Program-made: the position numbers and the translations under genes | Assembly (NCBI RefSeq): GCF_011397635.1 | Contig: NC_064770.1 | Coordinates: 31,954,598-32,018,597, forward strand | DNA from: Epinephelus fuscoguttatus | Lineage: Eukaryota; Chordata; Actinopteri; Perciformes; Serranidae | Length of the DNA stretch: 64,000 bases | Direction of reading: 5' to 3' | The notes under the pieces: generated by a model | What the model was told of the DNA's origin: nothing | Seen by the model: only the letters and a program-made list of their open reading frames with translations | Database searches by the model: none | Shown here: in pieces, positions 1 through 64,000 of the stretch | How positions within the stretch are numbered: position 1 is the stretch's first letter | Layout of the letters: the number at the start of each line of letters is the position of its first letter

Positions 1-69
1 AAGACCCTGCACACCAGGGACAATGAGGAGTTCCCTTCCTTGCAGTCAATTAGCCGAATCATCAGCTAG
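1..69 (+). CDS. C-terminal end of a plus-strand gene, possibly ZNF598 (partial)
   Basis: The window opens in an open frame of 22 codons followed by TAG at 67-69. The peptide ends NEEFPSLQSISRIIS. There is no start codon, so this can only be the end of a terminal exon that begins upstream. A downstream AATAAA at 1323 on the same strand fits a 3' untranslated region. In mammals ZNF598, an E3 ubiquitin ligase for collided ribosomes, lies tail to tail with SYNGR3, and the next gene here is a minus-strand syngr3; that synteny is the main reason for the suggestion. The peptide alone is too short to prove identity, and another gene or a chance open frame is possible. Confidence 0.4.
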   Translation, partial: KTLHTRDNEEFPSLQSISRIIS

Positions 70-1350
70 CCGCCTCGTTCTTTTCCTCTGTTCCATTTGC
101 AGTCATGGGGCAATTTTTCAGTTTCAGTCAGTGTGGAAATCAGCAGCTTGTTTCCCCTGTGACCACATCCCACTGGAGTTTGGGGCTTATAGCTCGTAAC
201 GAATTGGAATTTAAGATGGTTTATGGTGTTTTTGCGTTGTAAGGGGATCATTTTGATACGTTTGTGTGAATGGGTTCACAGTTTAAACACAGGGTCGCCC
301 CATCCCAGCTCTTATTTCCAAGCGTCTCCAGCTGGCACTGGCACTGGCACCATCAAACTAAAACTGTTGATTTTATTTAACAAAAGAGAAGAGACGAGTT
401 CAGGCGTTACTTGAATGCACCGCTCCCTGACACAAAAAATTGTATTGATTTACATTTTTTACCTTGCTTTGTTTTCACCCAAACAGATGACAAAATGTAT
501 TTTGTCAACATCAGAGCTGATGGAAGTGTGTATGATTCCCCAGCGGGGCCGCTCGGTTAAATCACAAAATAAACACAAATATGTTCTGTTCAACTGTTTA
601 GCTCCGTATTTATTTAAGCTGCTGTTTAATTGCTTTTAATTATTTGTCGCTTCATGCAGGGGATGGCTTGTTGAGTGAGTGGATTGTTCCCGTTGTGCAG
701 GAGGGTGAGTGACAGGAAGTAATGCTGCTTCAGGAATTAGAACAAAGTTTGAATGTTTTTTTTTAATGTATACCATTTTCTTTTATTCTGCTCACATTAC
801 TCACCATTAGATTTCGTTTACCGGCCAGTTGATGGACTCATTCAATGGTGTTGCACAACGTCAAATGGAACCAAACAATGAAAGTGTGTCCTTGCTTATT
901 TTCCACAGTTATGTTCAAATAATACATCCAAATGACACACTGAGGTCATCAGTAGCTCTTTCTGTTTAACTCTTCAGGTTTTATTGAGGTATACATTTTG
1001 TTATAAAGAGTCTATCATTAAGAAATGAATGCTTGCAACAACAAACAGCACTGTCATTCCCCGACACGCTCTCCACTCCTCTGCCTCCGTTTGAATTCCA
1101 GCTTCGACACACTGGGCATGTTTACTCTGTTTGTCGGAGGGGGGACTGGTCACATCCAGTACACAGTCTGTTCATCTTCTCTCTCAGGACCCTTCGCCTG
1201 CACCACTGCCCACCTGGGTGTGTGTCTGTCCTGTGTGTGTGTTTGTGTGTGACTGAATGATTGTGTGTATATAGTTTGTCTAAACATCACACAGCAGCTC
1301 ACTCTATTTTCTGTCTGGCTTCAATAAAGCTGTTTCTGTCAGCACTGTAC
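70..1350 (+). other. Probable 3' untranslated region of the first gene
   Basis: No convincing coding exon lies here. The stretch runs from the stop codon at 67-69 to a canonical AATAAA at 1323-1328, followed by a T/G-rich segment, as expected for a cleavage and polyadenylation region. A short open segment at 485-562 that follows a splice-acceptor-like CAG was considered as an exon but has no recognisable relatives. The extent of the UTR is inferred. Confidence 0.4.
1323..1328 (+). terminator. Poly(A) signal AATAAA of the first gene
   Basis: A canonical AATAAA hexamer is followed within about 30 bases by a GT-rich stretch containing TGTTAGAGGTGTGTG. This fits a polyadenylation site for the plus-strand gene ending at 69. 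Confidence 0.5.
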
Positions 1351-1388
1351 GTTTCTGTATCTTTGTTAGAGGTGTGTGTGTGTGTGGA

Positions 1389-2294
1389 GGATGAAAAATG
1401 ACACCAGTATCAATAAATAAATAAGATGTAGAAATAAATATAGAAATAAATGCATAAATAAATAAAAGATAAATAAATACTGAAAAAAAAACTCAGAAAT
1501 AGTTTTACCTTATGAACATACAGACAAAAATACATAAATAGATAAATAAATAAATGTAGTTGTACAAAAATGTAGACATAAATTTGTGATTTATTTATTA
1601 ATCTGTTAAATCATCACCCTTATTTTATACATTTATTTTTTTTCCTGTATTTATTTATTTATTTATGGATTTATGTCGGCATTTATTCAGTTTTGTTAAA
1701 TTAATTTCCAAATTTCTTTCTTTTTTTTATATTTAAAAATAATTTATTTTCATATTTAATTATTCATTTATTTATTTCTACATTTATCTATTAATTTCTA
1801 TATTCATTTATTTATGTATTTATTTTAACATTTATTCTTTTATTAATTTCTCTACGAATTTATTGAATTTATTTAAAAATTATTTTCAGATTTAGTTATC
1901 TATTCATGTTTTTATCAATTTATCTATTCTATATTTATTTTTCTGTATTTATCTCAGCATTTATTTGATTAATTTCTTTACAAATTTATTTATTGCTGTA
2001 TTTATTTAAGAATGATTTATTTCCATATTTAATTATTTATTCATGTATTTATTTATCGATTTATATTTATTTATTTATTCCTTTATTTCTGCATTTTATT
2101 CAGCATTTATTTATTCTTTTATTAATTTCTCTTCATATTTATCTATTTATTCCCCTATTTATTTAAACATTTATTTAATTATTTATTCATGTGTGCATCT
2201 ATACAATTATTTATTTATTCATTGAAGCATTTATTCCCATATTTATTTATACATTTATCTATTTATTCATTGATACAGAAGTCATTTTTCGTCC
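1389..2294. repeat. A+T-rich foldback of (AAAT)n and (ATTT)n with inverted ends
   Basis: The left part (about 1405-1560) is built of AAATA/AATAAA units and the remainder (about 1590-2275) of ATTT/TTTA units, so the two parts are roughly reverse complements. The outer ends are also inverted copies: GGATGAAAAATGAC at 1389-1402 and GTCATTTTTCGTCC at 2281-2294. The inner flanks match too (CAGTATCAATAAATAAATA against the complement of the right end). It could be an expanded tetranucleotide tract or an old hairpin-type element. Confidence 0.7.
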
Positions 2295-5200
2295 TTCATA
2301 TATGAGAGGGATAAATGTGTGGTGATAGAGTATCACATTTGTAGATGGGTGTTTTTAAGCATCCTGTAATTTCTACATAATGAGACACCCTTACTACATA
2401 ACACAAACTGCGCGTCTTTATAATCAACTGTGTGTCATATTACAAATAGAAATACACAGGAGAAATACACAGACAATCCAAATATTGACACATTAAAATC
2501 AGGCACAGAAACAGGCAGTCCAAAACATGTTTTCTTTTTTATTCGAGTGACGGTCAGACTGCAGTCCAGAGACATTCAGGTAATAGACAGTGACACACAT
2601 CTCTGTACACAGCGTTTTTACACTGAAGAGGTCAAACACCCTCAGAACAGGAAGAAACAATTCAGAAGAAACATGTTAAAGGGGTAGCACGCTAACAAAT
2701 CAATGTTTACTCGTTTGTTGGTCGATGGGGGTTCAGTTTTTATCATCATTAATATTATGGGGGGGAGATATTGTAACATCCATGCAATGTATTAATACTG
2801 GAAACCACACAACTGATGGCACCCGCGTTACTACATATCACCTTTTATAATCTCAGTCTAACAAAACGACAGCATGATCACATAAAACTGATTCTGGCGC
2901 CGACGGCCCCGTTAAGAGTGGTCAAACAAAGTATTTCCAACAAAGAGTGCAATCTAGTTAATAAATAATCATTATTAATATTATTTTTATATTTTCAGTA
3001 GTACAGGACAAACCATACCCGAGACAGCATCACACATAGGTTCCATTTACTTCAATAACGTACTGAATTTTACAATCAACCAATACCACAGTAGTGTACA
3101 TGGGCCAGAGCACAAAACATAGAGAATGCTTGTATTATTATTTTTATCTATCACACTGACTGAAGAAGAGACCGAAGCACTGAGGACAATAAGACATCCT
3201 GACCTGACACTACCCCAAAGTTCCTTAAAGTACCTCAATAATACCCCAATAATACCATCAACACCCCAGTCTGACCCGACCACAGGTGACCAGCAGCCCA
3301 GTAACACCCATGATTTAAAGAACTACACTGGTACTTTTTCATATTTTAGCATCAGAGGAGACACTACAGATGGACAGGGTCAAAATATTTAATAGATATC
3401 ATAATTAAACTCCCCCAGCTGATTGGTTACATTAAGACAGTTATTTTTGAATTAAATGTTCTCTGAAAATTGTGTTTTAAATATGCAAATAGGCATTATC
3501 TGAGTAAATATGTGCTATTTTGCATTATTTTCAAAACAGAAATCTGAACATTATATCAAGCCAAGTTCAAAATTGTTGTTTCATACTGTTTACATAATAG
3601 AGTCAGGTTTTACAGAGGGAATTTTGAATATCTATTTCAATCGTAAATCAGAAGTCACTGTCACCAGCCATAAAAAATAAATTAAAAAAATCAATTTTCA
3701 CCATGTTTTTAGGATTAAAATGTTCTATAATATAATAATACAACACTTAAGTATAAGAAAAAAAACTAATTTTGAGAAAATGGCCTTTCAAGATATGTAT
3801 ACAGAGGTGGTAAAAATGTGCAGGGTGGTTAACGTCATGAGGCAAATAACTTTTTGATCCCGTTTGAATCGGATAATTCTGCAAGTCAATAGAGTCACAG
3901 TTTGTTGTAACGTCACGTCTCATCAATGAAAATGAAACATAGATTTTATCTTAGTTTTTATTACCAAGGTCTATTTTTAGCTCCTCATCATCACGTTCTC
4001 ATCATGGAAAAAAGATTGTTGACGGAAAAAATTTCGTCATGGTTTTCGTCAATGACATTAACACTGGTTCTGGGAGAAGAGAGTGAATTGTACCAAGGTA
4101 ACAGCCCTCTTGGTGTTGGTGACGTATATCATCTGAGACGATGGTAATTCACTGAGCAATTTCACACAAGAACATCATGTGTATTTCACAGCACAGTTTA
4201 AATGGGATCAAAACAGTATTCGTCTGCTGTACAGTTTTTCCAAAATAAGGTCCCATGGGAGACACCAGAGGGGGAGGGACTTTGCCTCTGTATTCGTCAC
4301 ATATAAGAATGAACCAAAACCTTTGGCTGTTGTAAAAATTAATCGCTTCAGGAAATCGTTGGCAGTGATGTTCACACTTGGGGGCCACAACATGAAAAAC
4401 CACAAAGTCTAGTCCTTTAACTTGCACCAACTAGGCCTAATGGTACCAAACCACAGCACTTGAAAGTATTTGGAGAACCCAACCTGAAACCTCATCCAGA
4501 AACACTCCAGCAGTGACCCAGAACCCTCAAAGAAATCACTACTGCTATCCTCCATTTTTAATACATCCTCCTGAGACCCTGTGTTCTAATATGAGGACAT
4601 CATATTCTGGTTTCGCTGCACCTTATACTTTGTTCTACTTGGATCTGTCGTCCTCGTTCTTGGACACTTTTCAAGATGACAGCCATCTCTGCCAAGTCAG
4701 TCTGTAGCCGATCCCGACACAAAAGCGGACAATGTCCAAAACCTGATCACATTTTATGGTTGTAACATGTTTTGTTTATAATTAATAATGTTTGTAGTTT
4801 GATATGGCCAATGTTGACCAATTTTAGTGACAGTAACAGGCTTTTATAATTGTCTTATTTGAGGACGTTGGGACCAGTAAGGTGCGCCAGAGGAAAGGAT
4901 ATTCCTAGCTTTGAGTATGGATCAAGGAAAATTCATGTAGAGGCTTTAAATGAACAAAATACAAGATGTTTAGATTTGTTGCATTATTTTTAATTTAGTT
5001 TTTGCACAAGTTTTATACTTTATTACACACTCCAAAACTACTTCCTGTTCAAAGACAGTGTTTAGTTTTTTATACTTATCAGGTCCGACTGATCCCAAAT
5101 AGCTAGGAGACATTAAAATGTACACCGGACAGAAGCTGAGGTCTCAGGAGGATATACCCATTTAACTTTGCACTCGCAGACAGTAAAATGTTTTTAAAAG

Positions 5201-6879
5201 CCACGCTCACAGGTAAACTGAGTGGCCTTGGCTCTGTTTTACACTTCGAAATGATCCTAATCCCTTTTGGTACTTTAGCGTTTCTCCATTTGCCTTGAGA
5301 CTGCAATCAGAATCTTCATTGTTACCTTGTGAGCTATTACCCTAATTATTGATAATGACTTTCATTATCACCTAATTTGAGTGAGATCTTTAATTTCAGA
5401 GAGTGGATAACCAGTTCTACTCTAAGACTACACATTTTGGGGACAGGAATAGGAACACAGAGTCTTTACTTTGTCAGCTCGAGGCCTTACAACCTCACTA
5501 CAGGTTAAAGTTTGGATCCTGGGTGCAGAAAATTACAGTCAGCAGTTACAGTCCTGGGCCCCACTAGAGCTTTGACACATGCGCACACTAGCACATGTGT
5601 ACGTGTGAGCAACAAGATCACGAGGCTGAGATAACATCACTGACTAAACAAAGGGGTTGTTTGGGCACGTGGTCGCAATTCCCGACAATAAACTGCGATT
5701 AATGTAACACGAGAAGGAATCCTGTCATCTGCGCTGACGGCGAATCTCACTCTGCAAAACAACTTAAGAATTACATAGTATTCAATATATAATGAGATCT
5801 ATACAACGATTTCATGCATTATTATCATGAGTACTTTGAAAACTCTTGAGAGCTCCAGTTGTCCTGTTGCTGCAGGGCCTTCTCTGGTCTGCAGAGGGCG
5901 CTGTTTCACACAGGCTCAGTTAAAATAGCAGGCAAGGCGTCCTACAGGTCAATTATATCACTCTAACAGGAAGTTTTATATTTGGCTCTATTCATAAAAA
6001 ACTCTTAATTCAGATATCTTGACACTGATAATATATTTAGACTACTTTTATTTTGGGGAAATGATTTAACGTTGTAAGCGACTTTCGATTTCCTCCTCTG
6101 CACTAAAACTTCGACAAACACATGTTCAAGAAAATAAGTTTTATGCACCACAAAATTTCACTCCACACGTTCACACATTCTCACACAGACCCACACATCT
6201 CTCATGCACGCTAACACACACACACACACACCAAAACTACATATTCTCTGATGGCGAGTGTACGTGAACCAAAACACAGACACTGCTACACACCGACATG
6301 GCTGGCATGGTTACTATCTACATCAAGGACCCTTAGTGACCAACATCCACCCATCCCTGTCCCTGTCACCATGGCAACAATTTAAACCCCCCCCCCCCCC
6401 CCCCCTCCCCTCCCTCCCTCCCTCAGTGGCAGGATTGCAGGATCAATGAATTAGCCAGCTAGCGATCCTCAACATCCCACAAACAGATTTTTCTTTTTGC
6501 CTGAGACTGCACTGACTCTTCCAGCGTCCTGACGTCGCTCTCTGAATAAAAGCTCACCCGTCGCCCCCCCGGCTCTGTGATTACATAAACTCCTATAGAC
6601 ATTAACAACATAGTAGTAACGTGGTAATCAGACGTTAATCAGAAAGACAGCAATAAGAACACAGGGCAGTTTGGCAGCTTCTAAAACGTAAACATAAACA
6701 GACCTGACTTACCCAGAGTCTCCCCGCTCGACCCAGTTTATACACACGACACCCAACGTAGGACACTGTCTCAAATCACACACTGCATACATTCCCTGGT
6801 ACCATGGACGGATTATGACACAATGGGCCCCTGGGCACGGACACGTGTTTTTTTTACACCATCCTTCTTAGTGGGGGTC
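2295..6879. other. Gene-poor stretch between the first gene and syngr3
   Basis: Apart from the dispersed element at 4561-5155 and a poly-C run at about 6387-6405, I see no supported gene. Open frames are short and unlike known proteins. Part of it could be a long 3' untranslated region of minus-strand syngr3: the plus strand reads TTTTTTATTCGAGTGACGG near 2533, which contains a minus-strand AATAAA, but nothing in the sequence proves this. Confidence 0.4.
4561..5155. mobile_element. Non-autonomous DNA element, copy A, with inverted ends CCTCCTGAGACC
   Basis: The left end reads ATACATCCTCCTGAGACC at 4561-4578. The right end reads GGTCTCAGGAGGATAT at 5140-5155, its reverse complement. The interior shares long blocks with 16113-16764, for example GCCATCTCTGCCAAGTCA and GCCGATCCCGACACAAAAG. 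There is no transposase frame, so this is a MITE-like family with at least two copies here. Superfamily is not clear. Confidence 0.6.
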
Positions 6880-7905
6880 ATTTTGTTACTCTTTGTAGTT
6901 GTTTTGTGTCTCTTTGCTGTCGTTTTCTGCCTCTTTGTGGTGGTTTTGCGTCTCTGTGGTCATTTTGAGTCTTTTTGTAGTCGTTTTGTGTCTCTTTGTA
7001 GTTGTTTTCTGTCTCTTTGTGGTCGTTTTGCATCTGTATGGTCATTTTGAGTCTCTTTGTAGTTTTGTGTATCTTTGTGGTTGTCTCTTTATGGTTGTTT
7101 TAAGTCTCTGTGGTTGTTTTGTGTCTCTTTGTAGTTGTTTTATCTCTTTATAGTTGTTTTTTGTCTCTTTGTGGTCATTTTCTGTCTCTCTGTGGTGGTT
7201 TTGCATCTGTGTGGTCATTTTGAGTCTCTGTAGTTTTGTGTATCTTTGTGGTTGTCTCTTTGTAGTTCTTTTGAGTCTCTGAGGTCATTTTTTGTATCTC
7301 TATGGTCAGCTTACATCTCATGGTTGGTTTGCGTCTCTTCATAGTCATTTTGTGTTTCTTTGTGGTTGTTTTGCGTCTCTCTGTAGTTCTTTTGAGTCTC
7401 TGTGTTTGTTTTGTAAATCTTTGTGGCCAGCTTGCACCTCTTTGTGGTTTGTTTGCGTCTCTTTGTAATGGTTTTGAGTCTCTTTGTTGTCATTTTGAAA
7501 CTCTCTGTGGTGGTTTTGTGTCTCGTTTTAGTTGTTTTGTGTCTCTTTGTGGTCAGCTAGCATGTCTTTGTAGTTGTTGTGTCCCTCTTTGTGATGGTTG
7601 TGTGTCTCAGTGGTTGTTTTGTATCTCTTTGTAGTCGTTTTGCATCTCTGTAGTCATTTTGTGTCGATTGGTGGTTGTTTTGAGTCTCTCAGGCCAATTT
7701 GCATCTCTTTGTAGTGGTTTTGAGTGTCTTTGTAGTCGTTTGAGTCACTTTGTAGTCATTTTGCGTCTCTGCCGTTTTTTGCATCTCTCTGTGGCCATTG
7801 TGCGTCTTTTTGCAGCTGTTTGTGTCTCTTTGCAGCTCTTTTCGCCTTTCCTTGTGGTCATTTTATATCACCTTATTGTCAGTCTTGTGTCTCTTTGTAC
7901 TTGTT
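6880..7905. repeat. 1-kb minisatellite, unit about 19-23 bp (GTCTCTTTGTGGTCGTTTTG)
   Basis: About 45-50 degenerate copies of a unit resembling GTCTCTTTGTRGTYRTTTTG run head to tail. Because the unit is stop-poor, several frames stay open and give artificial cysteine/serine/valine-rich peptides (SLCxxFVSLC). These are a by-product of the repeat and not genes. Confidence 0.85.
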
Positions 7906-9262
7906 CAGTTAACTTTCCACTAAGAAATGATAAAAGCCACTTCAAACAGAGGCTCTGGTCCAGAGGCCCCCTGACACCTTGGGTCTGTACCCAGTAGACC
8001 CATGGCTCAATAATCCATCTCTGCCTGGCACAGAAAAATAACAGAATGAAAAGTGATTCACTGTGGATTAAAGTTTCCCCAATAAAACTGACCGCTCTCA
8101 CATGAATGAACCAGAATCACGCAGATTCAGCCATCGTGACAATGTACTCAAGGAATATTTTGCACTGTAACAGTTTTTCTATTAAGTGTGTTAAAAATAA
8201 TGATTCCACTACACTGAGGAAGACCATAAACACTTGAACAGATGCTATAAAGACTTGCTGATGAAGCATTTATGAATGAAAAGTTCTCTCAGGATCTGTT
8301 AGATTGTGATATATATAACATTGATATCTTACAAACGTCAGTCAGGTTGGATCGGCGATTGCGGTCTGGAAATTTGCCTGAGATTTGTTGCACAATTCAA
8401 AGTCTAGTACGTAATTTGAGACAGTGTCTAAAGTTGGTCTAATCTGACGGTAACTAGCCTACCTACAGTACAGTATATAACTACCTACAGACCTACATAA
8501 GAATGTGAGATATTGCACTTAGTCACAAAACGTTGTTGTCTTTTTTTACAGCATGTGGAAATCTACTAAATTAAGTCACTGTCTGAGACACACAGTACAG
8601 TATGGCACTTAGTTGATCTCTAAGTTTGGAAACATGCAGATTCAATACACATGATCACTTTAACTGCAGCAGGGGGAAAGGGGGAGGAACGACTGGACCG
8701 TACTGGAGCTAAAAAAAAGAAAGAAAAGTAAATAGAAAAAAAGAAACATTCCCCGTCCTGTTTGGTATGAAAGGGGATTCTGACACTTGAATAAATGGAA
8801 AGAAAAAGATGAAGGTGCTGTACGTGAGTGCCTTCTGCACTATTTTTATCTAACACTGCTTTGTGGCAGAGTCACTCACTTGTTGATCCTTTCATCTCTT
8901 TTTTTTTTTGTTGTCAAAACGGCAGTTAAATACTGCAAAGTGGCCTCCTCCTCCTCTACATTTCCTCCTCTTGTTTTCTTTTTCTCTCATCTGCTCTGAT
9001 CTGAGGACACTGGATTTGCGAAAGTACGAAGCTGATGGCGAGAAAAGTGCAGATGAAGCTGGAATGTTAAGGAAGGAAAGGGAACGAGAGGAGGGAACAA
9101 AGAAGGAGAGGCCTTTTTTTTTTTTTTTTAAACAATTATTGAAAACTCAGCCCAGATCGACACATAAACGACTGCATGTGTAACATCACAGAAAGCAATT
9201 TGCTATCACTTTCCTCTCATCCATCTCCCAGCCTTCCTCTCCCACCATCAGGTCTACCCTCT

Positions 9263-12200
9263 CTAGTAAATGGGAACCTGGTATGTGGGTGCTGCGTTGT
9301 TCTCGGTGAATGGCGGGGACTGGTAGGTCTCTGTGGTCTCGGTGGTGCCGGCTCCTGGTGAATTGGATGGGTACGGCTGGGTGGGTGCGCCGCCGTCCAT
9401 GTGCTCCGTGGTGAACAGAGTCATGTCTGTGCCGAGCAGATACTTCTGGACCGCACGCACTGTTAGACCGGCCTGCAGGGGGAAGAGAGGGAGCAAGAGA
9501 TGGAAAAGATTAGGAGACAACAACGTCACAAGTCAAAGTAAGCCAGACTGAATCATGAAAGACCAGTTTTCACAGCCTGATATTAGTCAGACACGTTTAA
9601 AATAGTTTGTTTTATAACATGCAATTGCCACCACAAAAATAAAGTTAGCTTTGCTTGCTTCAAAGGAAAAGTTTGACAGGGTTAGATGAGAAGATTGATA
9701 CCACTCTCATAAAATACAAGACAGCAGCCAACTGACACTTCGCAAGTCCCCTGGACACAGACTGGCCAATCATGGGTCCGACAACAACAATGCAGCTGTG
9801 CTCCATTGACTCTAATGCAGTCGTTTCAGATTTCCTTCATTTTCAGGCTGGTTTTGTGGATTTGGAGCTAAATGTTGTGCCTGGGGCACGTCGTGTATTA
9901 ATGACACTCGTTACTTGGAGAGGTTGGAAAAAGATATACGTTTCTTCCCTGTTCCAAAACCAAAATCAAACCCTGAAAAGTGTAGGGTTAGCTAGCTAGC
10001 TACTGAAGATATAGCCTACTGAATGTATACACATGCTGCTTTTGCTTTTTAATGATTATAACAGTGAAACAAAGACCGACCCTGCTGTACAGGAACCAGT
10101 GAAGGGAAGCAGGGAAACTTTGCTGATGTTCAACCAGCTCTGTGTCATCACATGAACGGAGATCCCTGCCCGTCCAGGTGCTGGCAGCAGCAGCACGGGG
10201 GTGAAGCCAAACACAGTTCATCCACACACACTGTGATGCCACACAGCTGGTTCAATATCAGCAAAGTTTCCCTTTATATTCATTGTCTTGTGTGGCGATC
10301 AGCAGTGATGTGGTGGTTCACTTTTACACTGTGATCTGTAGCCTATAGTTCGGCTTTAGCTTCTAACTATCTTTGTCTTTCTAACCTGTTGTTGCTGCTG
10401 AGTCAGTTTGACATCCTGGATATATCCTTCAAACACAGACTGTAGACCCCTCTGTCTGCTTCTCTCTGGAATCACTCTTTCATTTTTCCAATTTCTAAAT
10501 TTACTACCATCACAAGGGGGCAGTCAATTAGCTTAGCTTAGCATGAAGACTGGACATAAGGGGAAATAGCTAGCATATTGTTGTTCTTCCACTTTTGATT
10601 TGAAGGTTCTGTACGTGACATTCAGAGCATGTTTATGTCAACAAACAACTATTTGCTATGTAACGATATAGTGGAGTATTTCTGTCACGAGCAGAGGATG
10701 AAGTCATGCTACCTCTCTCTGTGGTGCAATCGTGGCTTCTCTGTTTGTTGCTGCGGTAGACGATTGGTCCAAAAGTCAGTTAAAGTTGCCTGATGATGCA
10801 AGGCACTCATTTGCGTATTGGTGACATCATCACACATTGATATGCAAATAGGATGATGGGAGCATTACTATATTGCTCAATAACATTCAACAGAAACATC
10901 GGCAACAAAACATTTGAATGACATGCGCTTCCAATCCAGAGAGCAAACACGTCAGCGTAACCATAGAAACACACTACAACTGTACTCCCACTCCTACAGC
11001 GAGCGGTGACTCCTCTCCTCCTGCCTGTCACTCACCTTTTGAGTGCCTGCTTAGTGCTGCTGCGTAAAATGAGAGAAGAGGAGAGAACCTGCACTGTTGG
11101 CAGGAGACCCATATACTGTGATTACTCTGAGAATTATGTATGGGAATTGATCGCAATGTGATATATTTATCACTTCCTTCCTGATGGCCTTTGTAAGTCA
11201 TTACGGGTGCTTTCAGACCTTCAGGACCCATTTTGTTACAAAGTTGTATAATTGCCTAGAGTTGGTTCGTGTTCTCACGGCAGCATTTACAAGCGGACCA
11301 GATCAAATGCCTTGTGTGAGAAAGCTGCTCTTGATTGGTCAGAATTTCCATGCGTGAAAAATCCAGGAAGTAAAGCAAACATTGAAGAAGAGTACACTTG
11401 CAAGATAAATGTGACACTTTCTAATGTCACAATGGAGGGACAACTACGCAGGTTGATTTTAGTGCTGCTCATCGTGGACTATATTGCTGTCATTGTTCAT
11501 TTTAGTCAAACCATACAGTTTGAAAACGAGGCGCGGCTCCAACTAGAAAACAATGTTTTGATGCATTGGATGTGCTGAATGTGCATATTAAGGCAGTACA
11601 GGAGGAGGTGCACATTAATAATCCTCCAGGACTGTAACATGCTCATGTTTAACCCAAACAATGTGTCATGTGACTGCAGTTGGTTCAGATTCAGGTTGGA
11701 ACACGTTCTCACCACAAACGAACCGCACCAGAGTTCATGAAGGTCTTGGTCTGGTTGTTTTGGTGCACACCCAAGCGCTGCTAAAACGAACTGCACTTAG
11801 GGGGCAAACAAACTTGAGTTCGACTGAAGTGATCCAAACAGGGCAGGTGTGAAAGCACTCTTAGTTTATCGCTAGTCTATCCATCCATTTTCTGTAACTA
11901 CTTCTAAGGGTTGTGGAGGGGCTGGAGCTGATCCCAGCTGACATTGGGCAAGAGGTGGGGTTCACCCTGACATGTTGCCAGACTATCACATCTAACCTGC
12001 ATGTCTTTGACTGTGGGAGGAAGCCAGAGAACCTTGAGAAGAGCTATGCTAATGCTAGGAGTATATGCAAACTCGAACTAGAAATAAAGTTGCTAAGAGG
12101 AAAAGTCGCTAAATCTAGTGAGAAAGACGTGAAGTTGGCAGCACTGGTGCATCCCACTGGCTAGCTAATAGTCGGCACTCTGCACTGCGCTCATACAGTG

Positions 12201-15200
12201 TTTAACATTATTGCTGATATCGCTGTACCAACTCACGGTGGCAGAACGCCCCTCCCACCCCTACATTAACACTGTTAGCTCTGTCAGCACTGTTGCCATT
12301 GTTTTGGAAACCTTTTGAATGTACTTTACACATTATAGCTTGTGCGTTTCATTAGTATAAAAACTGAAGTGTACAAATTACAATTTATGCCATTATTTCT
12401 TGGCTGGGAGAAGCAATTTCATTTGTCGCACACGATGTATTGCTGCTCCCGCGCTTTATTCCCACACCAAACAAATAAGCAACGTTTCGCCTCACGTAGG
12501 AGGCTTCATCAGGCTTACAGAGTAAAGGGCAGTCCCTCTTTTTATAGCATGTTCTCCAATAAGAGTGAGGCTATCTGGAGACCTACAAAATACATATAGG
12601 AATAATATTATTTCTCAATCAATCACAGATGCATTGTATCATGTTTTTCACAGATTCAATTAATACACTTATGAAAAACCATTTATAAAAAGAAAAAATA
12701 TATACATATGTATTATTTACAAAAATGGTCTAATATCAAAATCCAAATTCATCCCATGGGGTTGGAGCATCTTTAATTTATGGATCCAGAATATTTCCCT
12801 TTGTTGTAGTAGTCTGGTCCGATCCCCTTCGTGGATATTCTAATCTTTCAGTACCAATGTACCTCAGCATAGAGATACTATGGCTCATTTGTTTAAAATG
12901 TGCTGCTACTGGGTTTCTCATATCTCCTGTCCGGATATCACTTCTGTGTTCACTTATTCTAGTTTTAAGCGCTCTTGTCGTCATACCAACATAGGCTAGG
13001 GAACATGAGCATTTAATCATGTACACCACATGTGTTGTTTTACATGTAATCGTGCCCCTGATCTTAAACTTTTGTCCAGTAGTAGGATGGTAGAAAGAGT
13101 CACATTTATTGGTGAAGTTACATTGTGCACAGGCTCCACATTCATCTGATTTTATCACCATCGATCTGATGTTAGGTGCTCATTTGAAAACAACAGTAGG
13201 GGGTTCTTTGAAAGAGTCTTTCAAAAGGGGGTCACTCTCAATAATGTGCCAGTGACGGCGAATGATATTTTTAAATTCATGCCCCATCGTTGAATATGTT
13301 AAAAAACATTTTGGTCCTTTTTTCGGTTCAAGACATTCCTTTTTTTTTTTGTTTTTTTTTGTTTTTTTAAAAAGATGTGTTTTTGGACATTTTAGCCTTT
13401 AATTGATAGGACAGACAAGTGTGAAAGGGGGAGAGAGAGAGGGAGTGACATGCAGCAAAGGGCCACAGGCTGGAGTCGAACCCAGGCCGCTGCGGCAACA
13501 GCCTTGTACATGGGGCGCCTGCTCTATCCACTAAGCCACCGACGCCCCAACGGTTCAAGACATTCCTCCTGTGTTTTATCTTCAAATCTCTCGGCTGCAT
13601 CATCAATCCAATCTTGGGAATATCCCTTATTTTGGAAACGTTTTATCATCACCTCCTTTTGTTTCTGATATAGCTCATTTGAGCCACAAATACGTTTTAA
13701 CCTACTGAATTGACTAATAGGTAAGCTCTTCTTGAGTGCCAGAGGGTGACAACTATTACCCCGCAACAATGTGTTGAGGTCTATGGGTTTTCTGTATAGA
13801 TCTGTGACAAGTTTCCTCTCCTGTTTCATGACAGTTACATCCAAAAAGTTTACTTCATTTTCATTCATACACATAGTGAATTTGAGATGTTCATTGGCCT
13901 CATTTAGGAGGTTCAGACATTGTATCATTTCACCTTTGTCACCCTCATAGATAAGAAAAATATCATCTAAAAATCCTGATTTCTTAAGTTTTCCCTTTGA
14001 TGTCAGCACCGATTGAAATAAGTTGATTCGGAGGATGTGCATTCTTTATATTTGTTTCACTAGAAGCAATTTCATTGCCTGATATCAGACAGAGCTGTCA
14101 ACTCGTTACACTCATTCCCATCAATCAGTCAACTCAAACTCAGTAGAGTCTGGACCAGCTGATGTGTGCCCACCCATCAGGCAAACAGCCATTTAAATAT
14201 ATATGAGAGTGTGCTCACGTCCTCCTTTGTGGCCTGCCCATCTGCCTGATAGTGCACCCACCTCATTAGCTACCCTCACTGTTGCCATTGTTAGCACTGT
14301 TTGCACTGTTAGCACTGTTAGCTACTAGCTGCCAGCTCAGCCACCTCTGCATTGAGAGCTTTGGGTTTGTTACCTTTGGACAGAGCCAGGCTAGCTGTTT
14401 CCCCCTGTTTCCAGTTTTACGTGCTAAGCTAAGCTAACCTGCTGCTAGCTGTAGCTTTGACAGACAGATATGAAAGTGGTATCAGTCTTCTGACCTCACT
14501 CTTAGCCAGAAAGCGAATAAGGGTATTTCCCAAAATGCAGAAGTATTCCTTTGAGTGTAAATGTTTAGACAGTGATGATGATGCCTCTAAACTCACAGAC
14601 CTCTTAAACTACTGAAAGTATGAAAGCATAAAGTTATTGAGGACCATTCACCAGATGCTCAACCAATTTCTCACCACACTTTAGTCAGAAACAGGTCACT
14701 GCTACAAGTTTAGGTCATGGATGAATAATCAAAGGGGCCCAGCAGTCACTGGGGTTCAACTGGTCAGGCTGCCTCTAATCCACAGCCTGTGTTTGAAGTG
14801 TTATTAACCTTTCTCTTTGTAAAAGTCACATGGGCTCAGTCAGATTGCCCTGATCATGTTTAGCCACCTCGGCTCAATACAAACATATTGACATATATTA
14901 GAATATAACACAAATTCAGTGTGTCATAGTATTTTGTATCTGAGTAGAGGAGCTTTAGAGAGGAGACACACAGCCTCTCTTTGTCTCCAGAGTGATAGAA
15001 GCTCTTTGAAGTCATGGTTGACCTGCCAGATGTGGTTGAAAAATATGAAGAAAGAAAAAAGAATACAGAGGGTGTTTTTTTTTTTTTTGCTGTTAGGTGG
15101 GAGGGGAGCTTTCATCTGCGCCCAGGAGCCCAGATCGTCTCATAATCTGTCTGTGGTTTAAGTGATATTGAACATTTATTCAACAGCTGCGTGTGTGTTT

Positions 15201-18200
15201 TCTGCATTCCTGAAGTAAAAACCTAAAAAACAATGGTGCAAACACTTGTTCTGTAAGGTGCAGGAAAGGTTCACATTAATATTTCAGTGATGGAGAGCAC
15301 CTGTCAGTCCTCTGTTAGTATTATAAAGGCTGATCCGCATTAACAATAACCCTCACTCAAGCAAGTGCTGACTGAGCATTTCCAGACCTTAAAAGGCAAC
15401 TTCGGTATTTTTCAACCTGGACTCTATTTTGCCATGTTTTTGTGTCTCAGACTAATGGGAGCAACTATTTTCTATATTAGTCCAGGACTGAGCTCGAGCG
15501 CTGCACCTGGGAATGGCTAAACAGGCTACAATGTAACCTCTACGTCCACTAAACGTGCTTGTTTTTGCCACTGACAGGCTCGGATTGTTATTTTAAGTGT
15601 CTGGCAACATTATAGAAAGGATCCCTACAGAGATAGACCTTTTAAGTAAAAAGAGAGAGTGTTTTTGTTTAACCAGAAACAACCCCAAAATCTTCAACAC
15701 CAAAGCCACCACACTCCATTCAAATAAGGAGTAATTTTAGTGTGTATAGAGGCAGCATATATTCACATCTAACTGGGTGAATTAAGGGTTTATTTCAACC
15801 AAACCAGAGTTGTTTCTGTCAACTTTGAATGGAGTGTGTTTTATGATGATAAAATTACTATTTATCTAAATGGAGTCTGGTGGCTTTGGCAATGTCTAAC
15901 TCAGGGTTGTGACTGGTTAAACAAAAAAAATTTCTCTAACAGAAAGTTCTGTCTCTGTAGACATTAGGGATGAGCAAGTACACTATTATCTTTATCTATA
16001 TCTGTTCAACCAACTAAATGATCTGTATGCATATTTGTACTCAGACTGCGCAGAGTTTAAACCAGAAGGGATGGACTTAAACAAAAAAATGGCAGGGACC
16101 TAAGCAGAAATTGCCTCCTGAGACCCTGTGTCTTCATACAAGGACGTCACATTTTGGTTTTGCTGCATCGTATAATTTATTCTGCTTAACTTAGACCTCA
16201 TGTCCTTGTTCATGGACATTTTTTGTGCTAGTGGTAGTAAGAGCACAATACACTAATACATGTAAAAACAAGATGGCAGCCATCTCTGCCAAGTCATTCT
16301 GCAGCCGATCCCGACACAAAAGTGCACAAGGTCCAAAACCTGATATCAGATCTTATAGTTGAAACTTGTTTAGTTATGTTTTATGATGTTTGTAGTTTGA
16401 TATGGCAACAGATTTGACTATATTTAGCAACAGTAACAAGCTAAGATGCTGTTAATGAGGAAGTACTCGTTTGAGGACATTGGGAATTGATTATCATCTT
16501 GTCGACGGACATTGGGACTTGATTGTTGCAGCATTTCACACAAGCCAATTAGGTGTTACAGACTGTTCGTACAGACAAAAAGGATATTCCTATCTTGGAG
16601 TGTAGAGCACAGAATTACAAAATGAACAAGGTTTTGGACAGCCATGTTCAGGCACTGAAACGAAATGCGTATTATTATCATACGTATCAGATCCCACTAA
16701 TCTCCAATAGCTCGGATAAAATAAAAATGCATAGCAAACAAAAGCTTGGGGCTCAGGAGGTTAAGCCTGACTTTGATATGGGTTGATCAGAAGTTGCTAT
16801 AGTTACTTTTTTCTGGAAAACTATTTACAGGACAAAATCAGGATTGAGCTTTAGATCATTGACCACAACAGTAAGAGACAGAACACAGCTACCCAAATAA
16901 GGATGTTGTCAAATTTTACTCAAATGATACTAATGAAAGGACATTATCCATACCAGATACTTGTTTTATCCAAATACCTGGCCTTTTCCTTTTCATAATG
17001 TTGTCAGAAACTTAGGTTAATAAACTGAGCCTGGCAAATCAAGCACTTCTATTGGATGAACAGTGACAGTGCATATTCCCCCAAGTGGTTACATTGCAGT
17101 CTGTTTCACCACTACTGGCTGCAGCCCTCTGGCTCAATACTGGCCAAATTCAAAAGATGGTTGTCACAAAAATATGGGAAAATAGGGTACAGGTTGAAAA
17201 ATATTAAGTTACACTATCCAGAAAAGGGTATGAAGGTAGGTAATTCCATTAAAATAGTTTTGTGTAACAATATGAACATTTGTTTCCATGTGTGCCTCTG
17301 TAGTTGCATGCTCTTACCCAGGTGATTATGGAGAAGAAAGAGAAGGCGATTGCAGCCCGGGCTGCGTCCGCCCCCTGGTTGAGTGGCAGCTTGTCAGGCG
17401 TGGTCCGAGACCACTGATTGGCCAGGAAGCAGAAACTTACAAAGTACAGAAAGGTCCAGAAACCTGCCAGAGAGAGACCAGCGGAACAACAGCAACACTT
17501 TACTACAACAGAGAGGAAGGTAATTTCCAAGTTAACTTCCCACATCAAACACAGAAGCCAGCAGGTGTTGGTTTCTCAAATCTGGGCCGGCTGAAGCTCT
17601 TCTTTGTTCCTTTTAGAAATTAAAAATATTCACGTCTCTATTACTTTTCATGTGAGTTAACAGGTTTCATTTCTCTTGATGTCTGGTTGTGCAAGACCAC
17701 TTTCATCTGAAACAAAGAAGCAGGTCTCGTTGGGCTGGTTTTTTTTTTGGTATTTTGGGGAAACCCAGTCTCACTAAATACAAAACACCCAAGTGCAGAT
17801 GTGTCTTGCACTTTCTGAGTCTTGGGAAGTCATAAGAAAACACATTTATGTCAACTCTGTTTGATTGTACGTGTTAATAAGTCCTTCTCACCTGAGAAGC
17901 CGATCTCAAGCATTATAGCCTTCTTTCTGTCTTTGACAGAGCTGATGGAGGAGAACTTGAAGTCGAGCAGGAAGAAGAAGGAGCACGCCAGCAGGCCCAC
18001 CAGGCCCACGAACACACCGTAGTTGCACGCGTCTCCATTCTTATTGAAGACACAGTGGAGACGCTCGCTGCCCACGTTCACATAACCCTCGTTCACGATG
18101 GAGGCAAAGACCACCAGGGAAAATATCTGTGTGCGGAGATGCAAGATGAAGAGGAGGGTAAAGATATTATCATTCAAATTTAATTCTCCCACTGGCTTCC

Positions 18201-21051
18201 TTTCTTTCCACACAAACATTGTTGCAGACTCACTGGAAACAGGACTGCAGCAGCACTACTCGAGAGCGCCTCTTTGAGCGTGCTCACACCAAAGGCATTA
18301 ACCTCATTTCCCCTCTTTCTCCCTGACTGACTGAAGAGGTGGATGCTTCACTTCCCCGCGAGAATCACATCGTCCTGAGGCGGTGCATATACCAGAACAG
18401 GAAGTGTGATAAAGACTGCTGTAGCTCGTGCTATGTCTTTTTTTTTTTGTCTTTTATTAGTTGATCCCATTTTTATGAATAACAGCCTTCTTTAGGTCTG
18501 ATCTGTAGATCTGTGTTTCCTCCTACCTCTGCTCTGGACTCGCATACTGACACTGATCAGCTGACTAACACTCGGTGGCAGAATAGGGCCATGTGACACA
18601 CACACAAGCAGAAATGCACTCACACTTGGGGGTGTGGGTCATATGATGGTGGAGGGACACACAATGGGATAATGTCCGGTCCACATTTCAAACTGATCAC
18701 ATGTGTGGATATAATCTGAGCAGACACACACTCAGGTGCCTTTTGGTGAATCAACATGATAAAGCTGCTTATGTATCAAAGTCATGCATCACTGAGTTCT
18801 TTGCATAATTTTAATAACTGCATTGTGTGTGTGTGTGTGTGTGACATTTTCTTCAACTAGCAACTAATTGTGGTCACAGGGGATTCAATTAGTCGAGAAG
18901 CAATAGTAAAATATTAATAAAAAGTCATTCCTTTCCTTTGTGGCCCAAAATTGTTCATAGTTTCAGTAGTTAACTACACAAAAATGGCAACAAAAAAAGT
19001 AATTTGAGTTCTGGAGGAGGCAAACCTGACTCTCTACCACAGGGCTGTAGGCTACATAGGAGTCTTAAATGTCTTGTTGTGTTATTGGGAGCCAGAATAG
19101 AAGGAGTCATGGCTCAAAACCTAAATTTGAACACATACCAGCCGCTGTTTACTTATTTAAGTTACGCTCACAGTCCTGGAGAGTGAGTGACCTGACATGG
19201 TGCATTTGTAAATTCAGTCTGATGCTCTACACTAAAATGAGAGCCCTGTTGGTTGAAGACACGGAGCGTTATATTTGTATATGAATTAACAAACGGTAAA
19301 GCTAATCACACTTTCACTCCACTCGGCGCTCTGCTGCTCCGTCTCCACAGACAGAGTGCCGAGAGTGCGGTGCTCTGAATAACCGAACGGTACATTCAGA
19401 CAGCGCTCTGAATTTACGAATGGTCCAGTTTGTGCCAGAGTGCGCTCCAGCACTCTGAGTATTTCTGAACGCACCTCCGGATCATCTTCCTCCATTGTCT
19501 AAAACAAGCCAACAAAACTTGCTAGCTAGAACTAGCTAATGTCTGTGGAGAATTGTTTTGCCTCCAGCTAAGCCCCGCCCACCAAAAACATCACACTACA
19601 TACATTTACTAACAGTAAAAGGTCTGTTCTTTAGCAGGCAGAGAGGGGTCACCACAGAGCACGTGCAGAGTGTCATGGTTCTGTCCCTTGTTTCTGATTG
19701 AGGCAATCTGAGATGTTACAACTGCCCCCGGTCTCCCCTACCATACTGTAAGTATGTTTTGCTGACAACACTTTTGTACTTTTACTTGAGTAGGATTTTG
19801 TTTCAGATTCAGACAACTTTATCGATCCCAGAAGGGGCAATTTATTTGCAGCTCACCTCGTCCAAACATTCAGACACTCAAAAGAATCTGAGCAGTGGTG
19901 TCGTGGTAGTTGATGAGGTGGGTGTACTACTAGGTAGATGGGTGGGTTACTGAGGAGGAAGTGGGAACATTTCTCTATATATCATAATGGCTTTTGGGCT
20001 GATCGGTGGGTAAACAGCCAGGAAAAGAAGTGGATATACCCCCTGTACCAGTACCTTCCACCACACCACTGGATCTGACTTCCACCAGCATGAATTTAAA
20101 AATGAGGCATGAATCATAATCTAGATTGTAAAGGGAAAAATACACCAACAAGCATCAAAATAGGCAATTAAACTTTAAATCACATTAACCCAAACTGTTA
20201 AAAAGTGCCTATTTGTATCCAGAGGTCTCAGTAGTAAATCATGTACAACCTCTCCATCACCTACACCAGAAAAATCCAAATATATATTTTTACAATAAAT
20301 CCACCCACAGGCACCGGATACTCATTAATTATTCACACACATCTCACGCTCCTAAACAGATCCCCTCCTCTGTGTGTTTCCCCGCACCGTTAAAAGAAGA
20401 CCTTCCCTGTGTCACCCAAAGGTGATGCGTTCCATCAAACGTCAGGGCACGACGCGGCTCCGTGGCTCTGCGTGCGTAATGATGATCGCGGACCAATCAC
20501 AGGTGAGATGACGGACGACGACCGTTTAGGGTAAATCAGCAAAATCATTAGCTGAAAATATGATTGGCGACATAAACGGAGACGGTGTGTGTGTGGTGAA
20601 TGATACGGTGGATATTTGAGGGGAATAAAAATAATAGTTGACATGAATAACAGGAAGCAGGAGGCTGAGGAAAGAGACGGATATGGATCTGCCTTTTTAC
20701 ACACAATCCGGTTTGCTACCTACACATCAGAGAGATATTTATTAATAAAGCACTGCAATGAGAAAGTATTGAATAATAATAGGTTGATTTTTCTGGCACA
20801 GAGAAAAAAAAAAACATCTGTATTGAGATCAGTTTCTTGGTCAGGGTGTCAGACAGCCACCAGGCCTTGGTTACACCCTGTACACTACATTTCTACACAC
20901 ACACTCCGATATAAACACCCATTCCTCTGTTTCCATTCACACACCCTGCTTATCAATTATCGCTGGATTACTGGGCTCTATATTTGCAGTGAGAACACGT
21001 CACGGGTCTCGCGCAGCAACGACAACAGAGAGCCCCCACATCCACACACAC

Positions 21052-21092
<41 letters not shown>

Positions 21093-21224
21093 AACAGCAC
21101 TGCCGGAAAAACGCGCTCTCACCCAGCACAGCACTCTGAGGATGGTGGTCGGCTGTTTGGCGAAGGTGATGGGGTCCACGGTGGACCCGGCCCGGCCCGC
21201 GCCGAACGATCCCACTCCGTCCAT
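9263..21224 (-). CDS. syngr3: Synaptogyrin-3 (four coding exons)
   Basis: Exons on the minus strand are 21123-21224, 17892-18126, 17318-17463 and 9263-9472. They join in frame (donors GTGAGA, GTGAGA, GTAAGA; all acceptors AG) to give 230 residues, against 229 for human SYNGR3. Synaptogyrins are four-pass MARVEL-domain proteins of synaptic vesicles. Family marks are FGAGRAGSTVDP near the N-terminus, SIVNEGYVN and SISSVKDRKKA in exon 2, and DAARAAIAFSFFSIITW in exon 3. The tail TETYQSPPFTENN...YQVPIY matches the SYNGR3 tail and not SYNGR1. The start at 21224 gives MDGVGSFGAGRAG, as in the family. Intron 3 (9473-17317) is 7.8 kb and packed with repeats. The gene lies near gfer, as in mammals. 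Whether this is the a or b fish copy cannot be told. Confidence 0.93.
9657..9712 (-). repeat. Fragment of the common teleost repeat with GATACCACTCTCAT
   Basis: This segment carries AAAAGTTTGACAGGGTTAGATGAGAAGATTGATACCACTCTCAT in broken form, a block I recognise from a very common interspersed fish element. The opposite orientation of the same family occurs at 14390-14565. A further piece (GCTTAGCTTAGCATGAAGACTGG) lies at about 10529-10580, suggesting one element interrupted by other DNA. Confidence 0.5.
11204..11860 (+). mobile_element. Harbinger-like MITE, copy 1
   Basis: The element is flanked by TTA on both sides (11201-11203 and 11861-11863). Its ends are inverted: CGGGTGCTTTCAGACCT on the left, and on the right the complement of GAGTGCTTTCACACCTGCCC. 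A second copy lies in opposite orientation at 44380-45107. The 3-bp TTA duplication and GGGTGCTTTCA termini fit PIF/Harbinger-type elements. It holds a 108-codon open frame (11252-11578) but no transposase or Myb-like partner protein, so I treat it as non-autonomous. Confidence 0.7.
11876..12075 (-). repeat. Truncated retroposon with a GGATGG tail
   Basis: Read on the minus strand, this is the family also seen at 42625-42866 and 59283-59632, with blocks such as AAAGACATGCAGGTTA, GCTGGGAT and a GGATGGAT tail. Its left edge TATCCATCCATTTTCTGTAA is the complement of that tail. It resembles the 3' part of a teleost LINE or a SINE that shares that tail. It lies in syngr3 intron 3. Confidence 0.6.
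12475..12518 (-). ncRNA. Hammerhead ribozyme of the Penelope-like element
   Basis: The minus strand contains every part of a minimal hammerhead. Stem I 5' strand is GTAAGC, followed by CTGATGA, then stem II with GCCTC pairing to GAGGC around a short loop, then GAAACGTT, then stem I 3' strand GCTTAT. Stem I pairs over six bases with one G-U. Stem III is only the AC/GT of ACGT, as known for hammerheads of Penelope-like elements, which are thought to work better as dimers. Cleavage is predicted after GTT, between the T at 12481 and the G at 12480 (minus-strand reading). The catalytic core looks intact although the element itself is dead. Confidence 0.82.
13341..13550 (-). mobile_element. tRNA-derived SINE inserted in the Penelope-like element
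   Basis: On the minus strand the head reads GGCTTAGTGGATAGAGC (A-box-like) and GGTTCGACTCC (B-box), and the element ends in an A-rich tail (the T-run at 13341-13370 on the plus strand). A perfect 17-bp duplication CGGTTCAAGACATTCCT flanks it at 13324-13340 and 13551-13567. Its insertion into the retroelement frame dates it as the younger event. A second copy lies at 51245-51401. Confidence 0.88.
14390..14565 (+). repeat. Common teleost interspersed repeat
   Basis: It contains GCTAAGCTAAGCTAACCTG, GTGGTATCAGTCTTCTGACC and AAGCGAATAAGGGTATTTCC, blocks I recognise from a high-copy fish element. The opposite orientation occurs in pieces at 9657-9712 and 10529-10580. No coding capacity. Confidence 0.55.
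15386..15960 (+). repeat. Interspersed DNA-element-like repeat in syngr3 intron 3
   Basis: The segment beginning AAAAGGCAACTTCGGTATTT and continuing CAACCTGGACTCTATTTTGC resembles a very common non-coding teleost DNA element. Boundaries are approximate and no terminal inverted repeat was established. Confidence 0.45.
16113..16764. mobile_element. Non-autonomous DNA element, copy B
   Basis: The left end GCCTCCTGAGACCCTGTGT and right end GGGGCTCAGGAGGTTAA are inverted. Internal blocks match copy A at 4561-5155 (GCCATCTCTGCCAAGTCA, GCCGATCCCGACACAAAAG, GTCCAAAACCTGAT). It carries an extra internal stretch near 16205-16270 that copy A lacks. No transposase frame. Confidence 0.55.
21049..21089. 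repeat. (CA)n microsatellite beside syngr3 exon 1
   Basis: About 20 CA dinucleotides lie in syngr3 intron 1, some 33 bases downstream of the exon 1 donor. They account for the run of valine/cysteine or threonine/histidine codons in overlapping open frames. Confidence 0.9.
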
Positions 21225-21450
21225 CTTCTGTCGGTCGCTCTCTCTCGGTGCGCTCCTCGCAGCTCCACGCTCCCGGCTCCACGGCAGGATGGATGCGCTG
21301 CTGCTCTCTGCTGTAGGGACTGGTCCCAGCGCGTAACATGCACGCACGCACAGGCGCGCGGGCGCAGAGGAGGACGCCGCGTGTAAGAGGGGGGCGTGCA
21401 GAGCTGACGTGCCCGCGCTGCTGACTGTGGATGAGCCATTTGGACAGAAT
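21225..21450 (-). promoter_or_regulatory. CpG-rich 5' region and likely promoter of syngr3
   Basis: The bases upstream of the syngr3 start codon are much richer in C+G and CpG (for example GCACGCACGCACAGGCGCGCGGGCGC) than the surrounding A+T-rich DNA. This is typical of a CpG-island promoter. No TATA box was identified, and the transcription start is inferred only. Confidence 0.45.
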
Positions 21451-21586
21451 TTAATGTGATTGTGCCGATATGGCCTGCAGGGCTGCCATAAAACAAAGTC
21501 AGCCACTGACTCAGTGTTGAGCCTGTTGTTGGTTTGGTACCATCATTTGCTGCATGGGGCCTCAGGAGGACATACAGTTGGAAGAC

Positions 21587-22373
21587 TCACAAAAAACATG
21601 TGGTCATGAAGGGATGGACACGCTCAGCAACAATACTCAGGTAGGCTGTGGTGTTTAAACCATGCTCAGTTGGTACTAAGAACATCTCCCCCACACCATT
21701 ACACCACCAGCAGCAGCCTGAACCGTTGATACAAGGCAGGATGGATCCATGATGCCAAATTCTGAGCCTACCATCTGAATGTGGCAGCAGAAATCCAGAC
21801 TCATCAGACCAGGCAACGTTTTTCCAATCTTCTATTGTCCAGTTTTGGTGAGCCTGTGTGAACTGTAGCCTCAGTTTCCTGTTGTTAGCTGACAGGAGTG
21901 GCACCTGGTGTGGTCTTCTGCTGCTGTAGCCCATCTGCTTCAAGGTTGGACAAGGTGTTGTTGCTTCAGAGATGGTCTTCTGCAGACCTTGGTTGGAACC
22001 AGTGGTTATTTGACTTCCTGTTGCCTTTCTATCATCTTGAACCAGTCTGGCCATTCTCCTCTGACCTCTGGCATCAACAAGGCATTTTGGCTCACTGGAT
22101 ATTTTCTCATTTTGGGACCATCCTCTGTAAACCCTAGAAATGGTTGTGTGTGAAAATCCCAGTAAATACTCAGTCCAGCCCGTCTGGCACCAACAACCGT
22201 GCCACGTTCAAAGTCACTTAAATCATCTTTCTTCCTCATTCTGATGCTCAGTTTGAACTTCAGCAGCTTGTCTTGACCATGTCTACATGCCTAAATACAC
22301 TGAGTTGCTGCCACGTGATTGACTTATTGCTTTGAACAAGTGTACCTAATAAAGTGGCCGGTGAGTGTATCCC
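21587..22373 (-). pseudogene. Broken Tc1-family transposase with one terminal repeat
   Basis: Minus-strand frames show the N-terminal helix-turn-helix (LSDFERGTVVGARRAGLSI, 22006-22239) and, after a frameshift, the DDE part (21587-22054) with WSDESGF holding the first catalytic aspartate. The frame stops before the second aspartate region, so the 3' half is missing. A Tc1-type end, the complement of CACTCACCGGCCACTTTATT, lies at about 22350-22370, next to TA. The other terminal repeat is not present, which fits a truncated, inactive copy between syngr3 and gfer. Confidence 0.85.
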
Positions 22374-23680
22374 AAGGGGTCTCAGGAGGATATGACAAAA
22401 AGTAAAATAAAGTTCGACCCCATCTAAATATGAGGCATTTCGGCCATAATGACTGTAAACTACAAACAACATATTAAGTGAAAAATTCTGCCTGAATTCT
22501 TCAGTAGCCACAAACATTTTTATTAAGTAATGAAATGGGGCATGGAGAAAAGTCTCATGATGATGTACTTGTGCCAAATACCACAATAAACTAGTCACAG
22601 GTCACTTACCATGTGACACTTACCAATTACTGTGGCATGAATAATGACAGTTTAGCCGAACGTCTCAAGATGAAATTATGAGTTTCAGTGGGAAGTGATA
22701 GTTTTGTGAAAACCCAAGTGGTATCATTTTTACTACATGCATGACTTCTGTCTCGTCTCACACCACTAGAGGTCAGTAACATCTACCTCAAAATTCAGTA
22801 TCTGAACAGTACAGTTCATTAAAGGAGATAAACACACTCATATGGAACAGGAAGTGGTTCAAACCACAGTTGATGATGGTGGTTGTAGCTGTACAGTAAG
22901 TGGAACAAATACATTAACTCTTCACAGGATCACGATGACAGTGAAACAAACAGTAGCAGCTGAGCATTAGACTTGTTTGTCTCAGTGTGTGTCCTCTGCC
23001 GGCTCCTTAAATAACAAATTCATGATCAGAGTGTTTATTAATAACACAGACAGATAAGGTCACATGGTCGAGGTGCTCAAAGGCCCCTGACTGACCCTGA
23101 ACTTGCCACTAACTAATTACCCATTAAGCCATTATCTGACTTTATGCATAATTTATTTTATAACATGTAAATTATATGTTACCAAAGTGATTGTTCAATA
23201 TGCTTATTTTGTTCAACCAGCAGCCAAAAATTAATTTACAGTGACATGGATTAAGGAAACACAACTAAATGATCACTTTTGAGAAGCTTTAATCAACAAA
23301 ATATAGATATTTGTATTTGATTTAATGACTTAAATGATCAATTAATCATCACTGTCATCAAAAATTATATAATGACTAATTCCAGCACAAAATTATGCAA
23401 ATAAATTAACATATGTTGCAGGTATAACACCACAAAACACACACAGACACACAATCTGAGTGTTATACAGTGAGGAAACATTCTGTAATCATCATTATGT
23501 AAAATATATATATTTCTCTGACACAAAGTTTCAGTGAAAGCTCTAATTATTCCCTGACAAAATGAGCATTGTGTAACAAATATTTTTTTTGTCACATGTA
23601 AGAAGTGACATTTTGTGTTGTAGTGATTTTTCTGGATTAAGCAAGGCTTCAAAACACAACTTAGAACAGGCATAATGTGA
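22374..23680. other. Gene-free intergenic stretch
   Basis: Ordinary A+T-rich DNA with short open frames only. No exon-like segment with splice sites and a recognisable protein was found. It starts with GGGTCTCAGGAGGATAT, which resembles the terminus of the dispersed element at 4561-5155. Confidence 0.4.
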
Positions 23681-24565
23681 TTTTGCCAAGTAGGACGTGT
23701 TCCTGGATCAACATTGCAGCCAACCAATCACAGCCTTCTGACATCATCAGTGTGCTGCTCCTGTACTTCTTTCAATATGACTTTGTGCGCCTTCTTCAGA
23801 GCTAAGCTAGCTTACCCAAATTGAAGTTGGTACAGTGAAACAAAATTCTCAGTGACACTGAACAAAAACCTTATAAGCTACTGCAGGGTTAGCTTGTTAG
23901 CTCGCTAACTAGGTTGGTTATGCTAATGAGTAAGCTTGCCAATAGGCTAGAATATTAGCAAGATAGCTTGCTAAGTAGGTGGCTATGCTAACAAGTAAGC
24001 TTGCCAACAGACTAAAATATTAGTGAGTTAGCTTGCTAACTAAGTAGGCTATGCTAATGAGTAAACTTGCCAATAGGTGAGAATATAAGCAAGCTAACTA
24101 AAATTCTACTCAATCAGCAAGTTTACTTATTAGCATGGCAAGGCTAGTTAGCAAGCAAACTCGCTAATATTCTAGTCTATCAGCAAGTTTACTCATTAGC
24201 ATTGCCAAGCTGACTCGCTAATATTCTACTCTATCAGCAAGTTTACTCGTTAGCATAGCCAAGCTAGTTAGCAAGCTAACTTCCAAATATTCTAGCCTGT
24301 CAGCAAGTTTACTCATAAGCATGGCCAAGCTAGTTAGCAAGCTAATGGCTAACCCTGCAGTAGCTTATAATGTTTTTGTTCAGTGTTACTGAGGATTGTG
24401 TTTAATTGTATTAACTTCAATTTGTAAAACTAGCTCAGCTCTGAGGAAGCACAACGCAATGTTGAATGAAGCGCAGGAGCAGCACACCTATGATGTCAGA
24501 GGGCTGTGATTGGTTGATTCCAATGTTGGTCCAGGAGCATGTTCTACTTGGCAAAACCACGTTGT
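23681..24565. repeat. Large foldback element with tandem subrepeats in both arms
   Basis: The left arm (about 23681-24090) and right arm (about 24100-24565) are imperfect reverse complements over nearly their whole length. Examples: TTTTGCCAAGTAG at 23682 pairs with CTACTTGGCAAAA near 24545; AACCAATCACAGCC pairs with GGCTGTGATTGGTT; CACTGAACAAAAAC pairs with GTTTTTGTTCAGTG; TATAAGCTACTGCAGGGTTAGC pairs with its complement near 24350. Each arm carries about three to four copies of a roughly 60-bp unit containing GCTAATGAGTAAGCTTGCCAA. No transposase frame. Confidence 0.85.
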
Positions 24566-24958
24566 GTCTTAGAACAGACCAGGAAACAACATTTTAATGG
24601 CAAAATGTGTTTGTAACCAACTCACAGCTTCAACAGACACATCAGGGCCACACTGGTTAAAAATACGTTTTTCATTTCACACAAGATTTGATGCAAAATT
24701 TCTGCAAACATTTGTGTAGTAACCTTTTAAAACTCCCCAATAACTGGAATAAAGACGTTCAGTGAGTCTTGGTTCTGATCTTAGAAACAGAGAGGGATTC
24801 TTTTTATTTTTTATTACCAGATCAGTTATTAACTAACCACAAAACAAGAGTTTGAAATGTACCACACAGCCTTTCTCTCTTCATGTAAAGTTTCTCCACA
24901 AAAGAGATGTGAGCTCTGACAAAGAGTTTCTCCTCTCCATTCTCACATCTCTTATCGC

Positions 24959-26743
24959 TCAGTCACAGGAGCCATCTTTCCATCCATCTTTCCACCTCTC
25001 ATCCACACGGGAGCAGTCAAACTCAGGCTTGCCCAGCCGGACGTTGACGTCATTGTGGATACGACAGAGCCACTGAGAAAGAGCGTGGCGACTCCTGGTG
25101 TCTGGCTGATTGGTTTTCAATCTGCAGAGAGGAAACAGTGCATTTAGAAATGGCTTCCTTTTGTCTAATGGCATTTTTAAATGTGATAACTGCAGATCTG
25201 TTAGCTTAGATGCTACAAGACCTGATATGTGACTGTCTAAGCACTGAGGTCTGACCTGCCCCTGAGGTCCTCTGCACATTCCTCACACGGGAAGAACTTG
25301 GAGAAAAGGTTGATGAACTGCCCCATCTCTTGCTGCTGGGTCGCAGATGGACGATCGGGGTAATACGCCGCCATAGTGTGCAGGAAGGACCAGGTGTTAC
25401 GCCCCAGCTCTTGCCGGTCCAGCGGGCACTGTGGGTCTTGTTGTGGCTCTGGCTCTGCAGCTTGGGTCTCCTGGTGAGTCATACAAGCACACATAGCGGA
25501 GTCAATCAGCTGGTATTTTAAAAGGGAACAGTCGACCAACTGCATTATGGTTAATGTTGTGGTTACACATGCACTGCTCATATCCTGTCCTGAAAAGACT
25601 GTTGGTTTCTTGAAGATCAGGATCAAGTTACTTAATTTATATGAAGTCATCTGCCTCTCAGGCTTCTCTTCTGTGGTGCCATCTTCCAGTTGATTTTAGA
25701 CTTTCCTCTTTAATAAAGCTTATAGTTAGGGCTGGCTCAGGCCTGCCTTGAACCAGCCCCTAGTTAGGCTGATATAGGCCTTGTCTGCTGGGAGACTTCC
25801 TGTGATATACTAAGCTCCTTCTCTCTTCATTTGCAAACATTCATGTCCCATTAATGCATGTTAATAACTCTGCTTCTTCCCCTTCCTTCACCTTTGTGCT
25901 CCGTTGTCTCGCAGGTTCCCTCGGGTCGCAGTGGGGCCTGGATCATGGTCATGGTCGTGCTGCTGCTGTGGTCCTGCCTGATGCCTACTACTACAACTAT
26001 TGTTATTAATCATACTTCTGCTATTACTACACGTGATTATTACTGTCACATACATATACAAATATATATTTATATGTATTCTGTGTATCATTTTGTCATT
26101 TGGATTACTGTAATTTTATTATGTTGATCTGTTCTGCACACATGACAGTTACTGCACGTCTTTCCGTCCTTGAAGAGGGACTCCTGGATTCTGTCTTCAA
26201 CTTTTAACTTTCAGACATTAAAGTGTAAATTTTTAAAATCTAATAACTAATTTATGATGAAGGGAGGGTCAGGCAAGGAAAAAATATCTAGCGTTAAAAT
26301 AGATGTGTGCATCTGGCATGACAGGGTGAAACCCAAGTTAACAAGCATGAAACATTGCGTCATGATGACTTTACAAACTCCACAGAAGCACGAGGGAGGA
26401 CAAAACTCTAGCACATTAATGAAATATATATATTAGTGTACAAATTATTATCTAGTCCAGCCAAACTTTCCGATAGTTAGAGTAATATTTCTACAGATCC
26501 TCCGTGACCTCTTGTCACCTGTACAGCAGCTGTCGTCTGTTTCTTCTGCACCTTCATCCAGGATTTAAAGTCCGTACACGCTCTGCACGGCTTCTTCTTC
26601 ACGTCCCCGACCTGCTCCTGCTCTTTACCGGAGCTTTCCTCCGCTGGTTTACCGGCCACCGCAAACGGGAAACCTTCAAACCCGGGCGGGCTGGAGGCTG
26701 ATGATCCTCTCGGTGCTGTGGGCGCAGCCATGTTCGCTTCCAA
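24959..26743 (-). CDS. gfer: Gfer (Erv1/ALR), FAD-linked sulfhydryl oxidase, three exons
   Basis: Minus-strand exons 26519-26743, 25256-25470 and 24959-25121 join in frame to give 200 residues (human 205). The enzyme oxidises Mia40 in the mitochondrial intermembrane space and passes electrons to cytochrome c. The N-terminal shuttle motif CRAC (C53, C56) precedes DFKSWM. The FAD-binding Erv1/ALR domain spans about residues 90-198, with the active-site pair CEEC (C137, C140), HTMAAYYPD, and the structural cysteines of WLC (C166) and FDC (C183). The C-terminus ends [14 protein letters not shown], as in the family. The first ATG (MEANMAAP) was chosen; the second Met at codon 5 is an alternative. 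It is head to head with drg2. Confidence 0.95.
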
Positions 26744-27282
26744 TATATCGCCTAATAATTTGACCGACCTATCGATACAACATCAGCAATGTCCGGCTGT
26801 TAAAAGGCAGCGACACTCCACTGGACACATTATTGATTATTAATATTTACTCTACCGTGCGGATAGTTTCATAATGAGGCTGCACACTTCCCGGTTGATG
26901 TGAGCGTTAACTACATGGGACAAATTGTGTGTTACAGTGAATTTCCTTGTTTCCGCCCGGACCTTTCACGGTCACGGAACGACTTCCGGTTGGTGATGTC
27001 AGTTTTCTGTGCATGCCGCGGAGAGTAGCGTCTGTAAAGTGTAAATTTCTGTCATATTACAACATTTTAAACAGTTGACATTTCGTGTGGTGTATGCGGA
27101 AACTCATTTAAACCTCTATGTTTCGATTCGCTGTTTTTAACACGGTTTGTCAACTGTTAAGAGTCACTGGTTAGCACGTTAGCCGGGTGGCTAACAAAGC
27201 TAACCACTGTGGAGTGACACGTTTCTCTTCTCTGCTTACTTCTCTCTTGACAGTGGAGCTGTAGCACACTTGAACTGCCACA
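26744..27282. promoter_or_regulatory. Shared promoter region between gfer and drg2
   Basis: Only 539 bp separate the divergent start codons of gfer and drg2. The interval is CpG-containing and TATA-poor. It includes ACTTCCGGT at 26982-26990, a good match to the ETS/GABPA (NRF-2) site common in promoters of mitochondrial and housekeeping genes, plus a weaker ACTTCCCGG near 26887. Bidirectional activity is inferred from the spacing. Confidence 0.6.
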
Positions 27283-29958
27283 ATGGGGATCTTGGAAAAA
27301 ATCGCGGAAATAGAGAGAGAAATCTCTCGGACACAGAAAAACAAAGGTAAGAGAGGGCAGTGGCTAGGCTAACTGTTAGCCACACCACAGGCGAACTTGA
27401 AGCCAGTTGACTCTGTGCATGTGTGTGTCAGCTGTCAGTGTTGTGTTACTTATTAATCACGCAGAAATTCAAGGAGAGGCGCGTTAATTGACACCTTAAG
27501 CTTGATTACAGTTGGCACCACAATTAAAGGAACAATCCCAAACAGCCCATAGGTCCTAATGAATCAAACACTTCAGTGTGGTGGATCTGCAGGTGTTGCA
27601 GTTTCATAGAAGCCTCTCATCACTTCTCACATGCATTGTTCTGGAGTCAGACCCCTACTTTAAAGGTCCGGTGTGCAGGATATAGGAGGATATACTTTAA
27701 TATGATATAATAAGTATATTTCCTTTAGTGTATTAACACCTGAAAATAAGAATCTTTTGTTCTCAGAATGAGCCTTTATATCTACATCTACATAGGGAGC
27801 AGGTCATTGTCTCATGAGATGGCCATGTTGCATTGTCATGTTGCTACAGTAGCCCAGAATGGACAAACCAAACCATTAGTGTTGTCACATCAGCCACTGT
27901 AGTCAGCAGCCCTGTGATGAGCAGTGTAGGAGAAATGCTAATTTTGTTAATTTGAAACTGCTTTATTCAGTGTTTTTACTGGCTTAAATCAGCAGGTCTG
28001 TTTGTTTTGGAGAGGCAGAGACCTTTACGGATAATTTAGCTCCCGCTAAAAATGTCCTGAATGTTTGTAGCTATCTTAAGTTATCACAGAAAGAAAGGTA
28101 GACACATTAGTAGGTGCTGCAGGGCTTCCCACACATTCATTTGTTTGTGGCGGCTTGCCACGATAACATCTGCTGCCACATACTGATTGCTTATTTTTGG
28201 ACCTAGACCATTTATTAGAGGCGCTGTTGGAATACAGTATATAAACCATTCAGTTATTCATTTCAGTACACTCTCAGAGTGCAGAGCAAACTCTGGGCAC
28301 AGACAGAGCAGCAGAACACCAGGTGCAGTGAAAATTAAATTTAGTCCTTCTTGTTCTTGGTCCAAACGTTTGCTTTCAACAGCTGCTCTTCTCATCTGTC
28401 AGTCTGATCAGCTCTGATTGGATTGACTGAAAACTCCACAAACTGCTGCTAAGAAAAAAAAAAATCTCATAAGGAGTTCTACCTGTGCTGTGTTCACGGC
28501 TCATAGATTCTTATTCTGTGGGAAAGCTGAACAGTGTTGCAGAAACACTGATTTGTAAAGTGATACTGCTTTATACTGTGTTTTTACCAGTTTAAATCAA
28601 CTGGTCTGTTTGTTTTGGAGAGTAAGAAACCTCTGTGGATAATTCGGCTCCCGGTAAAATCTCTTGAACATCTGGATCTTAATTTAACAGAGCAAAAAAG
28701 GTGAATTCACAGGCTGGCAACCTGTCTGTGAAAAGCCAAACAGCGTTGGAGAAACAGAAATTGTATTTGTTGTAAAGTGAAACTGCTTTATTCCACCTGG
28801 TCCTCTTTTTTTATGAGAGGAAGAGACCTCTGCGGATAATTCGGCTCCTGGTAAAAACCTCCTGAACAATAAACACTTAGGAATCCTAAAGGAGAAGTCT
28901 CAACTTATTGCAGTCTGCAGTCATCACTGCTGGATGCCAGTAAATCTCGAAACACTGTTCTGTTAATACATTTTGAGTCACTTCCTTGTTTTTTGTTCTT
29001 GTTTTTTTTCCATTCATTTCTCCAGCCACTGAGTACCATTTGGGTCTGCTCAAGGCCAAGCTAGCCAAATACAGAGCTCAGCTCCTGGAGCCGTCCAAGT
29101 CGGCGGGGGCCAAAGGCGAAGGCTTCGATGTCATGAAATCAGGGGACGCTCGTGTTGCTCTTATTGGTTTTCCCTCTGTGGGTAAGGTACGTCAACATGG
29201 TGGGTCATGGAAAGAAATTATGTCTTTTTACTGTCATAAAAATGTTTCCTTAATCCTGTAGTGTATCTGAAGTACTACTAACCTAATGACAAAATCCTTG
29301 AACAAAGCTGCAAAGATTCTTCTCGTGTTGAAAGGCACCAGAAGTGAAACATGATCCGAAGATTGAACATGTGCTCGTGTAACTGACTCCTCTGTTGTGT
29401 ACTGCAGTCCACCTTCCTTAGTCTGATGACGTCAACGGCCAGTGAAGCTGCTTCCTATGAGTTCACCACTCTCACCTGCATACCTGGTGTCATAGAGGTA
29501 AACACACTCACACCACTGCACGTCTTGTAACAATGTGTGTGTAACTATGAGACATTTACACTGTTACTTGATGTCTTCAGTACAAAGGGGCCAACATCCA
29601 GCTGCTGGATCTGCCAGGAATCATTGAGGGTGCTGCCCAAGGTACGTTCAGGTTTCATGTTTTGTGTTTTGTTTGGTTAAACCAAAAGTGAGCGGACAGA
29701 GTTCTGTTGCCTCTATTTCGTAATTATGGTTTTATATCAGAATTATTAATAAATGACGATGTGTGTTGAGTTTTTAATTTAGATACTGTCACTCACAATG
29801 ATAAGAAAAGGCTATATAGTGGTTGTAACACACTGCCACTGTGACATTTTGTAGGCAAGGGTAGAGGTCGGCAGGTCATCGCTGTTGCCAGGACAGCAGA
29901 CGTTGTCATCATGATGTTGGATGCCACCAAAGGAGATGTCCAGAGGTGTGTGACGCCC

Positions 29959-29996
<38 letters not shown>

Positions 29997-32900
29997 CGTG
30001 AGTCTGTCAGATGGTGTTTGAGAGCCATACGAGTATTTTTTTGAACTAATTCTTGCCTTTAATTTCTTTTGTATCCTTTTAGGGAACTTCTAGAAAAAGA
30101 GTTGGAGTCAGTCGGCATCAGACTCAACAGGACGAAACCAAATATTTATTTCAAGGTACATTTTCTGTCATCATGAATATCAACAGATTTTTTTTTTTTA
30201 TTTTTTTTTTCCCCCAGAGACATGGCTCTATTGTGGCAACTAAAATGTAGCATGACTTTGCCAAATTGAATTGCAAATGTTAGTTACATCCGGGCCACAC
30301 TGCCTGCATGAGCAGCGCCTGACCACTACCTTGCTGATCTACTGTGGCTCGCATGTGTGGTGTTGAAAGTGTTGGTAAAAATTAACTTGGATGTGGGAGA
30401 TCTGGGGAATTTTATACATGGTAGTCAAACTTTCTTTTGGCTTCAGACACCACTGAGCAACTTTCATGAGAACAAATGGTCCCAGCCTCCAGTGCTGGAT
30501 CCAGTCCTCTTTATACAGCCATCTTTGATCCCCACCGTGAAAGTGTGTGTCCTGTAAGATGTTAGTCATCGTCTGAAACACGCCCCATATTAGATAAATG
30601 GTTGTGATTGGCCTGTCTCGAGCCAGGTTGGCTGGAAATCTGTCTGAACGGAAGAGGGACCAGACGCAATATTCAGAGTGAATAAACATGAACTTGCTTC
30701 ATCTGGTTGCTATGCAAAGTAAACTGTGAGTCAGGGAAAAAAAATGACAGATGGTTGCTGTAAATAGAAATAAGATAATCAATTAAGGACCCTGTTTGTA
30801 GAGATTACAAATATGTGTCAAGGTGCCTTGCTCTGATGTTAATAGGCCAATAAATGTGTGATTTATCTCTCTGTAGCCCAAGAAAGGTGGCGGCCTCTCC
30901 TACAACTCCACAGTTCCTCTCACCCACTGCTCAGAGAAGCTTGTCCAGCTCATCCTTCACGAATACAGTATCCTTCACTCAGTCGTTACCTCGGTGGTCT
31001 GTTTATTTAACGTCTATTCTTTTGTGATGTCCATGGACTTGTCAATCAGTCACAGCAGTATTTGGTTGATTTCTTTAACCCCTTCTCCTCAGAAATCTTT
31101 AACGCAGAAGTCCTCTTCAGGGAGGACAGCACACCGGACGAGTTCATCGATGTCATCGTCGGGAACAGAGTTTACATGCCTTGCCTTTATGTACGTCACC
31201 TCGCATCATCTGGGTTTTGTTAATGGCCTCGTACCTCCAAAATTTTAAATGTTTTGAAGCCAAATTCCAAGTTCAAACTCATTTTGAGCTTGTGTTCATT
31301 AATCTAGAGTTTCCTTTTTCCCCCCTCATATTATTTGTGGTTTTCACAGGTGTACAATAAGGTGGATCAAATCTCCATCGAGGAGGTGGACCGCCTGGCT
31401 CACAGACCTCACAGTGTTGTCATCAGGTCAGATATCTGTATGCGTGTGCATGAATAACAGCAGCCTTAGTTAGAAGATGTCATCTTTTCATTTATGTATG
31501 TATTTATACGGGAGTTAAACAGCTTCCCTGTGTATATTTCAGTTGTGGGATGAAGTTGAACCTGGATTACCTCCTGGAGATGTTGTGGGAATACCTGGCT
31601 CTGATTTGCATTTACACAAAGAAAAGAGGAGGTACACACACACACACACGCATGCTGTCATTCACTCATTACACTGACACAAGCACATGAACACCTAAAG
31701 GACTGTATTTGTGTTAACGTCTTCTGTTTCCATCAGAGCGCCCAGACTTTTCTGATGCCATCATTATGAGAAGAGCAGCAACTGTAGAACACGTGGTAAG
31801 TAAGAAACTCATGAATTCGCACATTTACTGTCGCACATGTACAGTATGTGACATTTTTGCAAATATGCGCGTTTTGCTTTCTCCCCACAGTGCCATCGAA
31901 TCCACAGAACCTTAGCCAGCCAGTTCAAATATGCCCTGGTTTGGGTAAGTTCAAGTTTTCAGGGGCAATGACCTGCACAAACTTAACTCGAGTTCCTCTT
32001 GTCCCGTAAAATGTTTCTCTCATGTTGACCTACTGAGTAAAAACAACAAAGACTGTGTTTAGATGTCATGGATAGATTACATCACACACACAGTGAGCCC
32101 AGTTCAGACCAAAGATTCACAATGAGATGAAACCATTTTAGAACGTTGCAGAGAAAAGTTGCAGCTGTGGCCGTCTGAGCCCAACTCAAGCCAGCTGATG
32201 TTGTCACCTGCAACTCAGCTGGTCAAATCGCCGGCAGCTGGTTTAAGAATGTGAAGCATGTCACCTGTTTCAACAGTCATTCAGCTTGTAGTGAAGTCCG
32301 CTGGTCGAGTCAAAGTGACCGCAGATGGTGTGTTCGCTCGCTGCGGCAGGTGCTCCATCCCTGCCGAGCCTGTTTCCGTCCTCACAGTGTGCCGGTGTCG
32401 CTGGTGGTTCGCTGCTGCTCGCTGTGTGTGCTTATGCCCCCTCACACACACATTCTCATTTGCTGATAAATTGACGCTGCTTACTTTTATTATTGTGGCG
32501 TATTTATGATGAATACAGCCCATCTGATGCTGGTTTTGTTAGTCACTGCAAATGCAGTTGTAGCCAGTATCTCACTATCACTATTCTCGTTCATATTTTG
32601 AGAAGCTACAAATTATATTCAGCCACAAATAAACTTGAAACAGGGTGTCTGCGGGGTCTTAGAAAGTATTAAAAGTTGATAAATCAAATGTCGGAAAATT
32701 AAAGCCCTTTAAAAGCGATTTTATGAAGTATTAAATTTTCTTGGCATTCAAGCTTTGACAAAAAGTATCCATGAATGTATAATTTATTTTCCTCCTTGTG
32801 TATCACAAACAACAATGTGTAGGTAGTCACACTCGGACTGCCACTCGGGGCCGTGCACGTACCTGTGCGACATCACGCGACGGCGCACGTCCAGGCTCCA

Positions 32901-35117
32901 AACAGAGGTGCAAAAGACAATAAAAAATCCTTCTCATCTTATCTGAGTTCTGTTGTATGTTTGTGCTCCATAGATTAAATTGCAAACTACAACTGTTTAG
33001 TAAGTTAAAGATGCGTTGCTTCTAACGACAGCTTGAAGTGGCGATGAGGTCTTAAGGTTTTTTTGGAAGGTCTTAAAAAAGTCTTAAGTCTTGAAATTAA
33101 CCTCAGGATTCCTGCATATACCCTGTGAAAAGCTGCAAATCAGAGCAGAAGTACAGAGAGTTGTTGCATAGAGATGATACACCATCTCGCCTAGTTGCAT
33201 TGGTGAGAACCAGCAGGTTTTTAAAACATTGCAGAACAGAGCAGTGCAAGTAGTTGCATGTTTCAACTGGTCTCATCACAAATCTTTGGTCTGAACTGGG
33301 CTTTAATGGTGGTCCTTCTACTAGAGGTGTAATAGTACACATAACAGTGTTTAGATCAAGACTGGGTTTTCTGTTCAGTGGGGAGAATAAAGAACATTCT
33401 GTCTGTTAATTTTGAAAAACACAGCGATAAACAGTGGTTCACCAGTTTGCATATAAGTGGTGAGCAAATCAGATAAGATGTTTCAAGGGTGTCCCAACAC
33501 AAAGTTTGTACCAGGACATTAAAAGTTGTGAGGAGTGAGCAAGGACATTCCCAGAATTTCCCAGTGAACATCTTTGTGTGGCAGTTTTACTACATTCCAG
33601 TCATGCTTGGATTAAGTGGTGATTTCACACTAGTAAAATGACTAAACGAATTATTCTTCTGTGGTGGCATGCATATTAACACTGCAAGATTTTTACACAC
33701 AACAGTAGCAAGAGTAACTTTTTGCACACGGCACTGGAGCTACAGAGGTTAAAAGGTTTGCAGCACAGGACACAAAACTATAACATGAGTATAAAAGTAT
33801 CAAGTAGGCCTAAATCCTTTATAGTCTAGAACAAGTCATTTTCCATCTGTTGGCCTTTTAAATAAATCTAGAGCTGGAAAATGATTTAAATATTTGTATT
33901 TATTTAGGCCATTAATCTTATACTGTATATGCACTGAGCATCAACAGAGAGGCTCAGGGAGGGAAGGAGCAAGAGACACTTTGTCTGTTATACACGTTTT
34001 GTGTATGAAACGTCTGTTGTTGCTGCATTTTTAAACATCCAGGTGCTGTCTCCATGTCACAAAATAGACTACAACTACCAAGAAGAACGGCGACACGCTA
34101 TGATCCACCTCATACACAAACTAGAAACAATCAAGCAGCTCTGTCTACCACACATGCAGCGCAGAGCTGTACTGCACGTGTGCTACTGCGGTAACTTCAT
34201 TCAGCTCACAGACTGATTCAGCATAGCACGTGCAACATATAGACCGATGTCACACTGTAGCTCTGTGCACAGTAGCCTCTTTCACATGTGTTATCACTCT
34301 TATCATGACATAGATATTTGTTTTTATTTACTTATATCAAAAAACAACCAACTATTACTCATGAAATATTCATTAATAAAATGATTCAAGAATTTATTTT
34401 AAACTTTTTTAAAAATTACATCAAAGCACCAATAACACCTCCATTTAAACAGGAAATAATGTCAGATAATGTGATGTGTCCCACACTTCAAATTCCCTCG
34501 GCCGAACAGCGACAAATAGGTTCTCCATGAAGGTTTTTAAATTTAGATTAAATTGAATTAGCTTAACTCACATTTTTTAACTAGAGCTTGCCTCTTTATT
34601 AGGAAATGGGTGCCCTCAACATATTGATACAGTCAATTAAAAATTCATTCATAACTCTTTGCATCATAGCACATCATTTGAAAACCACTGATTCATAGTA
34701 AGGGACAGGGAAACAGTCTACACACTGACTGTGAGCACTATCATTGTGCTTCACCCTCATTAAATGTCTTGCGTCATTAACTACTGTAAACACAGCTGAT
34801 CATTTTGGATCAGATGTGTGAGGGAAAGGCACTGACAGTAATACTCACTGTATTCAGAGTTTGCTCCGTTGACTTCCCAAATTAAACTCACCATTTGAGC
34901 TACAGCTGTGTTTACAGTGCAGTGACACATGAGAGGCAGAGTTGAGCGGATGCAGAGGACGACTCTGTGGTGCATCACCCCAACAAACACAAAGCAAGGG
35001 TCTGAAATGTGTCGTCTGTTGGTCTTCCAGGGAACCAGTACCAAGTACAGCCCCCAGAGGGTCGGCCTAACGCACATCATGGAGCACGAGGACGTCATCC
35101 AGATCGTTAAGAAGTAA
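27283..35117 (+). CDS. drg2: Drg2, developmentally regulated GTP-binding protein 2 (13 exons)
   Basis: Exons: 27283-27346, 29026-29186, 29408-29497, 29581-29641, 29855-29945, 30083-30155, 30877-30967, 31093-31190, 31350-31426, 31543-31631, 31737-31795, 31891-31944, 35031-35117. They sum to 1095 bases, 364 residues plus stop, the human length. Drg2 is an Obg/TRAFAC-class GTPase that binds Dfrp2 and associates with translation. GTPase motifs: G1 GFPSVGKST (69-77), G2 in YEFTTLT (92-98), G3 DLPG (115-118), G4 NKVD (246-249) and G5 SCG (269-271). The C-terminal TGS domain ends DVIQIVKK. The N-terminus [11 protein letters not shown] and [19 protein letters not shown] identify Drg2 and not Drg1. 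Intron 7 is U12-like and intron 12 is swollen by transposons. Confidence 0.97.
27663..28880 (+). repeat. Interspersed element and its repeated modules in drg2 intron 1
   Basis: The segment starting AGGTCCGGTGTGCAGGATAT and containing CCTGAAAATAAGAATC resembles a common non-coding teleost element. A module of about 100 bp (TGCTTTATTCAGTGTTTTTAC to GGCTCCCGGTAAAA) occurs three times, near 27959, 28566 and 28787, suggesting local duplication or several nested copies. Confidence 0.6.
29961..29994. repeat. (TG)n microsatellite in drg2 intron 5
   Basis: About 17 TG units lie shortly after the exon 5 donor at 29946. Confidence 0.9.
30968..31092 (+). other. U12-type (minor spliceosome) intron 7 of drg2
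   Basis: The donor is GTATCCTT at 30968-30975, an exact match to the U12-type 5' splice consensus. A branch-site-like TTCTTTAAC ends about 13-14 bases before the acceptor AG at 31091-31092. The Drg2 reading frame (HEYK then IFNAEV) fixes these boundaries. All other drg2 introns use ordinary GT donors. Confidence 0.85.
32097..33301. mobile_element. DNA element with perfect 21-bp inverted ends in drg2 intron 12
   Basis: GCCCAGTTCAGACCAAAGATT at 32097-32117 is exactly complementary to 33281-33301. The homology continues inward imperfectly. No transposase frame is present. The interior hosts another element at 32641-33125, so this one is the older insertion. Confidence 0.7.
32641..33125. mobile_element. 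Nested MITE with CAGGGT termini
   Basis: Left end CAGGGTGTCTGCGGGGTCTT; the right end CCTGCATATACCCTG is its imperfect complement. The interior has the AAAGTATTAAAAGTTGATAAATC and GTCTTAAGTCTTGAAATTAA type blocks familiar from a common teleost MITE. CAGGG ends suggest hAT, but I could not find a matching 8-bp target duplication. Confidence 0.65.
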
Positions 35118-35372
35118 AACAAGCTGCTGACTGGACAGAAGGACTGAGCAGGAGGAGTCACGCTTTGAATGGAGGAGTGAAAACGGAAAGACAGACCCAC
35201 TGTACAGTAGATATATACAGTAATGACAAATAGCCACCGTTCTTATTTTGTATATGAAAATTAACAGACATTGAAAGAGACAGACCGTACATGAGCTGGT
35301 TGTGGACAGTATTTTATCTTTTGATTAAGATAAGGAAGATTCATTGATTCAGAGGAAAGTAGGATGAAAAAG

Positions 35373-35378
35373 AATAAA
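35373..35378 (+). terminator. Poly(A) signal AATAAA of drg2
   Basis: A canonical hexamer lies 256 bases after the drg2 stop codon, followed by a T/G-rich stretch (CCTTGTGTTTGTTTTATTT). This defines a short 3' untranslated region of about 0.3 kb. Confidence 0.7.
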
Positions 35379-38300
35379 GTCCATAAATTGTTAAATGAAT
35401 CCTTGTGTTTGTTTTATTTCCATCACTTTCACCTTCATGTATTATTGGTATATCTCTACTGTGTCTCACCTGGGTCAGATTTAGCCACATCAAACACCTC
35501 ACCTGCTAGGCCTGGACTTTTTTTGTCCATCCAAAGTATTCAGTGTTAAATAAGTAATTATAAAGTAAACAGCCATATGAAGAAATTATGCAAAATATAT
35601 GGTTTAAAAAATGCAGGAAATCATTTAATAAATTATAAAATATTATTTCATCATTCTTGTTACCTCTGCCAGGGAGGTTTGGTTTCAGTTTTCTTGTCCT
35701 CAGAAATATGGAAAAACTACTGACCCTATTTCCATGAATCTTGGTGGCAGGGTGAAGCATTTTGAAGCAGATCCAAATCACGGGCCAAATACAAATTATT
35801 TTTCACTTTTGTTAACTTTCCAGGTTGGGCATTTGGCCAAGGTCTGCGTTCTAATAGTGCCCTCTTAGATTTCATAATGTAGCCTAACTAGTTCATTTTT
35901 ATTTCAGATTAAAAAGTGGAAATACATGCATTATTAATTTTGAATGTCTTAAACGGCAATACATTTTTTTGGTCATGTAGCAGTAGAAACACAAAGACAA
36001 AACTGGCTTCATGCATTGTGTGAACTATCATATATGAACTGACACATCCTGGAGCAACAGAGCAACTTCAACATTTATTTCGAGACCTTTTTCTGACCGC
36101 CTGGAGAACGTGAGTCCAATATTTCTCTGCTTTTAGCTCCATTTTTGTCTCCACTCAGCTCCTGAGGGATGTATCTGACACTAGCTGCTAAATTGTCCAA
36201 TCCAGCTAGCTAGCTGCTAACTGTCCGGGGTTGTCCCTATGTTCCCTAGGTCCTATGTTCACAAGGCTATGGCCTGGCTTTATGGTGAGTTTTGTGCACG
36301 TGTCTCATGATATAAACAAAGGGCTATCTTCACAGTTTGAATCACACAAAAAAACAAAGGGATATGGACATTTCATGCGCAGTTTGAATGGTAAAAATCC
36401 ATTTGGCCATTGTAGAGATATCAATGTGTAAAATCAAGAAAACCATCTTGCCTGCAAATTTAAAGGTGTAGGTTACAAAGAATGTCAGTAGGCTCCAGAG
36501 AATCTGAAGGGAGGTTATGCCAAAAGAGCATCTTATGAGGCAGCTACGTGCTCCGTTATCTCTGATACTGAAGTGTATGCACTGATTCTACTCAGTCCAA
36601 GAACCAGATGGTTTACAATGCTTAGATATGGGAGTGGAGGTATACCTGTTTTTCCATTGTTACTCTTGGCAGCACCGAGTAAAGCCACGCTGTACCAATA
36701 CGTGTTTCCATCGTCAGTTTAGATGTGTCGTGCCATGCCAAACTGGAGATGGACCTTCTCTGGCATAGGTCCAAAAGCCGGGCTGCCCGCCCTCAAGCAG
36801 GTAGTGGTGACATCTTGCCGACCGTAGCCAACCCCACTTCTCCCCAAAACAAGTGTTTGTGTTGCTGTAATACAGACCTGGGCTGCGAAGTATGGATCTC
36901 CATTGCTCATTGTGATTAGCTGCTCGACCACCATAGAGGGCGCAAGTAACACAAGATGGAGCCCCCAGCCTCACATTCTCTATGAGCTGCAGGTGGGTGA
37001 TTTCAACACGTCAACTCAAGGAACCATACGTTGACCATTGGACGGTGGTGTAGACAAAAACATTCCTGAGAGCACAAAACTCTTTACAAGGTCTCCTTGT
37101 GTTGTAATAAAAGCATATTGAGATGGGGAACACAGACCCTGCTAGCATAACGTTAGATACGCTGAAAGATGCTAACGGTTAAAGCTTCGTTGGGCTGAAG
37201 GGAGCTTTTTGCTTTGCTTTTTGCCATCAGTACCAAACTCTGCACACACATCAGTCTGTACAGTGAAGGACAAACGTCAAAGCCAAAAACATTTCTTGAG
37301 TGGAGCGGGCTAAAAGGTGCAGTCAGCCTCTGTACTCCACAGCGAATATGAAAAATCTTTCTCCAAAATTACTGACTCCACCTTTTAGTCAGGGTCACAA
37401 TGTCCTGTTTGCAACTCCGTTCAAAATCTTTGGGGAGTTGATACATTTTCATGAACCCAAAAACCAATGTTTCCATTTTTTTCAAAGTTTCTGTGGGGGC
37501 CATCTTGGACTCTCAAAATGGCGACCACCTATAACTTGTTTTTAGCTGACTAGCTCATGATAAATCAAAACGGCGTCTGACTTAGGTGGCTAATTGCATA
37601 TTTTTTAAGCCCAGGAAATGGAATGATAAAGGTCAGTTGAGGCCCACTTGTGTGACAGGAGTCCTTCAGGTGAGCTTCCTACGTACAGCAGGTGAGGGTC
37701 AACGACATCTGACCTCCCCACTGCCTCCATCCCTGCTGCCCAGCTGTTCGTGTGGCGGTTTCCAGTGCTCCAAGGTAGGTTGACCAGAAAGTATGGACTC
37801 CCAGCCAATGCTCCCCATTCACTGGCACACACACAGGCACAATAGCACCATTAAATATTCACAAGCATCTCTTCGGGTTAGGAGAGGGGGACTGAGTGGG
37901 AGGCTTTACGAGAACAGGAGAGAAAGAGAGGGGCTGTGAGTTGACACTGCTGGCCTTTAAAGATGCCTTGAACATGTCTCGTCAGAGCGAGTCGTGGATG
38001 GAGAGATTCTGTTTTGGAATAACCTGAAGAGGAGAGGAATGATGGAGGGATAATATCGTGGAGGAAGAGAAGAAACAAAGGTACGGTCCATTGGGTGTGT
38101 ATTGTGTGGAGCAGGCATGACACTTGATGCTGCTTGGCTCCATATGGCGTGGCTAAGAGTGAGTGTGCGTGTATGTGAGTGTGTTTGTGTGGTGCCAGTG
38201 CATATGAGCCAGAACTGGGTGTTGAATAAGAGTTCTTTTATCAGCCTTGTTTCATTTAGTTTTTGGTGCCATCAGTGTGTTATTTAAGGCTGTAAACTGA

Positions 38301-38939
38301 ATTTCTGACAGTTCGTTAAGGCTTGATGAGAAAAAGTGGTTTGTGAATTTGCCACTCAACACTTAGCTCATTTTAAACAGGTAGATTTTAACCTGGGAGT
38401 TTTCTGTTTTAACCAATAATGATCCAACCATGTGCTTTTTTATTTGCCACAGAGTTGCAGTGATTATTCGATTAACAGTGTTGGGGAGTAGTTAACTACA
38501 TGCAGTTCAGTTACTAGATTAGCTACAGTTTGCAGTCATTGGTGACTCAGGAGCTTTTGCAGGAGTTAAGAAATCTGATGACGTGTTTGTCCCTCCTAAG
38601 ATTTTATTTGCTGATTACGATATGTAAACAAGTGCTGTATTTGTTGTTGTTCAAGTGCTTTACGCACGATACGCACTATCGTTTGAAAGCTACACTCCTC
38701 TTGGTTTGATTGTTGTGGGACGTTTCAAGATACAACCACCACAGCAGGCTCGACAAATGCGTCTGTCAAACAATGACAAACAATTATTACTCACCTAGGG
38801 ACCAAAATTTGAATCCACATACCGATATTATCCAGACGAAACGGTGCCTACACAGCTATCAGTTCAGTTTTCACACACTGTCAGATGATGTAAATCTAGT
38901 GAAATAATTATTCCAAACACATTACATGAGGGTAAAATG
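35379..38939. other. Intergenic DNA after drg2, repeat fragments only
   Basis: No gene is supported. A fragment around 35660-35830 (TTACCTCTGCCAGGGAGGTTTGG, TGAATCTTGGTGGCAGG) resembles a common teleost repeat. The rest is unremarkable A+T-rich DNA with short open frames lacking family resemblance. Confidence 0.4.
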
Positions 38940-39475
38940 GAGCATGAGATGGATTTGCAGTTTGGCGTGGCATCTACAGTGATGCGGGTGCTGTGCTGGA
39001 TCATCATGGTGAAGAGGGAGCTGAGCCAGAAGGCAAAGCTTTCGATTGACTGGTCTTACTAAATGATATCGCAGATACAAGCGGCCAAAATGAGTTTCCT
39101 CTGTGGGGTGGCTGGGCTCAGCCTTACAGATAGGGTAAGGAGCTCGGACATCTAAAGGGAGCTCGTGGGTAGAGCCGCTGCTCCTTCGCATGGAAAGGAA
39201 TCAGTTGAGGTTGTTCGGGCATCTGATCAGGATGCCTCCTGGGCGCCTCCCATTGGATATGTTCCGGGCACGTCCCACTGGTAGGAGGCCCCGGGGCAAA
39301 CCCAGAACACACTGGAGGGATTACATATCTCGTCTGGCCTGGGAACACCTTGGGGTCCCCCAGGAGGAGCTGGAAAGTGTTGCTGGGGAGAGGGATGTCT
39401 GGGGTGCTTTGCTCAGCTTTGCTGCCCCTGCAACCTGGCCTCGGATAAGCGGATGAAAAAGGATGGATGGATGGA
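38940..39475 (+). pseudogene. 3' end of a LINE reverse-transcriptase ORF
   Basis: Frames here encode the C-terminal part of a non-LTR retrotransposon protein common in teleosts: QAAKMSFLCGVAGLSL, then LRLFGHLIRMPPGRLP, RRPRGKPRTHWRDYISRLAWE and LGVPQEELESVAGERD. The frame breaks several times (stop codons near 39060 and 39155; frame change before 39190). It ends in a GGATGGATGGAT tail at about 39460-39475, the usual LINE tail. A dead fragment; the clade is not certain. Confidence 0.8.
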
Positions 39476-42070
39476 TATTATTACAGCCATTGATATCCAC
39501 TACCAGCCATTGCATTGTCTCAAACATTCATATTTTTCCACATATTATCCATAATTTCTCTGTCCTGCATGTAGAAAACTGACTAGCCGGATGCCAAGAT
39601 GGAGGCGAACTCCTTGAGCCAATAGGAGCTTCTAGTGCTATTGCTATGGCCTCGATAGCCAACGAGGGCTTGTGTTGACCCAAGATACATCACTCACATT
39701 TCCAGGGTTTAAAGCCATTGAAAGAAACAGCAATTGACCCATTTGGCCTGATGGCTTATGGGTCTCCTGCAGGGATGGACGATATTGGATGATATTCGAT
39801 ATGCCGATATGTAACAACTCATTTGACTGATAACCTATACCAATACTGATATGTCCACTTATTTCTCTACCTAATTTTAGAGATCATCAAATCTCTTCTG
39901 TAGTGGAAATAACATTATATTATGCATTGATACTCTTCAGCCCTGTTTCCACCAAACACTTTTGGTATGGTACATTTAGAACCAAACATGTTCCTTCAGA
40001 CATGGTACCTAGACCCTAGGTTCGCTTAGCAAACACCACAAACAGTGCTCTTTCACGTGGGCGGGGTTGTTGTCACTCACAGCTCCGTCCTGCACTCGCT
40101 GTATTTCCTCCTTTATCAGTCTGCACCTCGTTTATCGTCCACAGAACAAGGCTGCACGCCAACATTTTCAGAACAAAGTAAAACAGGCTGCAGTGAGTCT
40201 CTCTCCATGGGATATTTAAAAAAAGCAGGTTTGTGTATTTAGTCCCTCTAAGGCAAGCTCAGGGGTTTAGTGTTGCTGTAGCCCACAGGAATGACACTCT
40301 ACGACGCTTTTTTATTGTAAGTTCACATAATCCGGTTGAAATTAATATATATGAACACTTGATGATCCACTCATTACTAAAAGTGTATGTCAACCAAGAG
40401 AGACAATAAAAACTAAATTAATGGTCAAAGTTGTCAGGTTCAATCTTAAAAGTAGCTGGCAGTCGGCCCAGTGAATTAAGTTATTTTTTCTCCAACTACA
40501 GCCGCTGTGAGATGCAGCAAAACACCCTTTCATTTAATAGTTACAGTTTACTGATATATGTAAACCTGAATGTAACCTCACCACCAGTTTGACTGTAAGG
40601 GAGCCGGGAGGGACAATTCCAATAAAATATGTGATCATTATATAGAAGGTTGTTTGTTTTTTTGTGAATTAATGTGTATACTTCTTCAATTCCTGGCTAA
40701 TAGAATAGCAAATATATCAGCTATAGACAAACCTCACCAGCATTTGAGGCATGTATCTGCACCCTGATTACTTTGGCTCTTCTGCCCTCTTCTGCTTCAG
40801 TCTGCTCATTACATGAAGCTTTTTGACCTGAGCTGAGAATCTAATCAGGTTTTCAGTGTGTGGGCTATTCCAACAGGGACCAACTAAACATCAGAGGGAA
40901 ACATCTGACTTATACTTTCACTTAATTATAGACTCACTGAAGAGTGAATACAAATTTCTTGAGATACAGATGATCTATTTTGGCCAATAATGGAATCAGA
41001 TGATACAATACAAGCATAACTACAAGCCATATTCTTACTGGCCTCATGGTACGCTATGAATATAATTTCATATACAGTAAAACACATGATTTGACCAAGT
41101 TCTACATCCACATTTATTCAAATGACATTTAGACTGTGACTTTACAATACAGACAAAAAGTGGATTTAAGCCCACATAATATACAGAACATCTTCAGAGC
41201 AGAGTTTTACTGCTTCATGTTTGTTTTCTCCTCTGTACACATAGATGCTGTACAATAGACTCAGCACAGACCTGCGTGGCGCTTACTGTATATTCTATAC
41301 GCAAACAGGGAGTTAATGGACAAATGGATTAGTGGTCTCGTTTTTGTGTGCGTGAACCAAGCATACATTCATGAGGTCAAGGCTAACAGACTTTGTGGGT
41401 GCACTACATTTGCCTTTATGTTAAGATAATCTCTTTTTAGGCCTTCAACAAATGATGAGGTTGTTTTCTGTGCATCTCGTGTGCTGATGTTTGTCTATGG
41501 GATGGATTAGCTCATTGATCTCATTGATGTATACATAAAGAAGCAAACACTAATCCAGCACTCACTCATAGATTCAGAAGCAAACAAGTTAAATTTGCTT
41601 CTTTTTAAAGAGACAGGCTGCATCATTAGACAGTGAACCGCCATGTGAAGCCTCAGACACCATACTGAAACATCTTTTTTGCAAATTATGTCCACTGGAT
41701 GTTCAGGGTTGAGATGCACACAGACACAAAGAACGATGAGTATGTCATGAAAGATCAAAACAAAACCTGAGAAGTAATCCTCTAAACTCACAATAATCAC
41801 ATTCTTTTGTACCTTGTGAATGTATTAGCAACATGTAGTGTATGGAAGATGGCAAGGCAGTAATTATATACTGGGGGGACACATCCCCTGATATAAATAA
41901 AAAACATTTGCTATGCTGCAACAGGCAACCACGCACCACTGTCCAAAATAATCATTAGCAAATCTAATCGGAATCATAAATAAATGTAACAAATTTCCTT
42001 AGTTATTATTACTAGTTCATACCATTGAATACAGCATATCATACCATGACTTAGTCAACAACATTGGTCC
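39476..42070. other. Intergenic DNA without supported genes
   Basis: No exon-like open frame with recognisable protein was found on either strand. An old repeat-like block (GCCAAGATGGAGGCGAACTC and GATAGCCAACGAGGGC) lies around 39590-39680. The remainder gives no clear signal. Confidence 0.35.
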
Positions 42071-42074
42071 ACAG

Positions 42075-42565
42075 GGGGAGCCACAGCGATCGGTCTCATT
42101 TTAGCCATTTTTAAGCATTTTTCTGTTGTTATAGCGCCACCCAGTTGCCAATTAGAGTTAAATTTCTCCAGTCACCTTGAGGCGTCCTGTTCTACATATC
42201 TACCAAGTTTAGTAAAAATCCATATGGCGGTTAGGCCTAGATAAGAAATGAGCTCTCTAGCGCCCCCATTTTGTTTGATGGGGTCAATAATGGAGGGGTC
42301 CCCTCAGATTATGTGTGGTCACATGCCTACAAAGTTGCGTGGTGATGGGTGAAACCCTTGAGATGTTATACACCTTTATGTGATGAGCCACGCCCTTTGC
42401 GACTTCAGTCGGTTGCTATAGCGCCCCCCTTTGGCCAATTGATGTAATATTGCTTCATGACCCTCTACCACTGTGCCAAATTTCACATGGATTGACCGAG
42501 TCAGTGAGGAGAAAAACATGGAACAGACACACACACAGAGTTTTCGTCATTATATAGTAAGATTA
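42075..42565 (+). repeat. Interspersed teleost repeat with TAGCGCCACC blocks
   Basis: The run TAGCGCCACCCAGTTGCC, TCTAGCGCCCCCATTTTG, GCTATAGCGCCCCCC and ATTTCACATGGATTGACCGA resembles a non-coding repeat found in many copies in fish genomes. No open frame of interest; the class is not clear. Confidence 0.45.
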
Positions 42566-42624
42566 GTCTTAGTATTAGGTGTACTGCAGTCATGTGTGTG
42601 GTTTGTCCAAGTAGTGTTGCCATA

Positions 42625-42866
42625 CCTCAGTCCTTCCATGCAGTTTCCATGTTCTCACCGTGTCATTGTGGGTTTCATCCAGGTGCTCCAGCTTCCTCCC
42701 ACAGTCTAAAGACATGCAGGTTAACTGGTGACTCTAAATTGTCCGTAGGTGTGAATGTGAGTGTGAATGGTTGTCTGTCTCTATGTGTCAGCCCTGTGAT
42801 AGTCTGGTGACCTGTCCAGGGTGTACCCTGCCTCTCACCCAATGTCAGCTGGGATAGGCTCCAGTT
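42625..42866 (+). repeat. Retroposon fragment, same family as 59283-59632
   Basis: It shares long near-identical blocks with 59283-59632, including AAAGACATGCAGGTTAACT, CTCTAAATTGTCCGTAGGTG, GTCTGTCTCTATGTGTCAGC and CAGCTGGGATAGGCTCCAG. It stops short of the GGATGG tail, so it is truncated at its 3' end. Confidence 0.75.
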
Positions 42867-43284
42867 GGGAGTCACTTGCTGTCCATTCAGAATGGACTGT
42901 GACCTACCAGTTGGGAACCATTGCCCTATACAATTATTTTTATTTATTAGCATTTATGAAATAACAACAAAGATTTAAGTTTTTTGTCATGTTTAATCTT
43001 TATTTATTTATGTTTCTCAGAACTAGGATGCGTTTAATTGTTTTTAGCTGTGACCAGCAGCTCTACAGCTCTCTCCGTCCATCAATCCACAAAAAGTTCC
43101 CTACCCTTTGGCGGCTGCAGTTTTTGCACTATGAGGCTAAATTTGGCGTAGAGGGCGAGGTGGTGCAAATTCACACTTGTTTACCAGGCAAGTGAGTTGC
43201 TCGATTTACTGGCCAGGCGTGGCATTTTACCCGCAATCATTTGCAGGGCTCAGTCTGTTGTCTGGCTACGGCCATGGCCAATAC

Positions 43285-43286
43285 AC

Positions 43287-43317
<31 letters not shown>

Positions 43318-43333
43318 CGAGAGAGAGAGATGC
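43285..43333. repeat. (GT)n then (GA)n microsatellite
   Basis: A GT run of about 13 units is followed directly by GAGAGAGCGAGAGAGAGAGA. Further short GT or CA tracts lie at about 43484-43499, 43580-43599 and 43842-43871. Confidence 0.85.
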
Positions 43334-43838
43334 CCTTTGTGGTGTGTGCGTATGTGAGGAGTTCTGATAAGGCTCTTCAACATACACACACAAATGTTTT
43401 ACAACCTGTTGTCACTTAATGGGATTTACAACAAATAACTCTTAAGGCTCTGACGTCTGGACACCAATGCAGGAGGATGATAGCGTGTGTGTGTGTGTGA
43501 TCCTGCCATTATGCACAATGGTTTTACACAGTTGTTTACTCAGGCACTTACAGGAGCAGACGGCGGGTGATAGCGCTATACACACACACACACACACACC
43601 AGGAGTACAACAGTGCAGCATGTTTACTAAGCAACCTAATCACTGCATGCTGTACCACTGATGCATGGACTGATGTACAGAGTGGTCTTCTACCTGCACC
43701 AGCTCATGACTGTACTCACTATTGTACATTTGTTCTGTGGATGTTCAGGTAATCACTGAAGCCTCACTGAAGCCACAGAGGGTATGATTACCGTTAAAGG
43801 CCCATTGTGTATCCAGATGGGCTGTATGATTCAAGGAA

Positions 43839-43874
<36 letters not shown>

Positions 43875-44379
43875 AGGGCTATAAAACATGAACAGAGGGT
43901 CCAGAAGAGCAGCAGGACACAGTGCAGACAGTCAGTACGATTTTTACTCCAGATAGCGAGTAGGTCCGCCAGACATTTTCTGCATATCTGTGGATGTAGG
44001 AGCTGTAAATATCAACATCTACCACTCATATAAACAGGAAAGGTAAGCTCTAACAATCCCAAACACTGACTATAATTGAGAAGGTGTGGCAGTTCAAAAA
44101 TTGCAGTTTAAGAATTTGTCGTTGTGCTTGTTGTAGCTGAGGTGAGTGATGTTCAGGCAGCCCAGTGGTCCTGTGGGCAGCAGATGTTGAGGGCTGACTA
44201 CTCTATAGTTGAAGTATGTGTAGGTGTGTGTAGACGGGGGCATCAGTGTCATCAGTGTATTAAAATGTATTAATGACCTTTGACAAATTGGTGATGGCAC
44301 TTTCTGCAGATTTGCGCTTCTCGTCAGTTGTACAAGTCAACCAAGTAAGTCAATACTGGCTTGTTATTTTTATGTGTTA

Positions 44380-45107
44380 GGGTGCTTTCACACCTGCCCT
44401 GTTTGGTTCGGTTCATTCAAACTCAAGTTCGTTTGTCCCCTAAGCGTGGTTTGTTTGAGCAGGTGTGAACACAGCAGTCGCATTTGGATGCGCACCAAAA
44501 CAACCACACCGAGATCTTCTTGAAGAGGTGGTCTCAGTCCGGTTACAAATGAACTCTGGTGCGGTTCATTTGTGGAGAGAAGGTGTTCCGACCTGGATGT
44601 GAACCAACTGCAGTCACATGACACATTGTTTGGGTTAAACATGAGCATGTTCCAGTCCTGGAGGATTATTAATGTGCACCTCCTCCTGTACTGCCTTAAT
44701 ATGCACATTCAGCACAACCAATGCATCAAAACATTGTTTTCTAGTTGGAGCCGCGCCTCGTTTTCAAACTGTATGCTTTGACTAAAATGAACAATGACAG
44801 CAATATAGTCCACGATGAGCAGCGCTAAAATCAACCTGCGTAGTTGTCCCTCCATTGTGACATTAGAAAGTGTCACATTTATCTTGCAAGTGTACTCTTC
44901 TTCAACGTTTGCTTTACTTCCTGGATTTTTCCCACATGGAAATTCTGACCAATCAAGAGCAGCTTTCTCACACAAGGCATTTGATCTGGTCCGCTTGTAA
45001 ATGCTGCCGTGAGAACATGAACCAACTCTAGGCAATTATACAACTTTGTGACAAAATGAGTCCCTGATTCAGACCAAAGCAAGACAACTCTAGGTCTGAA
45101 AGCACCC
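44380..45107 (-). mobile_element. Harbinger-like MITE, copy 2
   Basis: TTA flanks both ends (44377-44379 and 45108-45110). Termini GGGTGCTTTCACACCTGCCC and the complement of GGGTGCTTTCAGACCTAGAG are inverted. Its internal 108-codon frame (44709-45035, minus) matches that of copy 1 at 11252-11578 with only five residue differences. No transposase, so non-autonomous. The close match points to fairly recent activity of the family. Confidence 0.72.
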
Positions 45108-45759
45108 TTAATGTTATTTTTGACATTGCTAGGACACCAAGGACGGACATCCAGAATGTCTGTGTTCAGACTCCACCCGTGTGTAGTTGGCTACTCTGTT
45201 TCTGCATCACAGCATCAGCTGAATTCCAAAAACTGCCTTCTTTAACACATAAGTTGTCTGTATCGATGTAGCAATGGAAGAATCAGCCTATGTAAAGTTT
45301 CAGTACCCAAAGTCAGAGCTTGCGTTTAGTCTTATGGTTGATGGCGCAGCTAAACGCTGGCATTTCAATTCACTTGTAACAAAAACATGAAGGTCAAAGG
45401 GAGCATCTCATATTCAGGTTTATTAATAGCATTCTATGCAGCCAAGTGATGGTGTTTGATCCTCTGTGGCAGGTCGTCAGTGTGTTAGCAGCCGCTGGCG
45501 TCTCTCCATTGTTATGTCACTGAGTAATCTGGCAGCGAAGGTTGAGACCTGAATGGGGCTTAAGGCTTACAGGAAACCTGAGTACAGCCTCCTCATCCTC
45601 CTGCCTCACCTTCTCCATCTGAAAAGATGCGCTCTCTCTTACTCTGTCATAGTTTTAATAATCAAGTTAAAATTTTCCAGAGGTAGAGTAATGTGTACTA
45701 AATAATGTCTGGGTGCTGTGACTTTGACCCTCATAACTCCTTGTATTATCATCCTTATT

Positions 45760-46365
45760 ACCGTCCTTTTCACACCTCAAAGTCCAAACCAAAGTTTGCT
45801 TTTTTGTAATATAGCATACATGGTTTCACATTGCAATTGTGTGAGCGCACTTCAGAACTATACATGTCATACCTATGTCCTGTTGTTGCCACCACATAGC
45901 TCTCATGTTCTCTCGTATCCTATCTCCTTCATCCTCTCAGAAACAATTGAAAAGTGTCAGTGTTTCTGGGGGATTTCCTAACTGACACTTTCTTATATCC
46001 GTCTATGTGTTAGCGCTGCTCATTTTGTTATGTTAAGCTGTTCATGGACAAACTGAAGCCTTCACAACTTCACTGCTAGTTTCTCCTCTGCTCTGATCGC
46101 CAACACCTGTCTGCTCTGAGCACAGCCACTAACACGTTTCTCAGTTGCCAAACCATGCACATGCACACACTACGCACTGAGGCACTACACTCCACTACAC
46201 TGAATCCAAGATTCAGTTTGATCCAGACTGAGACCCCCTTTTTACGTTGGACCAAGGTTCGGTTGTGTGGTCCTGGGGAGGCTTCATACCTGGAATTTTG
46301 GCGTGAATTAAAGTTAAGCCCCAAAGTCTGGACCAAATGAGGCAGGTGTGAAACGGCCCTACATG
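45760..46365. repeat. Possible further MITE with TTTCACACCT-type ends
   Basis: The left edge CCGTCCTTTTCACACCTC and the complement of the right edge, AGGGCCGTTTCACACCTGCC, are similar, and the interior has the GGTTCGG/GGACCAAA vocabulary of this class. The inverted ends are imperfect and no target duplication was established. Confidence 0.35.
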
Positions 46366-46389
46366 TTTAAGGATGATAATGTCTGCTTT

Positions 46390-47140
46390 GGTCCACACTG
46401 AAATATCTCAACTCCTACTGGATGGATGGCCATTAAATTTTGCCTCAGGATGAATTAAAAAAACTGCGATGAACCCTCGACTTTTTATCTAATGCCACAA
46501 GCAGTGGTTCAACTTACCCAATAATGTGATCAAATACTACCAAAGCTAATAATATACCCATCAGCACCATCTGTACATTGTACTTTAGTGGTAATCATAG
46601 ACTGTATGGACGAAGCTACCATGACATCACTCATTGGTGTGTAGACTCCCATTTTGAAGCCTTGAGTTTAGCATTTTAGCCGTCACCATCTTGGTTGTTT
46701 AGAGATAGAAGTGACCATATTTGGATGCGAGGTTGGAGCTGTGGAGGAGCGAGGGGTGGATCCGACTCAGCCTGTCACTCAAAGCAGCCACGCCCTTAAA
46801 TATCTGTAACTTTAAGCCTTAATAAAATGTAAATTGGTGACTTGTATAGAAATTAAACCTCAGTAAAGTTGTCATGAAGGGGTAAAATTAGCTAGAAAGA
46901 CCAAAATAATCCTTTATACCAGGCTGTAAACATGTTTGTTTCTGCTGTAAAGTTGGATTTTTTAACATGGGGGTCTATGGGGATTGACTTGCTTTGGAGC
47001 CAGGCTCATAAGGCCATTCAAGGAACTGCAGGTTTTGGCACTTCTGCGTTTTCAGCCCTGGAGGTTGCTGCAAATGTTAGCATGCTAACTTGTTAAACTG
47101 AGCTGGTGAACATGGTGAACATTATACTTGTTTAGAATCA
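46390..47140 (+). repeat. Nested interspersed repeats
   Basis: The outer parts (about 46390-46595 and 47070-47140, with TGTTAGCATGCTAACTTGTT and GGTGAACATGGTGAACATTA) look like one teleost repeat. It is split by a second (about 46600-47070) starting ATAGACTGTATGGACGAAGC and ending TTTCAGCCCTGGAGGTTGCTGC. Assignment rests on familiarity with these high-copy blocks; boundaries are approximate. Confidence 0.45.
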
Positions 47141-50100
47141 GCTTTGTCTTAGAGTCTCACCTTGAGAGTCCAGCTCAGGCTGTTTTTCGTTATTTTGTGT
47201 GTTTGTTTACTTTTACTTGCATTGTAGTGAGAACTAAAAAACATTTTTTACCAACACTGTGAGGACGGTTTGGAAAGTGAGGACATTTCAGTTGGTCCTC
47301 ACTTTTTGAAAGGCCTGTTTAAGACTTGGTTTTAAAGGCCAGGTTATAGTTAGGTTTAGGTTTGGTTGGGGTTAAAACGCAGTGCTCTGAAGAGAGAGCT
47401 CCGAGGGGCATGGGCTCTCAGGGAGTGGTAGTATGGGATTTACTTAAAAATGTCCTTTTATGAGTCCTGATAGGGGTTGGAAGGGCCCCATGAACATTAC
47501 AATAATTTAAATTTTTGGATAAAATCTGAGGGTACTGGGCCACTGCACACGTGGGGCAACAGAAACTTTGTTATTTATTAGCGATGCTCCCATCCCCCAG
47601 GGTCTCTGGAGAAATAACCTGGCGACTGTAGATGAAATTTACGAGATAAATTAATAGATAAGTAGGTCCATGAATAAATAAATAAATAAATAAACAAATT
47701 GATCATTAAATAGGATTTATTATAAATTGTCTGAACAAGTGTTGAATTGAAATAAAGAACCTGATACAAAGATGCATGTGTGGGGTTAAAATAGGTCAAA
47801 AAACAGAGGGCAAGTGTTTAAAAATAAATGCACAACAGAAACACACAAAGGTAAGTGTTTAAAAGACTAAGTGCTTAAAAGATGTAAAAACTTAATTTAA
47901 AACAGTGCATATATACATGAACGATATCAGACTTCAGGTTACAGTTAGGTTTAGGTTTGGGTTAAGGTAAGGGGTGGGGATGTCAATGAGGGTCCTCACA
48001 AAGATGGAAGTACAAGGATGTATGTGTGTGTGAGTCACTAAACCGTGCATTGTTAAGTGGATGTGAAATATATGATGACACGCATTTGGCTCAAACCCGC
48101 AGTGTGCATGATGTATTGTGTGCAGTGTGTGTGTTCACATGTATTGCAATTGCAACGTGTGGGTGTGTGCGTGCTTTCAAAACCCCAATTAATGTGTGTG
48201 TGTGTGTAGCTGTCAATCTCTAGCCTCTCCAGATGATTCAGAGTCAATGCTGCATTCAGCGATCGCATGCAATCTCCATTATGAGACATACTGCCTGAGT
48301 GTGCATGTGTGTGTGTTCACCCATAGTCATTAAATGAGCCTGTTGGCTGTGCTCTGCTCAGGTGATCTCCTTTATTAGTCGTGTGTCGCTGAGTGCGTCT
48401 GCTGAAAGCGTGTTGTCAGTGATTGGCACGTAGATGAAGAGACTCTCCCCTTCATCTCTCACTCTCGTGCTCGGTCCCTATTGTCTCTCTGTCACTCTCT
48501 GTCACCCCTCCATCTTCTGTTTCTCAGTGTAACCATCTTAATCTCTCATTTTGTCATTCCCTCTTTTTACTTTGTTTTTTTCACACCATTTTGTTAAATC
48601 CTCTCAGTGCGTGCCTTTCTTTCCCTCTCCTTCCTTCTCCTTCCCACTTGTTTTTCTGCTCAGCATCTTTTCAGCGTCTGTGTAATCTGCAGTTCATTCA
48701 TCAGCAGTTCGTTGATGCACCTCTCTCCTTCCCTCTGTCTCCCTTTTCCCTCATTACCTTTCCCCACCTCCTCCATCTCTGTCATCCGCGCTCTATTCAT
48801 TACCAGTTCACTCAGTCAACAGACCACATCAGCCAGACAGCAGATACATATCACACATATCGAATAGATCTCTCAGTGTGTCTCTTTACCTGTTTGGTGA
48901 CCAGCTGCCTTCACCTTGTGTGTGTGTATATGTGTGTGTGTAGCTGATGAGACAGGAAGGAACTTTTGAACTTTCCTCTGTGCCCACTCGCTCCCTTTAT
49001 CCCCTTATCTCAGTCTGCAGTTAGACGATACCGACAACTGCTGTTGTTATTGCTGTGCAGCCTGCAGACAGTTTAGAGTTTTGTCATGGTCGCTGCCCCC
49101 GGGGATACGTGATACAGATTTCTGGTCAGATCCTATCTTGGGTCAAGACTATTAGTCCCTCCAACTCCAGCTGGCGGAGAGAAAAGTCAGAGGTGGACCT
49201 GTTAACTGTAATTGACATAAATGATCAAGACCTTTCTTTTGTTTTTGGAAATGTTTCCATGTAGCTAAATGTCTGTGTTTAATATTGTAGTGTTTATCCG
49301 GCTGTTGTCAGAAGTGTTTTTCTGTCTTTTGTTATTTGCTCTCTGTCCATCCTCCGTCTGCTCTGTGGTATCTGGCTGTTAACCCCTGACACCAGCCCGT
49401 ATGTATAATACATTGGTTGGGGAGCAGGCCGGGGCGGGGTTGACCCTTTGTGATATATTTAGAGCGGCGTGCGATGAATGTTTTATCCATGCTGCGTAGG
49501 CAGAACACAGGGCAGCCATTAAACATTCATATCTGCCACTGAGATGACCTCCTGGAATATCAGCCCGTCATCAATGAATTAACATCAGATCATCATCAAT
49601 GAGCGAACGTCAGCGCGTCCTCAATGAATCGACATCTGCAGTTTATGTCATGCCATCACACCCTACACACGCCCATGTTACACTCTGGGAGGGAAGAGTG
49701 TGTGTGCATGTATTTCAGGTACAGTGATGAAAATAAATATTTATAATAAATAAAATAAAATAAGTAAAATAATTTAAAAAATAAACATATAGAGGATCAT
49801 GGCAACATCAGGATGTAAGGAATGACAAGAAACATCTGGCGCTTCACTTTTGTTTTTTAGCTCAAAATTAGGCTCTATAATATGAATACTGAAGGATGGT
49901 TTTGGATTTACATGGTCACTTAAGTGCAGGGTTCCCACCAGGGTAGGAAATTAGCACCAGCCACCAGTCTAATGCCAGTAAAATATGCAAGTTGCATCTA
50001 GATTTGCTTTATTGACCAACCAAAAAAAAACAACTGGTAATCTGTCCAGCGGCTGGTAGATTTTAGAATCCAGCAGCCACAGTGACAGGTGGACTAAGAA

Positions 50101-51160
50101 GTTAATTAACCCTAGTTCCCATGGTCATGAAATTAATGGAAAAGTTGTGAAATTATAAAAACTGTTTACTAGGCCTGGAAATGATTTGGAGTTGACAGAA
50201 TGTTTCGGAGAAGTTTTGGCTGTTATTTAAAATATGTTCATAAAAATCCCAAAACATGTTAAATGCCACACAAAATATGTATTACTAATTTAAAATCCTC
50301 GCTGTGCCATGATTGCTGAAACATTTGAAACGTCATCATTGCCAAGGCCCCCTTTGGGTCTCTGATCCAGCTTGACAGGAAAGACTGACCGGACATGATG
50401 GCAATTGATCAACCTTAACTTAAAAAGGTATTACAAATGCTCAGGTTCAGGCAAAGTTGCAAAACAATTATGAGACATGTCTACAAAACAAACATTTGTT
50501 TACCAAAAAAATGCATAGAAACTTAGGAAAATTGTTATCCAAACACATAAAATTGCATTGACATCTTTCTTCTAAGATTTTTGGTTTTCTATCCCCCCAA
50601 AAGGGGCGTGGCCTTGATGTTGTGTATAGTACCTGTATGCAGAGGTGGAGGACTCTAGTCACATGACTCGGCTCATATCTTAAGACTTGCTTGACTAACA
50701 CTGATGAAAGACTTAACTTGACTTTGACTTGGTTATTATGACTTGACTTTTACTTAAGACAGATGACTTGAAAGGACTTCACTTTTTTATTTTCTACATG
50801 TTGAGAAGTTTTGTTTTTAAAAATATGATGATGCATATTTCGCAGCAGGGGAGTTGCTTGAGGCTTGAAGGTTATGACTTGAGACTTACACATGTGTGAC
50901 TTGCATCCCAACTCCACCTTTCTGTGCTGGTTTGGTCTATTGGTGCATGCAGCTAGTTGGCAGTGGGAATCTCTAATTAGCAAGTGGAGTTAGCAGCATG
51001 AGAAGTTTTCTTGTCCACAAATACCTGTGCAACATTGTATGGCTGCAACATCATATACGTCCATCCATTCTGAATACTTAAATAAAGTCATGGAATTGTA
51101 ACTGGGGTAAAGTATTATGGAAAAGCTTGGAAAAGTCATTGGTAGTCTTAAAAAGAAGAT
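47141..51160. other. Intergenic DNA upstream of myo15a, no supported gene
   Basis: Contains short simple-sequence tracts (AAATA units near 47675 and 49730, GT runs near 48190 and 48920) and a C/T-rich stretch at 48480-48790. A repeat built from ACTTGACTTT-type words lies at about 50640-50900. No coding exon was recognised. Confidence 0.4.
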
Positions 51161-51169
51161 CCCGCACAC

Positions 51170-51480
51170 CACTCTTACTCAGCTTCACCATTTATTAGGT
51201 ACACCGATGTTTCAGTCCCCCTGGACCTTTGTCAAGAGTAGTTTTGTTTGTTTTTTTTTAAAGATATGTTTTTGGCCATTTTAACCTTTAATCGATAGGA
51301 CAGATAAGTGTGAAGGAGGGAGAGAGAGGGGGAATGACATGCAGCAAAGGGCCACAGGCTGGAGTTGAACCTGGGCTCTACCACTAAGCCACCGACGCCC
51401 CTGTCAAGAGTAGTTTAACCAATAAATCGTGAAGATGAGCAAGAGACGTAAGAGATACTTTCCAATGCACCTGCATTTGA
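51170..51480 (-). mobile_element. Remnant of a second Penelope-like element end
   Basis: On the minus strand the order is TTGACAAAGGTCC, AGGG, GGACTGAAACATCGG, TTTATTAGG complement, then GTGTGCGGGATCTTC. This resembles the terminal region of fish Penelope-like elements, including a decayed hammerhead core (TTGACAA for CTGANGA, intact stem II, GAAAC). A SINE splits it at 51245-51401. No protein frame remains, so the call is tentative. Confidence 0.4.
51245..51401 (-). mobile_element. tRNA-derived SINE, second copy
   Basis: It shares with 13341-13550 the blocks GATAGGACAGATAAGTGTGA, GACATGCAGCAAAGGGCCAC and ACTAAGCCACCGACGCCCC, but lacks about 40 bases of the tRNA-like head. A perfect 15-bp duplication TGTCAAGAGTAGTTT flanks it (51230-51244 and 51402-51416). 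Confidence 0.85.
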
Positions 51481-52964
51481 GACAGATGTGCAGATATCTC
51501 CCTTTAAGTCAATTCATTGATAAAAATCTGTGGCAGCCTCGTAAATGGAAAGTTGCTGTAAATTAATAACTGCAGTTTGCAGGAGAGCTTGACTTATTAA
51601 ATGTTAATTTTTAATCCTTTATTTAATTTAATTACCCACATACAGTACATTGCCAGTTTGAAGTCCTATGTTGTATTTTCTTGCATCAAACATGCCCATA
51701 TGTACTTTTGGATTGTTCATACTGTTAAAAACTTCTGCGGACATTATAGCAGGCATCACTCTCAGCTGTGGTCCATGCCTCTCTCATTGGTGTGTGTGTT
51801 TTGGCTCTGCGTGGCTTCGCCTCTCAGACACAGTTTAGCAACAGCTCAGCCAGCCTGCATTATTCATACAGGAGCGAGCCGGCAGATAGAGTTACCCCGA
51901 GGCAGTATAGCTGCTGCTTTAAGGTGCCCTTTGCAACTGTATTATAGGGATACACACTGATGCATATGCACACACACACAGACATACAATACATATGCTC
52001 ATATGTGCATACACATGAGCTGAGGGTAACGATGAGGCCTCAAGTCGAGGCGAACAAGGATGCATGAAGCGGCAGTAACCAGAGAGAGATGCAGAAGGTT
52101 GCAGGAGGTCACAAAGGCAAGCTGACGTGGATGTGGGAGGATACAACTTGCATACACACTCACTCTCAGACAAAGAGGAGGACACCCCTGAAGGCCGAGA
52201 CTCACACGGACGCACGCACATCGACTATCCTTGTTGGGGGGGACGTCCTGCCAAAGTTGGTGCGGCGGCCAAGATGAGGATTCACTGCTGGACTCACAGG
52301 ACGCACTAACAATGGGAGACACACAAAGGACTACACAGACCCTGTCACTGGGATATCAGGGTCTTTTATTCACCGTGTGACCCTGGGAAGTTACTTACAA
52401 GCCTGTTAAGAGGAACAAGGACTGAAATGTGCAAGTGTTCTTGCTATGCAGGCTGGACTTCAGTGGGAAAACTCCAGAGGCAATAAGTGGGTAAAACTGA
52501 GAGAGACTGTAACCAGTGAGATTAATTCTTCTCACAGGTAACATTTTAAATTCAGTAAGCATCTGCCTCTTCTTATTTAACACTCTTAAAGAGGTTTCCG
52601 TCTCTTTTTACTCACACAGAGACAACAGCTCTTTTGCTGAGGCTTGAAGACCTACTGTAATGCGAGCGAGCACTGATGGCTGAGATTCCGACTCCATTAC
52701 TAGATCGTGTTTTGAAGGACTGGGGTTTGTGTTTGTCTCTGTGTGCATTATAGAACAACTGACTCAGGACAGAGTGTGCCACTGTGTGTGCTTCTGGGGC
52801 GTTACATGGACGGATCAGATGGAGGAAAAAGGAGAGAAGACATGAAAAGCATTGGGACAGAGAGGATGTTGCTACTATTTAGACTCAACATTGACCTGCT
52901 TTAGCACATTTTGGGATCTCGTTCTTCCTATTCTTGTTTAAAATGATTTGAGCAAGAAGACATC

Positions 52965-55900
52965 ATGCCACCTAAAAAAGGTGACGCAAAATCAGCTGCC
53001 AAGAAAGGCAAGTCAGAGGAGCCAAAGAAGGGAGGAAAGGATGATAAGAAGGGAGGGAAAGATGACAAGAAAGGGGGAAAGAAGGCAGAGGAGCCACCGG
53101 CTAAGGGGAAAGGGAAGGATGATGGAAAGAAGGGAAAGGGAAAGAAGCTTGCCAGCGAGTCAGAGGAAGGGTCAGAGGAAGAAGAAGAGGAGATGAAGAC
53201 TGAGGAAGATGAGGAAAGTGAGGAGGAGGTAGTTGTCAAGAAGGATAAAGGGAAAGGGAAAGCAGCTCTAAAAGGTGCATCCAAGGCCATGGCTATGAAG
53301 GGATTTAAGCCTGCTAAACCACCTCCGTCTGATGATGATGAGGAGGAGGATAGGAAGCCTCAGATGAAGAAAGGGATGGGTGCAGTAAATCTGAAAAAGA
53401 TGAGTGATGTCAACATCAGAGGAGCCTCCAAGGCCATGATGGGCTTTGCTGCAGAGGGACAGAAAAGGGGCACTGCTGCAGCAAAAACACAGAAGACACC
53501 AGATGTCAAGTCTCACCTCAAAGGAGCCTCCAAAGCCCTCTCAGGCCTCGCAGGGAAGTCCACTCCTTTTACCTTGCCCTCTAAACAGCCAGCAGAGAAA
53601 GCGAAACCAAAGAGAAACCTCAAAAGCACCTCTCGTCTTTTCCTACGACTCTCCAAGAAAAAGAAACCCCCTTCTGGTGGTAAACCGTTACTGGGAACCA
53701 GCAAGCTTTTAGCTGGGTTTGGGGGTAAATCATCCACTGACAAAAAGCCAGGTCTGTCTGGCTTCAGCTTGTTTAATAAAAAGGAGGCTCCAAAAGAAAC
53801 CACACCACCTAAAAAGACAATAAATCTATCCGGTTTAGGGGGCAAGGGGAAAATGGCAACAGAGGCAAAGGGACTGGGAGGGAAGTTTAAAGGCATGTTT
53901 GGGAAAAAGAAAGCAGGATCAGATTTTAAGAGTAAAAGCTGGATGTTAGGAAGGATAGCTGCAGCATCTAACTGGCTGACAGGGAGGTTCCTGACTTCTA
54001 AGGGCCAAGGTCGCCTGGGGGCACGAGCAGGAGGTAGGGGACAAAAGAGTCTGTCATTTGCTAACAGGAACGCTAGAGGGAGAGAGACTCATTATTACAA
54101 TGAGGCCTATGAGTATGACGACGATGAGTATGGATATGATGAAGATTACCACAGCAGGGGGAGACCTAGAGGCTACATGAGACAAGCCTATGACCCCTAT
54201 GACCCTTACGGAGAAGACCTGGATTACTACGATGATGACGAGTGGGAAGATGAATATGGTTACTACGATGATGAGGGCAACTTTTATTATGATGATGAGT
54301 TTTACTATGAGGATGACGTGGATTACTACGGTTACCCTTATGGCTATTATGAGGATGAGTATGAAGATTACTACGGCGATGAAGGGGTAGAGTATTTCTA
54401 TGGTGAAGATGGAATGCTGTATGCAGTGGAGCCAGAGCCATATGGGTACTATGGTAGTGCCATGGATGGTTACTATGACCCATATGACCCTGAGCCATAT
54501 GGAGATTACTTTGACTACAATATGGGTTATAACTATGGGAGTCACCCGTATAGCGTGATGAATGGTGGTTATGATGTTGCTCCAGGCCTTTATAATGACC
54601 CAATGCTGGGATATACAGACCCTGCTGCTGCTTATAACCCCTATCAGCAATCTTTCTATATGGACCCTGGGCAGGATCCAGGCAATATAGGACAGCTATA
54701 TGGACAGGAGCAGCTGTCTTACCCTCTTCCTGAGCCATTTTCAGCAGAGCAGTTCAGGGTCCCCAGGCCCCAGGTCAAGCTATTTGGAAAAGATAGACTA
54801 GAGGTGGAAACCCTGCCGCCACCTCCTCCTACTCCTCTTTATTCTCAGCCAGCTTCCCCCATGTTCCCCCTTCCTTCTCCAGCTCTTGCCCTCAACAATC
54901 TGGAAATGATGTCCGATATAAGTTATGAGCAGCCTCTTCCTACATACCCTCCTGCACAGCCCCCTTACCCCGCTGCCATGGACCAACAACAAATCCCCAT
55001 GCTTCCTAGACAAGCCCCCTCGCCACTACAATTTGCACCCCAAATGTACCAACCAACCCTCCCCCAGGACCCACAAATGTTTCAGATGGGGCAAATGCCA
55101 CCAATGGTTGCACAGATACAGCCACCGATGCCCCCGCTGATGCCTTCACCACTACATTCACCAATGGCCTCACCCAGGCCAGTGCGACGAATGACTCCCC
55201 TTCCATCGCCACAGCTGTCACTTAGGCCAGGATCAGTTAGGGCGATGCCACCTCCTTCACCCCGCTACTCACCACATCACATGGACTTTCAAACAGGCAT
55301 CCAGTCAGATCCACATTTCTCCCCTCGCTTACAAAGGAGAGGACTCCCTCATCGGGCCTCAGTGGCAGGCCAGATACAGACTTCCCAAAGGCGGAGGCCC
55401 CCCAGCCCACCTCCTTCCCCATCATTCCAGAGGAGAGGGATGTCAGTTAGAGCTCAGCCATCCTTGTCAAGAGGAAGGGGAAGAGCTGGTTTACGCAGAG
55501 CTCCATCAACAGTCCGACCCCAATCCCCCCTTTCAAGCCCTCTACCTTCACCCCGGGGATCACTGAGGAGGAGAGCAAGCCCACCACCTTCCCCAAGACT
55601 CTCTTTCAGACAGCAGCCCCCTCCTGATGCTGTTCCTCTGCCACCTACCAGACCGCATATGTTCAAAGGTAGAAAACAAACATCCAAGATGAGGCGTTCC
55701 CCATCTCCTCCCCTCCCGTCCCCACAAAGACGTAGCCCGCCTCTACCAGAGAGATCTCAGTCTCCCCCGCAAACCTTCCGGCCCACCTCTCCCCATCGTC
55801 CTCCTTCTCCTTCCCCATCAAGAATGACCAGTCGCCCCCTTCCAACCCGGTCCTCTACTCGTAGGCTGAGGGGTGGTGTTGGTGGTCGAGCTCATGTGCC

Positions 55901-58900
55901 CATGGGGGCCGTGAAACCCTCTCCAGCTAATCCCTACTTACAGAGACGCAGTAGACATGGACCCCCTGTCACTCAGCATGTAGCCCCATTCAGGTCGTCT
56001 ATCCATAGTGGCCCAGCCCCTCCCTCAGGACAGATTGGGGGTGTAGCTGGAACACCCATGTTAGCCAGGGCAGGCTCCCGCCCTGCAGGATTAAGGGAGT
56101 CAAAACGAATTGGTACTAACCAAGGAGGCTTCCACAGACCTGTAGGTAGGGGACAGCCACTAGTTCGTATGCCCAGAAACCAGCCCTCTCTTCAGTCTAG
56201 GCAGTCATTCAGAGGACCTCCTCCAGTGCCTCCTGTCTCTCCCCAGCCGTCTTTGAAACAGAGTGGCCCTCTATCTCCCCAGCCATCAGTGCGTAGGCTA
56301 CAGAGTAGACCTCCATCTCCACTACCACTGCAACGTCCATCTCCTCTGCCCTCGCGTTCAGCCTCTCCCATGCACCATATGTCTCGCCCACAGTCCCCCT
56401 TTCCCCACAGGGCTATGAGTCCCCAGAATCTAGGGCCATCATCTTTTCAACCTCCATTACGTCAACCTGGTCTTCCTCCTGGTACTCTCCAATCATCTCA
56501 GGGTATCACCCAGTATGACTACACAATGATGGAGCCAGGACCCTCCCCAATGCTTACAAATGCTTTACCAAACCATCAGGTTGTAGGTGCTCCTTTTCCT
56601 CCTTCTCCTCTTCCTTCCTCCATCCCATACTCCACCACAGTTTCTCCTTTACAGAGACCCTCATCTCCCCAACCACAGTATGAAGTCTACCCCCAAAACC
56701 TCCCTCAAACTGTACCCCTATCACCTTATCTAGGGCATGCACTCCAGAATCCATATCTGCAGAATGCCAGTTACACCACACCTTCACAGACAAGCCCTTC
56801 CCCCATACCTGGTGGGGAGGGGGCAATATCAGCAGATGTACAGGTGAGCCAGGAGGGTAGCCCATATGCCACTCTTGGTCTATCCAATGCTTTGATGCAG
56901 AACTCCCGCCTGCGTAACGCCTCCTACACGTCTCCTCTACAACGCAATGCCAACGTCTATACAAATGTCCTCTCACCCCCACAGGCAGCAGCCCTTCCTG
57001 CCCCCTCTTTACCCTCCTCCCCACACTTGTCTGCTGCTATGCTTAACTCCCAGCTACGTAATGCTTCCTTTGCCTCACCCCTTCAGCGACACCTCTCCCC
57101 CATGTCTCCTGCCTCTCCCGCCCCTCCTCCCACCACACCTCAACAAGGGACTATCAGAGGTACCTCCTCATTTCTCTCTGGTGGATTGCGGACTGCCCAA
57201 ATTCAGGGATCCATGTTAAGGCTTCCAAGTGGCGCTTTGACAATGTCCCGGAGCCCTGTTGAGTCTCCAGTTGCCACTGATGTTGGAGGTGGGAGACTGT
57301 CACCCTCTATGCTATCCAATGCCCTGCAGAACCCAAGCCTACGACAGGCCACCTATCGACTTCCTGATGGCTCACTGATCACCAGAACTGAACCTGCTGA
57401 AGCTGCACCAAGTCCATCACCCCTCTCGTCCTCTATGCTGTCCTCTGCCCTGCTCAATCCCAGTTTGAGACAGGCGACATATCGTTTGCCTGATGGCACT
57501 CTAGTAACCAGGGCAGAACCTACACCTGCACCCTCTCCTTCCTCACCTATGCTTTCCTCTGCATTGTTGAACCCCAGTTTACGTAAAGCTACATATAGGC
57601 TGCCAGATGGGACTTTGGTCACAAGAAATGAGCCTGAGCCCATCGCCCCTTCATCTTCTATGCTCTCCTCTGCTCTTCTCAATGCTAATGTTCGTAAGGC
57701 CTCTTATCGATTACCAGATGGTTCATTTCAAACACATCCGGTAGAGGAGCCACAGAATCCTGAGAGTACTGTATCATCACCGGGGCTATCTAGTGCCCTG
57801 ATGAATGCAAACCTGCGTATGGCAAAGTTTCAGCTCCCAGGTGGATCATCATTGTTTTCACAGAACCAAGCTTCCACCTCTGCTCCCTCCGGTCCTAACC
57901 TTTCTAATGCAATGTTAAAGACCAACCTTAGAGGTGCCTCCTACAAACTTCCAAACACATCACTATTCAGGCAGCCTGGTTCTGCGGAAACCACTGAGTC
58001 ACGCTCCCTTGACCTTTCCAATGCTCTTCGCAACCAGAACCTCCGATCTGCCACCTACCGTTTGCCTGATGGAACACTGATGAACCGCCCTCAGCCCACT
58101 CCTGCACCTCGAACACTTGATCTATCCAATGCATTATCAAAGAACCCAAACCTTCGTGGGGCAAATTACCGTCTCCCTGAGGGTAATATCATGACACGGC
58201 TTGGTGCCCCTAGCACCCCAGAACCTCGCACACTTAACCTCTCTGGTGCCCTGCAGAACCCTAACCTCCGAGGGGCCTCTTTCCGTCTACCTTCATCATA
58301 TGCTGTTGTGTCACCCCAGGTCCAGGGATCTGGCCCTGGGCAGCACTGGGCACAGGGCCCCGGAGCTGAAGGCTTGGGACTGCAGCAAGATGTGGATGTA
58401 TGGGGTGCAGAGAGGGTACTACCTCACGGGACAGTGCAGAACCTCAATAAGTGGTCGATGTATAGAGACGGGGAACTGCTGGACCCCCACAGCCTGATGG
58501 GACAGGGACAAGTGGGACATGAACCAGGGGAGTGGAATCTCAGCAGGGAGGGAGAACCACAGGGGCACTGGTATGACAAGGTAAAAGTTTTGAAACATGA
58601 CTCACAATACAGTTAGACGCAATAGCTAATGTTTGGCACCATACTATAATTGTTTTATGCCATGGTGTGGTTAAATACCAAGCGGCAACTGCAGAAAAAA
58701 ATAAAGCCATATGTATTTTTGTATATCCACCATCTCAACCAAATATGTCATTTTGCTATTCAACTTGCTACTTCAGGCCTCAGCTGACAGTACACATTTG
58801 TTCAGGAAAATCTTATATTGACATTGATTTGGGTACAATGACATGGCTGCACGGCTAGCTATTTTTGTTGTTAAACATACCATCAGATTATATTTACCAT

Positions 58901-61900
58901 TTGTTTATCGTGTTTACTGTTATTCACTTTGAATCTTACTAACATAACATTAGCTTTTTGGCTAATTACTGAGCTGAAGGGCTCTATGAGCTGAGTGCAC
59001 TAGAAATATCTCCAGTTGCCAAGTCGTATCTAAAGCCCATTTTCCACTGGACAAAAAAACTCACTAACAGCAACTAAAATCTGGCTTTTGACTTTGGTGG
59101 GAAAGGTTACCATCAGCATTCATTCCCGGAATAAATGACTCTGCAGTAGTCACAAATATTTGGCTCCAGCAACGATGTGATGGAAATATGACACCCAGGT
59201 GGACATACTTATTTTTACCCCCTTTATGACATGCCATTACAAACTCTGGCTGTCACTGTCCAAGCAGCGCTCGAAAATTGTCCTTCGGCACCAGCACTGT
59301 CGCCTCACAGCAAGAGGGTTCCTGGTCGATCCCGGGTGTGGGAGCCCCTCTGTGCGGAGTTTGTATGTTTTCCCCGTGTCAGCGTGGGTTTTCTCCGGGT
59401 ACTCTGGCTTCCCCCCACAGTCCAAAGACATGCAGGTTAACTAGTGACTCTAAATTGTCCGTAGGTGTTAATGTGAGTGTGAATGGTTGTCTGTCTCTAT
59501 GTGTCAGCCCTGTGATAGTCTGGTGACCTGTCCAGGGTGTACCCTGCCTCTCGCCTAATGTCAGCTGGGATAGGCTCCAGCCACCCCGCAACCCTCAAGA
59601 GGATGAAGCAGTTAGAAGACGGATGGATGGATAGACGGCACCAAGTTTGAAAAAGAGACTGATTAAGTCTCTTGTCTTACTGCTGATTAAGTAACACATA
59701 TAAAGATGAAGTAACCACCAAAACATTTTAGACAAACAACTTTAGATTTTGATTGCAAAAAATATAAATAAATGGTGTTAGTTTTTTTTCTATGGCAGGT
59801 GACCATGGTGTAAATGCCCTTCAAGGTGTCCATTAGTGGCTTAGTCCATTACTGGCTTAATTAATTCCTGATAATGGACACCTCTTAGGCATCATCCCTT
59901 ACATGTGGTGTAATCTTGCAGTTGGAAGTGTAATGCTGGGTGAAAGCCGGGCACTCTAATGGATTTTCAGTAGGAGGGAGTAATCAGGGAGATGGTAGCT
60001 CATTTGGAAAACGTTTTTGTAATCAGAATATACAATTCCACTGGGCTAATAAGATAAAATGTCTAAAACACATTTCCTTGGTGAGAGATGACTCTGGATA
60101 CAATGAAGATTGGGATAATCCAAAAGAGAGAGAACTGATATTTCCACATGAGTGTGTGAATGTATTAGTGCATGAACACAATGCAAAGAGCTTTGTACAT
60201 GCATCATGTCCTCATTTCTGATTCCTGTATTTTAGATGTACTCAATCAGAAGCCTGACCACGATGGCTCACCGGGAGCAACGAGAGGAAGACGGGGTGGA
60301 AGATATGACACAGTTAGAGTAAGTAAAGAAAATCACTCACACCTGAGTTAACACAAAGTGTAGTCAGATTTAAGGCAATCCATCACTCTAAAGAATGTAT
60401 TCCATTTGGTTAATCATGATTTAAGGTAATAAACTGCAGCATAGGCGTTTCTAGCCCATTTTTGGGGGTGCTGAAGCACCCCCTAATCCCAGCACCCCTA
60501 AAATTTGAGAGATTTTTTTTTTTTTTTTTATTGTAAATCCTTTTTAACAAGCTAGAAAAGTGTCAAAACCATACAGTACTTGGTTGCAACGTAATATTTT
60601 AACAACAAAAATACAGCAGCACCCCCGTAATTGCGTTAAAATGTACAAAACAGTGAAATTTATCTTGCCTGGCCAGGCAGCTCTCTGGGTGCTCAGCACT
60701 CCTCAATCTCTGATCCTAGATTCACCCCTGAACTGCAGTCATGTTTGCCTTTTTCAGTGTATGGAAAATGAGAAAATGCTTCAGCATATACAGTGTGATC
60801 AGTGGGCAGTCATCGTTATAAAGCGTCAAAGACAGTTGTAGTGGTTGGCTATGCCTAAAGATTAGCACAATACTTAGTGAAAAAAGGCCAGATTTGAATT
60901 AAGCACAGTGGACGCTGAGTTTATCAAATACGGGATTGATTTTAAGATTATTTTATTTGTTTATAAAGCCATACATGGGCTGAACTTCTCTGCCCCTACT
61001 CTGACTCCATACCTCTTAGATCCTTCGAACAAGGTCTTTTAACTGTCCCGCGATCGAGGCTGGTGGGTAAGGGAGATCGTGCCTTTGTGGTGGCAGCAGA
61101 AGTCCTTTGTCATCCTTAAATATCTTTGTCTTACTGCTTCTGTCCAGGGAGATGCATGAAGGGGCTGTCCTGCTGAACCTGCGGAAAAGATTTGAGAGGG
61201 AGATTATTTATGCAAGTATCTGAGCAGCACACATGTCCAACATACAAACACCTGCATACATAGACTCATTATACTATACCTGAAAATGTCTTGAACTTAT
61301 GTATAAATCAGAAGTCAGATTAGTTCCTTTTGAGTTTGTGTTGATTTTACAAATCTATCTCTTTATCTATTTCTTTTTTAAAATTTCCATTTCTTTCTTT
61401 TCTTATTGTTTTTCAGTCATACATAGGCAGCATTCTGGTGTCTGTGAACCCCTACAAGATGTACAACATCTATGGGACAGACGTGGTGTTGCTGTACAAG
61501 GGTCATGCTCTGGGAGAGAACCCTCCGTGAGTCATGTTCACGCTCAAATGTGGGGACAGTGAAATGAAAACAAACAGAATGCTGTTGTCAGTATTATATT
61601 ATAGCTGTTTAATATTGTATTTTAAAAACAAAACATAATAGATCCTTACCGTGTTCTGTTTGAAGCTAGAAAGGAAGCCGACATGAGTAAAGGAAGGAAT
61701 GGTTCAGGTAAATAATTAAGGCAGGGCAGGGAAAAAAGATGGTTAGAAATACAGAGGATAAGGGTAGAAAAAAGGAGAAGACATACAGTTTGAGTTCATT
61801 GCTTTTATATATGTTTAAATATCTCAGCTTGATGCAGCTCCTCTCTCTTCTTCAGGCATTTGTTTGCCATAGCAAACGCTGCTTATTCCAAATTGATGGA

Positions 61901-61930
61901 TGCCAAACACAACCAGGTCATAATAATCAG
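52965..61930 (+). CDS. myo15a: Myo15a, unconventional myosin XV, 5' part (partial)
   Basis: Exons: 52965-58580, 60236-60318, 61148-61211, 61417-61526 and 61856-61930, all joining in frame; the gene continues past the window. Myosin XV carries whirlin and Eps8 to stereocilia tips of inner-ear hair cells. Exon 1 of the CDS encodes a 1872-residue N-terminal extension. It has a Lys-rich start (1-60), an acidic stretch (64-91), repeated LKGASK-type basic motifs (102-312), SNWLTGRFL (335-343), a Tyr/Asp/Glu-rich block (376-560), RPQVKLFGK (601-609, shared with mammals), a Pro/Ser/Arg-rich region (618-1250) and a tandem repeat array (1254-1780). The next exons start the motor: MYSIRSL, GVEDMTQLE, YIGSILVSVNPY and GENPPHLFAIANAAY. 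The P-loop exon is not in the window. ATG 52965 is the first in a long frame. Drg2 lies upstream, as in human. Confidence 0.95.
56726..58310 (+). repeat. Coding tandem repeat, LSxALxNxxLRxAxYRLPDG, in myo15a
   Basis: Inside the giant exon, about 12-13 units of 34-40 codons follow one another; a core of nine begins near 57305 and degenerate units begin near 56726. Typical units: MLSNALQNPSLRQATYRLPD, MLSSALLNPSLRKATYRLPD, DLSNALRNQNLRSATYRLPD and NLSGALQNPNLRGASFRLP. Spacers are rich in Pro, Ser, Thr and Glu. The units differ at many synonymous sites, so the array is old and seems kept at protein level. Its function is unknown to me. Confidence 0.9.
59283..59632 (+). repeat. Retroposon with GGATGGATGGAT tail in myo15a intron
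   Basis: This is the fullest copy of the family also seen at 42625-42866 and (inverted) 11876-12075. It begins CGGCACCAGCACTGTCGCCTC and contains GTTCCTGGTCGATCCCGGGT, which looks like a Pol III B-box or tRNA-like head. It ends in AGACGGATGGATGGATAG, the tail shared with LINE fragments such as 38940-39475. Confidence 0.75.
60440..60730. mobile_element. hAT-like MITE with 8-bp target duplication
   Basis: AACTGCAG occurs directly on both sides (60432-60439 and 60731-60738). The ends are inverted: CATAGGCGTTTCTAG, and the complement of CAGGGGTGAATCTAG. The 8-bp duplication and CAxxGG termini point to hAT. No transposase frame. It lies in the myo15a intron between the second and third coding exons listed. 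Confidence 0.75.
61212..61416 (+). other. GC-AG intron of myo15a
   Basis: The exon ends ATTATTTAT and the intron starts GCAAGT, the classic GC-donor form, and ends TTTTTCAG. Using GC at 61212 keeps the conserved myosin frame (FEREIIY then SYIGSILVSVNPY). Using the nearby GT at 61216 would shift the frame and lose YIGS. Confidence 0.85.
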
Positions 61931-62452
61931 GTAAGAGGCCGACTGTATCCACACTCCTTAGAAAAATACACATTTATAATGACTTTCCATGTACCTGTAA
62001 ACCCGACACGGTTCACCATACATTACATTGGAGTCAAGCAGGATTTATATTTATGAGTTGACTGTATTCCATATCCACAGCGTAGGCTCTGCGTGGATGT
62101 GTACCCTGTATTGTACTCAAGTATGTACTGAGAGACACGGCACGCTTATTGACTGCAACTGCAGCTACGGAAGGCAAAGCACTTTGTGAAGTAGTTCAAT
62201 AAGACACGATACATTACATACCCTGCGCTGTAGCCTAACGTGCACCTCCTCAGAAATGTAGGCCTAACTACATGTTGTGCTGAAGCAGACCTCCTCTTTA
62301 TTTTTGAAAGCTGAAAACCGTTTCCCCTTAGTGGGAACAAAGCTTTTATTCTACAGATAAGAAACAATAACTTGTGAGGAGAATAAAGCTCCCACCAAAG
62401 AAGTATTTTTAGTCTTTTGTGTAATTTATTTTGGCTTCGTATGAGTAGAGGA

Positions 62453-62608
62453 AAAGTCGGCTAGCTGCTAGGCTAATGTATGCAAGGGGAAATGTCATAG
62501 GCTGATGCTTATAACGTTAGCATGTTGTACATGTGGGGAAAACATGCCCAGTATAGGACTTTTTGTAGGTAAACCTTGTGAGTTATAATAGAGCTGAATT
62601 TTGTAACG
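62453..62608 (+). repeat. Direct repeat, left copy (partner 62998-63135)
   Basis: About 140 bases containing GCTAGGCTAATGTATGCAA, AACGTTAGCATGTT, GGGAAAACATG and GAGCTGAATTTTGTA are repeated in the same orientation at 62998-63135. The MITE at 62613-62970 lies between the copies. Confidence 0.7.
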
Positions 62609-62612
62609 TTAA

Positions 62613-62970
62613 GGCCTTTGCACACTAAGTCAGTTTTTTTGGGATGCAGTTTTTTTAACCTGTCATCTGAAAAAAATGTTAAGCACAGAAATCTTGCACA
62701 CAGATTCTGAGTGAGCTATCTGAGTTATGAAATGATTCTTTGGGCCCTGTCCCTCTGTCTTGTCACGTCTGTGTCCCGCGGCCACATTTTCTTCACCGAT
62801 TCTTGGACATCTCCCAAGGCTTCTGACGGATGCGGAAAAAAACGCAGATAATAGATGAACATTTTGGACTCAATGTGCAAACACGATTGACACAACATGA
62901 AGTCGTATTTTTTTTTATGCGCGACAATGTCAGACAAAAAACAAATGGACTTAGTGCGCAAAAGGCCCTG
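62613..62970. mobile_element. MITE flanked by TTAA
   Basis: TTAA occurs at 62609-62612 and 62971-62974. The ends are inverted: GGCCTTTGCACACTAAGTC at 62613, and GACTTAGTGCGCAAAAGGCC at 62949-62968. TTAA duplication is typical of piggyBac-type elements, though the two extra bases before the right TTAA make the exact edge uncertain. No transposase frame. Confidence 0.6.
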
Positions 62971-63139
62971 TTAAATGTTGCTGTTGTTCCTGGCTTTATA
63001 GAGGAAAACTCTGCTAGCCTCTAGGCTAATTTATGCAACCTAAAATGTCACAAACTCATGCTAATAACGTTAGCAGGTTCTATATGTTGGGAAAACATGT
63101 GTAGTATAAGACAAATGGAGCTGAATTTTGTACTTTTGT

Positions 63140-64000
63140 TTAATATTGTTACTATTACACCATTATTTAGGGGTGTGTTCCAAATCACAATTTTCTTTTT
63201 ACTTTTAGTAGGTACTGCAGCTGCCCTTAAAAAGTACGTACTGTTGCATGCAGTATGCACATAATCAGGACATACTACTACACTATTAAGCATAACTATC
63301 AGCCTTTACAAAGTTTTTTTTTCTAACATAAAAATCTTATGTGCTGCAACAAGATATTTTTTGTGTGTGTATAGGTTAGGTTGGTAACCTCACAGGGTTT
63401 TGTAAGGGTTTAACCTTGGTATACACAGTGTCCAAAAAGCTTCTTGGACAGTTAGGTTTCCATCTCCAGTTGGATTAGTGTTTGTAAATTCATGAGTGTC
63501 TGTCTGTGGTTTTCTGGCCAGCAAACTTAAGACAGAGCCATCCCTCACTGCTCGCGCGCTCCGTCTATCTGTCACAGACGCCTCGCCCCATGTCAGAATT
63601 CATCTCCATGCACAAACACACGTATAGTCATAGCTCTTTTACAGCTAACTCAGATGTAAAAGCACAGGCACATATACAAAACATTCACACACTTTCACGT
63701 CAGTGTGCGCTTTTAGAAATTGTCCAGAAACAATCATATGAAATACACAAGCGCCCACACTCGCACACACCTGGAACACTCTAGCCGTATTCGGAAGGAG
63801 ACACCTGTAAGGAAAGCCCAGCCAGGTCTGGGCCAGCAGCAGATTATCTTTCAGTGGTGTGTGTGTGCGAGTGCATGTGTGTGAACCCTGTGTTTGTGTG
63901 AGTCACTGAGTGCGTGTTTAGGGGAAACTGAGGTCTGGTGTACAGTGACCAATAATGGCCTGGTTTTTAGCTAACCAGCCCGTGAGTTGAAACCTTATGC
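63140..64000. other. Intronic DNA of myo15a to the window end
   Basis: No exon with the expected GESGSGKT P-loop was found here, so the intron after 61930 runs at least to the end of the window. The stretch has short GT and CA-rich tracts (63362, 63858) and otherwise no features. Confidence 0.6.

Follow-up and report, generated by a model that had tools for sequence, protein, structure and literature searches.

The N-terminal extension of a Myo15a-like gene contains an array of 12 clear copies of a conserved motif, each 24–28 residues long and all lying within residues 1252–1782, and the same array is present in both Myo15 genes of the genome. The gene lies in the window, the whole 64,000-nucleotide stretch of Epinephelus fuscoguttatus DNA that was analysed, and the consensus of the motif is SPxLSxALxNxxLRxASYxLPDG. 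We read the array as a possible beads-on-a-string docking array, the ligand of which would most likely be monomeric actin bound in the manner of WH2 and VASP GAB motifs, and we give this reading as a whole a probability of roughly 0.36. A conserved, countable array of motifs offers a concrete candidate for what such an extension may bind.

The genome searched comprises 1.05 Gb in 26 contigs, and the window sits on contig C19. One open frame of 1889 codons occupies positions 52947–58616 of the window, and within it the coding part of exon 2 (52965..58580, forward strand) runs from an ATG at 52965 to a consensus donor, gacaag/gtaaaa, at 58580/58581, the gt beginning at 58581. This confirms the length of 1872 residues given for the extension by the first-pass annotation. 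Myosin motor exons follow downstream, among them a myosin-XV-type exon at 61408..61527 on the same strand, and the best PDB matches of the motor-exon query are myosin-XV chains. We put together a motor piece of 191 residues from five exons by eye; its identity to the PDB myosin-XV chain, which we take to be that of mouse, is 77.0%. Because motor exons of the myosin-15 type lie 3' of the extension and show this identity, the gene is Myo15a-like, as had been proposed, and the motor that follows the extension places it in myosin class XV. The blocks of the extension are, in order, a basic N-terminal region, a Tyr/Asp-rich region, a Pro/Ser-rich region, the repeat array, and a juxta-motor segment.

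In a profile HMM trained on 11 of the units, leave-one-out scores ranged from 27.9 to 59.7 bits, and the twelfth (unit 1), which was outside the training set, scored 12.4 bits. When residues 1241–1800 were shuffled 2000 times, the same 11-unit HMM matched 1566 of the shuffled sequences and gave none more than 9.3 bits, and the tandem array that had been noticed from the sequence is thus confirmed. All units are on the forward strand and were delimited by the HMM and the alignment. The first three are of type A, with a TTP ending: unit 1 (core leucine L1256, 56718..56801), unit 2 (L1306, 56868..56954, with a one-residue insertion) and unit 3 (L1355, 57015..57098). Unit 4 (L1450, 57300..57383) is of type B, with LPDG, and it is followed by unit 5 (L1492, 57426..57509), unit 6 (L1530, 57540..57623), unit 7 (L1567, 57651..57734), unit 8 (L1608, 57774..57857), unit 9 (L1646, 57888..57971), unit 10 (L1684, 58002..58085), unit 11 (L1720, 58110..58196, with a one-residue insertion) and unit 12 (L1759, 58227..58310), the last clear unit. 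Upstream of unit 1, a degenerate stretch (SPMLTNALPNHQV, residues 1194–1206, 56544..56582, forward strand) scores 2.1 bits, which is weak, within the range of the shuffles and not significant alone.

The array had been placed at 56726..58310, with 12–13 units of 34–40 residues running to the junction with the motor. The place is right in the frame that starts at 52965, but position 56726 itself is out of frame. Twelve units are clear, and successive cores lie 50, 49 and 95 residues apart at the start of the array and 36–42 apart from then on. The last unit ends at residue 1782, 90 residues before the end of the exon, so the array stops short of the motor rather than reaching it.

A second Myo15 gene and the age of the array

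When the extension was searched against its own genome, it returned, besides the query itself, seven matches on contig C3 (27328210–27337835), at a locus whose motor belongs to the same class. Nineteen stretches of this locus were picked out by the HMM, 15 reaching at least 16.7 bits and four scoring 0.3–10.6 bits. When splice sites are placed by eye, two of the stretches merge into a single unit and another, degenerate unit can be added, so that the array amounts to about 19 units spread over six exons. Three C3 units, used as queries against the genome with E up to 10, had 14 matches among the best candidates, all of them in the two Myo15 genes. In an alignment of 28 units from both genes, L0 and A3 are conserved in 28 of 28, A12 and P17 in 27 and N6 in 26, although the alignment omits three C3 units and its register was set on the conserved columns, which favours their figures. 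Two C3 introns interrupt a unit at the same point in phase 0 (NLAK^AL and DLSK^AL); the C19 array is contained in one exon. The intron-split part of the C3 array at C3:27335364–27336559, set beside the single exon of C19, points to intron gain or loss between the genes.

The unit tree, which carries no support values, clusters C19 units 1–3 with C3 units 1–4 and 7, sets C3 units 8, 16 and 18 beside C19 units 4–12, and gives C3 units 9–12, 14 and 15 a group of their own. Since each gene has both types of unit, in matching order, the array is probably older than the split between them. Motor identities are 77.5% between C19 and C3, 77.0% between C19 and mouse, and 69.6% between C3 and mouse, and a quartet with PDB myosin-XV and myosin-X chains prefers C19 and C3 as sisters (bp 0.72) with no topology rejected. 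The split may correspond to the teleost genome duplication; the quartet also leaves room for the second gene being MYO15B rather than a teleost-duplication twin, in which case the array would be older still.

The divergence among the units speaks to their age as well. For the nine units with core leucines 1450–1759 (36 pairs), the 20-codon core has a mean pS of 0.734 and a mean pN of 0.280, and in the eight codons after the core of the same units pS is 0.772 and pN is 0.549; pS is saturated and codon counts are small, so that no pN/pS ratio is precise. In the adjacent units at 1492 and 1530, pN is 0.09 at a pS of 0.76. Tandem Repeats Finder reported no period above 12 bases between 56500 and 58600, and so no DNA repeat of unit length. 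With synonymous sites near saturation and no DNA tandem remaining, the duplications are old, and with low protein change of the core at saturated pS, the motif has been retained by selection. The core is kept more than the linkers at saturated synonymous divergence, which bears out the view that the array is not simple low complexity.

Comparison with known domain families

The array had been described as undescribed-looking, and a search for a known domain family in Pfam, NCBIfam and PDB gave no credible match, in agreement with that description. In Pfam the whole extension matched a single bacterial T6SS family at E 0.03, which we regard as chance; on the array alone the same family reached E 0.00025 and 20.4 bits, under its cut-off of 23.4. 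Three C3 pieces matched only two unrelated Pfam families (E 0.05–0.07), and NCBIfam gave only four unrelated families far under their cut-offs. Against PDB, phmmer with the extension found only one antibody chain (E 0.42); the matches of a 25-unit profile were two nitric oxide synthase sequences (11 residues, E 0.63), with no actin-binding chain among them; phmmer with one unit gave no match. We found no description of the array in a literature search whose coverage leaves out most subscription journals and bioRxiv preprints. A faint resemblance to pentapeptide repeats had also been suggested. The period of that family is five residues, and the suggestion must be given up given an array spacing of at least 36 residues and the absence of a Pfam match to the family.

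The L..A..N..LR.A spacing of the units resembles that of the WH2-type actin-binding motifs. The layout of WH2, according to the available text of PMC7407642, is a helix followed by LKK(T/V). The units may share with WH2 (PF02205) the register L..(I/A)..(G/N)..L[KR], with a helix and then an LK or LR motif; in contrast to WH2, the units have N for G, A for V/T and mostly no second basic residue of LKKT, and their conserved YxLP(DG) tail has no counterpart in WH2 motifs. With E up to 10, Pfam found no WH2 in the extension, in the six of the 12 single units that were tested, or in three C3 pieces; N-WASP and WIP controls were matched and a VASP control was missed too. Nor are the Myo15 loci among the 20 WH2 places of the genome.

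We compared the register of the units with 17 of these 20 places, the other three having longer spacing. Scored in the predicted register, each of the 17 motifs lies above the 96.5th percentile of the 60203 windows taken as background, and all but one beat their own shuffles at 0.05, though the motifs are homologous and thus do not amount to 17 independent tests. With the register left free, p<0.05 was reached by six of the 17, of which one matched in a different register, and by five of the 17 when a longer profile was used. An hhalign comparison of WH2 with the unit profile aligned 18 columns ungapped in the predicted register, with a score of 4.97 that lies under the permuted mean of 5.75 and is equalled or exceeded by 152 of 200 column-permuted controls. 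When, reciprocally, a profile of five WH2 motifs was run over the extension, its best score was 2.9, away from any in-register unit and lower than the best that shuffles gave on average (3.8, sd 2.4). Membership in the WH2 family thus fails in Pfam, in hhalign and in the reciprocal scan.

Among controls in a test with a 12-unit profile, good in-register scores came from VASP and WAVE2; N-WASP W2, WASP, WIP and thymosin beta-4 fell short of 0.05, and N-WASP W1 reached 0.05 only off register. The actin-binding motif of VASP is the best single fit, ungapped, with none of 1000 shuffles as good over all registers (0.001 with the longer profile) and none of 3000 in an earlier test against the 12-unit profile, and the VASP chain in PDB 2pbd has matching letters in the core. 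Searching the genome for the VASP motif returned no match, an empty result that carries no weight with the tool used. The Ena/VASP GAB of chain V, GLAAAIAGAKLRKVS, can be set against unit 6, MLSSALLNPSLRKAT, as an ungapped match over the helix and LR motif; chain V differs in having one copy only and no YxLPDG tail, and a fit to one sequence is weak for membership. In the units themselves, the hydrophobic moment at 100 degrees of a seven-residue helix segment is 0.460, compared with 0.299 for permuted columns, the fraction as high being 0.019. These likenesses are suggestive, not proof, that the units may work like a GAB/WH2 motif without passing as a WH2 member.

The calponin repeat, with the spacing LQx(4)KxAS, was also considered. 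This spacing resembles that of C3-type units; the units, on the other hand, have no GTN core and no Pfam match to calponin. With the longer profile, a single one of three calponin repeats reached 0.010; with the shorter, none did. The likeness is not supported.

Possible ligands of the array

From a helix moment above that of permuted columns and from the varying spacing we infer that the binding motifs are separate from one another and strung along a flexible chain. In each bead a short amphipathic helix (LSxALxN) would lead into an extended stretch, LRxASYxLP, that ends in a DG turn, and flexible linkers of variable sequence would join one bead to the next. A single myosin would in this way gain a dozen docking sites, or about 19 in the second gene, just ahead of its motor. 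If monomeric actin were the ligand, which we propose tentatively from the likeness of the motifs, the extension would collect actin subunits and pass them on at stereocilia tips.

A partner other than actin is at least as likely as actin. The array might provide multivalent docking for a stereocilia-tip or mechanotransduction protein, for the motor itself (autoinhibition) or for an adaptor, with the WH2/GAB likeness coincidental, and we consider this to have a little less than an even chance. A conserved and multivalent motif suits such a role, as do the lack of a match between the units and any known actin-binding family, the negative reciprocal WH2 scan, and a three-unit genome search whose best candidates included Myo15 genes only; in the available text of Fang et al. 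2015 (PMC4592939), the binding partners of the extension are 'of great interest' and none is named. However, the sequence indicates no particular partner, and the VASP-type spacing match would then have to be chance.

It is improbable that the units fold together as a repeat domain, such as a solenoid or a tandem helix-hairpin. The strict L0, A3, N6, A12 and P17 columns, and a DG turn after a possible beta strand, would suit a small fold, but the distance between cores varies between 36 and 95 residues and conservation covers only some 24 residues of each unit. Very improbable, in our view, is a proline-rich disordered spacer or entropic spring in which the repeats are relics of expansion with no specific ligand. 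The array is itself 12.9% Pro and 15.2% Ser, and the mammalian extension, in the accessible part of PMC4592939, is predicted to be disordered, contains 16.8% proline and is likened to entropic springs; a spacer, however, would have no need to preserve L, A and P columns in units with saturated synonymous sites. An artefact of assembly or gene model can be dismissed, as nothing was found in its favour in the one open frame of 1889 codons and a diverged second gene, bearing the same array with its own exon structure, refutes it.

The first-pass annotation, which knew of no such array in the human extension, suggested a module that may be fish-specific or lost in mammals. The mammalian extension is described as proline-rich and 'containing no predicted domains' in the portion of Gong et al. 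2022 (PMC9299544) that was available. The extension of mammalian MYO15A isoform 1 (133 kDa, exon 2) shares with the one studied here its gene class, its place before the motor, its single large exon and its proline-rich composition (PMC11754657, PMC4592939, PMC9299544), and differs, as far as the available text of these papers goes, in being described with no predicted domains and with no mention of an array of units. Mouse isoform 1 is required for maintenance of the short stereocilia, and the available text of PMC4592939 also poses the question of what binds to it. The motor of mouse nucleates actin, and the effect of the extension on nucleation is called an important future question in the sections available of PMC11754657. 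Variants in the extension are linked to deafness, and how the extension helps to keep stereocilia intact is treated as an open question in the accessible parts of PMC4592939, PMC11754657, PMC10982375 and PMC9299544.

Actin binding by the array would tie nucleation by the motor to the role of the extension in stereocilia. In its fullest form, which we think rather unlikely, the proposal would be that 12 to 19 WH2/GAB-like motifs form an actin-monomer reservoir feeding a nucleating motor, an ancestral arrangement that was reduced or altered in mammals. If this were true, the long form of fish Myo15 would combine motor, nucleator and polymerase at stereocilia tips. The units can be removed or point-mutated singly, which makes the array a tractable system.

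Other features of the extension and the window

The basic N-terminal region contains four motifs of the form L/I-[KR]-[GS]-[AT]-S, at residues 102, 151, 185 and 219 (53268..53700, forward strand); all four lie in residues 1–340, none of 5000 shuffles reached that number, and hydrophobic residues come next in each case. By eye they look like the LRGAS core of the main array, and the C3 gene has similar motifs (LKNMSRMFM and LKSTSRLFL). A hybrid or degenerate unit near residue 1397 (57144..57251, forward strand), recognized by pattern and by eye, joins the N-terminal-type IRGTSSFLSGG with the main-array tail RLPSGAL, hinting at a relation between the two sets of motifs.

The juxta-motor segment, ERVLPHGTVQNL[NS]KWSMYR (58326..58580, forward strand), is strongly alike in the C3 paralogue, where a match with 48% identity over residues 1734–1882 takes in the last units and ten codons beyond the donor; judged by eye, the segment is possibly a diverged last unit. 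Elsewhere in the window, all on the reverse strand, are a frame at 25240–25695 that we presume to resemble a GFER/ALR sulfhydryl oxidase, pieces at 12781–14045 that we take to be like a Penelope-like retroelement with a GIY-YIG-type end, and, at 21590–22207, what is presumably a piece of a Tc1-like transposase.
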